From Psychroflexus halocasei (GTDB lineage Bacteria; Bacteroidota; Bacteroidia; Flavobacteriales; Flavobacteriaceae): DNA of 64,000 bases. The DNA is taken from the NCBI RefSeq assembly GCF_900107595.1, contig NZ_FNQF01000001.1, forward strand, positions 186,001 to 250,000, given 5' to 3'. Made by a program: the position numbers and the translations under genes. Below the pieces are notes generated by a model. That model worked only from the letters and a program-made list of their open reading frames with translations. It had not been told where the DNA came from and ran no database searches. Below, in pieces: positions 1 to 64,000 of this stretch (position 1 is its first letter; the number at the start of each line of letters is the position of its first letter).

Positions 1-332
1 ACTCAGAAGACGCACAATTAGATGCTGGAACATATTATGTATATGTTGATATGTACTCAAATTGTGATCCTTCAATAGCCACAAATTATGTTGCATCAGT
101 CTATTTGGATGGCGTAGAAATACCTACCTCTACTCAAAATCCTTACACTGGGAACTTCCCTATAGATTTCCCAAGTAACAATGGCGGATCGGATATTCAA
201 AACGATATTGAACCAGTCTTTAGTTTTACAATATCAGAGGACGCGTCGAGACCAATGCCGAATAAATTGTTTAAACCAAAACCAAAAACGCAATCAGCTA
301 TAAAAAAGTTAGAAATCTCAAATAACAGATAG
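1..332 (+). CDS. C-terminal fragment of an unrecognised protein (5' end outside the window)
   Basis: The reading frame is open from the window edge (codons beginning at base 3) to the TAG at 330-332, so the ATG at 51 is probably internal. The visible part has a beta-rich stretch with alternating Tyr and Val (AGTYYVYVD), which resembles the end of an extracellular beta-sandwich, followed by a lysine-rich tail (PNKLFKPKPKTQ). The tail is not a recognisable type IX sorting domain. A strong terminator follows about 40 bases later, so this is the end of a transcription unit. I do not recognise the family. Secretion is a guess from composition only. Confidence 0.6.
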   Translation, partial: SEDAQLDAGTYYVYVDMYSNCDPSIATNYVASVYLDGVEIPTSTQNPYTGNFPIDFPSNNGGSDIQNDIEPVFSFTISEDASRPMPNKLFKPKPKTQSAIKKLEISNNR

Positions 333-370
333 TTTTAATTTTAAGTTGTTAATTTAAGTTAGATTGCTGA

Positions 371-404
371 ACCAGATGTCAAGAAATTGATGTCTGGTTT
401 TTTT
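371..404 (+). terminator. Rho-independent terminator after the first gene
   Basis: Arms ACCAGA (371-376) and TCTGGT (393-398), with an inner TCAA/TTGA pairing around a GAAA loop, are followed by a run of T to about 404. It sits 38 bases past the stop of the partial gene. Confidence 0.75.
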
Positions 405-718
405 ATTAAAAAGATTGTAGTTAGAGTTTGATATCTGATAATTCAGGATTAACTAATGTTGATACAAAGTAAAATCACAACTGTAAATAAAAAAATTCCG
501 CATAGAGCAGAATTTTTTCTAGGTTCTTAATTATTTTTGCAGTCAATCAAACAACAACACACAACAGCATTAAATCCATTTTTTAAACACGAATATATTT
601 AGCATTGCCTGATATCAGACTTTCTGCTAATTCACTTACTGCTTTCTTGAATTCTTCTTATATTCATACTTCACCACATCAAAACGAGTGTTTTTTCAAT
701 TCACCGTAAGATCATAAA
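405..718. other. Gene-free stretch with a diverged repeat copy
   Basis: No credible gene was seen. Bases 421-497 resemble the start of the tandem repeat at 1231-1481 (shared words include ATATCTGATAATTC and GGATTAACTA). Bases 490-518 can form a hairpin with arms AAAAAATTC and GAATTTTTT, a possible weak terminator for the lipoprotein gene on the minus strand. The rest is AT-rich with nothing recognisable. Confidence 0.5.
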
Positions 719-1075
719 TCATTTCTGAACAGTTTTTTCTTCACTAAAAGGCTTTAAAGTTAATAACCCTGAACTCCCATCAATCGAGAACTCATATCCA
801 ATTTGATAATTCTCACTTTCTGAGGATAAATCTGTATTATACAACTCTTCTGTAAATGAACTCATGAGATGCTCTAAATCATGCTCATTCAAATCATAGG
901 TAGTTTCTAAAAAACCTTTTTCTAAAGCGATGGTTACTGGATAATTATCAATATTTAATTCTTGACTTTCCCTCGTTTCTTCTGATTCAAAATTAGAATC
1001 ATCTTGTAATAGTCTCTCTTGCTCACAGCTGAATGATAAAACAGCTAACACTAACAATAAAATAATTTTTTTCAT
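719..1075 (-). CDS. Small putative lipoprotein of unknown function
   Basis: 118 residues beginning MKKIILLLVLAVLSFSC. This is a short charged start, a hydrophobic core and a lipobox with Cys17, so it is predicted to be exported and lipidated. After the Cys comes an acidic, probably disordered linker (EQERLLQDDSNFESEE), so it would probably be outer-membrane anchored in this phylum. The mature part is acidic and has no motif I recognise. It stands alone between two intergenic regions, with an AT-rich putative promoter just upstream. No homologous family could be named. Confidence 0.65.
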   Translation of the reverse strand: MKKIILLLVLAVLSFSCEQERLLQDDSNFESEETRESQELNIDNYPVTIALEKGFLETTYDLNEHDLEHLMSSFTEELYNTDLSSESENYQIGYEFSIDGSSGLLTLKPFSEEKTVQK

Positions 1076-1230
1076 AATTATATATATATTTTAATTAATA
1101 ATATTCAATAATAACAAACAAATAAAACACCTATTAATATGATAATTAAATTATAGAGGGAATCACAAGATTAGTTTATTGAAATCCTAAAACAAGTTCA
1201 GAATGACATATAAATCTGTATTTATGAGTT

Positions 1231-1481
1231 AGAGTTTAATATCTGATAATTCGGATTAACTAGCGTTGATCCAGAGTAAAACCACGACTGCAAATAGAAA
1301 TCCAAAACGCTATCGCGTTTCTTTGTCTTTTTTCATTTCACATCAGCTTTTAAGCGAAGCTTACATAAATTCGGATTAACTAATGTTGATCCAGATGAGA
1401 ACCACGACTGCAAATAGAAATCCAACCGCTATCGCGTTTCTTTGTCTTTTTTCATTTCACATCAGCTTTTAAGCGAAGCTT
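1231..1481. repeat. Tandem 120-bp non-coding repeat, two copies
   Basis: Two direct copies start at the word TCGGATTAAC (1251 and 1371, exactly 120 bases apart) and end at AAGCGAAGCTT. Each holds a small palindrome around CGCTATCGCG and the segment TTTCATTTCACATCAGC. A third, partial and more diverged copy of the left part lies at 421-497. The second copy runs into an inverted repeat with the following TGTGAAATGAAA just beyond the tRNA-Val terminator. Together with the AT-rich 1076-1230 this fills the stretch between the lipoprotein gene and the tRNAs. No coding potential was seen. Confidence 0.8.
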
Positions 1482-1500
1482 AAGCTTTTGTGAAATGAAA

Positions 1501-1530
1501 AAATCCAACACCTTATATGGTATTGGATTT
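1501..1530 (-). terminator. Terminator after tRNA-Val(GAC)
   Basis: A 12-bp stem (arms at 1501-1512 and 1519-1530, one G-T pair on the minus strand) with a six-base loop is followed on the minus strand by TTT. It lies 10 bases past the 3' end of the tRNA. Confidence 0.75.
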
Positions 1531-1540
1531 CTGCTTGATG

Positions 1541-1615
1541 TGGGTCATACTGGATTCGAACCAGTGACTTCCACGTTGTCGACGTGACACTCTAAACCAA
1601 CTGAGTTAATGACCC
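1541..1615 (-). tRNA. tRNA-Val (anticodon GAC) with C33
   Basis: Read on the minus strand it folds fully: acceptor GGGTCAT/ATGACCC, D stem ACTC/GAGT, anticodon stem TCACG/CGTGG, T arm ACTGG-TTCGAAT-CCAGT and discriminator A. The seven-base anticodon loop is TCGACAA, giving anticodon GAC (Val, GUY codons). Position 33, normally an invariant U, reads C. The CCA end is not encoded. It follows tRNA-Val(TAC), from which it is separated by a terminator hairpin. All other arms are intact, so this looks like a real gene with an odd loop rather than a decayed copy. Confidence 0.88.
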
Positions 1616-1626
1616 CTTAAACTAAA

Positions 1627-1651
1627 AAACCCTAACGAATCGCTAGGGTTT
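1627..1651 (-). terminator. Hairpin between the two tRNA-Val genes
   Basis: An 11-bp stem (arms 1627-1637 and 1641-1651, three-base loop) is followed on the minus strand by TTT. It lies directly after tRNA-Val(TAC), so it may end most transcripts from that tRNA or act as a processing signal before the second tRNA. Confidence 0.65.
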
Positions 1652-1653
1652 TG

Positions 1654-1728
1654 TGGGTGCGAAGGGATTCGAACCCCTGACCTTCTGGGTGTAAACCAGA
1701 TGCTCTGAACCAACTGAGCTACGCACCC
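1654..1728 (-). tRNA. tRNA-Val (anticodon TAC)
   Basis: Minus-strand cloverleaf: acceptor GGGTGCG/CGCACCC, D stem GCTC/GAGC, anticodon stem TCTGG/CCAGA with loop TTTACAC (normal T33, anticodon TAC), T arm AGGGG-TTCGAAT-CCCTT and discriminator A. The CCA is not encoded. A textbook promoter lies directly upstream at 1744-1774. Confidence 0.96.
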
Positions 1729-1743
1729 TTTCGGATTGCGAGT

Positions 1744-1774
1744 GCAAATATAAGCCTATTTTTAATATGTCAAA
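1744..1774 (-). promoter_or_regulatory. Bacteroidota-type promoter of the tRNA-Val pair
   Basis: On the minus strand TTTG (1771-1774), 18 bases, then TATATTTGC (1744-1752). This matches the known -33 TTTG / -7 TAnnTTTG consensus for the primary sigma factor of this phylum. It lies 16 bases upstream of the tRNA 5' end. Confidence 0.85.
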
Positions 1775-1792
1775 ATTTTATTTTCATTTTTT

Positions 1793-3013
1793 TTAAATTA
1801 TTTCTGCTACTGTAAATGTGCTTCCGCCAATAAAGATTAAATCTGATGCTGAAGATTTATCCTTCGCAGAATTTAAAGCTTGATTCACAGACAAATAAAC
1901 CTCTCCTTTTAAACCTTGTTCTTCTGCTTTCGTTTTTAAGAAATAGGCATCCATGCCTCTTTCTATTTTTAACTGACAGAAATAATAGTAAGCTTCTTTA
2001 GGGAAAAGCTCTAAAATCTCTTCGATGTCTTTTTCTTTTACAAAACCTAAAACGATATGTAATTGATCATATTTTTCTTCGGCTAGTTGCGACAATACAT
2101 GTGTTAAACCTTCTTTATTATGTCCTGTATCTACTATAACCCGTGGTTCTTCTTGCAGGGTTTGCCAACGCCCAAACAAGCCTGTGTTATGAATAACATT
2201 ATGTAAACCTTTTTCAATTGAAGATTTGGAAAGTTTAAAATCACATTGCTCAATTAAAGTTTGACAAGCAGTAACAGCTGTTTGTATGTTTTTCTGCTGA
2301 TAAATTCCTTTTAAGTCAGAAGTAAAATTTGGCAAAATTAAATCTTCTGCAAAAATTAAATTTGCATTATTTGTCTTTGCTATTTTCTTAAAAATAGATT
2401 CAGTTTCAGAATTTTTTTCACCAACTACAACAGGCGTGTCAGGCTTGATAATTCCTGCTTTCTCCGTTGCAATTTTGGGACGGGTTTTACCTAAAAATTG
2501 GGTATGATCAAAACCAATATTTGTAATCACCGACAGTAAAGGTGATATAATATTTGTAGAATCTAAACGACCTCCTAAGCCAACTTCAATAACTGCTATA
2601 TCAACTTTTTGTTGTGCAAATTCATGAAAGGCTAAGCCAACAGTCATTTCGAAAAAAGACAATTCATTTTCTTCAAAAAAAGATTGATGTTTAGTTATAA
2701 ATTCAACGACATTTTCTTTTTCAATTGGTTCACCATTAATTTTAATGCGCTCTCTAAAATCCTTGAGATGTGGCGAGGTATGCAAACCAACCTTATAACC
2801 TTCTTCTTGTAAAATAGAAGCTAACATATGACTCACAGAACCTTTGCCATTAGTACCTGCGACATGAATACTTTTAAATTCCTGATGTGGATTTCCGAGA
2901 TAACCAGAAAGCAAATTAATATTGGTTAAATCCTTTTTATAGGCCGCTCCGCCTTTGTTTTGATACATTGGCAATTGCTTAAAAAGCCAATCTAAACATT
3001 CATCATAAGTCAT
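1793..3013 (-). CDS. folC: Bifunctional folylpolyglutamate synthase/dihydrofolate synthase
   Basis: 406 residues, normal for FolC. It joins glutamate to dihydropteroate and to reduced folates in the cytoplasm, using ATP. The Mur-ligase-type P-loop GTNGKGS is at residues 53-59. It is followed by the folate-loop region (LHTSPHLKDFRERI) and the VIEVGLGGRLDSTN and DHTQFLG motifs. The C-terminal domain carries the DTGHNKEG motif. The ATG directly abuts the stop codon of tonB (no gap), so translation is probably coupled and folC is the last gene of exbB-exbD-tonB-folC. That link between TonB energy transduction and folate synthesis has no obvious functional reason. Confidence 0.95.
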   Translation of the reverse strand: MTYDECLDWLFKQLPMYQNKGGAAYKKDLTNINLLSGYLGNPHQEFKSIHVAGTNGKGSVSHMLASILQEEGYKVGLHTSPHLKDFRERIKINGEPIEKENVVEFITKHQSFFEENELSFFEMTVGLAFHEFAQQKVDIAVIEVGLGGRLDSTNIISPLLSVITNIGFDHTQFLGKTRPKIATEKAGIIKPDTPVVVGEKNSETESIFKKIAKTNNANLIFAEDLILPNFTSDLKGIYQQKNIQTAVTACQTLIEQCDFKLSKSSIEKGLHNVIHNTGLFGRWQTLQEEPRVIVDTGHNKEGLTHVLSQLAEEKYDQLHIVLGFVKEKDIEEILELFPKEAYYYFCQLKIERGMDAYFLKTKAEEQGLKGEVYLSVNQALNSAKDKSSASDLIFIGGSTFTVAEII

Positions 3014-3883
3014 TTACTCGGATAATTTGAAAACATAAGTGATAAAACCAACTTGCTTTGAAGGTGCGTTTGAGTCGCTGTTAAACCTCGTATCTAAAGC
3101 GGCACGCTTGGCTGGCTCTAACAAGCAAGGACTACTGTTGGTTGTTCCTTTCACTCCTGCTGTTGCTCTGATGACATTTCCGTTTCTATCAACTTCAATC
3201 CTCACAACAACTTCGCCCGATTCATTACAATCTTGAGTATATTTTTCTTTATTTAAAGCTTTACGTCCGCCAAGTCTGTATTTGCCATCGCCATCTAAAC
3301 CTTTGCCAGTTCCGTAATAATTTTTAGCGTTCGGGTCTCCATCAGGATCGCCTTTATCACCTGCTTTTTGATCATCGCCTTCACCTTCTGCCGCTTCTCC
3401 ATCATTCTCTGGACCGTTCATTAAACTTTCCATCGCATCAGTCACTGACTTATCTGGCTTTGGTTCTGGTTTAGGTTCTGGCTTTTTTTCTTTTTCAGGC
3501 TTTTTCTCAGGCTGTTTTTCAACAGGTTGATTTTCAGTTTTTTCTTTTTGTTCCTTTTTAGGCTTTTCTTTTTTATCTTCCTTGATGACTGGAGCGTCTT
3601 CAACATCTTGATTAATCACATCTTCTTCTTCAGCAACAGATGAAGATTCTTCAACAGGAGTTGGTTCTGGAACATTTTTTTGCGGAGATGTTTTTACTGG
3701 TTCTTTAGGTTGAACATCACCCGACCCAAAATCAGTAGTTCCAAAGTTAACTGCAATACCTTTTTCTTTTGGAGGATCAAAATATTTAAAACCAAAAACC
3801 AGCATCAACAAAATAATCACCGCATAGATGATACTTGTAATGATAAATGATTTTTTTTGATGTTTTGTTTTTAAAAACTTCAA
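3014..3883 (-). CDS. TonB-like energy transducer, TTG start
   Basis: 289 residues. There is one N-terminal membrane helix (about residues 13-32), then a long Pro/Glu/Lys-rich periplasm-spanning stretch (KPEPKPEPKPDK near 135-145). Next comes an unusual acidic Gly/Asp-rich segment (about 160-190) and a C-terminal TonB-type domain with VVVRIEVDRNGNVIRA. With ExbB and ExbD directly upstream it would transmit proton-motive force to outer-membrane receptors. The start codon is TTG, one base after the exbD stop, and no ATG precedes the membrane helix. TolA-like function is a less likely alternative. The domain is diverged from the enterobacterial protein, so no gene symbol is given. Confidence 0.85.
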   Translation of the reverse strand: MKFLKTKHQKKSFIITSIIYAVIILLMLVFGFKYFDPPKEKGIAVNFGTTDFGSGDVQPKEPVKTSPQKNVPEPTPVEESSSVAEEEDVINQDVEDAPVIKEDKKEKPKKEQKEKTENQPVEKQPEKKPEKEKKPEPKPEPKPDKSVTDAMESLMNGPENDGEAAEGEGDDQKAGDKGDPDGDPNAKNYYGTGKGLDGDGKYRLGGRKALNKEKYTQDCNESGEVVVRIEVDRNGNVIRATAGVKGTTNSSPCLLEPAKRAALDTRFNSDSNAPSKQVGFITYVFKLSE

Positions 3884-3884
3884 T

Positions 3885-4277
3885 TTAGTTCGGTTTTACA
3901 GCTAAAATTAATTTGTACTGATTTTCATTAGCGATCATCATCACATCAACAGCCTTTTGTAAGATGATATCCTTTTCTGCTCTTAATATTACTGTTGGGT
4001 TTTCAACATCTGCTAATTTTGATTTCAAAGCAGACTCAAGGCGTTCGAAAGCGACTTTTTCACCATCAACGTGATATTCTAAATCTTTAGTGATACTGAC
4101 AGAAACATTTTGTTTGTTTGTTGATTTTCCTTTCGCTTTTGGCAAAATGAGATCAAGCGCTTCTGGTGTGATTACTGGTGAAGTTAGCATGAAAAATATC
4201 AGCAACAGAAAGACAATATCTGTCATTGACGACATACTAAATTCAGGACTCACTTTATTTCTTCCTCTTAAATTCAT
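3885..4277 (-). CDS. exbD: ExbD/TolR family biopolymer transport protein
   Basis: 130 residues. There is a short cytoplasmic N-terminus, then one membrane helix at about 19-38 that carries the conserved proton-channel Asp (Asp20 in MSSMTDIVFLLLIFFMLTSP). The remainder is a periplasmic domain. It partners ExbB in the proton-driven motor that energises TonB. It is encoded four bases after the exbB stop and one base before the tonB start. TolR is the closest alternative, but the neighbouring tonB gene favours ExbD. Confidence 0.93.
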   Translation of the reverse strand: MNLRGRNKVSPEFSMSSMTDIVFLLLIFFMLTSPVITPEALDLILPKAKGKSTNKQNVSVSITKDLEYHVDGEKVAFERLESALKSKLADVENPTVILRAEKDIILQKAVDVMMIANENQYKLILAVKPN

Positions 4278-4281
4278 AAAA

Positions 4282-4974
4282 TTAAGTCGGTTCGTTTAAT
4301 AAATCTAAAAAGTCAACTGCAGTCGCTTCCATTTGGTGAACGACTTTATCAGTTCTAACAACAATATGGTTATAGGTAATGTAAGCAATAATACCTACAA
4401 TAAGCCCTGCAACTGTTGTTGTCATCGCTGTATAAATTCCTTCGGCTAACGAGCCCATCTCGGCTTGACCACTACTTGTTGCGAGCTCGTAAAAAGCTAA
4501 AACCATCCCAATTACAGTTCCTAAGAAACCTATCATCGGTGCTGCTCCGGCAATTGTTGCCAGCACGCTCACGTTTTTCTCTAATTTATAAACTTCTAAT
4601 CGACCAGCATTTTCAATGGCTGTATTGATATCTTCTAAAGGTGTCCCGATTCGTGAAATCCCCTTTGCAGTTAAACGTGCAACAGGTGAATTTTCTTGAG
4701 CACAGCGCATTTTTGCACCTTCAATATTTCCGTGAGAAACATTATCTTTAATTTGATTCATAAAATCTTTATCAGTTTTTGAAGCTGCTTTGATTGCAAA
4801 TAAGCGCTCAAAATAAATATAAAGTGCAACGAAAAGTAAGACAGCCAAAATGATGATGATGATTGTTCCTCCAGCTCCTCCACTGAGGATCAAGTCAATA
4901 ACTGAAAGTGTTTTTTCTTCAGAAACTTGCTCAACGGCAGCCTCATCAACTCCTTGAATAAAATATGCTAGCAT
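4282..4974 (-). CDS. exbB: ExbB/TolQ/MotA family proton channel protein
   Basis: 230 residues with three hydrophobic segments: about 36-55 (GGTIIIIILAVLLFVALYIY), about 135-160 and about 180-205. The conserved motor core APMIGFLGTVIGM lies at the start of the second helix and TAMTTTVAGLIVGI in the third. It is the inner-membrane stator subunit of the TonB system. It is the first gene of exbB-exbD-tonB-folC. The upstream 128 bases, shared with the divergently oriented protease gene, are AT-rich, but I see no clean promoter match. Confidence 0.94.
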   Translation of the reverse strand: MLAYFIQGVDEAAVEQVSEEKTLSVIDLILSGGAGGTIIIIILAVLLFVALYIYFERLFAIKAASKTDKDFMNQIKDNVSHGNIEGAKMRCAQENSPVARLTAKGISRIGTPLEDINTAIENAGRLEVYKLEKNVSVLATIAGAAPMIGFLGTVIGMVLAFYELATSSGQAEMGSLAEGIYTAMTTTVAGLIVGIIAYITYNHIVVRTDKVVHQMEATAVDFLDLLNEPT

Positions 4975-5144
4975 AATGTGTTATCAGTTTAGTGATATAA
5001 CGAAAAAATTTTCACTAAATTACATTTTTATTCTAAACCTGAATGATTTGATTTCATTATTTTAATCTCATTTACCACTTCGATGGCATCCTATAGGCAT
5101 TCATGTTTCGCTATAATTCTTCAATCATGATTAAGTTTCTTTTT

Positions 5145-6062
5145 ATGGATTTTAAACAGCTGACAAAAATTTCATTTTTAGTTATTCTTTTGCTGAATTT
5201 TATGCCGATGAAAAGTCATTGTATCGTTATTAATTCAGATGAAGATCAACAAAGAAAATGCACGCCAAGCAAAAGCTACAGTTTTTCTATCGATCCTGAA
5301 GTATTAGCTGAATATCCCGAGATTGTTATCCGTATTAATTTTTGGGGAATTAATAAAGATAATGGTGAAAGTGAGGATCCTTTAACTGAAGAAAAAGTGA
5401 TGGAAGCTTTAGGGCTTTTGAATTCCGCTTATGCCGATATGAATATTTGTTTTGAATTGAATGAATTTGAGCATATCAACAATTCTACTGCTTACTGGGG
5501 AAGCACAAAAAATTTTTCTAAATTTTTACGAGACTTTAAAGATGAATACGTCAAAGATGATGCACTCAATATTTTTGTTCCATACCGGTTTACAAATTTT
5601 GATGATGGTTTGAGAGGTGTCAATTTTGGCTATAATAAATTAGCAGTGAATATGCTGAATTATAACACAGGCATCTTACCACATGAAGTTGGCCATAGTT
5701 TTAGGTTGATACACACGCACCAAAGGTTTAAATCTGAAAGGTGTGAAAAAGTCACGCGTGATCCTGATAATCTGGAATTTAATGCAAAATGTGCAGGAGA
5801 TTACGTGGTTGACACCAATGCAGTTCCGAGTATGTATGGATCAGAAGGAAATAATATCACTGACGATTGTAAATACACTGGTAATGCTAAAGATTGCGAT
5901 GGCACACCTTACAATATCACCGAAGATGATGTCAGAAACTTTATGGCTTATACCAAACAATCATGTAGATCGCGTTTTACCGTTGGCCAAGGTATCCGCG
6001 TCAGGGAAACCATTGAACTCCAAGATTTTTATCAAAAAATGATTGTTGATTCGAAAAAATAA
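5145..6062 (+). CDS. Secreted M43 (pappalysin-like) zinc metalloprotease
   Basis: The zinc site HEVGHSFRLIH fits HExxHxxxxxH, with His, Glu, His and His as ligands or catalytic residues. The Met-turn region NFMAYTKQSC followed by FTVGQGIR is typical of peptidase family M43. The start at 5145 is chosen because it gives a conventional signal peptide (MDFKQLTKISFLVILLLNFM). Upstream ATGs at 5103 and 5127 would add a long charged leader. Several Cys pairs fit an exported, disulfide-bonded enzyme. No T9SS sorting domain is visible at the C-terminus, so the product may be periplasmic. Substrate is unknown. It is monocistronic and convergent with pbpC. Confidence 0.82.
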   Translation: MDFKQLTKISFLVILLLNFMPMKSHCIVINSDEDQQRKCTPSKSYSFSIDPEVLAEYPEIVIRINFWGINKDNGESEDPLTEEKVMEALGLLNSAYADMNICFELNEFEHINNSTAYWGSTKNFSKFLRDFKDEYVKDDALNIFVPYRFTNFDDGLRGVNFGYNKLAVNMLNYNTGILPHEVGHSFRLIHTHQRFKSERCEKVTRDPDNLEFNAKCAGDYVVDTNAVPSMYGSEGNNITDDCKYTGNAKDCDGTPYNITEDDVRNFMAYTKQSCRSRFTVGQGIRVRETIELQDFYQKMIVDSKK

Positions 6063-6086
6063 GAATTATTGAAGAATCGTTCTTTA

Positions 6087-8453
6087 CTATGAATTGACTT
6101 CAATTTCTATTTGTTGAGATAAACTATTCCCTTCTTGATCAACGACTGTCAAAGTGTGTTTTCCTGGTTTTGGTAGTATAGAAATTTCATGAAAAGTTTC
6201 TGTACTTTCTAAATAAACCTCATCTAAATACCAATAAACCGTCGTTTCAGAATTGCGATGCGCTAATTTAAAAATAGTCGGATTGATTTCTTCTTTAAAA
6301 TTTTTTGGAAGTGTGATGATTTCATTTTTTTTAGGTAAAACAAATTGCATCAACTCTTCTCCTTCTTTCAAACATCCGTTTTTATAAGGCGGTAAACTTC
6401 TGTACTCAGGATGCTTTTCAGAATAATAATAGGACATAATCGGAGGTAAGACAAACCAGTTTTTATTCTGAATTTCAGCTAAAGGATAACATGAAGAATT
6501 GACCTGAAATTGTTCAGAAGCATCCAAAAAAACTTGCTGATGATAAGGACAAGTTGATGTTCGTGTTCCTTTTTCAGGAATCCACTCAAGTTTTACATCG
6601 TCACAATAAAGTCCTGAAAGATATCCGCTTTTTTGACAAATTTCAGCTTCAACAAGTTCATCATAAGGAATGTCAAACCACCCACTTTTAGGCAAAGAAT
6701 TTAAAACATCAAATAAAATCGGTGCTGCTGCCTGAATACCTGTTAAACCAGGCCGACCTTCTCCATCGGCATTTCCTGCCCAAACACCGATGGCATATTT
6801 TGGTGTTACACCAACTGCCCAAGCATCTTTAAAACCATAGCTTGTGCCTGTTTTCCAAGCCAAAGCTTGACTGTCGTTAAAAAATTCCCAACTTTCTTCA
6901 CTCTGAGGTCGGTTAACTTCCTTCATCGCCTCGAAAGTTTCATATATCGCACCTGCATCCCAAACTTGAGCTTGATACTGAACTTTTCCAAAATCAAGTT
7001 TTTCTTGTTTTGAATAAATCGGATTCACAAATTCATTTTCTCGATATTCGCTAGATGAAGAATTGAAAAAGTTTAATGTTGAAGCCATGCCAGCATAAGC
7101 TTTCGTAATATCCCAAAGTGAACTTTCTGCACCGCCTAATATGAATGAAAGTCCATAATAATCAGCTGATTTATTCACATTTTTTTGGTGAAGATTTTTA
7201 AACTGATTATAAAATTTCTGTAAGCCAAACTCTCTCAACATTCTCACAGATGGTACATTTAAAGACCGAGATAAGGCAAGGCTCGCAGGAACAGCCCCGT
7301 TAAACTCTTTATCAAAATTTTGTGGATTATAACCATTCACTGAAGTTGGTACATCAGCAACTAAGGTATTCGGGAGAAGCAAACCATCATTTAGCATTGC
7401 TGTGTATAAAAAAGGTTTCAGAATACTCCCTGTACTTCTTGAGGCTTGAACCAAGTCAACGTAATGATCGTGTTCTGATGTTGTGGGTGAATTCCCGACA
7501 TAAGCCAAGATTTCACGTGTTTCAACATCAAGCACAAGAATTGAAAGATTATGGATTTCATTCTGACGTAAACGATTGTAATTTTCCTTAGCAATTCTAT
7601 TTAATCTTTTTTGAAGTGGATATCGAATTGTTGATATTAGCTGAACACCCTCATGTTCTTTTTTTAATTTCTCTGTCAAATGTGGTGTTATTTCTGGCAA
7701 GGCTAAAGCTTTGCTCGGAAGATTTTCAGCTATGGCTAATTCATAAGTCGTCGCATCAATCACTGAGTGATCTTTGAGTTTTTTGAGTAAGCGATCGCGT
7801 TTTTGTTTTAAAATCAATTCGTTTTTACCAGGGAAAATAAGGGAAGGTGCGTTTGGCAAAACAGCTAAGGCTGCAGATTGTCCCCAACTTAAATCTTCTG
7901 ACGGAACACCAAAATAGCGCCATGAAGCCGTTTCTAAACCAACTACATTTCCGCCAAAAGGCGCATAAGTTGCATATAGATTTAGGATTTCCTTTTTGCT
8001 CTCTCTTAATTCTAATCGCGTGGCTTGAAAAATTTCAATCAACTTTTCAAGATAAGTTCTGGATTGATTTTGTCGAGATAAACGAATCACCTGTTGAGTG
8101 ATTGTACTTCCGCCTCGCCTTTGATCGGTTGTTATATTCTGCCATAAGGCTTTTGAGATTGCAATTGGATTGAAACCTGGGTGCTGATAGAAATATTCAT
8201 CCTCAAAATAAAGAATACATTGCTCAAATTTATAAGAAACGCTATCTTGTTTAGGAAATCGCCATTGTCCATCTTTTGCAATACGCGCACCCAAAAGCAC
8301 ACCCTCTCTACTCTTTAAAATACTTGATGTTGGAGCGTTGAATAAATCTTTAGGTAATGAGAAAAACCAAATTAAACCGATAATAACAAGAAGACTCAAC
8401 TTGATGAAATGATTTTTCAAAAATTTTAAAGTAGAATTTTTGTTGTTTTTCAT
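6087..8453 (-). CDS. pbpC: Penicillin-binding protein 1C (peptidoglycan glycosyltransferase/transpeptidase)
   Basis: 788 residues. One membrane anchor at about 17-33 is followed by a GT51 domain with the catalytic Glu in FEDEYFYQHPG (Glu84) and RRGGSTITQQ (112-121). The transpeptidase domain has SxxK at Ser343-Lys346 (GSILKP), SLN at 397-399 and a KTG box in WKTGTSYGFKDAW near 535. A C-terminal beta domain (about 690-788) corresponds to the BiPBP_C extension of PBP1C. The gene follows the alpha-2-macroglobulin gene on the same strand, a pairing seen in many bacteria where the macroglobulin is thought to protect the periplasm alongside wall repair. A hairpin in the intergenic gap may reduce read-through. 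Confidence 0.95.
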   Translation of the reverse strand: MKNNKNSTLKFLKNHFIKLSLLVIIGLIWFFSLPKDLFNAPTSSILKSREGVLLGARIAKDGQWRFPKQDSVSYKFEQCILYFEDEYFYQHPGFNPIAISKALWQNITTDQRRGGSTITQQVIRLSRQNQSRTYLEKLIEIFQATRLELRESKKEILNLYATYAPFGGNVVGLETASWRYFGVPSEDLSWGQSAALAVLPNAPSLIFPGKNELILKQKRDRLLKKLKDHSVIDATTYELAIAENLPSKALALPEITPHLTEKLKKEHEGVQLISTIRYPLQKRLNRIAKENYNRLRQNEIHNLSILVLDVETREILAYVGNSPTTSEHDHYVDLVQASRSTGSILKPFLYTAMLNDGLLLPNTLVADVPTSVNGYNPQNFDKEFNGAVPASLALSRSLNVPSVRMLREFGLQKFYNQFKNLHQKNVNKSADYYGLSFILGGAESSLWDITKAYAGMASTLNFFNSSSSEYRENEFVNPIYSKQEKLDFGKVQYQAQVWDAGAIYETFEAMKEVNRPQSEESWEFFNDSQALAWKTGTSYGFKDAWAVGVTPKYAIGVWAGNADGEGRPGLTGIQAAAPILFDVLNSLPKSGWFDIPYDELVEAEICQKSGYLSGLYCDDVKLEWIPEKGTRTSTCPYHQQVFLDASEQFQVNSSCYPLAEIQNKNWFVLPPIMSYYYSEKHPEYRSLPPYKNGCLKEGEELMQFVLPKKNEIITLPKNFKEEINPTIFKLAHRNSETTVYWYLDEVYLESTETFHEISILPKPGKHTLTVVDQEGNSLSQQIEIEVNS

Positions 8454-8482
8454 CTTAAACGGCTCAATATTTTACACTTTAA

Positions 8483-8518
8483 AAGAAGCTCAACTTGAAA
8501 GATAAAGTTGAGCTTCTT
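8483..8518 (-). terminator. Hairpin between the alpha-2-macroglobulin gene and pbpC
   Basis: A perfect 14-bp stem (arms 8483-8496 and 8505-8518) is followed on the minus strand by a short TTTT. It lies 8 bases after the macroglobulin stop and 30 bases before the pbpC start. It could act as a partial terminator that lowers pbpC expression relative to the upstream gene, or as an mRNA stabiliser. Confidence 0.6.
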
Positions 8519-8525
8519 AGAATTA

Positions 8526-11500
8526 TTATTGGACAACTTTCACCCAGTTACCTTGTGTTCTTGCAAAATAAGTTGCATCATACATTGCCTCCACTTGTGC
8601 GCCAGGCAAATAATATGTTCCTAAATAGGAAGCATTAAGTTTAATGTTAAATACTTTCGTTTTATTAGCATCAACACTAAAATAATATTTCACTCTATCG
8701 TCACGAATATCTTGATAATCAGCTTCACTATTCACTCCTTCTCCTAAATCAGTAAAACTCGTGTTAATCACTTCCCAACCACTAGGGAAAATTTGCGACA
8801 GAGCAACATTGCTAACAGCATCCATAGAAGTATTAGTCACAGCAACTTGAGCTATGATTTGTGTGCCCTGTTTTAAATTAGAAACATCAATCGGATTCCC
8901 TGCGCCATCAATAAATTGTGTTTTCATCACAAGATTACTTTGATCGATTAACTCTTCACCCAAAGTAAGTTTTCCTGATTGTGATACTGTTACAAAAAGC
9001 CTGTTATCTCTGAGGTTTTTAAGCATCAATGAATTCGTTCCTCTTTGAATATCTAAAGTTCTTTCAGCTAAAGCTTTTTTTGTTTTTACATTTGATGATT
9101 CTCCATTCAATTCATAATTTATCTCAATCGCTTTACCGCCATTTTCATTAGCCATTTTTGCTAGAGCCATTAAGGCATAAGAAGTTTCTTGCGTACTAAA
9201 CCAACGCTGAGAAGATAAGTTTTTAGCTAAAGAAACTGACAATTCCCTTTGTTGATCATCGCCAAGTAAAACCATTGTTTCCAAAGCCATCGCTCTATTT
9301 CTGAAAGGAGAACCATAGGTGTAATAATTATACTTCTCAGGTTTAAAGTTAATGTTGGCTGTTTCTGAAATTTGTTGAGCCACACTTTCTTTTCCAGCAA
9401 AAGCATAAGCTGCAGCCAATCGCCACTTGGCATCATTACTCATTTCACCAGATTCTCGTAAACGGTTCATCGCAGCCAATTCAGGTTTTCCAGCTAAGGC
9501 TAAAGTATAAAGACGATAAGCTTGCGTTAAACTAGAGTTATATCTCGTATAAGAGTTACGCCATTGTCTCGCCTGATTTTGTTGATAGCTCAACCAATTG
9601 CTTAAAAAACTAATTGGCAAGGCATAACCTTTCTTCTTGGCTTCAAGCATAAAATGACCTGCATAATTTGTACTCCATTCATCAATTTCAGTTTGACCAG
9701 GCCAATAAGTCAAGCCGCCATTATGCGTTTGGAATTTATTTAAACGCTGAATCACTTGTTTGATATTTTCTTCAATCTCTTTTTTCTTATTAAAAGTAAT
9801 ATCAAAAACATCCCCTAAAAACAACTGCGGAAATCCAGCAGAGGTTGTTTGCTCCAAGCAACCATGTGGATAACGGATTAAATAATCCATACGTTTGTTG
9901 TAATCCATAGCAGGAAGAGTTGAAAATTCTATAGAAGCTGAATTGCTTCCTTCAACACCAAAAGCTTCAAAATTGATTTCTTTCATTTCCTTTCCTTCTA
10001 AAGTGTAAGTTTTAGAAATCTGAGAAATAGGATTTGGATTTTCAACATCAATTTCAATCGATGTTTTAGCTTTTTCTCCATTTCCAGAAGCATAAATTTG
10101 AAAATTTTGAGGTTGGTTTGAACTCTTGACTTCAAATTCAAAATTGACAATTTGCTCGCCAATTTCATTAAATGAAATATTTTTAGACGTTGAACCAATC
10201 GGTGAAAAAGCTTCGCTTTCTTTGATGCTTACAGACACATTTTTCACTTTGTCCTCCATCGCAAAAACAGTCACGGGAAGCGTTACTTTTTCTCCAGGAG
10301 ACAGTTTCCTTGGTAATGAAGCAAGCACCATTAAAGGCTTTCTCACTGGAACTGTTTTTTCTGCATTTCCGTAAGCTGCTTTTTTATGATCCCCTGCAAT
10401 GAGCATTGTTCTCACCGAACCTACATAATTTGGCATGTATAATTCATGCGTTTGCGTTTCTCCTTTTTGAAGATGAAAGGGCCCTAAATAAGTCACAACT
10501 GGTTTAAAGCGATCAGCTTTTCTATTTTTAGCTCCAGCTGCAGCATCGCCTCCACCAATTTCATAAATTTGATCGACACTTCCAGAAAATGCACCGATAA
10601 CATCATCAAAAACATCAAAAGTTTTGACGCCTAAAGCTTCTCGCGCATAAAAAGCAGCATGAATATTAGGCGTTGTAAATCTGGTTAAATCAAGTAAACC
10701 TTCATCCACAACGGCTAAAGTATAAGTCATTTCTTTAGCATTTTCCTCAGAGACTTTGATGCTATACTTTTGTTCTGGTTTTAAAACCTGAGGCATTTCA
10801 ATGTCAGGATTTAATTTAGTATTTGGGTTTTCAACCATTAGCGGAATAATCCCATAAAGACGGATTGGCAAATCATTTTTGGTTTGCTCGTGTGGTTGAA
10901 TCAAAGAAATATTGACATAAACATTAGGTGCCATTTCTTCAGTGAGCGGAATTGAAACTTGAGTTTCACCTTTTTGCGTATCAACCCATTGTTTGCTGAT
11001 AACTTCTGTTCCATTTTCAATACTGATAAACGCGCGACCTTTATTTCCTGAAGGAAAAGTAATCACAGCATCTTCACCAACTTTGTAAGCATCTTTATCA
11101 GAAGAAAAAACTAACATTTTTGCACTTTCTGCATCACCGCTTGTTGGTCTTTTAGACCAGTTTCTATAAAAATAAACAGTTTCTCCTGTTGCATGCCCTG
11201 AAACTTTATCAATCACACGAACAAGATAACGACCACTTTGACGCTCAGGAATATTCACTGTAAATTGCCCTTTACCTTCAGCATTAGTCGTGACTGTAAA
11301 TTCCTTAACTGGTTTGTAAGTATTGGTATTGTCGTAACGAGATAAATTGTCTTTTCCACGACTCCACCACCAACGCCATTCGATTTCAAAAACTTTGACT
11401 TCAAGTTCTCTATTGCCAGCAAGTTCACCTTGCGCATTAACTGTAAGAACATCAAAAACAGTGTTTTCATCAGTATAATAAGCGCCATACTGATGTGGGT

Positions 11501-14063
11501 CTGGCGCTAAGAGTCCAACAAAATAATTATAAGGTGCTAATTTCTTTGAAAAAACATCGATAGAGAAATCTCCGCCACCTTCAAAAACTTTTGTCAGGAA
11601 AGTTGCCTTCAACATTCCTGGCGCATTTTTATTAAGATTAATATTTTTACTAAAATTAACTTCTCCTTTTTCTGAAAGTTGACTTTCTAAAATTGGCATT
11701 TCAATTTTCTCAAAATCTCGAACAGGATCCGTAAAATTATACTGTGGAAACTCTTCAAAAGCATTGTTTTGAGAAGTTAGAGTCACTTCCATTTCAGCTT
11801 TTAAATTTCTCGCGGGTGAACCATGCAACCATGTCGAGCTGAGTTTTCCAGAAATAGCTTTGCTAGCATCTAATATTTCATCATCAAAGTCCAAAGCTAT
11901 TTTAAGTCGGTTTGGCTTTACAGTTGCAACACGAATTGTTTTGCTAAAACTTGCACCACCGACAAAAACAGTCGCATTCCAATTCCCTGTTGGCGAAGAA
12001 TCTTCAGTGATGATAGGAAAATAATAAAAGCCATTTTTAGCATTTTGAGAATCTTTATTCTCGCTGAGAACTTCTTGCTTCATTAGCTTTCCACGAGCAT
12101 CAGTCACCTGTAATTTGACAGGATGATTTTTAGGTAAAGGATTTGCTTTGTCGTTTAATGCAAAAGTTAAATGAATGGTGTCTCCTGGTCGGTGCACACC
12201 TCTTTCTGCATAAATTAAACCTTTTAAACCTTTTTTTAGAATTTTTCCAGAAACATCAAATTTGCTCAACGAAAGTGCATTTCCACCATCAAGTTTGGCA
12301 TAAGCATAATTTTCTCCTTGTCGCGCAATAGCAAAAGCTGCTTTTTCAGCATTATCACTTAATGCGAAGCCTTCTTGATTCGTTCTTATTGAAGAAATGA
12401 GCTGTTGCTGAAAATTATATAATTCAACAGTGACGCCGCCTTCTGGTTGAGCTGTGATGAGGTTTGTTGTCGCAAAATGATAAGAGCGATTATTGCTTTC
12501 TTTAACAATAAGTCCCAAATCTGATCCTAAAACATTAATGCTCGCAAAACGATCTTCGTCATAGTATGAAAGATCACAAGGATTGTCACGCTCTTGCCAA
12601 TTGTATGGTGTGTTTCGCCAATCATAAATTTCATTATTCCAATACTGTTCTTCAAGCTCTTCTTCTACTGAAGTGAAATCTGTCTCATTGACTTCTTCAT
12701 TTTCTGATAGATCATTTGTTTCAGCACATTCATAATTGCTGTATTCTTTTTTAAAGCTGATTTCAATTTGGTACATCGCACCTGGATCAGCTTTTATAAA
12801 ATCTGAAATATTAATCGCATATGCTTTCCATGAATTAGATTCTAAATCGTTTTCATGAGAAAGACTGATCGTTTTTTTAGCAATTCGTCGACCAACACGT
12901 CGAATGTTATAATTGTTTTGTGAGTTTAAATTACCAGATTGAAGAAATTGTAACATATTATCTTCAAAAACCTTGATGACACGAACATCAACAGCTGAAA
13001 GATTGACACTTTCAAAATAGATAGGTGTAGATGCTGAACTTGGTAAAATAACCCCTTTAGAAAGTAAACGTACCGCAGGTTTTAGTTGTTCAAAAGACAC
13101 AGTTTCTAAAAAATCTTTCTTTAATGAATAGCCAGAATTATTTTTTATGCCTTTAAAAATATTGATATTAACTTGACCTGTTATTCGAGTTGAAGGATAA
13201 ACATTAAGCAAGTTTCCATCAACTTCAAATCGCAAGTTATTTTGATCTTTAATCGTTATTAAGCCTTTAAAGTTTTGCTTCTCATCAAGCGGGTCCGAAA
13301 AGTTAATTGCTAACGAACTTTGTTGAGCCAAATTTGTTTTGATATCGATGATGGTAAAATTATTTTGACCAGGAATATCAAAATCGTTTTGAGCTTTATG
13401 ATCAGCATCAATCGCTTCACCATCCCATTCAATCCTTACTTGAGAATCATCAACTTGTCGTTTAATACTGTCGATCTTAAATCTAAAGTAATTTCCATCT
13501 TGAGCTTCGTCTTGCCATTTTATAGAAAGGCTTTTCTTGTCTTGAGACGCTTTAATAAGTTTTTTTGCTTTTGAAAAATCAATTACATCTGAAGCTTCTA
13601 TGTCGCCTGTTACGTACTGCCATTCTTTAGAATAAGATTGTAAGTTCCCGAGATTGACTTTAAAATTTGGCTGAATTGTTTTAAAGCTAAAGCTGAATTT
13701 TTTAAAATCATCACCAATGTCATCATAAAGCTCACTTAATTTTAATGTAACTTGATATTCAGTATTTGGTTTTAAATTTTCATTTGGTTGAAAGACTAAA
13801 GAATTATTGTTTTCAACATATAATTTCCCTTTGACATTTGGAGAAATTTCTAAATAACTTGCTGGGATTTCCTGAGACAATTCATATTGCTCTAGAGGCT
13901 GAGCTAAATTAATTCTGATAGGTTTTGCAATGGAAACTCTGCCTTGTGAATGATAAGAAATAAATTCTTTGAACTTAAATAAGTTATCAGTTTCAGGCGG
14001 TGTTTCGTCTTGACATGAAATTAAAAATATGCTTAGTAAAAGAAAACGGAAAAGATTTTTCAT
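8526..14063 (-). CDS. Alpha-2-macroglobulin family lipoprotein (YfhM-like)
   Basis: About 1845 residues. The start at 14063 gives a clean lipoprotein signal (MKNLFRFLLLSIFLISC); the ATG 21 bases upstream would add NDNPFS. The order is Ig-like macroglobulin domains, an MG2-type segment around residue 620 (ERGVHRPGDTIHL) and the A2M signature region near 1200 (LPNYVGSVRTM-like, here MPNYVGSVRTM). An intact thioester motif GCLEQ follows at about residue 1400 within the alpha-helical thioester domain. Bacterial homologues trap attacking proteases in the periplasm through this thioester. The next gene is pbpC, the classical partner. An internal acidic insert (ENEEVNETDFTSVEEELEEQ, about 450-470) is a local peculiarity. 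Confidence 0.94.
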   Translation of the reverse strand: MKNLFRFLLLSIFLISCQDETPPETDNLFKFKEFISYHSQGRVSIAKPIRINLAQPLEQYELSQEIPASYLEISPNVKGKLYVENNNSLVFQPNENLKPNTEYQVTLKLSELYDDIGDDFKKFSFSFKTIQPNFKVNLGNLQSYSKEWQYVTGDIEASDVIDFSKAKKLIKASQDKKSLSIKWQDEAQDGNYFRFKIDSIKRQVDDSQVRIEWDGEAIDADHKAQNDFDIPGQNNFTIIDIKTNLAQQSSLAINFSDPLDEKQNFKGLITIKDQNNLRFEVDGNLLNVYPSTRITGQVNINIFKGIKNNSGYSLKKDFLETVSFEQLKPAVRLLSKGVILPSSASTPIYFESVNLSAVDVRVIKVFEDNMLQFLQSGNLNSQNNYNIRRVGRRIAKKTISLSHENDLESNSWKAYAINISDFIKADPGAMYQIEISFKKEYSNYECAETNDLSENEEVNETDFTSVEEELEEQYWNNEIYDWRNTPYNWQERDNPCDLSYYDEDRFASINVLGSDLGLIVKESNNRSYHFATTNLITAQPEGGVTVELYNFQQQLISSIRTNQEGFALSDNAEKAAFAIARQGENYAYAKLDGGNALSLSKFDVSGKILKKGLKGLIYAERGVHRPGDTIHLTFALNDKANPLPKNHPVKLQVTDARGKLMKQEVLSENKDSQNAKNGFYYFPIITEDSSPTGNWNATVFVGGASFSKTIRVATVKPNRLKIALDFDDEILDASKAISGKLSSTWLHGSPARNLKAEMEVTLTSQNNAFEEFPQYNFTDPVRDFEKIEMPILESQLSEKGEVNFSKNINLNKNAPGMLKATFLTKVFEGGGDFSIDVFSKKLAPYNYFVGLLAPDPHQYGAYYTDENTVFDVLTVNAQGELAGNRELEVKVFEIEWRWWWSRGKDNLSRYDNTNTYKPVKEFTVTTNAEGKGQFTVNIPERQSGRYLVRVIDKVSGHATGETVYFYRNWSKRPTSGDAESAKMLVFSSDKDAYKVGEDAVITFPSGNKGRAFISIENGTEVISKQWVDTQKGETQVSIPLTEEMAPNVYVNISLIQPHEQTKNDLPIRLYGIIPLMVENPNTKLNPDIEMPQVLKPEQKYSIKVSEENAKEMTYTLAVVDEGLLDLTRFTTPNIHAAFYAREALGVKTFDVFDDVIGAFSGSVDQIYEIGGGDAAAGAKNRKADRFKPVVTYLGPFHLQKGETQTHELYMPNYVGSVRTMLIAGDHKKAAYGNAEKTVPVRKPLMVLASLPRKLSPGEKVTLPVTVFAMEDKVKNVSVSIKESEAFSPIGSTSKNISFNEIGEQIVNFEFEVKSSNQPQNFQIYASGNGEKAKTSIEIDVENPNPISQISKTYTLEGKEMKEINFEAFGVEGSNSASIEFSTLPAMDYNKRMDYLIRYPHGCLEQTTSAGFPQLFLGDVFDITFNKKKEIEENIKQVIQRLNKFQTHNGGLTYWPGQTEIDEWSTNYAGHFMLEAKKKGYALPISFLSNWLSYQQNQARQWRNSYTRYNSSLTQAYRLYTLALAGKPELAAMNRLRESGEMSNDAKWRLAAAYAFAGKESVAQQISETANINFKPEKYNYYTYGSPFRNRAMALETMVLLGDDQQRELSVSLAKNLSSQRWFSTQETSYALMALAKMANENGGKAIEINYELNGESSNVKTKKALAERTLDIQRGTNSLMLKNLRDNRLFVTVSQSGKLTLGEELIDQSNLVMKTQFIDGAGNPIDVSNLKQGTQIIAQVAVTNTSMDAVSNVALSQIFPSGWEVINTSFTDLGEGVNSEADYQDIRDDRVKYYFSVDANKTKVFNIKLNASYLGTYYLPGAQVEAMYDATYFARTQGNWVKVVQ

Positions 14064-14157
14064 GGAGAAAGGATTATCGTTCAAAGTTATAGCAAATAAT
14101 CTCGGTTAACAAGATTTTTTTATAATGAGATATTAATAAGAAACTAAACATCTAAAC

Positions 14158-14196
14158 AAAAAGCTTTACATCTGTTATTTCGATGCAAAGCTTTTT
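14158..14196 (-). terminator. Terminator after nhaD
   Basis: Arms AAAAAGCTTT and AAAGCTTTTT, with an inner CATC/GATG pairing, lie 24 bases past the nhaD stop codon. On the minus strand the stem runs into a T-rich tail (CTTTTTGTTT). Confidence 0.65.
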
Positions 14197-14219
14197 TATT
14201 AAACTCGATTGATTTTTAT

Positions 14220-15599
14220 TTATGCATAAAGGAATTTTTCTATCAGCATAAAAACACCTGCACCAGCTAAGAATCCGACAAGCGCAAGCCAACTGACTTT
14301 CTTGAGATACCAAATGAAATCAATTTTTTCGATACCCATTGCTGCAACACCAGCTGCAGAACCAATCACTAATAAGCTTCCTCCTGTCCCAGCAGAATAA
14401 GCGATAAAGTGCCAAATTGGGCTATCAGTTTCAAAAGTATACATTCCCATTGTGGCCGCAACCATCGGAACGTTATCAATAAGTGCCGATAACATTCCCA
14501 GAAGAATGACAACAGCATCCATATTAGGAATTGCATTTGAAATACTCTCTGCTGCATAACGTAAAGTTCCGACTTCAATACCAGAAATGCTTCCGTAAAC
14601 AGTACTTTCTAAAGCTGCAACAGCTAGTAAAATACCTAAGAAAAATAGAATACTTGAAAATTCTATTTTAGATAATGCTCTGTTTGTTGAGTATAAGTGC
14701 TTTTGATCTTTAGGAAGGTTTTTTACTGGTTTCACATATTCTGAAAATAACCAAACAATACCTAAACTAAACATCATTCCTAAATAAGGTGGTAATCCTG
14801 TAATTGCTTTAAAAATAGGAACAAAAATTATTCCTCCTAAACCAATATAAAGCATGGTTTTACTACTGAGTAAACGCTCTGTTTTCTCATCAGTAATCAT
14901 CTCACGACGCATGGCTTTTCCTCTAAAAGGTTTCATTTTAGTCGCGATCAGAAATGGCACTACAAAACAAACAATAGACGGGACAATAACATATTCTGAA
15001 AGGCCAACCGCCGTCACTTTGTTACCAATCCACAACATGGTTGTTGTCACGTCACCAATAGGCGACCAAGCACCACCTGCGTTTGCAGCAATAATAATCA
15101 TCGCAGCATACCAAACGCGGTATTTGTGCCAAACGATAATTTTCCTTAATAAGGTAATGAGAATAATTGTAGCCGTTAAGTTATCAATCACTGCAGATAA
15201 AAAGAAGGCTAAAATACCTAAAATCCAAAGTAATTGTTTTTTACTTTTTGGCTTAATCACTTTTTTGATAATACCAAAACCACGATGTAAGTCAATGATT
15301 TCAACAATCGTCATGGCACCAATTAAGAAGAATAATATCTCACCAATATTACTGAAATGATGCATCAAATTTTTAGTAAAACCATAACTATCAGATTCTG
15401 ATGGTCCTTCAATTAAACTAAAAACATCTCCTTTATAATTAATAATGTCAAACCAGCCATAGTTAAACCCTATCGCAAGTACTGCCCACATAAATGTTCC
15501 CATGAGTAAAGCAGGAACTGCTTTGTCCAGTTTTAATGGATGTTCCAATGTGATTGCTAGATAGCCAAGCACAAAGGCTAAAATTAAAATTGTTGTCAT
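14220..15599 (-). CDS. nhaD: NhaD-type sodium:proton antiporter
   Basis: 459 residues with about 11-13 hydrophobic segments and the loop-rich pattern of the NhaD/ion-transporter superfamily. Visible family features include LSAVIDNLTATIILITLLRK and its counterpart SALIDNVPMVAATMGM. These are paired inverted-repeat segments with the intramembrane Asp-Asn expected to bind Na+. It would export sodium in exchange for protons at the inner membrane, consistent with a marine or halotolerant lifestyle. It starts nine bases after the dehydrogenase gene stop and is followed by a terminator, so it ends the anmK-gdh-nhaD operon. Confidence 0.93.
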   Translation of the reverse strand: MTTILILAFVLGYLAITLEHPLKLDKAVPALLMGTFMWAVLAIGFNYGWFDIINYKGDVFSLIEGPSESDSYGFTKNLMHHFSNIGEILFFLIGAMTIVEIIDLHRGFGIIKKVIKPKSKKQLLWILGILAFFLSAVIDNLTATIILITLLRKIIVWHKYRVWYAAMIIIAANAGGAWSPIGDVTTTMLWIGNKVTAVGLSEYVIVPSIVCFVVPFLIATKMKPFRGKAMRREMITDEKTERLLSSKTMLYIGLGGIIFVPIFKAITGLPPYLGMMFSLGIVWLFSEYVKPVKNLPKDQKHLYSTNRALSKIEFSSILFFLGILLAVAALESTVYGSISGIEVGTLRYAAESISNAIPNMDAVVILLGMLSALIDNVPMVAATMGMYTFETDSPIWHFIAYSAGTGGSLLVIGSAAGVAAMGIEKIDFIWYLKKVSWLALVGFLAGAGVFMLIEKFLYA

Positions 15600-15608
15600 T
15601 TAATTAGC

Positions 15609-16835
15609 TCATAAAAGTTTTTCTAATGCGATTCCAAATGCAGTTTTACTGATGTTATTTAAATCAGAATTTTTATTTTTAATATCTTGAATAGCGTTTT
15701 TAATAGTGATTGAAGTATCATTGAAAATGGCTTCATCAGTCATCTGAACTTTTTCACCCATAAAATATGCAAAAGCTCTTGCCATACCACAGTTTGAAAT
15801 AAAGTCTGGTATTAAACTGATGTTTTGATCTGCATGTTCCATAATGGAACCAAAGAAAATTTCTTTATCAGCAAAAGGAACATTCGCCCCACTTGCTATC
15901 ACTTCAAGACCATGTTCAATCATTTGATTAACTTGGTCTCGTGTGACTATTCGAGAAGCGGCACAAGGTGCAAATACTTCAGCCCCAACTGACCAAATTT
16001 GAGAGTTAACCTCATCAAAACTGAGCATATTGTCTGCTTTTAAAGTATTACCATCTTTGTTTAAATATAAATGTTTCATCTCTTCATAAGAAAAACCTTC
16101 TTTATCAATAAGACCGCCATCTTTATCAATAATACCGACAACTTTTGCACCTAAAGCAGTTAAGTAATAAGCCGCTGCAGAACCAACATTTCCAAAACCT
16201 TGAATAATAACTTTCTTGCCTTTGACAGAGCTTTTATAAATATTATAAAAATGCTTGATTGACTCTGAAACACCATAGCCAGTAATCATGTCTCCCACGG
16301 TATATTGTCTAAATTGATCTGGTGTGTAGTCAGGGTTTTCTACAACTCTGGAAACTCCGCTTCTTAACTGACCAATTCTACTGATTTTATCAGTTTCTGT
16401 TGTTTGAAAATGCCCTTGAAAGACACCTTCTTGTGGATGCCATACACCATATTTTTCAATATTAGGAATCACTTCATGAATCTGATCGACATTCATATCG
16501 CCTCCAGTTCCATAATAGCTTTTTAACATAGGTGAAACAGCCTTAAACCAACGTTCTAAAACACCAGCTTTTCTAGGATCATTTGGATCAAAATTAATAC
16601 CTGATTTTGCTCCGCCAATAGCAGGCCCAGAAACTGTAAATTTGATTTCCATTGTTTTGGCTAATGATAAAACTTCATTTTTATCTAGCCCTTTGCGCAT
16701 ACGTGTACCACCTCCTGCGGCTCCGCCTCGTAAAGAATTAATAACAACCCAACCTTCTGCTTCTGTTTCTGAATCTTTCCATTGAAAAACAATTTCAGGC
16801 TCTTTTGATTCAAACTTTTTTAAGAGATTTTTCAT
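15609..16835 (-). CDS. Glu/Leu/Phe/Val dehydrogenase family protein (probable glutamate dehydrogenase)
   Basis: 408 residues. The N-terminal substrate domain has GGAAGGGTRM and the GPAIGGAKSGI segment with the catalytic Lys region, followed by YYGTGGDMNVD. The Rossmann domain has GFGNVGSAAA for NAD(P) binding. The length and the gdhA-like arrangement favour a glutamate dehydrogenase, but leucine dehydrogenase belongs to the same family and cannot be excluded by eye. It reversibly deaminates the amino acid to a 2-oxoacid plus ammonia. It lies 13 bases after anmK and nine before nhaD on the same strand, so the three are probably co-transcribed. Confidence 0.9.
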   Translation of the reverse strand: MKNLLKKFESKEPEIVFQWKDSETEAEGWVVINSLRGGAAGGGTRMRKGLDKNEVLSLAKTMEIKFTVSGPAIGGAKSGINFDPNDPRKAGVLERWFKAVSPMLKSYYGTGGDMNVDQIHEVIPNIEKYGVWHPQEGVFQGHFQTTETDKISRIGQLRSGVSRVVENPDYTPDQFRQYTVGDMITGYGVSESIKHFYNIYKSSVKGKKVIIQGFGNVGSAAAYYLTALGAKVVGIIDKDGGLIDKEGFSYEEMKHLYLNKDGNTLKADNMLSFDEVNSQIWSVGAEVFAPCAASRIVTRDQVNQMIEHGLEVIASGANVPFADKEIFFGSIMEHADQNISLIPDFISNCGMARAFAYFMGEKVQMTDEAIFNDTSITIKNAIQDIKNKNSDLNNISKTAFGIALEKLL

Positions 16836-16848
16836 TTTAGGTTTACTT

Positions 16849-17928
16849 TTATTTAGTTATTCCAAAATATTTTCCACTTGAATGATCTTTTGAAGCGCCA
16901 GTAACTTCAGCAAGAATATTATTTTCATTCCTGAAATACAAAACGCCCATCAAAGCAAAAATCAATGCTTCTTTAAATTCTATAAGTTCCTTTGAAGGCA
17001 ATATTATCTCACCTTTTATCTTTCCACCTAATTCTTTAATCAGAAAATTATTATACGCACCACCACCTGTCACAAAAATCCTTTTCATTTCTTTTAAAGA
17101 TTGACTTAGCTGATTAATAATATGCTGTGTAAATGTTGAGATTTTATCTTCAACATTCATATGATATCCATCAACTAAAGGGAAAATCTCTTTATCTAAC
17201 CATTCAACACCCAGAGATTTAGGTGGTTTTTGTCGATAAAAAGCCAAGCCGTCAAGTTTTGATAATAAATCTTGATGAACTTTTCCTCCTTCAGCAATCC
17301 TACCATTTTCATCAAAATCATAACCTAACTGGTTTGCGTATAAGTTGAGTACTTTATTTACAGGGCAAACATCATAAGCAATTCTTTGTTCCTTTTTTTG
17401 AAAAGAAACATTGGCAAAACCACCAAGATTTAAGCAAGCCTCATATTCTGAAAACAACAATTTATCGCCAATAGGTACCAATGGTGCTCCTTGACCACCT
17501 AACTCAACATCTTGAACTCGAAAATCACAAATGACATTTTGTTGAATTAATCGACTTAATTCTGGTCGATTTCCGATTTGTAAAGTGTATCTATTTTCGG
17601 GTTGATGAAAGATTGTGTGTCCGTGAGAAGCAACAAAATCAAGTTTTTCAACTTGATTTTCTCTGATAAACCGATTCATCATATCGGCCAAAACTTGTGT
17701 ATATTCTCTGTCTAATTTCTCAATATCTTCATGTTTATATTGATGAGCATTTGACAGTTTTTCTTTTATCTTTTTGGAGTAAGAATAAGTCGCGGATGAG
17801 TTGAGTTGATAAGACCAAGAATTTGTGTTTTGGTTGAAGAAAAACACAACTTCGAGAAGATCTAAGCCGTCCAATGAAGTTCCAGACATAGCGCCTAGCA
17901 CGTGATATTTCTTTACAGAATCCCCCAA
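16849..17928 (-). CDS. anmK: Anhydro-N-acetylmuramic acid kinase, non-AUG start
   Basis: 359 residues. The AnmK signature AMSGTSLDGLDL is near the N-terminus (residues 13-24). ASHGHTIFHQP, a DFR..D motif and LNLGGFANVS follow, all typical of this sugar kinase. It phosphorylates 1,6-anhydro-MurNAc released during wall turnover, giving MurNAc 6-phosphate. The reading frame has no ATG before the signature motif. The start assigned here is TTG at 17926-17928. An ATG at 17937-17939 is out of frame by one base across a T7G5 tract, so one extra base in the tract would restore a longer ATG-initiated protein. First gene of anmK-gdh-nhaD. Confidence 0.9.
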   Translation of the reverse strand: MGDSVKKYHVLGAMSGTSLDGLDLLEVVFFFNQNTNSWSYQLNSSATYSYSKKIKEKLSNAHQYKHEDIEKLDREYTQVLADMMNRFIRENQVEKLDFVASHGHTIFHQPENRYTLQIGNRPELSRLIQQNVICDFRVQDVELGGQGAPLVPIGDKLLFSEYEACLNLGGFANVSFQKKEQRIAYDVCPVNKVLNLYANQLGYDFDENGRIAEGGKVHQDLLSKLDGLAFYRQKPPKSLGVEWLDKEIFPLVDGYHMNVEDKISTFTQHIINQLSQSLKEMKRIFVTGGGAYNNFLIKELGGKIKGEIILPSKELIEFKEALIFALMGVLYFRNENNILAEVTGASKDHSSGKYFGITK

Positions 17929-17981
17929 AAAAACAACATTTATTTAAATTTCATTCAACAATTCGTAAAAGTACTTAATAC

Positions 17982-18016
17982 TTGCTAAATATTACATAGG
18001 TTCTCACTATATTTGC
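17982..18016 (+). promoter_or_regulatory. Promoter of the acyl-CoA dehydrogenase gene
   Basis: TTG at 17982-17984, 23 bases, then TATATTTGC at 18008-18016, matching the Bacteroidota -33/-7 consensus. The start codon is 27 bases downstream. Confidence 0.75.
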
Positions 18017-18043
18017 GAAACTAATTAAAAGTAATTTTAACAC

Positions 18044-19186
18044 ATGGATTTTAAGCTAACAGAAGAGCATGAAATGATTCGCCAAGCGGCGCGTGATTTT
18101 GCTAAAAATGAGCTCCTTCCAGGAGTTATCGAGAGAGATGAGAAACAAGAATTCCCAAAAGAGCAAATCAGTAAACTTGGTGAACTTGGATTTCTTGGAA
18201 TGATGGCTTCTCCTGAATACGGCGGTGGCGGAATGGACACCGTTTCTTACGTTCTTGCAATGGAAGAACTTTCTAAAGTAGATGCATCAGCATCTGTTGT
18301 TGTTTCTGTTAACAACTCTTTGGTTTGTTGGGGTCTTGACACTTACGGATCTGAAGAGCAGAAGAAAAAATATCTTTCAAAATTAACGACTGGCGAAAAA
18401 ATTGGTGCATTTTGTTTAAGTGAACCTGAAGCTGGTAGTGATGCAACTTCACAAAAAACAACTGCAATTGACAAAGGTGATCATTACGTCATCAATGGAA
18501 CTAAAAACTGGATTACCAACGGGAATTCAGCTGATATTTACCTTGTGATTGCTCAAACTGATAGAGAGAAAAAACATAAAGGCATCAATGCTTTTATCGT
18601 TGAAAAAGGTATGGAAGGTTTTGAAGTTGGTCCTAAAGAACAAAAAATGGGAATTCGTGGAAGCGATACGCATTCATTAAACTTTAATGATGTTAAAGTT
18701 CCTAAAGAAAATAGAATTGGTGAAGATGGATTTGGTTTTAAATTTGCCATGAAAACGCTTTCTGGCGGCCGCATCGGTATTGCTGCTCAAGCTCTAGGGA
18801 TTGCATCTGGCGCTTATGAGTTAGCAAAAGAATATGCAAAAACAAGAAAAGCTTTTGGTACTGAAATCATGAACCACCAAGCAATTGCATTCAAAATTGC
18901 TGATATGCACACACATATTGAAGCGGCTCGTCACTTAGTGATGAAGGCTGCTTGTGATAAAGACAATGGTGAAAACTATGATTTATCAGGTGCAATGGCT
19001 AAATTATACGCTTCTCAAGTCGCGATGGATGTGACAACAGAAGCTGTGCAAGTGCATGGTGGTAATGGATATGTAAAAGAATATCACGTCGAAAGATTAA
19101 TGCGTGATGCAAAAATCACTCAAATATATGAAGGAACTTCAGAAATACAGAAAGTTGTCATTTCTAGAAGTGTTTTAAGGGACTAA
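18044..19186 (+). CDS. Short-chain-type acyl-CoA dehydrogenase
   Basis: 380 residues, the usual ACAD length. Family signatures are FCLSEPEAGSDA (around 126-137), the FAD-binding WITNG, and RMLRDAK-type LMRDAKITQIYEGTSEIQ near the C-terminus. The last carries the catalytic base Glu363 in the position used by butyryl-CoA and short-chain enzymes. It would oxidise acyl-CoA to 2-enoyl-CoA in the cytoplasm, passing electrons to electron-transfer flavoprotein. The chain-length preference is inferred. It is monocistronic with its own promoter upstream and a strong bidirectional terminator downstream. Confidence 0.94.
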   Translation: MDFKLTEEHEMIRQAARDFAKNELLPGVIERDEKQEFPKEQISKLGELGFLGMMASPEYGGGGMDTVSYVLAMEELSKVDASASVVVSVNNSLVCWGLDTYGSEEQKKKYLSKLTTGEKIGAFCLSEPEAGSDATSQKTTAIDKGDHYVINGTKNWITNGNSADIYLVIAQTDREKKHKGINAFIVEKGMEGFEVGPKEQKMGIRGSDTHSLNFNDVKVPKENRIGEDGFGFKFAMKTLSGGRIGIAAQALGIASGAYELAKEYAKTRKAFGTEIMNHQAIAFKIADMHTHIEAARHLVMKAACDKDNGENYDLSGAMAKLYASQVAMDVTTEAVQVHGGNGYVKEYHVERLMRDAKITQIYEGTSEIQKVVISRSVLRD

Positions 19187-19206
19187 TCTCTTAAACTTAA
19201 CTCACA

Positions 19207-19244
19207 AAAAAAGAGTCATTTTCAGTTGAAAATGACTCTTTTTT
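19207..19244. terminator. Bidirectional terminator between convergent genes
   Basis: A perfect 17-bp stem (arms 19207-19223 and 19228-19244) has an AGTT loop and A/T-rich flanks on both sides. It serves the acyl-CoA dehydrogenase gene on the plus strand and the pseudouridine synthase gene on the minus strand. Confidence 0.88.
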
Positions 19245-19264
19245 ATTTGGGTAATCATGAACTT

Positions 19265-20074
19265 TTATAACATGCCAAGATTAATAATTTCTTGTTTCGT
19301 TAATGGTCTCATTCGGCCACGTGGTAAATCTTTTTTTGTGAGATTAGCATAAAGTACACGATCAAGCTTATTGATTTCGTATCCTAATTTTGTAAATATC
19401 TTTTGGATAATTTTTGGACGTTGACTTTTTAATTCAACACCCACATTTTTTTTAGATTTATTATCAACATAGCTTACATCTTCAATATAAACTTTGTAAC
19501 CTTCAATGAGAACACCATCTTTTATTTGCTGAAGATGTGCATGGTCTAAGGGTTTCTTTAATTCAACATCATAAATCTGTGAAATCCCAGACTTCATGTT
19601 TGATAATTTCTTAGCCAAAGTTCCATCATTCGTCATTAATAATAATCCCATTGCTGAACTTTCTAAAGTTCCAACTGGCTTTACAGGTGCTTTCGTTACA
19701 CGTGCAGCCATATCTAAAACCGTCATATTATTATTTCGATAACTCCCTGTTGTAAAAACACTCTTAGGTTTATTTAGTAAAAAATACTCTTTTGGTTCAG
19801 GATTAATCCGACGCCCGTCAAATTTAACTTCATCGTCAAGTTTGACCTTGTGTCCCATTTCAATAATAACTTCGCCATTGACAGTCACACTTCCAGCTTG
19901 TATATAAATATCAGCATCACGTCGCGAACACACGCCAGAGTTGGCAATGTACTTATTCAGGCGCATACCAGCATTTGGATCTTTAATCTGTTTATCGACC
20001 TTGACCTGCTTCAAATTCTTCTTTCCGCCTTTATTTGACTGATTTGATTTAGAATTTGATTTACGTTTATTCAT
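19265..20074 (-). CDS. RluB/RsuA-family pseudouridine synthase
   Basis: The start at 20074 (MNKRKSNSK) is preferred because a promoter lies at 20089-20122, inside the longer alternative frame. That gives 269 residues: a Lys/Ser/Asn-rich basic tail, an S4 RNA-binding domain (RLNKYIANSGVCSRRDAD), then the catalytic domain. In that domain the usual GRLD catalytic motif appears changed: the sequence reads PVGTLESSAMGLLLMTNDG, where family members typically have GRLDxxTxGLLLLTNDG. The usual catalytic Asp is therefore replaced at this position, as Glu in GTLE. It would act on 23S or 16S rRNA if active. The downstream terminator is shared. Confidence 0.82.
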   Translation of the reverse strand: MNKRKSNSKSNQSNKGGKKNLKQVKVDKQIKDPNAGMRLNKYIANSGVCSRRDADIYIQAGSVTVNGEVIIEMGHKVKLDDEVKFDGRRINPEPKEYFLLNKPKSVFTTGSYRNNNMTVLDMAARVTKAPVKPVGTLESSAMGLLLMTNDGTLAKKLSNMKSGISQIYDVELKKPLDHAHLQQIKDGVLIEGYKVYIEDVSYVDNKSKKNVGVELKSQRPKIIQKIFTKLGYEINKLDRVLYANLTKKDLPRGRMRPLTKQEIINLGML

Positions 20075-20088
20075 TCTCTCAATTTTTT

Positions 20089-20122
20089 GCAAATGTAAGC
20101 TATAATAATGAAGAATAACAAA
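20089..20122 (-). promoter_or_regulatory. Promoter of the pseudouridine synthase gene
   Basis: On the minus strand TTTG (20119-20122), 21 bases, then TACATTTGC (20089-20097). It sits just after the UbiA gene stop and 15 bases before the ATG at 20074, so it decides the start of the downstream gene. Confidence 0.8.
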
Positions 20123-20129
20123 TCTGAAC

Positions 20130-21032
20130 CTAGAATAAACGTTTAATAACTTGCTGGATATCAATTAATGCAATACTGAAAATACCCAAAACGATTAAAA
20201 ATTTCAAAAAATTATGAAGCAAAACATAATCATGCCAATGAATAGAATTCCATAGTTTGATGATGAATGCAACAAAAAATATGACAGTAAAAATAAAATA
20301 ATACAGCATTAAGCCAATGTCATAAGAATTAATCAAGATAAAAGCTGGTATAAAAAGCAGCAATACCAAAAAAGTAATCAGCTTTCGAGTAAACTGTGTC
20401 CCATAAATGACAGGAATCGTATAATATGATTGTGCAAAATCACCTCTCAAGTTCTCAAGATCTTTCACCAATTCACGAATACTTATTAAAAGAAATAAGA
20501 AAAATGCATGAATAAAAATAACAGGAGCAAAATTTTGATAATAAACGAAAATTATAAAAAATGGAAGTGTTGCTAACAAAGATGCCGTCAAGGTTCCGAT
20601 GAAAGGATATTTCTTTAGTTTATGAGAATATAACCACAAAAGAAATATATAGACCGAGAAGAAAATAACAGCCTTAAAAGCGACATAACTCGCTAAAATA
20701 ACACACAGAAAATTCAATGAAAAATAGACACCTAACTTTGTGTTTTGACTGACATAGTTGTCAAGCAAAGTTTTTTGAGGCCTATTGATTAAATCTTTCT
20801 CAGAATCATAAAAATTATTGATGATATATCCAGAGGCGATGGCCAATGAACTCGACAAAACAATAAGAAATAAATTGGAATCAAGCACAACATCTCGAAT
20901 AGGAATATCAGGCGCCATAATAAAAATGGAAGCCAAATATTGCGCAATCACTAAAACAAGAATATTGTAACCTCTGACAACAGAAAATAAACTGAAAAAC
21001 TTAAGAATAATTTTTCTGCTTCCTGAAGCCAT
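20130..21032 (-). CDS. UbiA-family prenyltransferase
   Basis: 300 residues, strongly hydrophobic with about eight to nine membrane helices. It has both Asp-rich motifs of the UbiA superfamily, NNFYDSEKDLINRP (first, prenyl-diphosphate/Mg2+ site) and RELVKDLENLRGD (second). It attaches a prenyl chain to an acceptor in the inner membrane. Close flavobacterial relatives are usually labelled geranylgeranylglycerol-phosphate geranylgeranyltransferase, but the acceptor cannot be read from sequence. It lies 12 bases after mevalonate kinase in the same transcription unit, which fits use of isoprenoid diphosphates. Confidence 0.88.
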   Translation of the reverse strand: MASGSRKIILKFFSLFSVVRGYNILVLVIAQYLASIFIMAPDIPIRDVVLDSNLFLIVLSSSLAIASGYIINNFYDSEKDLINRPQKTLLDNYVSQNTKLGVYFSLNFLCVILASYVAFKAVIFFSVYIFLLWLYSHKLKKYPFIGTLTASLLATLPFFIIFVYYQNFAPVIFIHAFFLFLLISIRELVKDLENLRGDFAQSYYTIPVIYGTQFTRKLITFLVLLLFIPAFILINSYDIGLMLYYFIFTVIFFVAFIIKLWNSIHWHDYVLLHNFLKFLIVLGIFSIALIDIQQVIKRLF

Positions 21033-21044
21033 TTTTTTTAATAT

Positions 21045-21983
21045 CTAAAATGTATAAACTACCTCTAATTTGTGATCACTCAAAGCTTTTTGTGCTTTTT
21101 CAAAATCTTCAGTAAAACCTAAAATATAACCACCTCCGCCAGAACCGCAAAGTTTAAGATAGTAAGCATTTGTATCAATTCCCTTTTTCCATAAGTCATG
21201 GAATTTCTGAGGAATCATCGGTTTAAAATTATCTAGGACAACATTCGATAAATTTTTGACATTTGTAAATAATGATTTAAAATCACCTTTTAAGAAATCG
21301 TCAACACAAGCATCAGTGTGTTTTACAAATTTATCTTTAATCATGTTTTTAAAGCCTTCTTGCTTCATATTTTCCATAAAGATGCTGACCATTGGTGCAG
21401 TTTCACCAACAATTCCACTATCTAAAAGAAAAACTGCGCCTTTGCCTGAAGTCGTTTGAGAAGGAATACCAGCTGGCTCTAAATCTTCATGAGACTTAAT
21501 TAAAATCGGTAAGCTTAAATAACTATTTAAAGGATCGAGACCTGATGATTTACCATGAAAGAAAGACTCCATTTTTGAGAAAATTCTTTTTAATTGTAGA
21601 AGCTTTTCTCTACCAAGATTTTCCAATACAGTTATTCGGTTAAGCGCATATTTGTCATAAATTGCAGCAACTAAAGCACCACTACTCCCAACACCATAAC
21701 CTTGCGGAATGCTACTGTCAAAATATAAACCTGCTTTAACATCAGATTTTAGTTTATCAATATCAAAAGTGACTTCACTCTCAGAATCAGAACTAACATC
21801 TTCAAGATAGTTAGCAAATTTTAAAAGTTCTTGATTAGATTTTTTCGCTTTCCCATCAAGATTTTCATCAACCTTTAAAGCGCCATTATAAAAATTATAA
21901 GGAATAGAAAGACCTTTAGAATCTTTGATAATTCCGTATTCACCAAAAAGAAGAATTTTTGAATAAAATAATGGCCCTTTCAT
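21045..21983 (-). CDS. Mevalonate kinase-like GHMP kinase
   Basis: 312 residues. The start KILLFGEYGI matches the mevalonate kinase N-terminal motif, and the GHMP ATP-loop reads PQGYGVGSSGALVAA. A C-terminal LCGSGGGGYILGF matches GHMP motif 3. It would phosphorylate mevalonate in the isoprenoid pathway. The neighbouring mevalonate-diphosphate decarboxylase gene and the UbiA gene downstream support this. It has its own promoter at 22012-22043, so it is not simply co-transcribed with the decarboxylase. Phosphomevalonate kinase is a weaker alternative. Confidence 0.87.
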   Translation of the reverse strand: MKGPLFYSKILLFGEYGIIKDSKGLSIPYNFYNGALKVDENLDGKAKKSNQELLKFANYLEDVSSDSESEVTFDIDKLKSDVKAGLYFDSSIPQGYGVGSSGALVAAIYDKYALNRITVLENLGREKLLQLKRIFSKMESFFHGKSSGLDPLNSYLSLPILIKSHEDLEPAGIPSQTTSGKGAVFLLDSGIVGETAPMVSIFMENMKQEGFKNMIKDKFVKHTDACVDDFLKGDFKSLFTNVKNLSNVVLDNFKPMIPQKFHDLWKKGIDTNAYYLKLCGSGGGGYILGFTEDFEKAQKALSDHKLEVVYTF

Positions 21984-22011
21984 ATTATTGAATTTTTCAT
22001 GGTTAGTTGCG

Positions 22012-22043
22012 CCAAAATTAAATATTTCTTAAAGTCTAGCAAA
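22012..22043 (-). promoter_or_regulatory. Promoter of mevalonate kinase-ubiA
   Basis: On the minus strand TTTG (22040-22043), 19 bases, then TAATTTTGG (22012-22020). It matches the phylum consensus and sits 28 bases upstream of the ATG. Confidence 0.75.
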
Positions 22044-22069
22044 GCTTTACTTGATTAATTAACAGTCTC

Positions 22070-23134
22070 TTATTTGATGTTCACGTAATCTTTGATATAT
22101 TCTTCAACTTGACAGAACTGCTTTAGCTCACTTTCAATAAAATTTTCAACCTCAGACTTCGCAGAAGTTGAAAACAACAAATGCACGTTAGCACCTGCAT
22201 CTAAAGTAAAACCTAACGGGAGTTTGGTGTCTTTTCTAAACTTCCAAATGCGTTCAATAATTTCTAAAGTATTTGATCTCATCAAAATAAAATAAGGCTG
22301 ACTCGTCATCATCATCGCATGTAAGCTTAAAGCTTCTGATTCTACGATTTCAAAAAAACGCTTATAATCGCCTGAGGCTAACACAGTTTTCATAGCTATG
22401 ATATGCTGATTAGCTTGCTTAAAACGCTGCTCCGCAAATGGATGATCATGCATTAAATTATGACCAACACTGCTGCTCACTTGTTTCTGACCTTTATCGA
22501 CTAATAAAATATAATCTTGAAAATCCTTAAAATTCGGATGCAAAGCTTGGTTGTATTTAATGCCGTAATAGTTTGAACTTTCAGGAATTTCTGAATGCTC
22601 GCCCCACACTACCAAATCGCCAGATGTACTTCTACAAGCACTACCTGAACCTAAACGTGCCAAAAATGAAGTTTTGAGTTGCTCATATTCTTCTGTTAGC
22701 TGACTAAATGATTTCTCGGCTTCCATTATCGCTTTTGCCAAAGCTGCCATACCACTTGCTGAAGAGGCAATACCACTGCTATGCGGAAAAGTATTACTTG
22801 TATGTATCTCTAATTCATATTGCTTTAGAAAAGGAACATAAGCATCAATACGCTCAAAAAAAGATTTGATTTTCGGCTTGAAATCAGCTGCTTTTTCTCC
22901 TTCAAAAAAAACATCAAATACAAATTTATCAGATTTATTTTCTGATTTAAAAACCAATTTGGTCTCAGTTCTGCAAGTGTTTAAAGTAAAGCTAATCGAA
23001 GTATTCGTAGGCAATTGCTCGCCATACTTCCCCCAATATTTAACCAAAGCTATATTGCTAGGAGCTGAAACTGAAAAGCCTTTTCCTAATAGATATTCAG
23101 CTTTCTCATGACAAATAAATTCTGGCTTTTGCAT
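22070..23134 (-). CDS. mvaD: Diphosphomevalonate decarboxylase
   Basis: 354 residues from the ATG at 23134 (MQKPEFICHEKA). A -7 element (23149-23157) covers the alternative upstream start at 23152, so the shorter form is preferred. The family motif SAPSNIALVKYWGK is near residue 28, followed by LPTNTSISFTL. The GHMP loop FPHSSGIASSASGMAALAKA is central and the C-terminal part has FTLDAGANVHLL. It converts mevalonate diphosphate to isopentenyl diphosphate with ATP. It is a separate unit from mevalonate kinase and is divergent from tspO. Confidence 0.94.
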   Translation of the reverse strand: MQKPEFICHEKAEYLLGKGFSVSAPSNIALVKYWGKYGEQLPTNTSISFTLNTCRTETKLVFKSENKSDKFVFDVFFEGEKAADFKPKIKSFFERIDAYVPFLKQYELEIHTSNTFPHSSGIASSASGMAALAKAIMEAEKSFSQLTEEYEQLKTSFLARLGSGSACRSTSGDLVVWGEHSEIPESSNYYGIKYNQALHPNFKDFQDYILLVDKGQKQVSSSVGHNLMHDHPFAEQRFKQANQHIIAMKTVLASGDYKRFFEIVESEALSLHAMMMTSQPYFILMRSNTLEIIERIWKFRKDTKLPLGFTLDAGANVHLLFSTSAKSEVENFIESELKQFCQVEEYIKDYVNIK

Positions 23135-23148
23135 AAAAAATATTTTAG

Positions 23149-23157
23149 GCAAAGATA
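23149..23157 (-). promoter_or_regulatory. -7 element of the mvaD promoter
   Basis: TATCTTTGC on the minus strand, 14 bases upstream of the chosen ATG. A clear TTTG at the right distance was not found, so only the -7 element is called. Confidence 0.6.
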
Positions 23158-23226
23158 GCAGACACTTTGAAATTTTTATTGTGAGAAAGATTTAAAATTT
23201 TTATTTTGCTTATTCAAAAGAAATTT

Positions 23227-23709
23227 ATGAGATCAAAGCTTGCTGTCAAAATTCTCATTTCTATCCTCATTTGTCTTGGTGTTGGCCTCATCGCGTCTGT
23301 TGCAACACAAAGCTCGGTTAACACTTGGTTCACAACTTTAGAAAAACCATTTTTCAACCCACCAGCTTGGCTTTTTGCTCCCGTTTGGATTGTGCTTTAT
23401 ATCTTGATGGGAATTTCAGTTGCGCTTGTTTGGCATAAAGGTTTGTACCATTTATGGGTAAAGACAGCCATTTATCACTTTGGCTTTCAGCTTTTATTAA
23501 ACGCTTTATGGTCTATTGCATTCTTCGGATTAATGTCACCTATCTTCGGACTTGTCGTTATTCTTTCGCTCATTGTCCTTCTATTGTTGACTTATAAATG
23601 GTTTAAAGTCGTTTATAAACCCGCAGCCTATTTATTGATTCCATACATGATATGGATCTTTTTTGCGGCTGCTCTCAATTTTGAGATTTGGCGACTCAAT
23701 TCTTTTTAA
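23227..23709 (+). CDS. TspO/MBR-family membrane protein
   Basis: 160 residues from the ATG at 23227 (MRSKLAVKILIS). An ATG at 23206 would add seven residues but lies immediately after a possible -7 box. There are five hydrophobic helices and the conserved features EKPFFNPPAWLFAPVWIVLYILMG, WSIAFFG and a final AAALNFEIW. Bacterial TspO proteins bind porphyrins and regulate tetrapyrrole or stress responses in the membrane. The cellular role here is inferred. It is convergent with the next gene, with only three bases between the stops. Confidence 0.9.
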   Translation: MRSKLAVKILISILICLGVGLIASVATQSSVNTWFTTLEKPFFNPPAWLFAPVWIVLYILMGISVALVWHKGLYHLWVKTAIYHFGFQLLLNALWSIAFFGLMSPIFGLVVILSLIVLLLLTYKWFKVVYKPAAYLLIPYMIWIFFAAALNFEIWRLNSF

Positions 23710-23712
23710 AAT

Positions 23713-24942
23713 TTAAGATTCAGCAATTGCTTCTGCAACATGGTAAGCACTTGTCCAAGCATTTTGGAAATTAAAACCACCTGTGATTGCATCAATATTT
23801 AGCGCTTCACCGATAATATAAAGTTGAGGATGCAATTTACTTTCAAAAGTTTTGAAATCAATTTCTTTTAATTCAACACCGCCGGCTGTCACAAATTCAT
23901 CTTTAAATGTACTTTTACCTGTCACCTTCAATTTTGAATTTAAAAGAACTGAAATTAAATCAGTTTGGTTTTTTCTTGATAAATCTGCCCATTTTTGTGT
24001 TTCTTCAATTTTTGATTTTTGAAGAACTTTCAACCAAAAACGCTTGGGTAAATTTTCAACAGAAAAAGTTGACATCTGTTTTTTAGGAAAATCTTTTTGT
24101 TGTGCTGTTAATAAATTTGATAAAGATTCTGCTGAATGCTGAGGAAGCCAATTCACATGAAGTTGAAATTGATAATCAAGCCGATTTAAATCACGTGCGC
24201 CCCAGGCTGAAAGTTTTAAAATTGCCGGCCCGCTTAAACCCCAATGTGTGATTAAAGTATCGCCATCAGAACTCAAAACTAAGTGTTTACCTTCATAAAC
24301 TTTCACTTCTGTCGGCAGAGCTAAACCTTGTAAACCTTTTAGCAAAGCATCTTCAATATGAAATGTAAATAGCGAAGGAACAGCTTCTATAATCTGATGT
24401 CCAAGATTTCTCATAAGCTTCCACATTTGTTGGCTACTCCCTGAAGCAATAATTAAATACTCAGTTGAATAATTTTCTTGAGTTGTTTTAACAGACCATG
24501 AATCATTTATTTTTTCAATAGATTTGACGGCTTGAGAGGTTTTATAATCAACTTTATATTTATGAGCTTCGCTTAAAAAACAATCAATAATTGTTTGAGA
24601 ATCATCTGAAGTTGGAAAAATTCGGCCGTCTTCTTCAATCTTGAGTTCAACACCTCTTTCTTCAAGCCACGCCATCATATCGCCTGTCATAAATCGATGA
24701 AAAGGACCTCGCAATTCTTTCTCACCACGCGGATAGTTTTTAGACAATTCTTTCGGAAGAAATTCAGCGTGCGTTACATTACATCGACCTCCGCCCGAAA
24801 TTTTGACTTTATTTAAAAATTTTTTAGTCTTTTCTAGAATCAGAATTTTTAAATCAGGTTTCTTTTTCGCTAAATTAATAGCTGCAAAAAAACCTGAAGC
24901 GCCACCTCCAACAATAATCACATCAAAATTTTGATCACTCAC
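23713..24942 (-). CDS. BaiN/HI0933-like NAD(P)/FAD-dependent flavoprotein, GTG start
   Basis: 409 residues. The FAD-binding Rossmann motif VIIVGGGASGFFAAI is at the N-terminus, followed by the family signature KVKISGGGRCNVTH. The second signature is AGGVELKEID, and the C-terminus has GEALNIDAITGGFNFQNAW. It is a cytoplasmic flavoprotein of the YhiN/HI0933 family, whose physiological reaction is mostly unknown. The start codon is GTG at 24940-24942, as no ATG precedes the FAD motif. It is convergent with tspO. Confidence 0.9.
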   Translation of the reverse strand: MSDQNFDVIIVGGGASGFFAAINLAKKKPDLKILILEKTKKFLNKVKISGGGRCNVTHAEFLPKELSKNYPRGEKELRGPFHRFMTGDMMAWLEERGVELKIEEDGRIFPTSDDSQTIIDCFLSEAHKYKVDYKTSQAVKSIEKINDSWSVKTTQENYSTEYLIIASGSSQQMWKLMRNLGHQIIEAVPSLFTFHIEDALLKGLQGLALPTEVKVYEGKHLVLSSDGDTLITHWGLSGPAILKLSAWGARDLNRLDYQFQLHVNWLPQHSAESLSNLLTAQQKDFPKKQMSTFSVENLPKRFWLKVLQKSKIEETQKWADLSRKNQTDLISVLLNSKLKVTGKSTFKDEFVTAGGVELKEIDFKTFESKLHPQLYIIGEALNIDAITGGFNFQNAWTSAYHVAEAIAES

Positions 24943-24984
24943 TTCTAAATATTTTCTACAAAAATAGACTTTTGAAAAGTAAAC

Positions 24985-27117
24985 TTAGGATAAGGTCTTT
25001 TCTAATTTCAATTGAATTCTTTTTCGGTTGATATCAACATCTAAAACTTTAACCAAAATCTGCTGGTGCAAACTTACATGCGCATTCACATCTTTCACAA
25101 ATTCATCAGCCAGATTGGAGACATGAATCAAACCACTTTCTTTAATACCAAGGTCAACAAAACAACCAAAGTTGGTGATATTATTGACGATTCCTGGTAA
25201 CAGCTGTCCTTCTTCCAAATCTTCAATCGTCTTGATATTTTGATTAAAAGCAAAAGCTTTTGCCGTTTCCCGTTGATCTAAACCTGCTTTTTCTAATTCA
25301 TTAATGATATCTTGAAGGCTATAAAGTCCAACTTCATCTGTCTGATATTTCTCAAAATCAATTTGTGACAAAACCGATTTGTTGCCGATTAAATCTTCAA
25401 TTTTTAAGCCTTCACTTTTTGCCATTTTTTTGACAACATCATATTGTTCTGGATGAACAGCAGAATCATCTAAAGGATTTTTAGAATTTTTAACTCTTAA
25501 AAAACCTGCGGACAATTGATAAGCTTTATCGCCTAAACGCTTTACTTTTTTGAGTTCAGCACGCGATTTAAAACCCTGATTTTCCTGTCGGTAATCAACA
25601 ATATTTTTAGCCAAACCAGAACCGATTCCCGAGACATAGCTCAATAAAGAATAACTTGCTGTATTGAGATTAATGCCAACAGAATTAACACAACTTTCGA
25701 CAACACGATCCAAGCTTTTCTTCAACTGAGATTGATCAACATCATGTTGATATTGGCCAACACCAATGGATTTAGGATCAATTTTGACTAGCTCAGCCAA
25801 AGGATCTTGTAAACGTCGACCAATGGAAATTGCTCCACGCACAGTGACATCGTAATTTGGAAACTCTTCTCGTGCAATTGAAGACGCAGAATAAATTGAA
25901 GCACCAGCTTCACTTACCACAAAAACCTCAGGCGCATGCTTGAAATAAATACGTTTGACCAAAGCTTCTGTTTCACGAGAGGCTGTACCATTACCAATAG
26001 CGATGGCTTTAATTTTATAAGCTTCAACTAAAGTGCTGATTTTTTTGATAGCCTCTTTAGATTTATTTTGAGGTGCATGCGGAAAAATAGTTTCGTTGTG
26101 TTTTAAATTTCCTTCAGCATCTAAACAAACAACTTTACAGCCTGTTCTAAAGCCTGGATCTATTGCCAAGACTTCTTTTTCACCTAATGGTGGCGCTAAT
26201 AAAAGCTGTTTCAGATTTTTAGCAAAAACATCTATAGCAGCTTCGTCTGCTTCTTTTTTAGAATTTTGTAATGCTTCATTACTCAAGGAAGGTAGCAGCA
26301 ATCTTTTTAAAGCATCTTGAAGAGATAAACGAATTTGTTCCGCTTCATCTGATTCACTTTTGATGAGTTTTTCTTCAATTTTAGAAAAAATATAAGCATC
26401 ATCAAGTTGTAATTTAACCCTGATAAAGCTTTCTTTTTCGGCACGTTGTATGGCTAAAAATCGATGAGAAGGTATATTTTTCAACCGCTCTGACCAATCA
26501 AAATAATCAACAAATTTCTGGGCTTTGGGTTCATCTTTTTTGGTTTTGATGACTTTCGTTTCAATCAATGCATGATTAGCGTATTGATAACGTAAAAAAT
26601 CTCTGACTGACAAACGCTCAGAAATCCATTCAGCCATAATAAGTCTTGCAGCTTCAAGAACTTCATCAATAGATTTTAAATCTTTTGAAATATATTTTTT
26701 AGCAATTTGATTTAAATCTAAATTTTGCTGTGCCATGATCATTTTTGCTAAAGGCTCAACACCTTGCTCACGGGCAACATCAGCTTTTGTTTTTCGTTTC
26801 TTTTTATAAGGCAAATAAAGATCTTCAAGCTTGGTGAGATCTTGTGTTTTTTTGATATTCAGTTTTAATTCTTCTGTTAGATCACCTTGACTTTCTAAAG
26901 TTTCAAGAATACTTGTACGCCTCGTTTCAAGTTTTTCATAAGTTTCCTTGGCCTTGATAATATTCTCAATTTGCACCTCATCAAGATTACCAGTGTGCTC
27001 TTTTCGGTAACGTGCAATAAAAGGAATTGTCGCATCGGCATTGATTAATTCAAGCGTTGCTGACAATTGAGACAAAGCAATTCCGGTTTGTTTTTGAACA
27101 AAATCATTGAGTTGCAT
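24985..27117 (-). CDS. tex: Tex-family RNA-binding transcription accessory protein
   Basis: About 710 residues from the ATG at 27117 (MQLNDFVQKQTG). The longer start at 27138 overlaps a -7 promoter box. The order is the N-terminal Tex helical region with PFIARYRKEHTGNLDE, a YqgF-like RNase H fold (LAIDPGFRTGCKVVCLD, here VLAIDPGFRTG), tandem helix-hairpin-helix (GIGSGLAKNIVDYR, with the typical SxVSGIG lead) and a C-terminal S1 domain (GQLLPGIVNNITNFGCFVDLG). It binds nucleic acid in the cytoplasm and influences transcription. Monocistronic. Confidence 0.95.
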   Translation of the reverse strand: MQLNDFVQKQTGIALSQLSATLELINADATIPFIARYRKEHTGNLDEVQIENIIKAKETYEKLETRRTSILETLESQGDLTEELKLNIKKTQDLTKLEDLYLPYKKKRKTKADVAREQGVEPLAKMIMAQQNLDLNQIAKKYISKDLKSIDEVLEAARLIMAEWISERLSVRDFLRYQYANHALIETKVIKTKKDEPKAQKFVDYFDWSERLKNIPSHRFLAIQRAEKESFIRVKLQLDDAYIFSKIEEKLIKSESDEAEQIRLSLQDALKRLLLPSLSNEALQNSKKEADEAAIDVFAKNLKQLLLAPPLGEKEVLAIDPGFRTGCKVVCLDAEGNLKHNETIFPHAPQNKSKEAIKKISTLVEAYKIKAIAIGNGTASRETEALVKRIYFKHAPEVFVVSEAGASIYSASSIAREEFPNYDVTVRGAISIGRRLQDPLAELVKIDPKSIGVGQYQHDVDQSQLKKSLDRVVESCVNSVGINLNTASYSLLSYVSGIGSGLAKNIVDYRQENQGFKSRAELKKVKRLGDKAYQLSAGFLRVKNSKNPLDDSAVHPEQYDVVKKMAKSEGLKIEDLIGNKSVLSQIDFEKYQTDEVGLYSLQDIINELEKAGLDQRETAKAFAFNQNIKTIEDLEEGQLLPGIVNNITNFGCFVDLGIKESGLIHVSNLADEFVKDVNAHVSLHQQILVKVLDVDINRKRIQLKLEKTLS

Positions 27118-27135
27118 AAAATCAAATTTAGAGTT

Positions 27136-27143
27136 CAAAAATA
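27136..27143 (-). promoter_or_regulatory. -7 element of the tex promoter
   Basis: TATTTTTG on the minus strand, 18 bases upstream of the ATG at 27117. No matching TTTG was found at the expected distance. Confidence 0.5.
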
Positions 27144-27199
27144 CATTTAATCTGATACGAGGCTTAAAATAATAACAAAGAAAATCTCAGCTTTTCAAG

Positions 27200-27572
27200 T
27201 TTTAAATTTTGAATGACTCAACATTTAATACTCTAGACTTCTAGACGGAAGACTGTTAGACTAAAGACTTTTAGAGACAGGACTATTTGATACACGACTA
27301 TCAGCTTAAACTCTTTTATTCTCGATACATTTTTCGCTTCAACTTTGTTTCAACGAAAAACACTCGAATTGACAGTTTTCGGTTATCGATTGACGATTAA
27401 TTGGGTGGTAGGTCTTAGGTAGTAGGTCTCAAATAATTTTGAATGATGAATTTTAAATTTTGAATGACTCAACATTTAATTCTTTAGACTTCTAGACGGA
27501 AGACTGTTAGATTAAAGACTTTTAGAGACATGACTATTGACGCGAACTGTTTATTCTCGATACATTTTGATT
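27200..27572. repeat. Two diverged copies of an intergenic repeat (offset 251 bp)
   Basis: Copy 1 starts near 27200 and copy 2 near 27451. They share long words such as CTTCTAGACGGAAGACTGTT and ATTCTCGATACATTTT with scattered differences. Between them lie short tandem words (GGTAGGTCTTAGGTAGTAGG) and simple GTTxxCGGTT modules. The segment 27431-27470 recurs without mismatch at 30999-31038. The whole 27144-27613 gap between tex and fic has no coding potential that I can support. Confidence 0.75.
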
Positions 27573-27613
27573 CCTTTATTTAGACACAAGTAAATTCGGT
27601 TTTAAAAAAAACA

Positions 27614-28738
27614 TTATTCAAATAAATTGAGGTATTTTTTAAAGACATAAAGCTTACCTCTTTTACTTCCTGTTATTTCTTCAAGAATACCTAATTCTTC
27701 CAAATCACTGATAAGGTTGTAAGCTGTTCGGTTGGAAACCTGTGCAACTTCTTCAACTTTTTTCGCATCAATAACTGGTCTTGTTAATAAATATTGTAAA
27801 ATCTTTTGCGCATTATTAGCTCGTGAACCTAAAGTTTGAATATTGAATTCTGAATTTTGTTTTAATTTTAAAATCTCATCAAAAGTTTCAACCCCTTTTT
27901 TTGCTGTTTCTATGATGCCTACTAAAAAGAATTTAAGCCATTGCTTCATATCATTTTGCGTTCTAACTCTCGTCAAGTTTTCATAATAAAGATCTTTATT
28001 TTTTTCAAAAAAATCTGACAAGTATAAAATAGGTTTTTTTAAAATTTCTTTATCAACCAAGTATAAGGTTATTAAAAGTCTCCCTACTCTTCCGTTACCA
28101 TCTAAAAAGGGATGAATTGTTTCAAACTGATAATGAATCACACCAATTTTAAGTAAATCCGGAAAAAAGAACTTTTGATTGTGCGTAAACTTTTCGAGGT
28201 CACTCATTAATTCATTTATACTCGTATGTTCAGGCGGAATAAAAGTAGCATCGTTTATAGAAGCGCCACCAATCCAGTTTTGGCTTTTTCTAAATTCTCC
28301 TGGTTGTTTATGTTCACCTCTTACACCTTGTAGCAAAACTTTATGCGTTTCTTTAATTAGTCGGCTAGAAAATGGGATTTCTTGAAGCAACTCTATGGCT
28401 TTACTCATTGCTGAAATGTAATTTTGCACTTCTTCCCAGTCATCTTTTTTTTCACTTGTTACATCATCTTTATCAAGCAAAGCCTCTTCTATATTTGTCT
28501 GCGTCCCTTCAATTTTACTACTTTGAGTCGCTTCTTTTAGAACGTGCATACTTATAAAAAGATCTACATCTGGTATATGTTCACTATACATATCTAACCT
28601 CCCAAGCTGTCTATCTGCTTTAGATAATAAACTTAAAAGCTTCATATCATTCAACAACCATTCTTTATTTATAATGTTGGGCTGAAAGCTTTTATAATAG
28701 TCTTGACTTATATATAAACCCGATGTGAAATTTTGCAT
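27614..28738 (-). CDS. Fic-domain protein with N-terminal inhibitory motif and winged helix
   Basis: 374 residues. The Fic active-site motif HPFLDGNGRVGR is complete at 209-220, so it should transfer AMP (or another nucleotide moiety) from a nucleotide onto a target. An inhibitory-helix motif SSKIEG at 73-78, with Glu77, matches the (S/T)xxxE(G/N) motif of self-inhibited Fic proteins with the helix in front of the core. The C-terminal part (about 310-374) reads as a winged helix-turn-helix (VEEVAQVSNRTAYNLISDLEE). The gene stands alone between repeat-rich intergenic regions. A phased array of half-sites begins about 12 bases upstream of the ATG, which suggests autoregulation. Target is unknown. 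Confidence 0.93.
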   Translation of the reverse strand: MQNFTSGLYISQDYYKSFQPNIINKEWLLNDMKLLSLLSKADRQLGRLDMYSEHIPDVDLFISMHVLKEATQSSKIEGTQTNIEEALLDKDDVTSEKKDDWEEVQNYISAMSKAIELLQEIPFSSRLIKETHKVLLQGVRGEHKQPGEFRKSQNWIGGASINDATFIPPEHTSINELMSDLEKFTHNQKFFFPDLLKIGVIHYQFETIHPFLDGNGRVGRLLITLYLVDKEILKKPILYLSDFFEKNKDLYYENLTRVRTQNDMKQWLKFFLVGIIETAKKGVETFDEILKLKQNSEFNIQTLGSRANNAQKILQYLLTRPVIDAKKVEEVAQVSNRTAYNLISDLEELGILEEITGSKRGKLYVFKKYLNLFE

Positions 28739-28750
28739 AATTTAATTATA

Positions 28751-28860
28751 GTTTACATTAACAAATTTCTTATTGCAAAATACAAGATTCTTTTACAATA
28801 AAGAATTTACTATTGCAAAATACAAGCTTTTTTTACAATAAGAGATCAGCTAATACAAGA
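28751..28860 (-). promoter_or_regulatory. Phased array of inverted half-sites upstream of fic (putative operator)
   Basis: Two near-identical 30-base units, 28771-28800 and 28811-28840, repeat with a 40-base period. Each is TATTGCAAAA, ten bases, TTTTACAATA, an inverted repeat with one mismatch between arms. Weaker half-sites continue the same 20-base spacing outward: GTTTACATTA at 28751 (8 of 10) and TAATACAAGA at 28851 (7 of 10). The regular 20-base step would put every half-site on the same face of the helix. It covers the likely promoter region of fic. The protein's own winged-helix domain is the obvious candidate binder (inference). Confidence 0.65.
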
Positions 28861-29184
28861 TGTTGCATTTATTTATAAATAACAGTTTTTCGGTTTTCGG
28901 TGAATAATGAATTTTGAATGACTCTATCGGTTATCGGTTGGCTGTTCTCTGTTGACAGTTTTCGGTTGACTGTTCTCAGTTCTCAGTTTACGGTTATCAG
29001 TTATTAGTTTTTCTGTTTGACTTTGTGAAATTAGATTGGTGATTAAAAAGAAAAAGTAATGACTAATCATAGCCTATTGTTTAATTACAAAATAATTAAG
29101 GATATTTGACTAATTGATTATACTTTTTGGTTAATTTTAACGAATAATAATAATTTCAACTCTCTGTTTTTAAAATTATATGAC
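28861..29184. repeat. Degenerate GTT/CGG-type intergenic repeats before the T9SS cargo gene
   Basis: Bases 28885-29010 are built from variants of CGGTTATCGGTT, GACAGTTTTCGGTTG and CTGTTCTCAGTT, in seven-to-ten base steps. The segment around 28901-28943 resembles 31005-31055 (GAATGACTCTATCGGTTA in both). Bases 29011-29184 are AT-rich with no clear promoter. No gene is supported here. Confidence 0.65.
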
Positions 29185-30993
29185 ATGAAATTACAATTAC
29201 AACTTTTCAGCATCGCCTTGGTTTTGCTTTCTAGTTTAAGCGTACAAGCTCAAGAAGACACACCAGATTGGCAATGGGCCAAGCGTGGGGGGAATACCTC
29301 TGGACTTATAGGGAGTGATTTATTAGGTTATGGTATGGAACGCGTTTTGGAAGTGGTGGTGGATACTGATAATAATTATTACTTTTTAGCCGAGGTGGGT
29401 TCTAGTCAAACAGATTATGACGGGATGCCCCTGACTGCTTATAGCATCAACGGTAGCCGTAAAGATATTTATGTGTTTTCAACAGATTGTGAAGGCAACT
29501 TGCGTTGGGATAAAATGATTGGGGGGGGCATAGACGATTCTGCCAATTCTATAGGCCTTGATAGCAACAATAATGTATATGTCAGCGGATATGTTAGAAA
29601 TAGTAGCACCACCCCTCCCCCTCCTCATTTTGATACAGATAGCATCAAAGGCCCTGCCAACTCTCAAGCTGGCGAAATGCTTAAAAACATGTTTATTATT
29701 AAATACGACCAAGACGGCAATTATCAATGGCTCAGAGAACCTGAAGGGGCTTTAAGTGGTACATTTGGAGGGTATTTTATGAGAAGTTTTATTGAAGCTG
29801 ATGGCACCAGCCATCACTTTGTTAGATTTTATGAAGGTACACATTTAGACGGTCAGTTGACCGTTGCTGATGGTGAACTTCAAGCAGCAATAGTGGTTTA
29901 TGATGCTGATGGTAACCTTGAGCGTTTCTTTACCATTGATATGGAAACATATAATTTTTACGATCATCAAATGGTCTATGACGCCAACTTAAATCGCTAT
30001 TATATTGCGGATACGAAACGTAATCAAGATGATTCTGATGCCCCAAGCATTGATGGCTATGGCGTGGCTTCTGGGGCTGAAAAAGCTTTTTATTTGGCTG
30101 CCCTAGATGATCAAGGCAATGTCATTTGGTATCACGAAAATCAACATAGAAATATCTATTCTTTAGGAGATCTTAAACTGGATGATAATGGCAATATCTA
30201 TCTTACTGGTAAATATACGGGCGATGGTGTGCTTGATTCTAATCTTGAATTTACCCCTGACAGCTTTGTTGGTTTTGAGTTTATGACCGCACCCATGGAA
30301 GATCCTCAAGGGCCATTTCTTGTTAAGCTTGATAGTGATGGGAACTTAATCTGGGGCACCAATGCCATTGAGTATTCTCCTTTCCCAGGACGAAGCATCG
30401 CCATTGATGGTGATGATGTGTATTTAGGTTTAGGCATCTTAGGCAATTCTTGGGGTGGGGTTAATGTCCCTGGCCCTGAACTTCAAGGACTTGTCCCTGA
30501 CCCTAGCATCATACATTTTGATGCCGCAACTGGTGATGTTGAAAATGTGATCAGCATGCCTCAAACCTCTAGCTACCACGATGCTTTTATGTCTATTGCT
30601 CTCGATAGCTACGGCAATATTATTGGCGGTGGCTATTTTGGTGGTAGCCTCTTTAGTAATCACTCTGTTGAAACACTTAACAACATAGGTGGGGATAGTG
30701 ATTTCTTTATCGCGCAATATGGCTCTGGAAATTGCTCTGAAACGGCCTCATCAGAAGACTTTAACAAAACTAAACTTAAAATACACCCTAATCCAACTTC
30801 TGGCATTGTCAATATCATCTATGAAGATGAATTAACTACCTATAAAGTTTATGACTTGCAAGGGAAAGTACTACAAGCTGGCAGCTTGAAACATAAACAA
30901 ATAAACTTGTCTAAACTCCAACCCGGATTGTATATGTTGTCCCTAACAGATACCGATGGAAATCAATCTTATGTGAAAGTCGTGAGGGAATAG
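29185..30993 (+). CDS. Secreted T9SS cargo with type A sorting domain, propeller-like repeats
   Basis: 602 residues. A signal peptide ends at VQA-QEDT (cleavage near residue 22). The body has repeated blocks with DxxxNxYxxG, such as DSNNNVYVSGY, DDNGNIYLTGKY and DSYGNIIGGGYF, as in SBBP/beta-propeller proteins. The last 70 residues are a type A T9SS sorting domain (KIHPNPTSGIVNI, VYDLQGKVL, LQPGLYMLSL). The product should cross the outer membrane by T9SS and be released or surface-attached. Base usage is richer in G and C than its neighbours, including a G8 run at 29521-29528. It is flanked by repeats on both sides. Ligand or enzymatic role is unknown. Confidence 0.88.
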   Translation: MKLQLQLFSIALVLLSSLSVQAQEDTPDWQWAKRGGNTSGLIGSDLLGYGMERVLEVVVDTDNNYYFLAEVGSSQTDYDGMPLTAYSINGSRKDIYVFSTDCEGNLRWDKMIGGGIDDSANSIGLDSNNNVYVSGYVRNSSTTPPPPHFDTDSIKGPANSQAGEMLKNMFIIKYDQDGNYQWLREPEGALSGTFGGYFMRSFIEADGTSHHFVRFYEGTHLDGQLTVADGELQAAIVVYDADGNLERFFTIDMETYNFYDHQMVYDANLNRYYIADTKRNQDDSDAPSIDGYGVASGAEKAFYLAALDDQGNVIWYHENQHRNIYSLGDLKLDDNGNIYLTGKYTGDGVLDSNLEFTPDSFVGFEFMTAPMEDPQGPFLVKLDSDGNLIWGTNAIEYSPFPGRSIAIDGDDVYLGLGILGNSWGGVNVPGPELQGLVPDPSIIHFDAATGDVENVISMPQTSSYHDAFMSIALDSYGNIIGGGYFGGSLFSNHSVETLNNIGGDSDFFIAQYGSGNCSETASSEDFNKTKLKIHPNPTSGIVNIIYEDELTTYKVYDLQGKVLQAGSLKHKQINLSKLQPGLYMLSLTDTDGNQSYVKVVRE

Positions 30994-30998
30994 ACTTT

Positions 30999-31370
30999 AA
31001 ATAATTTTGAATGATGAATTTTAAATTTTGAATGACTCTATCGGTTAACGGTTGGCGGTTATCGGTTTTCTGTGAATAGTGATTGGTGAATAGTGATTGG
31101 TGAATAGTGAATCGGTTTTCCTTTGGAATCAAGACTCAGGACTTTTTGACTCAGGACTAGGTTATTCGTGAGTGGTGATTTGTAAAATTGGTTATTTGTG
31201 AAATCGGTTTCTCTTAGAGTCAAGATTTAAGACTATTAGACTCAGGACTAAATCGGTTATTCGTGAGTGGTGAGCGGTGAGTGGTGATTTGTAAAGCTGG
31301 TTATTCGTGAAATCGGTTTCTCTTAGATTCAAGATTTACGACTATTAGACACAAGACTAAATTGGTTATG
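30999..31370. repeat. Repeat cluster: 40-bp dispersed repeat, 14-bp and about 100-bp tandem repeats
   Basis: Bases 30999-31038 match 27431-27470 perfectly. Bases 31073-31114 hold about three copies of a 14-base unit (TGAATAGTGATTGG). From about 31160 to 31255 and 31256 to 31363 a unit of roughly 95-107 bases repeats (GGTTATTCGTGAGTGGTGA, TGAAATCGGTTTCTCTTAGA, GACTATTAGACxCAxGACTA). No coding potential was seen. Bases 31371-31550, before the riboswitch, are AT-rich and hold nothing else that I recognise. Confidence 0.75.
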
Positions 31371-31550
31371 AAAAGCGCAAAGGCTAAAAGTAAAGGCTAA
31401 ACATCTAAAAAAACGACACTTTAGCCCTCATTATCTTTATAAATATTCAAGAATAACATCAATTGCTTTAGAGCTGTCTTCTCAATTTTCAGTTCAATAA
31501 TTTGATTCAATCAATAGCCATTAATTCAATTTTGTTTTATAAATTCGTCG

Positions 31551-31672
31551 CAAATACCTTTTTGGCTGTCTTGATTTTAAGACAGAAAACAGGGGAATTG
31601 GGTGTAAATCCCAAGCTGTTGCGCAACTGTAAGCGATAAATTATCGTAAGCCAGATTACCTGCCAAATTGGT
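31551..31672 (+). promoter_or_regulatory. Cobalamin (B12) riboswitch upstream of nrdB
   Basis: Family hallmarks are in order: GGGAATTGGGTGTAAATCCC, then AGCTGTTGCGCAACTGTAA, a variable hairpin CGATAAATTATCG, and the B12 box AAGCCAGATTACCTGCC. The flanks TTTGGC (31561-31566) and GCCAAA (31662-31667) can close the element. It ends about 105 bases before the nrdB ATG. A weak hairpin around 31713-31726 followed by T-rich sequence could be the expression platform. Cobalamin binding should lower expression of the operon. Confidence 0.9.
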
Positions 31673-31777
31673 TTTGAATTTTGTTTTCGCATAAAAAACG
31701 AAGTTCAGAAATAGGCTATTCATACCTTTTTCTCTTCCTTTTTTGTGCCATTGTTAAACTTTTAAAATTTAAATACA

Positions 31778-32731
31778 ATGGGCATTTTTGACAAACGCTT
31801 AAATTACAAACCTTTTGAGTATCCCGAAGTCATGGACTTCGTGGAAAGTATGAATTCATCTTTTTGGGTTCATAAAGAGATTGACTTTACAGCAGATATT
31901 CAAGATTTTAAATCTAATCTCTCTGAAACTGAACAAGAAATCGTTAAACGCAGTTTACTCAGTATCGCTCAGGTAGAAATTGGTGTCAAACTTTTTTGGG
32001 GCGACTTGTACAGGCACTTCCCTAAACCTGAATTTAATAATCTTGGTGCTACTTTTGCAGAATGTGAAGTTAGACACGGGGAAGCTTATGCCAGATTAAT
32101 TGAGGTTTTAGGTTATCAAAAAGATTTTGAAAATCTTGTTGACATCCCAGTGTTTAAAGAAAAAATAGAGCTGACTGAAAATAGTCTTTTAAACAATGCT
32201 GACATTATCTCAAAACTTCTATTTTTCACTATTGTGATTGAAAACTCTTCCTTGTTCTCACAATTTGCAAATATCTTGTCATTTACAAGATTCAAAGGCT
32301 ATCTAAAAAACACTTCTAACATCATCGCTTGGACATCTATTGATGAGCAAAATCATGCTGATGCCGGTATTTACTTAATAAATAAAATAAATGAAGAAGG
32401 ATTTTTAGACGAAAAAATTAAATCCAAAATGGCTCAAGATGTTGAAAAATACATTCACTACGAATCTCAACTTCTAGATTGGATTTATGAGAAAGGAGAG
32501 CTGGATTTCTTTACAAAGAATGACATGCTCAACTTCATGAAATACCGTGTAGATGACTCACTACAAAAAATTGGTATCCCGAAATTATTCAACATTTCTC
32601 AAGTTCAATACAAGCCTATGCAATGGTTTGATGAAGAGGTTTTTGCAAATGAACTAGATGACTTTTTTGCTAAAAGACCAACAGCTTACACAAAGCATGA
32701 TAAAAGTATTCATGCTGAAGATTTATTCTAA
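31778..32731 (+). CDS. nrdB: Class I ribonucleotide reductase beta subunit (Id-like features)
   Basis: 317 residues. Metal ligands can be placed at Glu67, Glu97, His100 (ECEVRH), Glu155, Glu190 and His193 (DEQNH). The first ligand is Glu rather than the Asp of the E. coli enzyme. A Tyr is kept at 104, four residues after His100, and Lys71 lies near it. From memory this pattern fits the dimanganese subclass Id described in Flavobacterium johnsoniae, but it is not proof. There is no ATP-cone. It forms the radical-generating partner of NrdA in the cytoplasm. First gene after the B12 riboswitch; a thioesterase gene follows after 10 bases. Confidence 0.94.
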   Translation: MGIFDKRLNYKPFEYPEVMDFVESMNSSFWVHKEIDFTADIQDFKSNLSETEQEIVKRSLLSIAQVEIGVKLFWGDLYRHFPKPEFNNLGATFAECEVRHGEAYARLIEVLGYQKDFENLVDIPVFKEKIELTENSLLNNADIISKLLFFTIVIENSSLFSQFANILSFTRFKGYLKNTSNIIAWTSIDEQNHADAGIYLINKINEEGFLDEKIKSKMAQDVEKYIHYESQLLDWIYEKGELDFFTKNDMLNFMKYRVDDSLQKIGIPKLFNISQVQYKPMQWFDEEVFANELDDFFAKRPTAYTKHDKSIHAEDLF

Positions 32732-32741
32732 ATATAGAGAG

Positions 32742-33134
32742 ATGACATCAGAGATTACCAATAGAATAGCACAATCGCGTACAAGTATTTTTAAAGTTGT
32801 TTTTCCGAACACAACCAATCATTACGATACTTTATTTGGAGGGACAGCAATGAATTTGATGGATGAGGTCGCCTTTATTACGGCAACGCGTTTTAGCCGA
32901 AAGAAAGTCGTGACAATCTCATCAGATCAGATTGACTTTAATGAACCTATCCCAGCCGGGACGATTATTGAATTAGCAGCAGAAGTTGCTGAAATTGGCA
33001 ACACCAGCTTAAAGGTGAAAGTCGATTTATTTCAAGAAGAAATGTATGAAAATACCCCACAAAAGAAATCCATTTCAGGTGTTTTCACTTTTGTGGCTTT
33101 AGATAAAAACAACAAAAAAACCAATGTCTTATGA
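32742..33134 (+). CDS. Hotdog-fold acyl-CoA thioesterase between nrdB and nrdA
   Basis: 130 residues from the ATG at 32742 (MTSEITNRIAQS), ten bases after the nrdB stop. An open frame reaching back to 32658 overlaps nrdB and is unlikely to be used. The sequence FPNTTNHYDTLFGGTAMNLMDEVAFITATRF matches the YciA/acyl-CoA thioester hydrolase family, with the catalytic-region Asn/Asp pattern, and FNEPIPAGTIIEL fits the same fold. It would hydrolyse acyl-CoA in the cytoplasm. Its stop overlaps the nrdA start (ATGA). Why a thioesterase sits inside a B12-controlled ribonucleotide reductase operon is not clear. Confidence 0.87.
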   Translation: MTSEITNRIAQSRTSIFKVVFPNTTNHYDTLFGGTAMNLMDEVAFITATRFSRKKVVTISSDQIDFNEPIPAGTIIELAAEVAEIGNTSLKVKVDLFQEEMYENTPQKKSISGVFTFVALDKNNKKTNVL

Positions 33135-34780
33135 GTGAACCATGGTGGCTTAACGATGAAAGTGAGCAAATTTTAAATAGAGGTTATTTACTAAAAGGAG
33201 AAAGTGTAAAAGGAGCGATTGATCGTATTGCTACAGCAGCGAGCAAGCAACTCTTTAGGCCTGAACTAAAAGAAAAATTTATTGAGATTATCGACAATGG
33301 GTGGATGAGCTTAAGTTCACCGATTTGGGCAAATATGGGAACTGAAAGAGGTTTGCCCATTTCTTGCTTTAATGTTCATGTTCCTGATTATATTGAAGGA
33401 ATCACGCACAAATTAGGTGAAGTAATTATGCAAACTAAAATTGGTGGTGGCACTTCTGGCTATTTTGGCGAGTTAAGGGGAAGAGGAACTGCTGTTACTG
33501 ACAACGGCCAAAGTAGCGGCGCGGTTTCTTTTATGAAATTGTTTGATACTGCCATGGACACAATTTCGCAAGGCGGCGTGAGACGTGGCGCTTTTGCTGC
33601 TTATCTAGATATTGACCATCCTGATATTGAGGAGTTTTTGCAAATAAAAGATATTGGGAATGCACTACAAAATTTGTTCTTTGGCGTTTGTGTGCCTGAT
33701 TATTGGATGCAAGAAATGATAGATGGCGACATGGATAAACGCAAACTCTGGGCAAAAGTTTTGGAAGCAAGACAACAAAAAGGTATACCCTATATTTTAT
33801 TTTCGGATAATGTAAACCGGAATAAACCTCAGGTTTACAAAGATCATAATATGCGTATTAACGCGAGTAATTTATGTTCTGAGATTATGCTTCCTTCTAA
33901 TTTTGATGAGTCTTTTATTTGCTGCCTCTCATCGATGAATCTTGAACTCTATGATGAATGGAAAGATACGGATGCCGTACAAACTGCTATTTTCTTCTTA
34001 GATGCCGTTCTACAGGAGTTTATACAAAAAACAGAAGATAACTATTACTTAAAGGCTGCTCATAATTTTGCTAAGCGACACAGAGCAATTGGTTTAGGTG
34101 TCATGGGCTGGCACTCTTATTTGCAAAAGAATATGATTGCATTTGAAGGCCTAGAAGCCAAACAATTAACAAATAAAATTTTTGAACATATTCGATCAGA
34201 AGCCGATACTGCCACACAAAAATTAGCAGAAATATTTGGAGAGCCTGAGCTACTGAAGAATTATGGTATCCGTAATGCTACCCTTATGGCAGTGGCTCCC
34301 ACTACTTCTTCCTCAGCTATTTTAGGACAAACATCGCCTGGGATAGAGCCTTTTAGCAGTAATTATTTTAAGGCAGGCTTATCAAAGGGTAATTTTATTC
34401 GGAAAAACAAATATCTCAAGGCTTTACTGAAGGAAAAAGAGATTGACAATGAAGCAACTTGGCGCAGCATTATGTTACATCAAGGTAGCGTTCAGCATCT
34501 TGAAGAATTAAACGAAAAAGAAAAAATGGTCTTTAAAACTTTTAAAGAAATCAGTCAGTTAGAAATTATCCAACAAGCGGCAGTACGCCAAAAACATATT
34601 GATCAATCACAAAGTTTAAACATCAACATTCCATCAAACTTACCAGTTAAAGACGTTAATAAGCTTACGATAGAAGCTTGGGAGTTAGGAGTAAAAACGC
34701 TTTACTATCAACGCAGCCAGAGCGTTTCAAAAGAAACGGTAGTTCAGAATTTAGTAGAATGTGTAAGTTGCGAAGCTTAG
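33131..34780 (+). CDS. nrdA: Class I ribonucleotide reductase alpha subunit without ATP-cone
   Basis: 549 residues. The redox and radical cysteines are present: Cys79 (PISCF), Cys249 in NLCSE with Asn247 and Glu251, Cys264 (ICCLSSMNL) and the C-terminal pair CVSC at 544-547. The PTTSSS-type motif APTTSSSAILGQTSPGIEP is also visible. It reduces ribonucleotides using the NrdB radical. It lacks the roughly 100-residue N-terminal ATP-cone of the longer enzymes, and NrdB has none either, so overall activity regulation through that domain seems absent. It overlaps the thioesterase gene by four bases and ends at a terminator. Confidence 0.95.
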   Translation: MSEPWWLNDESEQILNRGYLLKGESVKGAIDRIATAASKQLFRPELKEKFIEIIDNGWMSLSSPIWANMGTERGLPISCFNVHVPDYIEGITHKLGEVIMQTKIGGGTSGYFGELRGRGTAVTDNGQSSGAVSFMKLFDTAMDTISQGGVRRGAFAAYLDIDHPDIEEFLQIKDIGNALQNLFFGVCVPDYWMQEMIDGDMDKRKLWAKVLEARQQKGIPYILFSDNVNRNKPQVYKDHNMRINASNLCSEIMLPSNFDESFICCLSSMNLELYDEWKDTDAVQTAIFFLDAVLQEFIQKTEDNYYLKAAHNFAKRHRAIGLGVMGWHSYLQKNMIAFEGLEAKQLTNKIFEHIRSEADTATQKLAEIFGEPELLKNYGIRNATLMAVAPTTSSSAILGQTSPGIEPFSSNYFKAGLSKGNFIRKNKYLKALLKEKEIDNEATWRSIMLHQGSVQHLEELNEKEKMVFKTFKEISQLEIIQQAAVRQKHIDQSQSLNINIPSNLPVKDVNKLTIEAWELGVKTLYYQRSQSVSKETVVQNLVECVSCEA

Positions 34781-34982
34781 ATTCTACTTCTAGTCTGTGA
34801 TATCAAGTTTTTGCTATTAGATTTGCTTGGCAGTTGTCATTTTTCGAATAATCAGTTTTTAGTGAATGATTAATTAGGTGATAGGTTTTAAGGATTAGGG
34901 AGTTTTCACCATTAAAGATTACTAGAACACATACTAATTGCTCTGTCAATACGTTTTTTTTAAAGCTGAAATATGATATGAA

Positions 34983-35016
34983 AAAAGGCTTATTGAAATA
35001 TTCCAATAAGCCTTTT
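34983..35016. terminator. Bidirectional terminator between nrdA and the aminopeptidase P gene
   Basis: A 13-bp stem (arms 34983-34995 and 35004-35016) has T-rich flanks on the plus strand and A-rich flanks upstream. It lies 22 bases past the stop of the minus-strand gene but about 200 bases past nrdA. The 34781-34982 gap otherwise holds only weak traces of the intergenic repeat words. Confidence 0.8.
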
Positions 35017-35037
35017 GAATTTTTAAAAAATCTTATT

Positions 35038-36807
35038 TTAAAGAGGTGTCACTAAATCTTCAAACCAAGTTTTAACATCACCTTCAAGGTGTGAAGATAA
35101 TTTTTCTTGTACTATTTTATGGTAATCATTAATCCATTTGATTTCTTCTTCTGTCAACATTTCTTTCACGATGATGTTTTTAAAGAAAGGACATAAAGTT
35201 AAGGTTTCAAACTCATAAAAAGTATTCCACTCTGTTTCTTTCCATTTTTTGGTTAAGACTAAATTCTCGTGACGAATTCCGTATTGTCCTTCGACGTAAT
35301 AACCAGGTTCGTTTGACATCACCATGCCGTCAACAAGATCATAAGGATTCAGATCTTTACGAATGCTTTGTGGTCCTTCATGTACATTTAAAAAACTACC
35401 AACGCCATGACCTGTACCGTGATTGTAATCTTTACCATCCATCCATAGTGGCATTCTTGCAAAAGCATCGAGTTGCACGCCTTTTGTTCCTTTTGGGAAT
35501 TTCACTAATGACAACTGGATTAATCCTTTCAATGCTTTTGTTGCATCTTTCTTAAATTCATCTGTGACTTCGCCTAAAGCAAAAGTTCTTGTAATATCAG
35601 TTGTTCCTTCTAAATATTGTCCGCCAGAATCAATAAGGATACTGCCGTGATCGGTAATCTTTGTACTGCCTTCAGCTTTTGCAGAATAATGAATTATTGC
35701 GCCATTTCCTTTATAACCTACAATCGTATCAAAGCTATTACCTATAAAGTTTTCGCCTTGTGCTCGAAAATCATGCAACTTTTGACCAACGCCATATTCG
35801 TCGAGCTCTTCTTGACCGACAGCATGCGTAAACCAGTGTAAAAACTTCACTAATGCAACGCCATCTTTCACCATCACTTTTTCAAAACCTTCTTGTTCAG
35901 TTTTGTTTTTGATGGCTTTCATTAAATGCCCTGGGACTGGCTTTTTAATGATGTCGTTATTTTCTTTTACAGCCTCAAAAACAGATTGATTACTATTTGG
36001 CGCAATTAAAATTTGCTCGTTTTTAATATTTTTTAAATCATCAAAAAAGCTATCATAAGCTTTTAATGTGACCTCAGCCTCTTTCATTTGACGTCTAGCT
36101 TCTTCATCAAGTTTATTGATGTCAACAAATAAGATTGTCTCTTTCTGAGTAAGAAGTAAGTAACTTAAAAAAACAGGATTACATTTGACATCACTACCAC
36201 GCAAATTCAGTGTCCACGCAACATCATCTAAACTAGAGATGATATGCATAGAAGCATCTTGCTCTTTCATTTTAGAACGAATTGCGGTGATTTTATCACT
36301 AACAGATTGCCCAGCACGTTCCATAGGTTGAATGTAAACAGGATTTTCACTTGGAGAAGGACGATCCGTCCAAACATCGTTTAACAAAGGCAAATCTTTA
36401 AGTAGACGCTTGTTTTTACTTAATTTCTCCGAAAGCTGACGCCAATTAGAATGTGAAGTAACAAGCGAATTAACAGCAACAGTTGCATTTTCTGAAGTTT
36501 CTGAAATAATCCAGTCAATATAATGTGGCGTTCCTTCAATTCCATCTTTAAACATATCAATACCCGAACCTTTGAGCTCTTCAGGTGCTTGCGTAAAATA
36601 GCGACCATCCGTCCAAAGTCCGGCTTTGTCTTTAGTCACAACCACAAAACCTGCCGAACCTGTAAAGCCTGAAAGCCAAGTCCTTTCTTGCCATTCAGCT
36701 GGTAGATACTCGCCCATGTGCGGATCGGCTGAATATATGATAAAGGCATCGACATTATTTTTCTTCATTTCTGCTCTCAAAGAAGCAACTTTTTCTTTTG
36801 CTGTCAT
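35038..36807 (-). CDS. Aminopeptidase P family protein (M24B, Xaa-Pro aminopeptidase)
   Basis: 589 residues from the ATG at 36807 (MTAKEKVASLRAEM). An upstream start at 36852 would add 15 residues of no family character. The N-terminal part holds two creatinase-like domains (SADPHMGEYLPAEWQERTW near residue 30). The catalytic domain keeps the metal-ligand blocks: LIDSGGQYLEGTTDITRTF (two Asp), GTGHGVGSFLNVHEGP (His), NEPGYYVEGQYGIRHENL (two Glu). The three-domain layout of about 600 residues resembles the eukaryotic APP1 type rather than the 440-residue PepP. It removes N-terminal residues preceding proline, probably in the cytoplasm. Monocistronic. Confidence 0.94.
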   Translation of the reverse strand: MTAKEKVASLRAEMKKNNVDAFIIYSADPHMGEYLPAEWQERTWLSGFTGSAGFVVVTKDKAGLWTDGRYFTQAPEELKGSGIDMFKDGIEGTPHYIDWIISETSENATVAVNSLVTSHSNWRQLSEKLSKNKRLLKDLPLLNDVWTDRPSPSENPVYIQPMERAGQSVSDKITAIRSKMKEQDASMHIISSLDDVAWTLNLRGSDVKCNPVFLSYLLLTQKETILFVDINKLDEEARRQMKEAEVTLKAYDSFFDDLKNIKNEQILIAPNSNQSVFEAVKENNDIIKKPVPGHLMKAIKNKTEQEGFEKVMVKDGVALVKFLHWFTHAVGQEELDEYGVGQKLHDFRAQGENFIGNSFDTIVGYKGNGAIIHYSAKAEGSTKITDHGSILIDSGGQYLEGTTDITRTFALGEVTDEFKKDATKALKGLIQLSLVKFPKGTKGVQLDAFARMPLWMDGKDYNHGTGHGVGSFLNVHEGPQSIRKDLNPYDLVDGMVMSNEPGYYVEGQYGIRHENLVLTKKWKETEWNTFYEFETLTLCPFFKNIIVKEMLTEEEIKWINDYHKIVQEKLSSHLEGDVKTWFEDLVTPL

Positions 36808-37042
36808 AAGTGAATTTTTTAAAAGTCGAAAGTTACAGAAAGTCTGTTGCAATCTGAAAAAAGTAGATAGATGTTTAACAAGTTTTGGCTAGCAATTTTC
36901 GTCACGCATTTAAAAATAAATTTTTTTTAACAAAAAAGTGTTTAAGATTAGCATACCTGAGCCTCTTAGAAAAATTTATAAAGTTTAACTTGCCAAAATT
37001 ATGATCCAAGATCAACAGACTTCTACTTAAAATTTTTAATAA

Positions 37043-37975
37043 ATGAATCTTACCAACCCATTAGTTTACGGTGCTCCTATTTTCATCGCCTTAATTGCCT
37101 TAGAGCTTTCCTATAGCAAAACACGAGACAATAAAAAGCTATATAACTGGAAAGATTTATTATCAAGTTTATCGCTTGGCATAGGATCAGCTGTGATCGG
37201 CGCACTTATGAAAACAGTTTCTATGATTCTGATTTTCAATTTTGCTTATGAGCTTTTTAACCCGATTGTAGATGGTGTTCGCACCAATATCATGGGTTGG
37301 GAATCTTTTGGATATGCTTGGTATATTTGGATATTCTGTATGCTCTTAGATGATTACACTTACTACTGGTTCCATCGTCAAAACCATATGGTTAGATTTT
37401 TATGGGCTGCGCATATTGTTCATCATTCCTCTGACAATTTTAATCTGGGAACTGCTGTTCGTAATGGTTGGTTTACTATTTTTTACAAGCCTTTCTTTTA
37501 TGTATGGATTGTTATTATTGGTTTTCCACCAGAAATGCTTGTCGTTTGTTTAGGTATTGAGGCTTTATGGCAATTTCAATTGCACACACAATACATTAAG
37601 AACTTAGGCTTTCTTGAAAAATTTGTAAACACGCACACAATGCATCAAGTTCACCACGCTCAAAACATTGAGTATATGGATAAAAATCACGGTGGTTTTC
37701 TAAATATATTTGATCGCATTTTTGGCACATGGAAAGAACTGGATGAATCCATTGATATAAAATATGGTGTTTCTACACCTCCAAACTCATATAATCTCTA
37801 TGTGATTTTAACGCACGAATACAGAAACATTTGGAATGATATGAAAAAGTCTAAAAATTGGGGTGACAAGTTCATGTATATTTTTGGTCCTCCAGGCTGG
37901 AGCCATGATGGCAGTTCATTAACTATCAAACAAACTCGAAAGAAGCTTAAACAAGAAAAAATCGCAGCTGCTTAA
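37043..37975 (+). CDS. Sterol desaturase/fatty acid hydroxylase family membrane enzyme
   Basis: 310 residues with four to five hydrophobic helices. The three His clusters of the family are present: HRQNH, HIVHH and HTMHQVHH, expected to hold a di-iron centre. A further HGG follows in DKNHGGFLNIFDRIFGTW, a motif typical of the family end. It would use oxygen to hydroxylate or desaturate a lipid in the inner membrane. The substrate (carotenoid, fatty acid or hopanoid-type lipid) cannot be read from sequence. It is monocistronic, preceded by 190 AT-rich bases and followed by 271 bases in which I see nothing definite. Confidence 0.9.
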   Translation: MNLTNPLVYGAPIFIALIALELSYSKTRDNKKLYNWKDLLSSLSLGIGSAVIGALMKTVSMILIFNFAYELFNPIVDGVRTNIMGWESFGYAWYIWIFCMLLDDYTYYWFHRQNHMVRFLWAAHIVHHSSDNFNLGTAVRNGWFTIFYKPFFYVWIVIIGFPPEMLVVCLGIEALWQFQLHTQYIKNLGFLEKFVNTHTMHQVHHAQNIEYMDKNHGGFLNIFDRIFGTWKELDESIDIKYGVSTPPNSYNLYVILTHEYRNIWNDMKKSKNWGDKFMYIFGPPGWSHDGSSLTIKQTRKKLKQEKIAAA

Positions 37976-38246
37976 CTAAAAAAATGACATGATTGAATTT
38001 TTCAAGTTTTAATTTTTTAAGTCATCTATCTATTTTCAAAAACAAATCTCGTCATTGTTTTAACTGTAGATAAGCAAATTTGGGATCTTTAATAAAGAGT
38101 TGAAAATCATAGTGTATAATAGTATGTAGAAAAAGGAATCCACTGTTCAACCACAGGAAAGAATTTCTGGATTTCTTATTGTGAACATTTATGCTTCCAA
38201 ACTTGATCTGACATAGAAAATTCTAAGATATAGCACAAAAGACTAG

Positions 38247-39515
38247 CTACCGCTTTTGTAATTGATCTAATGATGTTCCTTTTATCCCTTGAATATCATT
38301 CCCTGAAGGTTTTTGGAACAAGACAAGATCGAAATCCCCGATAACCGCAATTAAATGTTCGAAAACATCTGATTGAATTAAATTCAATGGTTTAAAACTA
38401 ACACTATTAACCCAGGCATATATTTCCAAAGGAAGACCATCACCGTCTTGCTGAAGCTGTCTCACTACCATATATTCGTTATTTATACCTGGATGCATCA
38501 TAAGAAAAGATTCTATATACTGCCTAAAAAGACTGAGATTGGTAATAGTGCTAAGCTTCTCAAAATCATATCCTTTTTCATCGTTCCACTTTAATTTTTC
38601 ACTTTCGCCAGAGAAAAGACCTTTAGCACGAAGATTTTTAATGAAATTTTCATCAACTTTTTTAATACTTCTAAGATCAATGAGCAAATGATGCATAATA
38701 CGTCTGATATTGGTATCCTCCATCGCTCGTACATTTTTAAAACCATTTGAAACCAAAGCATAAGTTGGAACATTACTGATGGTATTATCCCAATTTCTCA
38801 CTTTAACACTGGTCAGGTTAATTTCAGTCACCTGCCCATCAGCGTCATAATTATAAATAGAAATCCAATCACCCACGCGCACCATATCATTAACCGACAC
38901 TTGAATACTCGCTACCAAACCTAAAATAACATCCTTGAATATCAAGAGAACAATAGCCATCCCTGCGCCAAAAGCAGTAATAATTGTCATGGGCGATTTT
39001 CCGAAAAGTATAGAAATGATCAGAACAGCAGAGATGAGATAGCAAATAATCAGCATCACTTGAATGTAACTACTTACAGGTTTCTTTTCATATTTTTTAC
39101 TATGTTGTCCTAAATATTCCAAGGAATGGAATGTACGTGTCAGAAAGACCATGGCCATGATAATAATATAAATGACTGCAAGTATCCGCAGGTTATGCGT
39201 GGCAGCTGCACTAATATTAAAAAACAGTGGTAAAAGATAGTAAACCACAAAGCCAGTCATCAGCTTTGCCAAAGCATCAAAGACTCTTTTCTTGATAAAA
39301 ATAGAGGTGCGGTCATTCTTTTTCTTTTTTAGCCAAGGCTTTACAAGAGCGCGAATTATTGTTCGAATAACTAAAGAAAAAAGCCAACTAGCAATAAATA
39401 AGGCGAAACTATTAATAACTACTGCTAAAAAATTGGATGAATTTTCCGCTAGTCCATATCCTTCTAGTAAATATCTAGTCCGATCTTGCAAACTTGAAAT
39501 ATCTTGATATAACAT
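38247..39515 (-). CDS. YbdG-like mechanosensitive ion channel (MscS family)
   Basis: 422 residues. Hydrophobic segments lie at about 28-50, 80-100, 108-128, 150-170 and 178-198. The last is the pore helix with GAGMAIVLLIFKDVILGLVASIQ, followed by the MscS beta domain (VNDMVRVGDWISI, TSVKVRNWDNTISNVPTYALV). The C-terminal region (IRRIMHHLLIDLRSIK and the closing FEHLIAVIGDFDL) is characteristic of the YbdG subgroup. It would open under membrane tension during osmotic downshock. The gene is alone; the 39516-39743 gap downstream of its start side is AT-rich and holds nothing else that I recognise. Confidence 0.91.
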   Translation of the reverse strand: MLYQDISSLQDRTRYLLEGYGLAENSSNFLAVVINSFALFIASWLFSLVIRTIIRALVKPWLKKKKNDRTSIFIKKRVFDALAKLMTGFVVYYLLPLFFNISAAATHNLRILAVIYIIIMAMVFLTRTFHSLEYLGQHSKKYEKKPVSSYIQVMLIICYLISAVLIISILFGKSPMTIITAFGAGMAIVLLIFKDVILGLVASIQVSVNDMVRVGDWISIYNYDADGQVTEINLTSVKVRNWDNTISNVPTYALVSNGFKNVRAMEDTNIRRIMHHLLIDLRSIKKVDENFIKNLRAKGLFSGESEKLKWNDEKGYDFEKLSTITNLSLFRQYIESFLMMHPGINNEYMVVRQLQQDGDGLPLEIYAWVNSVSFKPLNLIQSDVFEHLIAVIGDFDLVLFQKPSGNDIQGIKGTSLDQLQKR

Positions 39516-39743
39516 AGGATATACTTTTATAAAACTTCTTGGGTGCTAAAGAAGCTACAAATTTAAAGAATTGTTTCTTGCTAATTTTTTATTTATGATG
39601 ATTTTGATCGGTATAAATTATCAAGTTCCAACCGAAAAATAAAATGCCTATTATTTAATAAAGATAAGTAACGAAGAGATAAGAATTAAATGAAATTTTA
39701 AAAATTTAGTTTTAGTACAAAATCCTTACATGACAGACATAAA

Positions 39744-39782
39744 AAAACCTCAACAATCTGATAATTAGATTGTTGAGGTTTT
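39744..39782 (-). terminator. Terminator after tRNA-Leu
   Basis: A 16-bp stem (arms 39744-39759 and 39767-39782) is followed on the minus strand by TTT. It begins seven bases after the tRNA 3' end. Confidence 0.85.
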
Positions 39783-39788
39783 GCGTTG

Positions 39789-39870
39789 TGCGGGCGGAGA
39801 GACTCGAACTCTCACACCTCGCGGCACTAGATCCTAAGTCTAGCGTGTCTACCAATTCCACCACGCCCGC
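39789..39870 (-). tRNA. tRNA-Leu (anticodon TAG)
   Basis: 82 bases on the minus strand. The acceptor is GCGGGCG/CGCCCGC, and the anticodon stem CTAGA/TCTAG has loop CTTAGGA, giving anticodon TAG (CUN codons). A long variable arm (TGCCGCGAGGTG) is typical of tRNA-Leu. The T arm is GAGAG-TTCGAGT-CTCTC and the discriminator is A. The CCA is not encoded. A consensus promoter lies directly upstream and a terminator downstream, so it is its own transcription unit. Confidence 0.96.
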
Positions 39871-39909
39871 AATAATGTTGCCTAAAACATAAACTTGTTT
39901 TAAACGGGT

Positions 39910-39940
39910 GCAAATATAAACAATAATCAGAATTGACAAA
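39910..39940 (-). promoter_or_regulatory. Promoter of tRNA-Leu
   Basis: On the minus strand TTTG (39937-39940), 18 bases, then TATATTTGC (39910-39918). The same spacing and boxes occur at the tRNA-Val promoter at 1744-1774. Confidence 0.85.
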
Positions 39941-39985
39941 CATCGATTCCTTAAAAATTTATATATTGTCATAAAATATTTTTTT

Positions 39986-41380
39986 ATGCTATCACCAAAA
40001 GATTATATAGAAAAGAATAAAGATGCATTCTTAAACGAGTTAATTGAACTTCTGAAAATTCCTTCAGTGAGTGCTGACCCTGCTTTCAAGGATGATGTTA
40101 ATGCAGCTGCTAAGGTTGTTAAAAAGAGTTTACTTGCTGCCGGATGTGATACTGCTGAAGTTTGCGAAACGCCAGGTTTACCAATTGTTTACGGTGAAAA
40201 AATAATTGACCCAAAACTTCCAACAGTTTTGGTTTATGGACATTATGATGTTCAACCGCCAGATCCGATTGATTTATGGACAAGTCCACCTTTTGAACCA
40301 GTCATTAAAAAAACAGATATTCATCCTGAAGGTGCAATATTTGCACGTGGCGCTTGTGATGATAAAGGTCAAATGTTTATGCATGTCAAGGCTTTACAAT
40401 ACATGACAGAAACTGACAACTTGCCTTGTAATGTCAAATTCATGATTGAAGGTGAAGAAGAAGTTGGAAGTGTCAGTTTAGAATGGTTTTTAGAACGCAA
40501 TCAAGACAAATTAGAAAACGATGTCATCTTGATTTCTGACACAGGAATGATCAGTAAAGATACACCATCAATCACAACAGGTTTGAGAGGTTTAAGCTAT
40601 GTTGAGGTTGAAGTTACAGGACCAAATCGTGATTTACACTCAGGTTTATACGGAGGTGCAGTTGCCAATCCAATTAATATCTTGAATAAAATGATTGCTT
40701 CATTACAAGATGAAGATAACCGCATTACAGTTCCTGGATTTTACGATAAAGTAGAAGAGCTTTCAAAGGAAGAACGCCAAAAAATGGCTGAAGCTCCTTT
40801 TGATTTAGATGAGTATAAAGAACATATCGGCATTCCAGATGTACGTGGCGAAAAAGCTTACTCAACTCTCGAACGTGCGTCGATCAGACCAACTTTAGAT
40901 GTCAATGGTATTTGGGGAGGTTATATTGGTGAAGGCGCCAAAACAGTTATTGCAAGTAAGGCTTACGCCAAAATATCCATGCGTTTAGTCCCTAATCATA
41001 ATTGGGAGGAAATCACTGAGCTATTTAAAAAACATTTTGAAAGTATTGCACCTGCTGGCGTCACTGTAGAAGTCAAACCGCATCACGGCGGACAAGCTTA
41101 TGTCACTCCAATTGACGGAATAGAGTATAAAGCTGCTGATTTAGCATTTAAAGATACTTTCGGAAAAGATGCTATTCCTTTAAGAAGTGGCGGAAGCATT
41201 CCTATTGTTTCTTTATTTGAGGGCTATTTAAAAAGTAAAACAATTTTGATGGGCTTTGGTTTAAATTCAGATGCTATTCATTCGCCTAATGAGCATTTTG
41301 GCGTTTGGAATTTCTTGAAAGGAATCGAAACAATTCCATATTTCTATAAGCATTTTACTGATTTAAAAACGAAAAGCTAG
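39986..41380 (+). CDS. M20-family dipeptidase
   Basis: 464 residues. Metal and catalytic blocks are GHYDVQPPD (His and catalytic Asp), ARGACDDKGQ (bridging Asp), EGEEEVGS (catalytic Glu plus ligand), and HSPNEHF near the end (His ligand). The dimerisation domain lies in between (about 200-330, with DLHSGLYGG). It is a cytosolic dizinc peptidase of the CNDP/PepV-like branch that cleaves dipeptides. It starts about 115 bases from the divergently transcribed tRNA-Leu, with a strong terminator 26 bases after the stop. Monocistronic. Confidence 0.94.
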   Translation: MLSPKDYIEKNKDAFLNELIELLKIPSVSADPAFKDDVNAAAKVVKKSLLAAGCDTAEVCETPGLPIVYGEKIIDPKLPTVLVYGHYDVQPPDPIDLWTSPPFEPVIKKTDIHPEGAIFARGACDDKGQMFMHVKALQYMTETDNLPCNVKFMIEGEEEVGSVSLEWFLERNQDKLENDVILISDTGMISKDTPSITTGLRGLSYVEVEVTGPNRDLHSGLYGGAVANPINILNKMIASLQDEDNRITVPGFYDKVEELSKEERQKMAEAPFDLDEYKEHIGIPDVRGEKAYSTLERASIRPTLDVNGIWGGYIGEGAKTVIASKAYAKISMRLVPNHNWEEITELFKKHFESIAPAGVTVEVKPHHGGQAYVTPIDGIEYKAADLAFKDTFGKDAIPLRSGGSIPIVSLFEGYLKSKTILMGFGLNSDAIHSPNEHFGVWNFLKGIETIPYFYKHFTDLKTKS

Positions 41381-41405
41381 TTTTTAAAACTTTTTACATC
41401 AATAC

Positions 41406-41443
41406 AAAAGAGCCTGATTTCGTTGTTGAAATCAGGCTCTTTT
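41406..41443 (+). terminator. Terminator of the M20 dipeptidase gene
   Basis: A perfect 16-bp stem (arms 41406-41421 and 41428-41443) is followed by T residues to 41447. Confidence 0.88.
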
Positions 41444-41458
41444 TTTACTTTATAAGCA

Positions 41459-41490
41459 AAAAACTGCCTCAAATCAATGAGACAGTTTTT
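41459..41490 (-). terminator. Terminator of the fadL-lipoprotein unit
   Basis: A 12-bp stem (arms 41459-41470 and 41479-41490) contains one mismatch on the plus strand that becomes a U-G pair on the minus strand. It lies 29 bases after the GDSL lipoprotein stop. Confidence 0.75.
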
Positions 41491-41518
41491 TTATATTCTT
41501 TCTAAAATAATTGATTAA

Positions 41519-43081
41519 CTACTGAACGTCATCACTGAAAGTGACAGTTCCGAAATTTCCAATATTAACAGTTGGGACAGTAGATCCGTAAGTTTCATTG
41601 ATTGATTGTATAGCTTCACTTGCGATGAATGCATATCCACGAGGAGTTAAATGAACACCATCAAGAGAAAACGCTCCACCTGTTACAAAAGCTGATGTCA
41701 TCACACCGCTTTCGTAAACAATACCCGTTGTAGAAACTTCTTTCATCAACTCATCCACATCAACGAAAGCTAAACCATTAGCTTGTGCTAATCCTTCAAT
41801 AGTCGCATTAAAAGATTCTTTTGCAGTTTGCACCATCATGATTTCATCATCATCTAAAGCATCTTCATCTTCTATTGGGTTGACTGCATCTAAAACTAAC
41901 ATTGCTTGCTGAGGTGTTGGTGTTCCTCCTTGCTGAAGAATACCTAAAACTTGCATCACTTCTGGCGTTAAAGCAACAGAACCATAGCCAGAGTTTTGTA
42001 AAGCTCCTCTATCTATTGTTAACAGCAACAACTCTTCATCAGTCATTTGTCTAAATCCAAAAGGATTTTGCTGAGAAGGCTCAACGCTGATTAAAAATCT
42101 ATTCGGACCTTCGTTAAATGTTATTGCATATTGAGCTGCAAGAGCTTGTGCTTGAGCGGCTGGCACGCCTTGCTGAATTAATGTTTGTGTAGCTATACCA
42201 GCAAATGCTTGAAAGAAACCAGTTAATCCTTGCGCTTGCGCAGCATCAAGGGCTAAAGCATTATTAGGAACAGTTGTGAAAAAAGGAATATTAGTCACAT
42301 CTGGAATATTAAAAACAACACCTCCTGAAGCGTTCGCATTTAAAGCGTTTAGTAAATCATTATAAACTGAAGCAAAAACATTCGGATCCGTAATATCATT
42401 AGAACCATAAGTAGAAGGATCGAGATTTCCTGCTTGATCAACACCGATACCACCTGAAGTTGCAAAACTCAATATATCATTATTTCCAATCCAAAGAGAA
42501 AAGAAAGTTGGATTTTGAGAAGCAGCATCTTCAATAACTGTCGCTGATTCAGATGAAGCAAATCTTGCAAAATAAGGATTTGCTTGTCCAGACGTTATTC
42601 CTGCTGGATTTCCATAACCTGGCGCTGCTAAATGAAAAGATTTAGCACCTGGAACCCCCATATTATTAAAGGATCCTGAAAGTTTATTAGTGATTTCTGT
42701 TTGAGGCGTTCCTGCTAAAATTGCAGGTGCAGGTGAACCTGAAGTTACACTCAAAACCAATCTATTTTCAGAAATTTGTTGACCACCTAATAGTAACCCA
42801 CCAAGATTATCAGCCATCATCGGCTGTTTAAACTCTCCACCACCAACTAATTCAAATTTAGTTGCCATGATATTCGGAAAAGAACTCTCTTGACCTTGAA
42901 CGTAAAGTGCATTATCAGCGTAACCAGCGGTTAGCGAGTTACCAACTGAAACAAAGTTAGTGAAGTCAGCATCTCCGCTGACATAAATATCATTTTCTTG
43001 AACTTGGTTATCGAACTCAGGCTCACACGAAAGAAACATCGCACAGGCTGAAATTCCGATATATTTTAGATAATTTTTCAT
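41519..43081 (-). CDS. SGNH/GDSL-type lipolytic lipoprotein
   Basis: 520 residues with a lipoprotein signal (MKNYLKYIGISACAMFLSC, Cys19). The SGNH blocks are VGNSLTAGY (nucleophile Ser), WIGNNDILSF (block III Asn) and DGVHLTPRGYAFIA near the C-terminus (Asp and His). A large Ala/Gln-rich insertion (about 235-300) separates blocks III and V, and the family is somewhat longer than a minimal GDSL esterase. It probably acts on lipids or esters at the outer membrane. The upstream FadL-type gene ends ten bases before this start, and the pair is likely co-transcribed for uptake and hydrolysis of hydrophobic compounds. Confidence 0.88.
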   Translation of the reverse strand: MKNYLKYIGISACAMFLSCEPEFDNQVQENDIYVSGDADFTNFVSVGNSLTAGYADNALYVQGQESSFPNIMATKFELVGGGEFKQPMMADNLGGLLLGGQQISENRLVLSVTSGSPAPAILAGTPQTEITNKLSGSFNNMGVPGAKSFHLAAPGYGNPAGITSGQANPYFARFASSESATVIEDAASQNPTFFSLWIGNNDILSFATSGGIGVDQAGNLDPSTYGSNDITDPNVFASVYNDLLNALNANASGGVVFNIPDVTNIPFFTTVPNNALALDAAQAQGLTGFFQAFAGIATQTLIQQGVPAAQAQALAAQYAITFNEGPNRFLISVEPSQQNPFGFRQMTDEELLLLTIDRGALQNSGYGSVALTPEVMQVLGILQQGGTPTPQQAMLVLDAVNPIEDEDALDDDEIMMVQTAKESFNATIEGLAQANGLAFVDVDELMKEVSTTGIVYESGVMTSAFVTGGAFSLDGVHLTPRGYAFIASEAIQSINETYGSTVPTVNIGNFGTVTFSDDVQ

Positions 43082-43091
43082 AGAGATTTTT

Positions 43092-44348
43092 TTATAATTT
43101 ATAACTTACACCTATACCTGGTATAAAAGCATTTGATTTATAAGTACCTTTAAATGGAACTTCTTTTCCATCAACCATATAGTGATCGTAAGACGCATTT
43201 ACTTCTTTAAACCTTACATACAAGAATGAAGCATCAATCGCTAAATTCTCATTGATTTTATAAGAAAGACCCGCTGTAAAACCTTGAGAATCATTTCTTG
43301 GTGTTTCTGGTGCAAAATAACCTTCACGTACTGGCGTTTGGTCGTAGTAATACCCTGCTCTTAAATCAATTGCACTACTTGCTTTATACTCCATACCAAA
43401 TCTATATGATGAAGAGTTTTTGTAATTTCTTGGGTTTTTAGAATCAGCAACACTTGGATCCACAAAATCAATATCTAAATTGTCATAAGCTTCCCAGTAA
43501 GTTCTATTGTAATCTAAAGCGAACAACCATTTTTCAGTCGCTTGCCATGCTGCACCAATCGACAGTTCAGCTGGCATTGGTAAAGATGCATTAAAGTTTT
43601 TGACTCCATTTTCAGCAGGAACTAAACCTGAATTGGGAATATTAGAAAATGTTGCTTCTCCATTTTCAGCCTCAAGAATAATTTCAGATCTATAGTTCAT
43701 CGCTATTCTAAAATTATCTGTTGGCGCAACTGTCATACTTGCACTCCATCCCCAGTTTGTTACACCTGAGTCCTCTATATTTACATTAGACCTATTTCCA
43801 TTAATATCGGTTATAGTCTGATTAATGTTTCTATTAAATTCAACATTACCAGTTGCATATATCGGTCCACCGCCAATACTTACATGCTCGGAAAGTCTAA
43901 TTGATAATAAAGGTTGAATATAAATTGCAGCCAAATCAATATTGTTGACTAAGTGAGATCCTGACCAATCTTTCTCCCATTTCACTTCACTACCATAAGG
44001 CGTGTAAACACTTAAACCTGCAGATAACCACTCATTAATTTTATAAGTGATGTAAGCGTAAAAAGGTGTTCCCGCAGGACTATCTGTTTCACTATATTCA
44101 CCTGTTGTTTCGTTTTGCCATTTCACGTTTGACATAACAGCTGATACCCCAACAGAGACATTCAGTCTGTCCTCAAGCATCACAATTCCTGACGGGTTAA
44201 AAAATGCTGTTTCTGCACTGTTTACCAATGCAACTCCTGCGTGCCCCATTGCTAAGGCTCTTTGCCCTTGTGTAGCAACTCGGTAACCTCCTGCATAAAT
44301 TGAGGAAGCTGATAACAGCAATACCGCTAATAATAAGATTTTTCTCAT
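43092..44348 (-). CDS. OmpP1/FadL/TodX-family outer-membrane transporter
   Basis: 418 residues. The signal peptide MRKILLLAVLLLSASSIYA is followed by GGYRVATQGQRALAMGHAGVA and NPSGIVMLEDRL, the N-terminal hatch features of the FadL family. Alternating hydrophobic strands and a C-terminal aromatic-rich strand (FIPGIGVSYKL) fit a beta-barrel. It should carry long-chain fatty acids or similar hydrophobic molecules across the outer membrane. It lies ten bases upstream of the GDSL lipoprotein gene. Confidence 0.9.
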   Translation of the reverse strand: MRKILLLAVLLLSASSIYAGGYRVATQGQRALAMGHAGVALVNSAETAFFNPSGIVMLEDRLNVSVGVSAVMSNVKWQNETTGEYSETDSPAGTPFYAYITYKINEWLSAGLSVYTPYGSEVKWEKDWSGSHLVNNIDLAAIYIQPLLSIRLSEHVSIGGGPIYATGNVEFNRNINQTITDINGNRSNVNIEDSGVTNWGWSASMTVAPTDNFRIAMNYRSEIILEAENGEATFSNIPNSGLVPAENGVKNFNASLPMPAELSIGAAWQATEKWLFALDYNRTYWEAYDNLDIDFVDPSVADSKNPRNYKNSSSYRFGMEYKASSAIDLRAGYYYDQTPVREGYFAPETPRNDSQGFTAGLSYKINENLAIDASFLYVRFKEVNASYDHYMVDGKEVPFKGTYKSNAFIPGIGVSYKL

Positions 44349-44459
44349 ATTTCTATATTAGATTTTAAATATACTCATCAATAAATGATGTTTCAAATTT
44401 AACATTAATTCACAATTTCACAACAAAATTTTAATAATACTATGTTAGCATAGTAATTT

Positions 44460-45227
44460 TTAAGCTAAAAATGCGGATGTCACATTATAAAATTCATCCT
44501 GTTGTTCCGCATGAACCCAATGCCCAGCATTCTGAATGGGTTGAATTTTAGAATTTGGAAAATGATTTTTAATCAAATTATTATCTTCAGCTGTGATATA
44601 ATCTGATTTTTTTCCATTGATAAACAAGGTCTGTCCCTCAAAAGTTTCATTTGCTTTTAATGCTTTACCAATCTCATTAATATTCGCCTTCAGGCTATCA
44701 AGATTTACTCTTAATCCGTATTCCTTTTTATTCTTTCTATATAAATTTTTTAATAAAAATTGACGAATAGATTTTATCTTGATGTATTTAGACAATAAAT
44801 CATCAGCATCTTTTCGAGATTCAAAACAAGCCTCATCAACTGCGGTCAAGCCTTCTAAAATTTGTTGATGATGTGGCGCATAATATTTTGGAGCAATATC
44901 AACGACAATCATTTTATTAACGTAAGTCGGGAAGTGAGCCGAGAAAGTCATAACAGTTTTACCTCCCATTGAGTGCCCTATTAAATCAGCAGAAGACATG
45001 TTGTTTTTATCCATATAGCTTTTCAAGTCTGCCGCTAACAAGTCGTAATTGAATTCATCACAATGCGGACTTCTTCCATGATTTCTCTGATCGATTAAAT
45101 GAACTTGATAATTCATCTCATCGGCATATCGCTTAGCTAATGTTTTCCAGTTATCTCCCATTCCTAAAAAACCATGTAAAATCAAAAGTGGTTTTCCTTC
45201 TCCTATCACATTCGCGTATAAATCCAT
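44460..45227 (-). CDS. Alpha/beta hydrolase (YbfF-like esterase)
   Basis: 255 residues. The oxyanion region ILHGFLGMGDNW, the second block DQRNHGRSP, the nucleophile elbow GHSMGGKTVM and the C-terminal NAGHWVHAEQ (His) form a complete catalytic set together with an acidic residue before the final strand. It has no signal peptide, so it is cytosolic. Its ATG overlaps the last base of the pdxJ stop, so the two genes are translationally coupled. Substrate unknown; the similarity suggests a short-chain esterase. Confidence 0.88.
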   Translation of the reverse strand: MDLYANVIGEGKPLLILHGFLGMGDNWKTLAKRYADEMNYQVHLIDQRNHGRSPHCDEFNYDLLAADLKSYMDKNNMSSADLIGHSMGGKTVMTFSAHFPTYVNKMIVVDIAPKYYAPHHQQILEGLTAVDEACFESRKDADDLLSKYIKIKSIRQFLLKNLYRKNKKEYGLRVNLDSLKANINEIGKALKANETFEGQTLFINGKKSDYITAEDNNLIKNHFPNSKIQPIQNAGHWVHAEQQDEFYNVTSAFLA

Positions 45228-45940
45228 TACTTTAATTTATTTAAATATTGTTTCACAACGTTTTCCAAACCTAAATACATTGCTTCAGAAATCAATGCGT
45301 GACCGATAGAAACTTCTTTTAAAACAGGAATTTGCTCTTTAAAATAAGCGATATTATCAAGTGATAAATCGTGACCGGCGTTCACACCAAGCGCTAAACT
45401 ATCAGCTAAAACAGCACATTCCTTATAAGCTCTTATCGCTGTTAATTTATTATTTTGATAATGTTTCGCATAAGCTTCGGTGTATAATTCAATTCTGTCA
45501 ACACCAGTTTTTTGCGCGCCTGTAATCATGTCTTGATTAGGATCAACAAAAATTGAAGTTCTGATGCCCTCTTTTTTAAAAAGTGAAACTATTTCTTTTA
45601 AATAATCTTCATTTTTTACAGTATCCCAACCAGCGTCTGAGGTTATCGCATCAACAGCATCTGGAACTAAAGTGACCTGCGTAGGCTTGTTGTTCAGGAC
45701 AAGGTCAATAAATTTATCATTAGGGTTTCCTTCAATATTGAATTCGGTTGTTACTACTTTTTTTAAATCAGCAACATCTTGATAAGTAATATGTCTTTCG
45801 TCTGGTCTTGGATGCACAGTAATTCCCTGTGCTCCAAAAGACTCGATACGTTGTGCTGCCTCAACAACATTTGGCATATCGCCACCCCTTGCATTTCTTA
45901 AAGTCGCAATTTTATTTATGTTAACACTAAGTCTTGTCAT
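45227..45940 (-). CDS. pdxJ: Pyridoxine 5'-phosphate synthase
   Basis: 237 residues, standard length. Motifs are [43 protein letters not shown] and [11 protein letters not shown], which line the active site of the TIM-barrel enzyme. It condenses 1-deoxyxylulose 5-phosphate with 3-amino-2-oxopropyl phosphate in vitamin B6 synthesis. It forms an operon with the hydrolase gene and diverges from the CBS-domain gene, with 87 bases between the starts. Confidence 0.96.
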
Positions 45941-46027
45941 TTTACTAAAATTTAGGTTTCAAACAAAAATACAATCTAAATTAAGATATAGGAGAATAGA
46001 TTTTGTGTATTTTGCACTAAAAAAGCG

Positions 46028-46675
46028 ATGAACTGGTTAAGTCTTGTCAATCCTGACGCTGATGTTTATAATTTTGATGCAAATTTTGAAAGTGAAATCT
46101 TCAAATCTGATGCGTCTCATTTTATCATAACTGAAAAAGATCAGTTTAAGGGATGTTTATCTCGAGAGGCATTAGATTTATCCAAAAAAGATGTTTCACC
46201 GAAAGACTTTACAGACGAATTTGAAATATTTTTCGGTCAAAGCCATCAAAATATTTTGGATATTTTCTCCCTTTTCGCCAATCATCAAACGAACAGACTT
46301 CCTATACTCGGCGATCATCATACATTCATGGGTGTCTTACACCTGAACGATATTTTTGAGATTATAAGTGAAACAAATTTTATTTCTAATAAAGCTGATA
46401 CAATTATCATCCGAAAAAGCTCAATAGATTTTGCATATTCGGAATTGTTTCATTTATTGGAAAGTATGAATGCTAAAATTCTCGGTAGCTTTATCAGTGA
46501 TCACAATTCTGATTTTGTTGAAGTTTTTATCAAAATTAAACATCAAGGTCTTAATGAAATTTTACAAAGCTTGAGACGCTTTAAATACAATATTGTGAGT
46601 CAACATCACGAAGATCAACATGAGATTAAGCTTAAGGAACATTCTGCTTATTTAGATAAATATTTAAACATTTAA
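46028..46675 (+). CDS. CBS-domain protein upstream of nadK
   Basis: 215 residues. The first 130 contain a pair of CBS-like halves (TNRLPILGDHHTFMGVLHLNDIFEI is the clearest). The last 80 (TIIIRKSSIDFAYSELFHLLES and following) look like a small alpha/beta, ACT-like domain that ends in a basic tail. There is no other catalytic motif. It probably senses an adenine nucleotide. It lies seven bases before nadK on the same strand, so a role tied to nucleotide or NAD status is a reasonable guess. Confidence 0.8.
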   Translation: MNWLSLVNPDADVYNFDANFESEIFKSDASHFIITEKDQFKGCLSREALDLSKKDVSPKDFTDEFEIFFGQSHQNILDIFSLFANHQTNRLPILGDHHTFMGVLHLNDIFEIISETNFISNKADTIIIRKSSIDFAYSELFHLLESMNAKILGSFISDHNSDFVEVFIKIKHQGLNEILQSLRRFKYNIVSQHHEDQHEIKLKEHSAYLDKYLNI

Positions 46676-46682
46676 AAAAGTT

Positions 46683-47570
46683 ATGCCTATGAAAGTTGGG
46701 ATTTTCGGACAATCATATTATCCGCAAACGCAAAAGTATCTTCAGCAGCTTTTAGGTGTTTTAAAAAAACATCAAATTGACATTCGTTTTGAGAAGAAAT
46801 ATCTTGAAATGATTATTGCCAATAAGTTCATTGATCCAAGCTCAGATTACGATTCTTTTGAATCACTAGACAAAACTTACGATTTACTCTTCAGTATTGG
46901 GGGCGATGGTACAATCCTTTCTGCTGCAAGTTTGGTTAAAGATTTAGAGATTCCGATTATCGGTATTAATACGGGTCGATTAGGCTTCTTGGCAACCATA
47001 CATGACAACGAAATTGAGTCTCGTATTGAGGAAGTGCTCAACGGTAATTATTCAATTTCCAAGAGAAGCTTAATGAAAGTCGAAGCTTCTGAAAACAACG
47101 AAAAGCTCGGGCCTTTTAATTATGCACTCAACGATCTTGCTATCAATAGAAAAGACACAACTTCAATGATTACGATTGAAGTTTGGCTTAACGGTGAATA
47201 TCTAAATGCTTACTGGGCAGACGGACTAATCATATCAACACCCACAGGATCAACAGGTTATTCTTTAAGTTGTGGTGGCCCCATCATTATTCCAAAAACA
47301 AATAGTTTTGTGATTTCTCCGATTGCTCCTCACAATTTAAACGCGCGACCACTTATTATTCCTGACGACACGGAAGTCAAATTAAGAATATCGAGTCGAG
47401 AAGATAGCTTTTTAGCATCAATTGATGCAAGAACAATCGCAATGCCAAATAATTGTGAAATCTATATCAAAAAAGCAGATTTTAAAATAGGTTTGGCAAC
47501 TCAAAAAGAAGATAGCTTCTTAACAACACTTAGGAAAAAGTTGCTCTGGGGAGAAGATAAACGTAATTAA
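46683..47570 (+). CDS. nadK: NAD kinase
   Basis: 295 residues. GGDGTIL (the NAD kinase glycine-rich motif, near residue 74), TGRLGFLAT, the conserved NDLAINR and the STPTGSTGYSLSCGGP stretch are all present. It phosphorylates NAD to NADP in the cytoplasm using ATP or polyphosphate. A second ATG at 46689 (MKVGIFGQ) is equally plausible as the start. It lies seven bases after the CBS-domain gene. After the stop there are about 100 bases with a promoter for the envelope cluster. Confidence 0.95.
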   Translation: MPMKVGIFGQSYYPQTQKYLQQLLGVLKKHQIDIRFEKKYLEMIIANKFIDPSSDYDSFESLDKTYDLLFSIGGDGTILSAASLVKDLEIPIIGINTGRLGFLATIHDNEIESRIEEVLNGNYSISKRSLMKVEASENNEKLGPFNYALNDLAINRKDTTSMITIEVWLNGEYLNAYWADGLIISTPTGSTGYSLSCGGPIIIPKTNSFVISPIAPHNLNARPLIIPDDTEVKLRISSREDSFLASIDARTIAMPNNCEIYIKKADFKIGLATQKEDSFLTTLRKKLLWGEDKRN

Positions 47571-47618
47571 AAAGCAATAAAAAGTTATAATTTCTGTTTT
47601 AACTACAAATTTTTGAAA

Positions 47619-47653
47619 TTTGCTGAAAGGCAGGACATTATTTTTATATTTGC
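47619..47653 (+). promoter_or_regulatory. Promoter of the DUF6089-uppS-bamA cluster
   Basis: TTTG at 47619-47622, 22 bases, then TATATTTGC at 47645-47653. It precedes the TTG start by 16 bases. Confidence 0.8.
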
Positions 47654-47669
47654 AAACTTTTAAAAACAA

Positions 47670-48389
47670 TTGCTTTTGAGATTATTAATCCTCATGCTTT
47701 TTATCATTACCTCAGCGGTGACTCAGGCTCAAACTTATGAAGCAGGCTTAGTTTTAGGAGGTACCAATTTTGTTGGCGACGTTGGCTCTTCATCCTTTAC
47801 AAATCCTAGTGATTATGCTAAGAAGGATAAGTTTAGCTATGGCGCCATCTTTAAATGGAACCGAAGCCCACGACATGCATTCAGGTTTAGTATTATTCAG
47901 CATCGGACTTTCGGGTATGATCATCTTTCAGAATCTATTGGAAGGCAAAAAAGAGGATATGAGTTTAAGAATAGCCTGACTGAATTTTCAGTTGGACTCG
48001 AGTTTAATTTTTGGGAATGGAATTTACACGATTTTAAACGTCCACAATTTGTTCCCTATGTTTCAACAGGATTAAATTTTTTCATTGCAGACCATTTAGG
48101 TCCAAATGAACCCGAAAAAGAATTGGTCAAAATTGATGAAAACTATAATTTCGCCATTCCTTTAATTTTTGGAATTAAAGGAGCAGTTTCTGAGCGTTTT
48201 GTTATCGCATTAGAGTTTGGTGCGCGTTACGCGTTTACCGATAATCTAGACGGAAGCAATCCGCAAGAATCTATAGAAATAGATGAAATAGTCTCGTTTG
48301 GAAATCAAAATATGAATGATTGGTATATCTTTGGAGGTGTCACTCTAACTTATACTTTTGGCCGAAAGCCTTGTTATTGTAAATTTTAA
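47670..48389 (+). CDS. DUF6089-family outer-membrane protein, TTG start
   Basis: About 239 residues. The signal peptide reads LLILMLFIITSAVTQAQTYEAG and the mature part is a beta-barrel-like sequence with GVTLTYTFGRKPCYCKF at the C-terminus. The only plausible starts are TTG at 47670 or TTG at 47676; the first ATG (47694) would leave the signal peptide without a charged start. The promoter -7 box at 47645-47653 fits either TTG. In flavobacteria this family precedes uppS-bamA, but its role is not known. Its stop overlaps the uppS ATG by one base. Confidence 0.85.
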   Translation: MLLRLLILMLFIITSAVTQAQTYEAGLVLGGTNFVGDVGSSSFTNPSDYAKKDKFSYGAIFKWNRSPRHAFRFSIIQHRTFGYDHLSESIGRQKRGYEFKNSLTEFSVGLEFNFWEWNLHDFKRPQFVPYVSTGLNFFIADHLGPNEPEKELVKIDENYNFAIPLIFGIKGAVSERFVIALEFGARYAFTDNLDGSNPQESIEIDEIVSFGNQNMNDWYIFGGVTLTYTFGRKPCYCKF

Positions 48390-49126
48390 TGGAATACAAA
48401 TCTCACATAAATAAAGAAAAATTACCGCAGCACATTGCTATCATTATGGATGGTAATGGTCGTTGGGCAAAAAAACAAGGTTTATTGAGATCTGTAGGAC
48501 ATGAGAAAGGAACAAAATCTGTTCGTGAAGTTGTTGAGGGTTGCGCTGAAATTGGCATTAAAAACTTAACACTTTATGCATTTTCAACCGAAAACTGGAA
48601 CAGGCCTAAACTAGAAGTTAAAACATTGATGCGTCTTCTGGTTTCTTCACTCAAAAAAGAAATTAAAACATTACAAGACAACGATATTAGCCTAAATGCT
48701 GTTGGCTGTTTAAATAATTTACCTTCTAAAGCAAAAAAAGAGTTAGAAGAAGTTATTGAGAAAACAGCTCATAATAAACACATGACACTGACACTAGCAC
48801 TGAGTTATGGTTCAAGAGAAGAACTTGTCAATGCCGTCAAAAACATTTCAGAAGAAGTAAAAAATAATCAATTAAACATATCGGAAATTTCGGAAGAAAC
48901 AATCAACACGCACCTTTACACAAAAAATTTGCCAGATGTTGATTTGATGATTCGTACGAGTGGTGAACAACGCATTAGTAATTTTTTGTTATGGCAAATG
49001 GCCTATGCGGAATTTTATTTTACGCCAGTTCTGTGGCCTGATTTTAGTAAAGAAGATTTATTTGAAGCTATATTTAAATATCAAAAAAGAGAAAGAAGAT
49101 TTGGAAAAACTAGTGAACAACTATAA
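48389..49126 (+). CDS. uppS: Undecaprenyl-diphosphate synthase
   Basis: 245 residues, normal length. HIAIIMDGNGRWAKKQG (substrate and Mg2+ site), LTLYAFSTENWNRP and the C-terminal RTSGEQRISNFLLWQMAYAEF are hallmark cis-prenyltransferase motifs. It makes the C55 lipid carrier for peptidoglycan and other wall polymers from farnesyl and isopentenyl diphosphates. It overlaps the gene before it by one base and the start of bamA by about 14 bases, so the cluster is tightly coupled. The isoprenoid precursors are supplied by the mevalonate pathway genes in this same window. Confidence 0.96.
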   Translation: MEYKSHINKEKLPQHIAIIMDGNGRWAKKQGLLRSVGHEKGTKSVREVVEGCAEIGIKNLTLYAFSTENWNRPKLEVKTLMRLLVSSLKKEIKTLQDNDISLNAVGCLNNLPSKAKKELEEVIEKTAHNKHMTLTLALSYGSREELVNAVKNISEEVKNNQLNISEISEETINTHLYTKNLPDVDLMIRTSGEQRISNFLLWQMAYAEFYFTPVLWPDFSKEDLFEAIFKYQKRERRFGKTSEQL

Positions 49127-51713
49127 GACCTTGAGATTAAATTACACATTAATCTTAGGCTTATTTCTTAGCATTTTCGGCATCATGTCAAAAAGCAGTC
49201 AAGCCCAAGACTTGCCAATTTCTAACGCTAAGAAATATGAACTTGCTGAAATCAAAGTCACTGGCTCAACCAGCTATAACGAGAGCACCGTTATTGCATT
49301 TACAGGCTTAAAAGTTGGGGATGAACTTTACATTCCTGGTGATAAGCTGAGTAAGGTTTTAAAGAAACTATGGGATTTAGGTCTTTTTAGCGATATTAAT
49401 TTCTATATCACTAAAATTGAAGATGGTAAAGCTCACTTAGAACTCGAAATTGTTGAAGTTCCTAAACTTGAAAATGTGAAAGTTAGGGGTATCAAGGAAC
49501 GTAAACGTAAGGATATTATCAAAGATTTTGATGTTGAGAAAGGAACAAAACTGACTGACAACTTTAAAATTAAGCTCAAAAACAATATTGAGAAAAAGTA
49601 CCGAGAAAAAGGCTTCCTTAATGCCAATGCAGATATTATTACTTCTGAATCTAACGATAGTCTTAGTCAAGAAAATAAAGTTAATTTACTAATCAATATT
49701 GACAAAGGTGAAAAAGTAAAAGTTGCCGAATTCAATTTTTCTGGCAATGAAAAGTTTAGTGACAGAAAACTAAGAGGTATTGCGACAACAAAACAAAAGA
49801 ACTTTTTCAGATTTTGGAAACGCTCTAAATTTTTAGAAGACGAATACAAAACAAGTAAAGAAGACATCATTAAGTTTTACAAGGAAAAAGGATACCGTGA
49901 TGCTAGAGTCGTCTCTGACACCATGTATAGCCAAGATGGAACTGATGATGTAATTGTCAACGTTGATTTAAATGAAGGTGACAGATATTATTTTGGTAAA
50001 ATTAAATTCTTAGGTAACAGTATTTATACTGATCAACAGCTCAATCAGATTTTAGGTATTCGCGAAGGTGACCCATACAACGGTACAATTTTGCAGAATA
50101 AAATTGCGAATAAAGAAAAACCAGATGCGCAAGACATCACTAACCTTTACCAAAACAATGGTTATTTGTTCTCAAATATTACTCCAGTTGAAACAAAAAT
50201 TTATAATGATACCATTGATTTTGAAATCAGAATCCATGAAGGTAAACTAGCTTATTTTAATAACATCACTGTTGTTGGAAATAATAAAACAAACGATCAC
50301 GTTATTTACCGAAACTTAAGAACACGTCCAGGACAAGTCTATAGCAAACAAGATGTTGTCAATACTGTACGTGAACTTGGTCAATTAGGATTCTTTAACC
50401 CAGAAAATTTAAATCCTGAATTCCAAAATGTGGATCCTCAATCAGGAACATTAGATTTAGAATATGTTGTTGAAGAACAAGGAAGCAGTCAAATCGAACT
50501 TCAAGGAGGTTACGGCGGTGGAGGCTTTATTGGAACATTAGGTTTAAAATTCAATAACTTCTCAATCAGAAATATTTTTAATAAAGATGCTTACAAGCCC
50601 ATTCCAATGGGTGACGGACAATCGCTTTCATTAAGAGCGCAAGCAAGTATCTCTTTTCAAAATTACAGTTTATCATTTGTAGAACCTTGGTTGGGTGGTA
50701 AAAGACCTGTACAACTTTCGGTATCCTTATCGCATACAATTCAGTATCTATACAACCCGATTACAAGAGACGCTGATAGTGACAGAAGCTTCTCCATTAC
50801 AGGAATCAACGTTGGTTTTGCTAAACGTTTAAGAGAACCTGATCAATACTTCACGATTTCTTCAGCGATTGGTTACCAGCATTTCAGCATGAACAACTAT
50901 AATATTGGTTTGTTTAGATTCCCTGACGGTACATCTGAAAACTTTACAATCACTTTGGGTATCAATAGAGACAACACTTTTAAAAACCCAATTTTCCCAC
51001 TTGGTGGATCAAAATTTGATTTCTCTGTGAAATTTACACCACCATATTCTGCTTTTAATAATGTTGACTATTCCGAATTGAAAAAAGAAAGAGCAACAGC
51101 AATTGAAAATGGAAATGATAAAAGAGTTTCGCAAATTGATCAAGAAAGATTTAATTGGTTAGAATTTTATAAAGTTAAATTCTCTGCAGATTGGTATAAC
51201 AAAATTGTTGGAGATTTAGTTTTAAGAACAAAATTTGAATTCGGTTTCTTAGGTGCTTATAACAACGATAGAGGAATTCCTCCGTTTGAAAGATTCTTCT
51301 TGGGTGGTGATGGATTAGCAGGTTACGCACTTGATGGTCGTGAAATTGTCTCTTTAAGAGGTTACCCAAACCAGTCAGTCGTTCCTAAATCAAGAACTGT
51401 CAATGGTGAAGAAACATTTAACGATGGTGCAACAATTTACAATAAGTATACAATGGAGCTGAGATACCCAATTACATTAAAACCTACAGCTTCAATTTAT
51501 GCATTGACATTCTTAGAAGGCGGTGCAACTTATGATAATTTCAAAAATTTCTCTCCATTTGAATTAACACGTTCAGCTGGGGCAGGATTAAGGATCTTTA
51601 TGCCTGCATTTGGTTTGCTAGGTATTGACTTTGGCTACGGCTTTGACCCAGTTCCAGGTACTTCAGGTGCCAATGGATGGGAAACTCATTTTATTATCGG
51701 ACAACAATTCTAG
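49113..51713 (+). CDS. bamA: Outer-membrane protein assembly factor BamA, non-AUG start
   Basis: About 866 residues. After a signal peptide ending near SSQAQD there are five POTRA-type repeats (for example VKVAEFNFSGNEKFSDRKLRG and YYFGKIKFLGNSIYTDQQLNQ). A 16-strand beta-barrel with the SFNRDNTFKNP-type IFPLGGSKFDF motif and FFLGGDGLAGYALDGRE follows. It inserts beta-barrel proteins into the outer membrane. The frame is open back into uppS, but the credible starts are GTG at 49113 (chosen, overlaps uppS) or TTG at 49131 (MRLNYTLILGLF). No ATG gives a complete signal peptide. Confidence 0.93.
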   Translation: MNNYKTLRLNYTLILGLFLSIFGIMSKSSQAQDLPISNAKKYELAEIKVTGSTSYNESTVIAFTGLKVGDELYIPGDKLSKVLKKLWDLGLFSDINFYITKIEDGKAHLELEIVEVPKLENVKVRGIKERKRKDIIKDFDVEKGTKLTDNFKIKLKNNIEKKYREKGFLNANADIITSESNDSLSQENKVNLLINIDKGEKVKVAEFNFSGNEKFSDRKLRGIATTKQKNFFRFWKRSKFLEDEYKTSKEDIIKFYKEKGYRDARVVSDTMYSQDGTDDVIVNVDLNEGDRYYFGKIKFLGNSIYTDQQLNQILGIREGDPYNGTILQNKIANKEKPDAQDITNLYQNNGYLFSNITPVETKIYNDTIDFEIRIHEGKLAYFNNITVVGNNKTNDHVIYRNLRTRPGQVYSKQDVVNTVRELGQLGFFNPENLNPEFQNVDPQSGTLDLEYVVEEQGSSQIELQGGYGGGGFIGTLGLKFNNFSIRNIFNKDAYKPIPMGDGQSLSLRAQASISFQNYSLSFVEPWLGGKRPVQLSVSLSHTIQYLYNPITRDADSDRSFSITGINVGFAKRLREPDQYFTISSAIGYQHFSMNNYNIGLFRFPDGTSENFTITLGINRDNTFKNPIFPLGGSKFDFSVKFTPPYSAFNNVDYSELKKERATAIENGNDKRVSQIDQERFNWLEFYKVKFSADWYNKIVGDLVLRTKFEFGFLGAYNNDRGIPPFERFFLGGDGLAGYALDGREIVSLRGYPNQSVVPKSRTVNGEETFNDGATIYNKYTMELRYPITLKPTASIYALTFLEGGATYDNFKNFSPFELTRSAGAGLRIFMPAFGLLGIDFGYGFDPVPGTSGANGWETHFIIGQQF

Positions 51714-51719
51714 ATTGGC

Positions 51720-52538
51720 ATGGTTTTTTCTTATAAACAAAACAAGTTCTTATATTTATTGCTTTTCACTTTGATTAGCATAGCGGTAACCGCACAACGC
51801 GGAAACAAAATTGCTTACGTTGACATGGATTATATCTTAGAGCAAGTTCCTGAGTACAGGCAGTCTCAAGATAATCTCAATCAGCGTGTTCAGAAATGGA
51901 AAACTGACATTGCAAAAAAGCAACAAAAAATCGATCAGTTAAAAGAAGAATTAAATGCTGAAAGACCTTTGTTGACACCTCAACTCATTGAGGAGTTAGA
52001 AGATGAGATAAGTTTTCTTGAAGATGAACTTCTAGCGTATAGAAATGATAAATTTGGTGTTGAAGGAAAGTATATCACTCAAAAGAGACAATTAATTCAA
52101 CCTATTCAAGATCAAGTTTTCAACGCAATACAAGATATTGGTGATAGCAGAAACTATGATTTTATCTTTGAAAATTCAGCTGATGCTCTCATGTTATTCT
52201 CTGCAAAGAGACATGATTTAAGCGATGTTGTTTTAAAAATGATTCAGATCAATGCACGTGGTAATAAAGATACTGAAGAAGTTTTAGAAGAATTAGATCA
52301 GTACAAATCTGTTGAGAAAGCAGAGCAAGACGAAAAGAAAGAAGCAGAAAGAGAAGCCGCTAAAGAAAAGAAGAAGCAAGAGAGAGAAGATATTATGAGT
52401 GAGCGCCAGAGAAAAGTAGATTCACTTCGCGCTGATAGAGAAAGAAAATTTGAAGAAAGAAGGCAGAAAATATTAAAGCAAAGAGCAGAAAGACAGAGAG
52501 AAAGAGATTCGATAAAAAAAGCCAGAGAAAACGATTAA
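51720..52538 (+). CDS. OmpH/Skp-family periplasmic chaperone with long charged tail
   Basis: 272 residues. A signal peptide ends near VTAQRG, followed by KIAYVDMDYILEQVPEY, the OmpH/Skp N-terminal strand, and then a long coiled coil. Compared with the shorter neighbour (171 residues), it carries an extra C-terminal stretch (about 195-272) of Lys/Arg/Glu-rich helix (for example KEAEREAAKEKKKQERED). It should hold unfolded outer-membrane proteins en route to BamA. It starts six bases after the bamA stop. Confidence 0.9.
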   Translation: MVFSYKQNKFLYLLLFTLISIAVTAQRGNKIAYVDMDYILEQVPEYRQSQDNLNQRVQKWKTDIAKKQQKIDQLKEELNAERPLLTPQLIEELEDEISFLEDELLAYRNDKFGVEGKYITQKRQLIQPIQDQVFNAIQDIGDSRNYDFIFENSADALMLFSAKRHDLSDVVLKMIQINARGNKDTEEVLEELDQYKSVEKAEQDEKKEAEREAAKEKKKQEREDIMSERQRKVDSLRADRERKFEERRQKILKQRAERQRERDSIKKAREND

Positions 52539-52571
52539 TACTAAATAAACAATAATTTAAAAACTAAAAAA

Positions 52572-53087
52572 ATGAACAAAATCAAATCAATATTAATTGC
52601 ATTGACATTGACCTTAAGTTTAGGTTTCGCAGCAACAACGCAAGCACAATCTAAAGTTGCACACATCAACGCTCAAGAATTTATTGAAAATTTACCAAGC
52701 TACAACAATGCGATGTCTCAATTACAAAAATTAGAACAAAGCTACCGTAGCGATATTGATGCGACACTTAAAGAAGCTCAGAAAAAAAATCAACAATATC
52801 AATCTGAAGCTGAAACGGTAACGCGTGAGGAAAATGAAAAAAGAGCGATGGAATTGCAAGAGATGGAGCAGTCAATCCGTGAATACCAACAAACTGCTAG
52901 TCAAGAAATCCAAAAGAAAAGAGAAGAGCTTTTAAGACCTGTTCTTGAAAAAGCAAGAGAAGTGATTCAACAAGTTGCTCGTGAAAAAGGTTACGAGTAT
53001 GTTTTTGACTCTTCAACAGGAGCTGGTGTTTTGATGGCTGATGGTTACGATTTAATGGACGATGCTAAAGCAGCAATCGGAGAGTAA
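52572..53087 (+). CDS. OmpH/Skp-family periplasmic chaperone (short form)
   Basis: 171 residues. Signal peptide MNKIKSILIALTLTLSLGFA (to about residue 24), then KVAHINAQEFIENLPSYNNA and a Gln/Glu-rich coiled coil, closing with EYVFDSSTGAGVLMADGYDL. Standard length for the family. A paralogue of the preceding gene, it lies 33 bases downstream and is followed by a terminator that ends the uppS-bamA-ompH unit. It is likely to work with BamA on outer-membrane protein delivery. Confidence 0.92.
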   Translation: MNKIKSILIALTLTLSLGFAATTQAQSKVAHINAQEFIENLPSYNNAMSQLQKLEQSYRSDIDATLKEAQKKNQQYQSEAETVTREENEKRAMELQEMEQSIREYQQTASQEIQKKREELLRPVLEKAREVIQQVAREKGYEYVFDSSTGAGVLMADGYDLMDDAKAAIGE

Positions 53088-53113
53088 TTAAATTTTACAC
53101 ATAATCTTATTAT

Positions 53114-53142
53114 AAAAATGACCAATAATCTTGGTCATTTTT
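53114..53142 (+). terminator. Terminator after the second ompH gene
   Basis: A 12-bp stem (arms 53114-53125 and 53131-53142) leads into a T-rich tail. It separates the envelope cluster from murI. Confidence 0.8.
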
Positions 53143-53168
53143 TATTTTTATACGAAACTTAAACAATT

Positions 53169-53960
53169 GTGTCAATAAAAGATTTTCCCATTGGTGTATT
53201 TGATTCTGGTGTTGGTGGCACATCAATTTTAAAGGAATTGATGAAAGCTTTACCTCATGAGCGCTTTATCTATTTAGCAGATAGTAAAAATGCACCTTAT
53301 GGCACAAAACCAGTTGATGAAATCATTAAACTCAGTCAAAAAAACACAACACATCTAATTTCTAAGAAAGTAAAACTTATTGTCGTCGCTTGCAATACAG
53401 CAACGACAAACGCGATTTCTATACTACGAGAAAGTCACCAACTTCCATTTATCGGGATTGAACCTGCTATTAAACCCGCAGCTTTACAAACAAAATCTAA
53501 AAGTATTGGAATTTTAGCAACAAAAGGAACACTGAGTAGTGCTTTGTTTGAAAAGGCTTCAGAACTCTTTAAAAAAGATATTAACATCACCGAAGTTGAA
53601 GGAAAAGGAATCGTTGAGGCTGTAGAAAATGGAGAGACAGAAAATAAAGATTTTCAGAAAAACTTAAAAAAACAAGTTGACATATTTAAAGACAATGCAA
53701 TTGATTGCTTGGTTTTAGGCTGCACTCATTATCCTTACATTAAAAAAGATTTAAAAATTTTATTACCTGGTATTAAAATCATAGATTCAGGTTATGCTGT
53801 TGCTAAACAGACAAAAAGAATTCTGATTGATAATAAAATTCTTCAAGATGAGCCTAAAAAACAAATTGTTGACATTTATACAAATGCCAACAATTTAAAA
53901 GTTATTGATCAGATTTTTAAAAACCAGACTAAAGTCAATTGTCAGTTTTTAGATTTCTAA
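53169..53960 (+). CDS. murI: Glutamate racemase, GTG start
   Basis: 263 residues. DSGVGGTSIL, SKNAPYGTK, ACNTATTNA and GCTHYPYI carry the two catalytic cysteines and their partners. It makes D-glutamate for peptidoglycan. The start is GTG at 53169 (MSIKDFPIGVFDSG); no ATG precedes the first motif. It lies 27 bases after a terminator and converges on the PorP/SprF gene with only three bases between stops. Confidence 0.95.
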   Translation: MSIKDFPIGVFDSGVGGTSILKELMKALPHERFIYLADSKNAPYGTKPVDEIIKLSQKNTTHLISKKVKLIVVACNTATTNAISILRESHQLPFIGIEPAIKPAALQTKSKSIGILATKGTLSSALFEKASELFKKDINITEVEGKGIVEAVENGETENKDFQKNLKKQVDIFKDNAIDCLVLGCTHYPYIKKDLKILLPGIKIIDSGYAVAKQTKRILIDNKILQDEPKKQIVDIYTNANNLKVIDQIFKNQTKVNCQFLDF

Positions 53961-53963
53961 TTC

Positions 53964-54977
53964 TTATTTCAAGAATGGACAGTTACATTTATAACGTCTT
54001 TTATTTTCTCCAAAGTTGATACCCAAAGTGATTTGATGAAATCCAGAATTTGAAAGAACAACTGAATTCGCTTGATATGTGTACATATAAGCAAACATAA
54101 AACGATCATAAGTTACACCAACAAATGGAGATAAATTTTGGTAATTATCTGCGGTTTCAACCTCACCAGAGGCGTTATTAAACTCGGCTGCATCTATTGC
54201 TCTTCTGTATGATAATCCGCCCCAGAAGTTGCCAAAAGGCGTCATATAATAGGCTTTGAAGTTAACATCTATGTTAGATTCAGCAGTTTCATCTTTGTAA
54301 TGGTACATCAAAGAAGGCTCAAATGACCATTTTGATAAATCTCTATTAAACGTATAACCAAAAGAAGCTAAATATTGTCTTTGATTATCAGTTTCGTAAA
54401 CATCAGTAAATATCTTTCTCTCTTGCGGCATGATATTTTTAACAGTCGCATGTAGAAAAAACTCTCCATATAAATATGATAAGCCAAAGTCTAAATTAAA
54501 ATAAGCATCTGTTTGCTCAACACCTGTAATAATAGGATCAGGATTTTCTATATTGCTCAAATCTGATTCATCCAACTTTTCTTGAGAAAAGCCAAGATTC
54601 ATTCCAAAGGATAAAATATTCGCTTTTTCGTTAACATTAGAAAAAGGAATATGATAAGCAAATGTTGCCAATGCGCCTTGTTGAGAAAAACGTCCATTTG
54701 AATCTTTAAAAAGAATTCCGCCTACACCTACATTCTCCCCTATTCGTCCATTAATACTTGCAGTGTATAATGCTGGTGCGTCATCAACATCGAACCATTG
54801 CTGACGACCTGTCAATCTAATTTTGTTTTCAGAAGAAGCACCTGCCATTGAAGGATGGATCAAATAATAGTTATCAGTTAAATAATCCTTATAAATCGGT
54901 AGTCCGCGTTCTTGTGCCGTTAGTGAGATTGTAAAAAGTATTAATAATAATACAAAGGGGTTTTTATGTATTGTCAT
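53964..54977 (-). CDS. PorP/SprF-family type IX secretion membrane protein
   Basis: 337 residues. A signal peptide (MTIHKNPFVLLLILFTISLTAQ) is followed by LIHPSMAG, the conserved PorP/SprF N-terminal motif, and a predicted 14-strand-like barrel ending in HQITLGINFGENKRRYKCNCPF. Proteins of this family are the dedicated outer-membrane partners for cargo with type B sorting domains. It starts one base after the stop of the giant adhesin gene, which has exactly such a domain, so the two form a cargo-partner pair. Confidence 0.91.
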   Translation of the reverse strand: MTIHKNPFVLLLILFTISLTAQERGLPIYKDYLTDNYYLIHPSMAGASSENKIRLTGRQQWFDVDDAPALYTASINGRIGENVGVGGILFKDSNGRFSQQGALATFAYHIPFSNVNEKANILSFGMNLGFSQEKLDESDLSNIENPDPIITGVEQTDAYFNLDFGLSYLYGEFFLHATVKNIMPQERKIFTDVYETDNQRQYLASFGYTFNRDLSKWSFEPSLMYHYKDETAESNIDVNFKAYYMTPFGNFWGGLSYRRAIDAAEFNNASGEVETADNYQNLSPFVGVTYDRFMFAYMYTYQANSVVLSNSGFHQITLGINFGENKRRYKCNCPFLK

Positions 54978-54978
54978 C

Positions 54979-57900
54979 TTATCGTTTTAATGTAAAGTGA
55001 GATTTAAATGTTTTAGTTTGTTCTGTTCGCGGTTCAATATAAGTAATTGTAAACCAATAATCATTAGATGGTAGTAATTCTCCTTGGTAACGACCATCCC
55101 AACCTATACCAGCAGGTGTCATTGTGTAAATATGCTTACCGTAACGATCATAAATTATAATTTCAGCATCTGGTTGATCAAAATTTGTGATATTCCAAGT
55201 ATCATTATAACCATCTTCATTAGGTGTGAAAAATTCTGGGAAATCAATCAAGGTTATTGTTTTCTTTTCAAGTCCACAACCAAATTTATCTCTAGCTGTC
55301 ACTGTATGTTCACCTCCCACGACATTATTAAAGATAATTTCAGTTTGCCCTTCTTCAAGATCAAACCAATCACCGTAATCTAATCTAAACTCATAATCGC
55401 CCAAACCTATATCAGTTATTATAACGCCAATAGCATGCTCATTATTTTGGAAGGCATCTGTTAAAATATTGAGTTCAAAGTCTATTTGTCCACTTTCTAA
55501 AATTGTTGCTGTCGATGAATTCTCACAGGCTATACCTGATAAAGCATTTGTAACAATAACTGTATACTCTCCTGGTTGCTCAGCTGTGATGTTCGATGAA
55601 GTTTCTCCTGGAATCAATTGTCCATCCAATTGCCATTCGAAATCATAATCCACTTCAGATAAACCTGTATCTATGTTTGGTGGTGATGTTTCCGTAATCA
55701 CCAAGTTACCATTTTCGTCTAAACATACTGATTTACCATCATTATTAGAAATATCAACAATCGGAATAACATTATCAAGAGCAAAGCTTGTCATTTCAGA
55801 ACGACAACTAGATGCTGTATTGATGACAGCTGCAAAAATTTCATTTTGAGAAGACCCTAAATTATAGGCTCCTGGATTTTGAATAGGATTTTCATTATTA
55901 AAATCTGCAGCAGTTGCATAGTAAGCAACTACATCGCCAGTTCCATTAGCATTGATAAATGCATCCTGAACAGTTAAATCAACTTGAGAATTAGCATCAT
56001 TTTCAAAGTCTATACAAACTTCTAAAGTTGGTGCAACAGAAACTGTTGGCTGAGGCGTAATCAATAACTCAAAGGTTGACGTGGCTGTACAAGTTGTATT
56101 GTTTGAATTTAAGATTTCAATTGTTATAGATTCCTCAACATTAATATTATAATCTTCTGGCGTATTTATCAAATCTCCAGCTTGATTGTAATAATTAACT
56201 TGGTGCGAATCTAAACTTTGATTATTTCCTAAAGCTAAATCTTCTACCATTGTTAAATCATAATTTGCTGTTCCTAATACAGGGTCTATACATGATTCTA
56301 TATCTTGAACTGCAGCAACTTCAACATCATGAATAATAATCTGAAAGCTACCTATTGAATAGCAGCTTTCTAAATTAGAGTTTTCAATTCTAACATATAT
56401 ATCTTGTGTTGCATTAATCGGAGAATAAGCTGTGACATCCTCTCCTGCAGAAGTTAAACTATTATTACCAGCAGCTGCATCAGCTTCAGTTAAATAATAT
56501 GAAACTTGATAATTTCCTGTTTGTGAACCAATCACTTCAGTTTCATTTTGTGTTAAATCAAATTCTTGTGTTGAGCTGAAATCTCCACACTTTTCAAGAT
56601 CAATTGTGTTTTCTACAAGAGGTTTTTCAAAAGCTTCTATAAGAAATGAAGAAGTTTCGAAACAGCTTGTATTTTCATCATTAACAACATTCACATAAAT
56701 TGTTTTTTGACCTAAAATAGCTATTGTATATGCCTGTATATCATTAATTGCTGCATCGGTATCATTATTTAAAGCTGCATCTTCTGATGAGTAATAATAC
56801 ACGCTATAATCATTTGCATCTTGCTCATCTAAAGCAGGATCTGTTTTTACTGATAAATCAAAAACTGTTGTTCCTGTGTTTGGATCTTGACACTCTTCAA
56901 TAACATCTGTCGTTGTTAAATCGCCAATTCTAACATTGTCAACTTTCAGGGTAAAGCTGCCCGTATCAAAACAACCAACTGTATTTGGGTCTAATACGCT
57001 TACAAAAATTTCTGTATCTTCAGTAGCTTCATAATTTTCTACATCATTATCCGAAATTGGGTCTGTTCCTGCTTCAGCATCATCTTGAGTTAAAAAGTAT
57101 TTAAATACAAGATTATTAGGGTTTTGTCCATTCAGATTTTCAGGAATTTCAATATTAGTCAAATCAAAATATACTGGTACTGAATAGTCATTACATTGTC
57201 GTAAATTGGTTAATTCATCAGAGATTTCAAGATCTTGGTAAGTAATTTGAAACTCAGCAATCTCAATACAACCCGTTAACTGATTTAAAACAAAACCTTC
57301 TGCACGCGCAAAAATCGGCATTGTTGTCCCTTGAAAAGTGAAGTTATCTGGGTTTGTAATTGGGTTTGTATTATTTTCTGCATCTTCTAAAGTTGTAAAG
57401 TACTTAATTTGAAAGTCGCTTAAATCATCTCCCGGATCAATCATATTTGGACTATTAATCGTCAAATCAAAAGGGTTACCCTCACATTGTGTTAAATCAA
57501 TTGGAGCTGGTTCAGGAATTGGTGTTGGGTAAAACTCAACAAGTATCTCAGCAGTTAATTCACAATTACCCAAATCATAACTAACACCATAGAGGCCTGG
57601 TTCAGAAACATCAAGAGTAAAGCCTGACTCTCCTGCTATTAGTTCATCATCTTTAAACCATGTAATTTCAACATCATCAGGCAAATCGATTGTTGATGAA
57701 ACGTCTAAGTCTAAAGTAATTGTTTCACCTTCACAAGCCGCTTCATCACTTCCCAAAAGAATATCATCACCTAAATCTAAAGTTCCAAAATCAAAAGTTC
57801 CGGCTGATAAAAAGATCGCTGAATCCAAGATAGAATCACCACGATCAGCAATCACCATTTTGATATGGTACTGGGTATCAACGATTAAATCAGCTTCAGC

Positions 57901-59328
57901 TGTCATCACAACTGTATAACCTCTATAAGCGATTGGATCAGCAACTCCATCAGCACCTAATAATCCGTAGTAAGCATCAAAATATTCAACATTTTGGGAA
58001 TTACATCCAGTGTTATATTCATCATCTCTAATTGATGTCACCGATATCGGATCATTTGTTCCTGGAACAACAGCTATGTTTTGTGTTTCTCCAGTTTCTA
58101 GATTTGTTAATAAGAAAGCAAAAGAATCAGAATAATAACATTGATGAGTTCCATATTCTTCAGAAGCAAAAACAAAATCAAAATTTAGAGTTGTTGAAGC
58201 CGCTACAAAATCAAACTCTAAGATAGAGGCATCATTTGAGTTGTCTGGTTCCAAGTCTGGAACTGCATTTTCTAAATCAGAATCACCTGCCCAGGAACCA
58301 TCACTTATAGGATCGTCGTGTGGCCCTGGGGAATTAGATGCAACACCTGTTGTAATCACAATTCCTTCATCAATACCAAAACTAGAATTATTTCTATTAA
58401 AATAACCAATACTCGCAGCATTAGGATTACCTGAGAAAATAATATTATCAAGAATTGCACAATCATTATCAACCAAGATATCTTTAACAAGATCTTCAGT
58501 TGAAGTAATCGTTTTATTTTGACCTGTATTTGGTGTGACAACATCAAACTGAGTTGATGCCGAATAATTATCATAAGGATAACCTGCTTCAACAGAAATA
58601 TAACGCGCTTCAGTCGTGACGTTTATTGTAAAAGGCGTTCCAGCGCAACCGAATTCATCTTCAACAGTTATAGTCACTATAAAAGTCCCTATTTCATTGT
58701 AAGAGTGGGTGACATTTGCACCTTGCACATGAGGAGTTCCATCACCAAAATCCCAAGTATAAGTTAAGTTATCATATATACCTGATGAAGGTGTAACGTC
58801 TGCAAAAAAATCAAGTTGCTCATCAAAAGCAACATTTTGGGTATTATCAAAGCCAGTGCTAATTCCCATGTCATAAGTCTGACAAGGATCTCTGATATCA
58901 AGTTCGGCTTCCCAGCCCAAATCATCGTTAGAAATGGGAGAGGAAAAAACAAATGTCAAACAACCTGTCGGGTTGTCATCGCTGGCAGTCACTGATTCTA
59001 ATTCAGCATTATCACCTGTAAATCCACCGCCTGTATATACGCCTATTTCAGGTATTTCAGGATCGTCAGTAAGATCTCCATCGTATATTGTCAAGTTTGA
59101 CGGACCTAATACAAACTCAGAGAATCTAGCCACAAGAAGTTTTCCATCTGTTTCAGGACAAATAGTATGTGTGAATGTTCCTTGCTGTATTCCTCCATTT
59201 GGACCACCTGAATCATAAAAAGTCCCTGAATCAGTCGGTGTGATTTCACCATCTGTCATAATTATTTCCTGCGAAAAAACAGGAAACACAGCTAAAATCA
59301 GTAAAAAAAATAATAATTTTTTCATCAT
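54979..59328 (-). CDS. Giant surface adhesin with CUB-like, PKD, choice-of-anchor L, repeats and type B T9SS domain
   Basis: About 1449 residues from the ATG at 59328 (a TTG at 59334 would add two). A signal peptide ends near VFSQ. Next are a CUB-like domain (about 25-150), a PKD domain (YTWDFGDGTPH, about 170-245) and a choice-of-anchor L-like region (about 265-515, ILDNIIFSGNPNAASIGYF to DFVFASEEYG). Around 615-1200 come six to seven repeats of about 98 residues, each opening with a Cys (LRQCND, IEECQD, LEKCGD, IESCID, LEVCID) and followed by FDLT. The end (FTPNEDGYNDTW, YDRYGKHIY) is a gliding-motility-associated type B sorting domain. Partner PorP/SprF follows. Confidence 0.9.
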   Translation of the reverse strand: MMKKLLFFLLILAVFPVFSQEIIMTDGEITPTDSGTFYDSGGPNGGIQQGTFTHTICPETDGKLLVARFSEFVLGPSNLTIYDGDLTDDPEIPEIGVYTGGGFTGDNAELESVTASDDNPTGCLTFVFSSPISNDDLGWEAELDIRDPCQTYDMGISTGFDNTQNVAFDEQLDFFADVTPSSGIYDNLTYTWDFGDGTPHVQGANVTHSYNEIGTFIVTITVEDEFGCAGTPFTINVTTEARYISVEAGYPYDNYSASTQFDVVTPNTGQNKTITSTEDLVKDILVDNDCAILDNIIFSGNPNAASIGYFNRNNSSFGIDEGIVITTGVASNSPGPHDDPISDGSWAGDSDLENAVPDLEPDNSNDASILEFDFVAASTTLNFDFVFASEEYGTHQCYYSDSFAFLLTNLETGETQNIAVVPGTNDPISVTSIRDDEYNTGCNSQNVEYFDAYYGLLGADGVADPIAYRGYTVVMTAEADLIVDTQYHIKMVIADRGDSILDSAIFLSAGTFDFGTLDLGDDILLGSDEAACEGETITLDLDVSSTIDLPDDVEITWFKDDELIAGESGFTLDVSEPGLYGVSYDLGNCELTAEILVEFYPTPIPEPAPIDLTQCEGNPFDLTINSPNMIDPGDDLSDFQIKYFTTLEDAENNTNPITNPDNFTFQGTTMPIFARAEGFVLNQLTGCIEIAEFQITYQDLEISDELTNLRQCNDYSVPVYFDLTNIEIPENLNGQNPNNLVFKYFLTQDDAEAGTDPISDNDVENYEATEDTEIFVSVLDPNTVGCFDTGSFTLKVDNVRIGDLTTTDVIEECQDPNTGTTVFDLSVKTDPALDEQDANDYSVYYYSSEDAALNNDTDAAINDIQAYTIAILGQKTIYVNVVNDENTSCFETSSFLIEAFEKPLVENTIDLEKCGDFSSTQEFDLTQNETEVIGSQTGNYQVSYYLTEADAAAGNNSLTSAGEDVTAYSPINATQDIYVRIENSNLESCYSIGSFQIIIHDVEVAAVQDIESCIDPVLGTANYDLTMVEDLALGNNQSLDSHQVNYYNQAGDLINTPEDYNINVEESITIEILNSNNTTCTATSTFELLITPQPTVSVAPTLEVCIDFENDANSQVDLTVQDAFINANGTGDVVAYYATAADFNNENPIQNPGAYNLGSSQNEIFAAVINTASSCRSEMTSFALDNVIPIVDISNNDGKSVCLDENGNLVITETSPPNIDTGLSEVDYDFEWQLDGQLIPGETSSNITAEQPGEYTVIVTNALSGIACENSSTATILESGQIDFELNILTDAFQNNEHAIGVIITDIGLGDYEFRLDYGDWFDLEEGQTEIIFNNVVGGEHTVTARDKFGCGLEKKTITLIDFPEFFTPNEDGYNDTWNITNFDQPDAEIIIYDRYGKHIYTMTPAGIGWDGRYQGELLPSNDYWFTITYIEPRTEQTKTFKSHFTLKR

Positions 59329-59369
59329 AAACAATTTCTTATATCGCAGGTCAGGATGGCTTTATTTTG

Positions 59370-59378
59370 TAATTTTGC
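59370..59378 (+). promoter_or_regulatory. -7 element of the Nfu gene promoter
   Basis: TAATTTTGC fits TAnnTTTGC and lies 20 bases before the ATG at 59398. It also lies inside the longer reading frame that begins at 59356, so that longer start is unlikely. Confidence 0.65.
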
Positions 59379-59397
59379 AAATAAAAATGTTATAAAT

Positions 59398-60315
59398 ATG
59401 CAATCATTTACAGTTGATGCCAAACCTACAAATAAACCTACAATTTTCAAATTCGAAGTTAACGTTTTTTTAACCAAAAACAATTCCTTTGAATTTAAAA
59501 ACATAGAAGAAGCTCAAATTTCTCCATTAGCCACTAAACTTTTCTATCTTCCATTTGTTAAAACAGTATTCATTTCTCAAAACTATATTGGCGTAGAAAA
59601 GTACAATATTGCTGAATGGGACGATGTTAAAAACGATGTGGCAGACCTCATAAAAGAGTTTTTAGAATCAGGCCAAGAAGTAGTCGTTAAAGAGGTTGAA
59701 AATGACAAGAAAAAAGTGCCTGTTACAGTTTATGCAGAAAGCACACCTAACCCTGCGGTAATGAAGTTTGTGGCTAATAAAAAGTTGGTCATCGAAATGG
59801 CAGAGTTCAAGAACATTGACGAAACAGAAAACGCGCCAATGATTGAAAAACTTTTCCATTTCCCGTTTGTTAAAGAAGTTTTTGTTGATTCTAATTACAT
59901 CTCAATTCAAAAATATGATATGGCTGAATGGGATGATGTCACTTTAGAGTTACGTGAATTTATCAGAACTTATATTGAGGATGGTGGCGATATAGTTAGA
60001 ACTGGTGCTGTCTCTTCAAAAAATTCAGAAGAAAAAAGTAGTTCTGCGCCTCAAATAGACGTCAGCAAACTTGATGATATTTCTAAAAAAATCGTTGAAA
60101 TTTTAGATGAATATATTAAACCAGCTGTTGCTAGTGATGGTGGTAATATCGCATTTAAAAATTATGATAAAAACTCTAAACAAGTTGAAGTGATTCTGCA
60201 AGGTGCTTGTAGCGGTTGCCCTTCGTCAACTATTACTTTAAAAAACGGAATCGAAACTATGCTAAAAGAAATGCTTGGCGATTCTGTGAGTGAAGTTGTT
60301 GCGCATAACGGCTAG
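59398..60315 (+). CDS. Nfu/NifU-type iron-sulfur scaffold with two N-terminal domains
   Basis: 305 residues from the ATG at 59398 (MQSFTVDAKPTN). There are two tandem Nfu_N-like modules. The first (about 1-95) is diverged: it begins DAKPTNKPTIFKFE, without the STPNP motif. The second (about 110-195) has the standard AESTPNPAVMKFV. Both share the PFVKxVF and AEWDDV stretches. The C-terminal NifU domain carries the Fe-S cysteine pair in GACSGCPSSTITLK. It would assemble and hand over [4Fe-4S] clusters in the cytoplasm. A terminator follows. Monocistronic. Confidence 0.92.
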   Translation: MQSFTVDAKPTNKPTIFKFEVNVFLTKNNSFEFKNIEEAQISPLATKLFYLPFVKTVFISQNYIGVEKYNIAEWDDVKNDVADLIKEFLESGQEVVVKEVENDKKKVPVTVYAESTPNPAVMKFVANKKLVIEMAEFKNIDETENAPMIEKLFHFPFVKEVFVDSNYISIQKYDMAEWDDVTLELREFIRTYIEDGGDIVRTGAVSSKNSEEKSSSAPQIDVSKLDDISKKIVEILDEYIKPAVASDGGNIAFKNYDKNSKQVEVILQGACSGCPSSTITLKNGIETMLKEMLGDSVSEVVAHNG

Positions 60316-60342
60316 AATCACTTTTACTTATCCTTTAAACTA

Positions 60343-60380
60343 AAAATGACCTAAAGTTCTTATCAACTTTAGGTCGTTTT
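60343..60380. terminator. Terminator between the convergent Nfu and epimerase-like genes
   Basis: A 16-bp stem (arms 60343-60358 and 60365-60380, one T-G pair) with A/T-rich flanks on both sides. It can serve both strands. Confidence 0.82.
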
Positions 60381-60402
60381 ATTTCATAGAAGTATCAAAC
60401 GC

Positions 60403-61206
60403 TTAATTCATTTCTATATTTAATTGATCTAAAGTATGCGTTGACAAAATTCGTTTTCCCACTTGCTTGCTTTGATGATCAAATTTGGGTGTATCTAATG
60501 AAAAATCTTGTGCTGCTTTTTGATAAAATTCTTTTCTGGATATTTCTTCAGGATGAACAGCATGGAAAATATAATTTTCGAGTTTATCAAAATTATTGAT
60601 TAGTTCCTGACAAATTGAAATGACATCTTTTTGATAACTCATATTAACTGGCGCATCAGGATTAGGCAGGTTTGTGCGTCCTGCTAAATATTTTATAGGA
60701 TGTCGGTCAGGACCTATCAATCCTCCGCATCTTAATATTTTGAGCTTTCTACCTAAATTTTCGAGAAGCATATTTTCAGCTTTGAGTAAGGGATTATCTT
60801 TTTTTTCAAATTCTGAAAACAAATAAGCTTCATCATAAACTTTAAAGTGCGATGTATCTCTAAAAACTGAAGTAGAGCTGATATAAACAATTTTCTGAAG
60901 CTTATTATATTTGCTTAATTCACGAAGCAACTGATTGATTTCGTTTAAAAATAAATCTGCTGATCTCGATCTTATTCGTGGAGGAAAATCAATAATTAAC
61001 ACATCAAGATTACTCAAAAACAACTCTATATCGCCTTTAATTTCTTTGGGTGAAATTTGAATTTGAAAAGCTTTGACTCCTTCTTTTTCAATAAGGCTCA
61101 ACTTTTCTTGACGTGTCGTAGTTCCTGAGACTTGATTTTTTTTGTTTTTTAAATGCGTAGCTAACGGTAAGCCAAGCCAACCGCATCCTAAAACACCAAT
61201 TTTCAT
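60403..61206 (-). CDS. NAD-dependent epimerase/dehydratase-like protein (YeeZ type)
   Basis: 267 residues. N-terminal Rossmann motif GVLGCGWLGLPLATHL with the short form seen in YeeZ-like proteins, then IVYISSTSVF and an LRCGGLIGPDRHP loop. There is no clear YxxxK catalytic pair in its usual place; VYDEAYLF may be the remnant. It probably binds NAD(P), but the reaction is unknown. Its ATG overlaps the stop of the M28 peptidase gene by four bases (ATGA), so the two are translationally coupled. Confidence 0.84.
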   Translation of the reverse strand: MKIGVLGCGWLGLPLATHLKNKKNQVSGTTTRQEKLSLIEKEGVKAFQIQISPKEIKGDIELFLSNLDVLIIDFPPRIRSRSADLFLNEINQLLRELSKYNKLQKIVYISSTSVFRDTSHFKVYDEAYLFSEFEKKDNPLLKAENMLLENLGRKLKILRCGGLIGPDRHPIKYLAGRTNLPNPDAPVNMSYQKDVISICQELINNFDKLENYIFHAVHPEEISRKEFYQKAAQDFSLDTPKFDHQSKQVGKRILSTHTLDQLNIEMN

Positions 61207-63503
61207 TGTATTTTTATTTTTTGCGTTGTCATGATTGCGTCATTAATCACAAAAGGTTTTGGCATCATCCAATTCGACCTTTTCGATACTTTAAGCTGCG
61301 CGTTATCAAGCAAATCATAATTAATTTGACGAATATATAAATCTGGATGCAAATTCTCTTTTAAACTAAAGTTAAGTTCCAAAGCTTCATTTTGAACAAC
61401 ATAATAATCGATTAAAGTTGATTTATTTCTATTATAAAAAGGATGAATAAAAGCAGGATTTTTAAAAGGAATTATCTCCTCATTGACAGAAAAATTTTCA
61501 AAATTCACACTCTTATTCATTGAAACAATAAGTCGCTTTGTACTTTCTGAAGGTTTTATTTTAAGCTGATAATTTACGATACCATTTTTATTTTTTAGCT
61601 TTTCAATAGAAGTCTGGGCGGAAGGAAAGTTTAAAAATTCAGCATTTGCCGTGTACTTATATAAAGAATTGTACTTGCTCTGAATCAAAGGCTTATTCTC
61701 ATCGTTCAAAATATCTTTAAAATAAGGTGAAGTCCATTCATCTAAAATGTTATCATAAGTATGCCAATAAGCTTTTTGTTCATCTAAATCGGCGTGATAA
61801 ATCAGCGAATTAGGTTTCGGTTGACTTTCTGTGAAACTGGAATTGAAATGTGCTTTTACTAGAAAGAAAAACCCTCCTATCAAGAACACAACAGAAAGTA
61901 TCTTTTTAAAATTATAAGAATGAAGAATTGGATAGATTAATATGAAAATTAAGATGATAAAAAAGCCGCTTAACATCAACATTTCTAAGCCTAAACCGAC
62001 AGGAAAAAATAAAACATATTGAGATAATATGGAGATAACAGGAATGGCTAATAAATTTTTTAAAACGCCTTTTAATTTAAACCTCATCATATCAACGAGT
62101 AATATGAGCTGTGAAATGAGCAGTGGGATAATGAAAAAGGTGGCACCTTTTAAATAAATATTGATAAAAAAAATCAGCATCAACCATAAGAATAGTCCAG
62201 ACAAAGTCACTTCATTGACAATGCTTCGTCTTGAAAATCTATAAAAAACAAATAATAAAATTGCAATTGTCAGTAAACTAAAGCCAAAAATATAATCATG
62301 TCCGTTGTATGTAAAACCATGTAAAATCTCAGAATACTCTGGATATATTATTAATATGAGCTGCCAGAGACCATAAAGTAAACCGCTAACAGCAACGAGG
62401 ATTGTTAGCCAAATAAAAGTAAACTTCAGAAACGATCTCCACCTCAATCTTTTAATTTTTCTGCCTTGAAAAATCAAAAAAATGTATAACACAATTGCAC
62501 AAGCAAACAAAGGCCAAGCCCAGAAATAGTCAAAATGAATGATACCAATATAAGGCAAACTGAAATAGGCGTGATCATCTTCAACTAATAATTGCTCCAG
62601 ATCTGAGTTGCCGAATTGATTAATACTTACTTGTAAGTATTGAAATTGATGCAAAAGGCTTTCATCATTCAAGTTTTCAGGTTTGTCTAAAGCCGTATGG
62701 TAATCAAAATGATCATCGATAAAAGCAAAAAAGAAACTTGGTATATCAGATTTTTCTCTAAAAACTGTCGCATCAGTATCATTGGGCAAAAGTTTATAAA
62801 CGCTATACATCAATGAATTTGTGAGCGGTTGATTCATTTTAATTTTAGAAAAATCCTTGATGAGATTTGCATTACCATGATTGGTTTCTAAAATCATATT
62901 ACTTGGCCCTCCACTCCCTCTAGCTTCAAAATTGAGAACCAAACCAACATCTTTTGCTAAAGGATGTTTTTCAACAAAAAGTTGAGCGCCATTCAGGCCT
63001 AATTCTTCGGCATCAGAAAATAAAACAATGATGTCGTTTTTAAAAGTCTGTTTTTCCTCTTTAATAATTCTCAGCCATTCTAAAATCACTGCAACTCCAG
63101 AAGCATCATCGCTCGCACCGTATGATGAATGCGGCGCAGAGTCGTAATGCGATAAAATAAGGAGAGATTTTTGTGCTTGACCTGTCCCAGAAATATGCGC
63201 AACAATATTTTCGGGAATTGTAAAAACAGCATCTTTATTTAAACTCACCCCTTGCTGTGTGTGCGTAGAAATATCTAAGTTATACAGTTCATTTAAAATG
63301 TAATTCCTGACTTTCGAATGTTCATCAGAACCAACAAAATGGGGCTTTTTAGCAATTCCCCTAACATGATTTTTAGCTTTTTCAATAGAAAAATGCTTTG
63401 TGTTTTGAGAGTTATTCTCAGGTTTGGGAGTGAGTAAACCGAAACTTAACCAAACAATAAGAACAAGAAAAATAAAAGACAAGAAATCTAAAAAAGTACG
63501 CAT
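61203..63503 (-). CDS. M28-family zinc peptidase with C-terminal membrane domain
   Basis: 766 residues. One N-terminal membrane helix (about 8-24) precedes the peptidase domain with HYDSAPHSSYGASDDASG (zinc His and bridging Asp), SDAEELGLNGA (catalytic and zinc Glu) and FNFEARGSGGPS. After residue about 330 there are seven to eight hydrophobic helices, then a final periplasmic-looking beta region (about 560-766). This layout resembles the Ermp1/Vps70-like branch of family M28. It should be an inner-membrane aminopeptidase with its catalytic domain outside the cytoplasm. It sits one base after the zinc-ribbon gene. Confidence 0.89.
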   Translation of the reverse strand: MRTFLDFLSFIFLVLIVWLSFGLLTPKPENNSQNTKHFSIEKAKNHVRGIAKKPHFVGSDEHSKVRNYILNELYNLDISTHTQQGVSLNKDAVFTIPENIVAHISGTGQAQKSLLILSHYDSAPHSSYGASDDASGVAVILEWLRIIKEEKQTFKNDIIVLFSDAEELGLNGAQLFVEKHPLAKDVGLVLNFEARGSGGPSNMILETNHGNANLIKDFSKIKMNQPLTNSLMYSVYKLLPNDTDATVFREKSDIPSFFFAFIDDHFDYHTALDKPENLNDESLLHQFQYLQVSINQFGNSDLEQLLVEDDHAYFSLPYIGIIHFDYFWAWPLFACAIVLYIFLIFQGRKIKRLRWRSFLKFTFIWLTILVAVSGLLYGLWQLILIIYPEYSEILHGFTYNGHDYIFGFSLLTIAILLFVFYRFSRRSIVNEVTLSGLFLWLMLIFFINIYLKGATFFIIPLLISQLILLVDMMRFKLKGVLKNLLAIPVISILSQYVLFFPVGLGLEMLMLSGFFIILIFILIYPILHSYNFKKILSVVFLIGGFFFLVKAHFNSSFTESQPKPNSLIYHADLDEQKAYWHTYDNILDEWTSPYFKDILNDENKPLIQSKYNSLYKYTANAEFLNFPSAQTSIEKLKNKNGIVNYQLKIKPSESTKRLIVSMNKSVNFENFSVNEEIIPFKNPAFIHPFYNRNKSTLIDYYVVQNEALELNFSLKENLHPDLYIRQINYDLLDNAQLKVSKRSNWMMPKPFVINDAIMTTQKIKIQ

Positions 63504-63504
63504 T

Positions 63505-63855
63505 CTAATCTCTTTTAACTAATGACAGATAATCATTATTGATAGGTAAGTAACCTTGATCGTAAACAAAGTAATAGATATGTCCTTTTTTGGTTTGATA
63601 AGTACTTGTATAAAGCGTAAAATCAAATCCGTCCCTTAATAATTTAGATTTTGGGACACTTATTTTTTTATCAGGATTGTATTTTTGAAGAATACGATAA
63701 TTTTTTCGCAACTGGTTATTTGTATTTCTAATCAGATTCGTGCTATCACGGTTATGTCTGTTGTTAAAAGCATTTCTGCAATAATCAGAGCAAAAGCGCT
63801 TATCACTTCGGCCAGATATTGGTTCTTCACATTCTTGACATGTGCGTTTAGACAT
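63505..63855 (-). CDS. Small DUF2116-like zinc-ribbon protein
   Basis: 116 residues from the ATG at 63855 (MSKRTCQECEEP); an upstream ATG at 63879 would add eight residues. Two Cys pairs, CQEC and FCSDYCRNAFNNR, form a zinc ribbon typical of DUF2116-like proteins. The rest is basic with a central Asn/Arg-rich segment and then FTLYTSTYQTKKGHIYYFVYD. It has no export signal, so it is cytosolic and may bind nucleic acid (inference). It lies one base before the M28 peptidase gene, so it heads the ribbon-peptidase-epimerase unit. Confidence 0.82.
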   Translation of the reverse strand: MSKRTCQECEEPISGRSDKRFCSDYCRNAFNNRHNRDSTNLIRNTNNQLRKNYRILQKYNPDKKISVPKSKLLRDGFDFTLYTSTYQTKKGHIYYFVYDQGYLPINNDYLSLVKRD

Positions 63856-63903
63856 AGATATATGATGATTAAAGATCAATAAATATAATACATTTAAAAC
63901 AAA

Positions 63904-63932
63904 AGCCCCAATCTTATGAAAAGACTGGGGCT
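63904..63932 (-). terminator. Terminator after the gene at the right window edge
   Basis: Arms AGCCCCA (63904-63910) and TGGGGCT (63926-63932), with an inner TCTT/AAGA pairing, run into TTTTGTTTT on the minus strand. It lies 26 bases past the stop of the OmpA-like fragment. Confidence 0.78.
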
Positions 63933-63958
63933 CTGATAAAATTTAAACTTAATTGTGT

Positions 63959-64000
63959 TTACTCAATAATCTTAAACTCTGAGCGTCTGTTTTTTCTATG
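63959..64000 (-). CDS. C-terminal end of an OmpA-like gene (5' part outside the window)
   Basis: Only 13 codons and the TAA are visible. They read RKNRRSEFKIIE, and NRRSEFKI is the usual close of OmpA-family peptidoglycan-binding domains in this phylum. The call rests on this short tail and on the terminator just after it. Confidence 0.6.
   Translation of the reverse strand, partial: HRKNRRSEFKIIE

Follow-up and report, generated by a model that had tools for sequence, protein, structure and literature searches.

What reads the array of short, evenly spaced half-sites that precedes a fic gene in the window, the 64,000-nucleotide stretch of Psychroflexus halocasei DNA analysed here? An earlier sequence-only reading had described strong half-sites alternating every 20 bp at 28771, 28791, 28811 and 28831, had placed weaker ones on the same grid at 28751 and 28851, and had suggested that the Fic protein itself, through a C-terminal winged helix, reads them as its own operator. 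The strong sites lie in the window sequence exactly as claimed, and the weaker ones fall on the 20-bp grid in the expected orientations:

28731 to 28740, plus strand: grid half-site across the fic start codon, TTTTGCATAA, 8 of 10 positions matching
28751 to 28760, minus strand: weaker grid half-site within the lattice chain, GTTTACATTA, 8 of 10 matching
28771 to 28780, plus strand: half-site, TATTGCAAAA
28791 to 28800, minus strand: half-site in reversed orientation, reading TTTTACAATA on the plus strand
28811 to 28820, plus strand: half-site, TATTGCAAAA
28831 to 28840, minus strand: half-site in reversed orientation, reading TTTTACAATA on the plus strand
28851 to 28860, plus strand: weaker grid half-site within the lattice chain, TAATACAAGA, 7 of 10 matching

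The array does adjoin fic, with the small correction that the gene runs on the minus strand (27614 to 28738), so that the array extends up to its start codon. Since the region of that codon, ATGCAAAAT (Met-Gln-Asn, 28731-28740), doubles as a grid half-site, the lattice may even enter the coding sequence. The further claim that all sites occupy one face of the DNA is only approximately right, because a 20-bp step corresponds to about 1.9 helical turns.

Scored as alternating half-sites, the window lattice reaches 34, against a mean of 11.2 and a maximum of 17 over 1000 dinucleotide shuffles. Its dyad, TATTGYAAAA-N8-12-TTTTRCAATA, occurs in the 2.67-Mb genome only as the two window copies. With up to three mismatches allowed there are four further places genome-wide and a reversed control pattern gives an equal number; no further operator target in the same genome stands above chance. 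Degenerate 7/14-bp quasi-tandem repeats (GGTTATCGGTT and similar) lie at 28887-29020, just past the array, and at about 31057. Similar strings are also present downstream of fic, so that a dispersed intergenic repeat may flank fic and its array with copies on both sides.

What kind of protein does the adjoining gene encode? The gene and its parts are as follows:

27614 to 28738, minus strand: gene for a SoFic-like Fic AMPylator of 374 aa, with Fic_N, Fic and a C-terminal winged helix
28505 to 28522, minus strand: class II inhibitory motif S73-SKI-E77-G78, from sequence, conserved in the homologue alignment
28079 to 28114, minus strand: Fic catalytic motif HPFLDGNGRVGR, residues 209-220, near-invariant in the homologue alignment
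27629 to 27832, minus strand: C-terminal winged helix, residues about 303-370, from predicted structure and a weak HTH_13 match
27695 to 27736, minus strand: predicted recognition helix with its N-cap, residues 335-348, including R337 and N341, from structure and covariation

The product matches Pfam Fic_N (1.5e-27) and Fic (7.6e-18), and its C-terminal region matches HTH_13 weakly. The winged helix that had been claimed for this region is borne out by the predicted structure, which has helices at 304-317, 325-332 and 336-348 and a wing, with mostly high pLDDT. The SoFic domain set (Fic_N, Fic and a C-terminal winged-helix fold) is complete, the class II motifs (S/T)xxxE(G/N) and HPFxDGNGRxxR are met by SSKIEG and HPFLDGNGRVGR, both near-invariant among homologues, and the predicted fold aligns best with SoFic 3zcn/3eqx (TM 0.78-0.81). 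The PADLOC SoFic model (PDLC03963) matches over its full length (residues 14-373, 410.7 bits, E 1.6e-123), and the NCBIfam SoFic equivalog NF046030 scores 176.4 bits, not reaching its cut-off of 550 bits. Judged by these matches the protein is related to Shewanella SoFic without being its equivalog, and SoFic-like AMPylator is the most fitting name for it, with its AMPylation and anti-phage activities inferred. In the window, fic is monocistronic.

Does the arrangement recur in front of related genes? The comparison of homologues that the sequence-only reading had proposed was run on 220 bp of upstream DNA per homologue (80 homologues from an 84,980-species collection, others from related genomes), with a score of at least 17 counted as a lattice. 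Half-sites alternating every 20 or 21 bp do recur, in 68 of 90 upstream regions, against 0.7 of 90 in shuffles, 0 of 89 regions inside the genes and 5 of 85 downstream. Of 54 genes collected afterwards as a second set, mostly from Bacteroidota, 46 have the lattice; this set is partly related to the first and thus counts as a check, not as a fully independent sample. When the step was scanned from 12 to 33 bp the signal peaked sharply at 20/21 and was near zero elsewhere except in neighbouring registers (19/20), and direct repeats with periods of 40 and 41 bp were found at 27 and 25 of 90 loci, with 0.6 expected for each. Lattices typically hold four half-sites, and up to 8-9. Among other Fic families, one of 20 upstream regions reaches the threshold, with a score of exactly 17. 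On this comparison the family-wide lattice is a trait of SoFic-like homologues, in which the spacing of the half-sites is conserved and their sequence is not.

The trait has its gaps. In a group at about 40% identity the lattice is weak, with just 4 of 24 regions at threshold, and even at a looser threshold no 40-42-bp repeat is present in 25 of the homologue regions, several of them proteobacterial with fic close behind an upstream gene. Proteobacterial homologues without an array include L082, L083, L087, L088 and L090; in several of these fic closely follows an upstream gene, some apparently of restriction-modification type, and any operator would be expected in front of the operon. Two broken fic genes with an early stop (L081 and L125) retain a lattice-like upstream region.

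If the Fic protein reads its own array, the half-site should change together with the helix that contacts it. The half-sites of the homologues include several types (TTGCAA, CTTAAATAA, AAGTAAAATAA, CTAAAATAA, TGCAAATAT, CTTGACTAA and CTCCACTAT), and across 372 alignment columns and 109 loci, in a ranking that controls for catalytic-core identity, half-site similarity is best predicted by residue 337, then 341, then 335, all at the start of the predicted helix 336-348. The pair at 337/341 is R/N with TTGCAA in the clade of the window, P or V/K with CTTAAATAA, K/D or K/E with AAGTAAAATAA, A or T/K with CTAAAATAA and S/R with TGCAAATAT. Identity of the winged helix explains half-site similarity beyond that of the core (partial r 0.21, p 0.001), and core identity adds nothing significant beyond the winged helix (p 0.20). 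When second-set loci sharing their pair with a first-set locus, at core identity below 75%, were set against other loci, the pair predicted the half-site class in 31 of 32 cases (p 1.7e-6); permutation within core-identity clusters gave p 0.003, the minimum possible with 300 permutations. One locus of Tannerella forsythia (L054) has a core about 80% identical to V/K proteins with TTAAG sites and carries K337/E341 and AAGTAAAATAA sites, like proteins of a different clade that are about 62% identical in the core; compared with its closest kin, its helix and its operator have both switched.

The code is not without blemish. Taken by itself, the second set ranks residues 335, 337 and 341 at 2, 6 and 13, none of them first, and some core positions, which are probably clade markers, score equally high; among the most divergent pairs (core below 62%) residue 341 drops to rank 35, and there are exceptions (L146 and L060). 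Covariation of half-site identity with the protein's own recognition helix is what one expects if Fic itself is the reader, and recognition of the array by that helix is strongly supported by such sequence evidence, in the absence of binding data.

Related lattices differ in pitch. Upstream of SoFic relatives on viral contigs the 20/21-bp lattice is found in 19 of 65 regions, and a second peak at 25/26 bp (9 of 65) comes mainly from one sister group at about 41% identity, in which TTGAAATAA half-sites alternate at a step of 25-26 bp:

L256, L254, L262, L270, L274, L280 and L292, on viral contigs: sister-group loci with a 25-26-bp lattice upstream of fic

A Bacteroidota subfamily at about 31% identity (L025-L031) has GAGGGTAAA-like half-sites upstream of fic at spacings of 30, 40 and 70 bp. 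These differing spacings suggest that lattice pitch belongs to the protein subfamily and that many proteins of this type may have evenly spaced lattices. Phage copies of the operator acting as decoys were also considered: four viral contigs match, none with a nearby Fic and mostly as single dyads, and we take them as chance. On one viral contig (L220, positions 15-44) a TTATTGTAAAAA inverted repeat stands before a small gene at the contig edge, with no Fic gene in the stretch examined; it is probably chance, possibly a phage operator.

What would binding accomplish? In homologue upstream regions the Bacteroidota -7 box TAnnTTTG peaks inside the lattices, between -40 and -21 relative to the start codon (24 occurrences in this bin against 0-4 in each other 20-bp bin), so that occupied sites would cover the promoter; the upstream regions of the window's own clade show no canonical TAnnTTTG box. 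We propose, and consider it probable, that the Fic winged helix reads the array as its own gene's operator and represses that gene, with binding, repression, cooperativity and a role in defence all inferred. Each half-site of 10-12 bp would take one winged helix. Fic would dimerise via alpha-1, its N-terminal helix, as EcSofic and CccR do, and a row of such dimers along the DNA would cover the promoter. Such alignment is possible because dyads alternate about every 20 bp from one half-site to the next: even alternation gives every half-site dyads on both sides, so that a dimer could bridge one dyad and the adjoining dimers could meet at the following one. Self-repression by this inferred chain is the simplest reading, and it would keep the level of a SoFic-type AMPylator, which may be toxic, low and self-limited. 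The earlier interpretation is supported: covariation points to the Fic protein as the reader, and the position of the array on the promoter and the precedent of CccR strongly suggest self-regulation, without binding or expression data.

A bolder extension, which we regard as unlikely though worth stating, is that SoFic-type AMPylators form an ordered chain on a DNA lattice with a subfamily-set pitch of 20-20.5 or 25-26 bp, whose occupancy controls activity as well as expression. If true, the operator would serve an abortive-infection enzyme as a brake or sensor encoded in DNA.

Could the lattice instead be mainly a docking and inhibition platform, on which Fic is kept as an inactive ordered oligomer, with repression secondary, until loss of DNA, for example in phage breakdown of host DNA, frees the active AMPylator? 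Lattices often hold more half-sites than simple repression requires, but few sites hold only few molecules, and simple repression already explains why lattices overlap promoter boxes. In the relative CbFic2, DNA binding does alter both dimerisation and (de)AMPylation (PMC10628234), and EcSofic toxicity is under control of its CTD (PMC12249575), whereas loss of the dimer in CccR hardly changed toxicity (PMC9755527). We think such a platform rather improbable. The array by itself does not identify its reader, and with fic monocistronic here an unrelated regulator encoded elsewhere, for instance a stress or phage-response protein, might read it and control fic; yet half-site sequence varies among homologues in step with Fic residues 337/341, and the lack of further dyads above chance in the genome runs contrary to a global regulator. 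Nor is any neighbouring gene co-conserved: no flanking gene family occurs at more than 7 of 90 loci, the commonest being probable type I restriction genes (5-7 of 90, judged by eye from translations), and a co-conserved neighbouring regulator was not found among them. An outside reader thus seems very unlikely. That the array is a chance or non-functional AT-rich tandem or inverted repeat, as the AT-rich surroundings and other simple repeats nearby might suggest, can be dismissed, since no shuffle exceeded half the window score and the comparison of homologues, with the spacing found again in more than 100 of them, refutes it.

Self-repression through the lattice bears on a wider family. SoFic proteins are widespread anti-phage enzymes whose winged helix was previously without a known DNA target; our analysis offers a concrete predicted target for more than 100 SoFic-type proteins, together with a recognition code that pairs residues with the bases they are predicted to read. 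Likely shutdown of its own gene via the operator lattice offers a simple reason for the tolerance of a self-contained toxic enzyme, and the fixed pitch limits how dimers can pack on DNA. Lattice DNA altering enzyme activity would, if true, be the most interesting outcome, with the effect of random DNA on CbFic2 as precedent (PMC10628234). The claim that no array of such geometry had been described holds within the open-access literature searched (subscription papers and preprints were outside its scope), where we found CccR, CbFic2 and EcSofic and no lattice, although CccR is a self-repressing relative that the sequence-only reading did not know. The family-wide lattice, the helix code and the 25-26-bp sister group appear undescribed in the open-access papers searched.

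How, then, does the window protein compare with known systems? Phd-Doc, a toxin system with a Fic fold, regulates its promoter cooperatively via several operator sites, with toxin and DNA-binding antitoxin as separate proteins; unlike in Phd-Doc, inhibitor helix, enzyme and DNA reader lie in one chain in the window protein. With SoFic and EcSofic (3eqx, 3zcn; PMC12249575) it has in common domain order, fold, and inhibitory and Fic motifs, at about 28% identity. EcSofic dimerises through its N-terminal helix (PMC12249575) and has a 47-aa antitoxin, AS1, encoded downstream, for which the window fic offers no convincing counterpart, merely ORFs of 20-37 aa; DNA binding by SoFic was undemonstrated to date according to a 2023 paper (PMC10628234). 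CbFic2 of Coxiella burnetii (8cil) likewise combines Fic with a C-terminal winged helix; its dimerisation is induced by DNA, best with 20-bp DNA, and random DNA, the only kind tested, changes its enzyme activity, its operator being not known (PMC10628234). CccR of Yersinia pseudotuberculosis, a Fic-HTH protein, represses its own promoter through its HTH and dimerises through alpha-1 (PMC9755527). It is secreted as a T6SS effector, its identity to SoFic, over part of its length, is given as about 29%, and about 70 A separate its helices. Its operator is one inverted repeat with a 26-bp spacer, a 36-bp step that the window array does not show, and no equally spaced lattice has been described for it, whereas the window family has a repeated 20-21-bp step. 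Like CccR, the window protein is a class II Fic AMPylator with a C-terminal HTH and inverted 10-bp sites in its own promoter; in homologues promoter boxes lie inside the lattices, though a canonical box is absent from the window's own clade.
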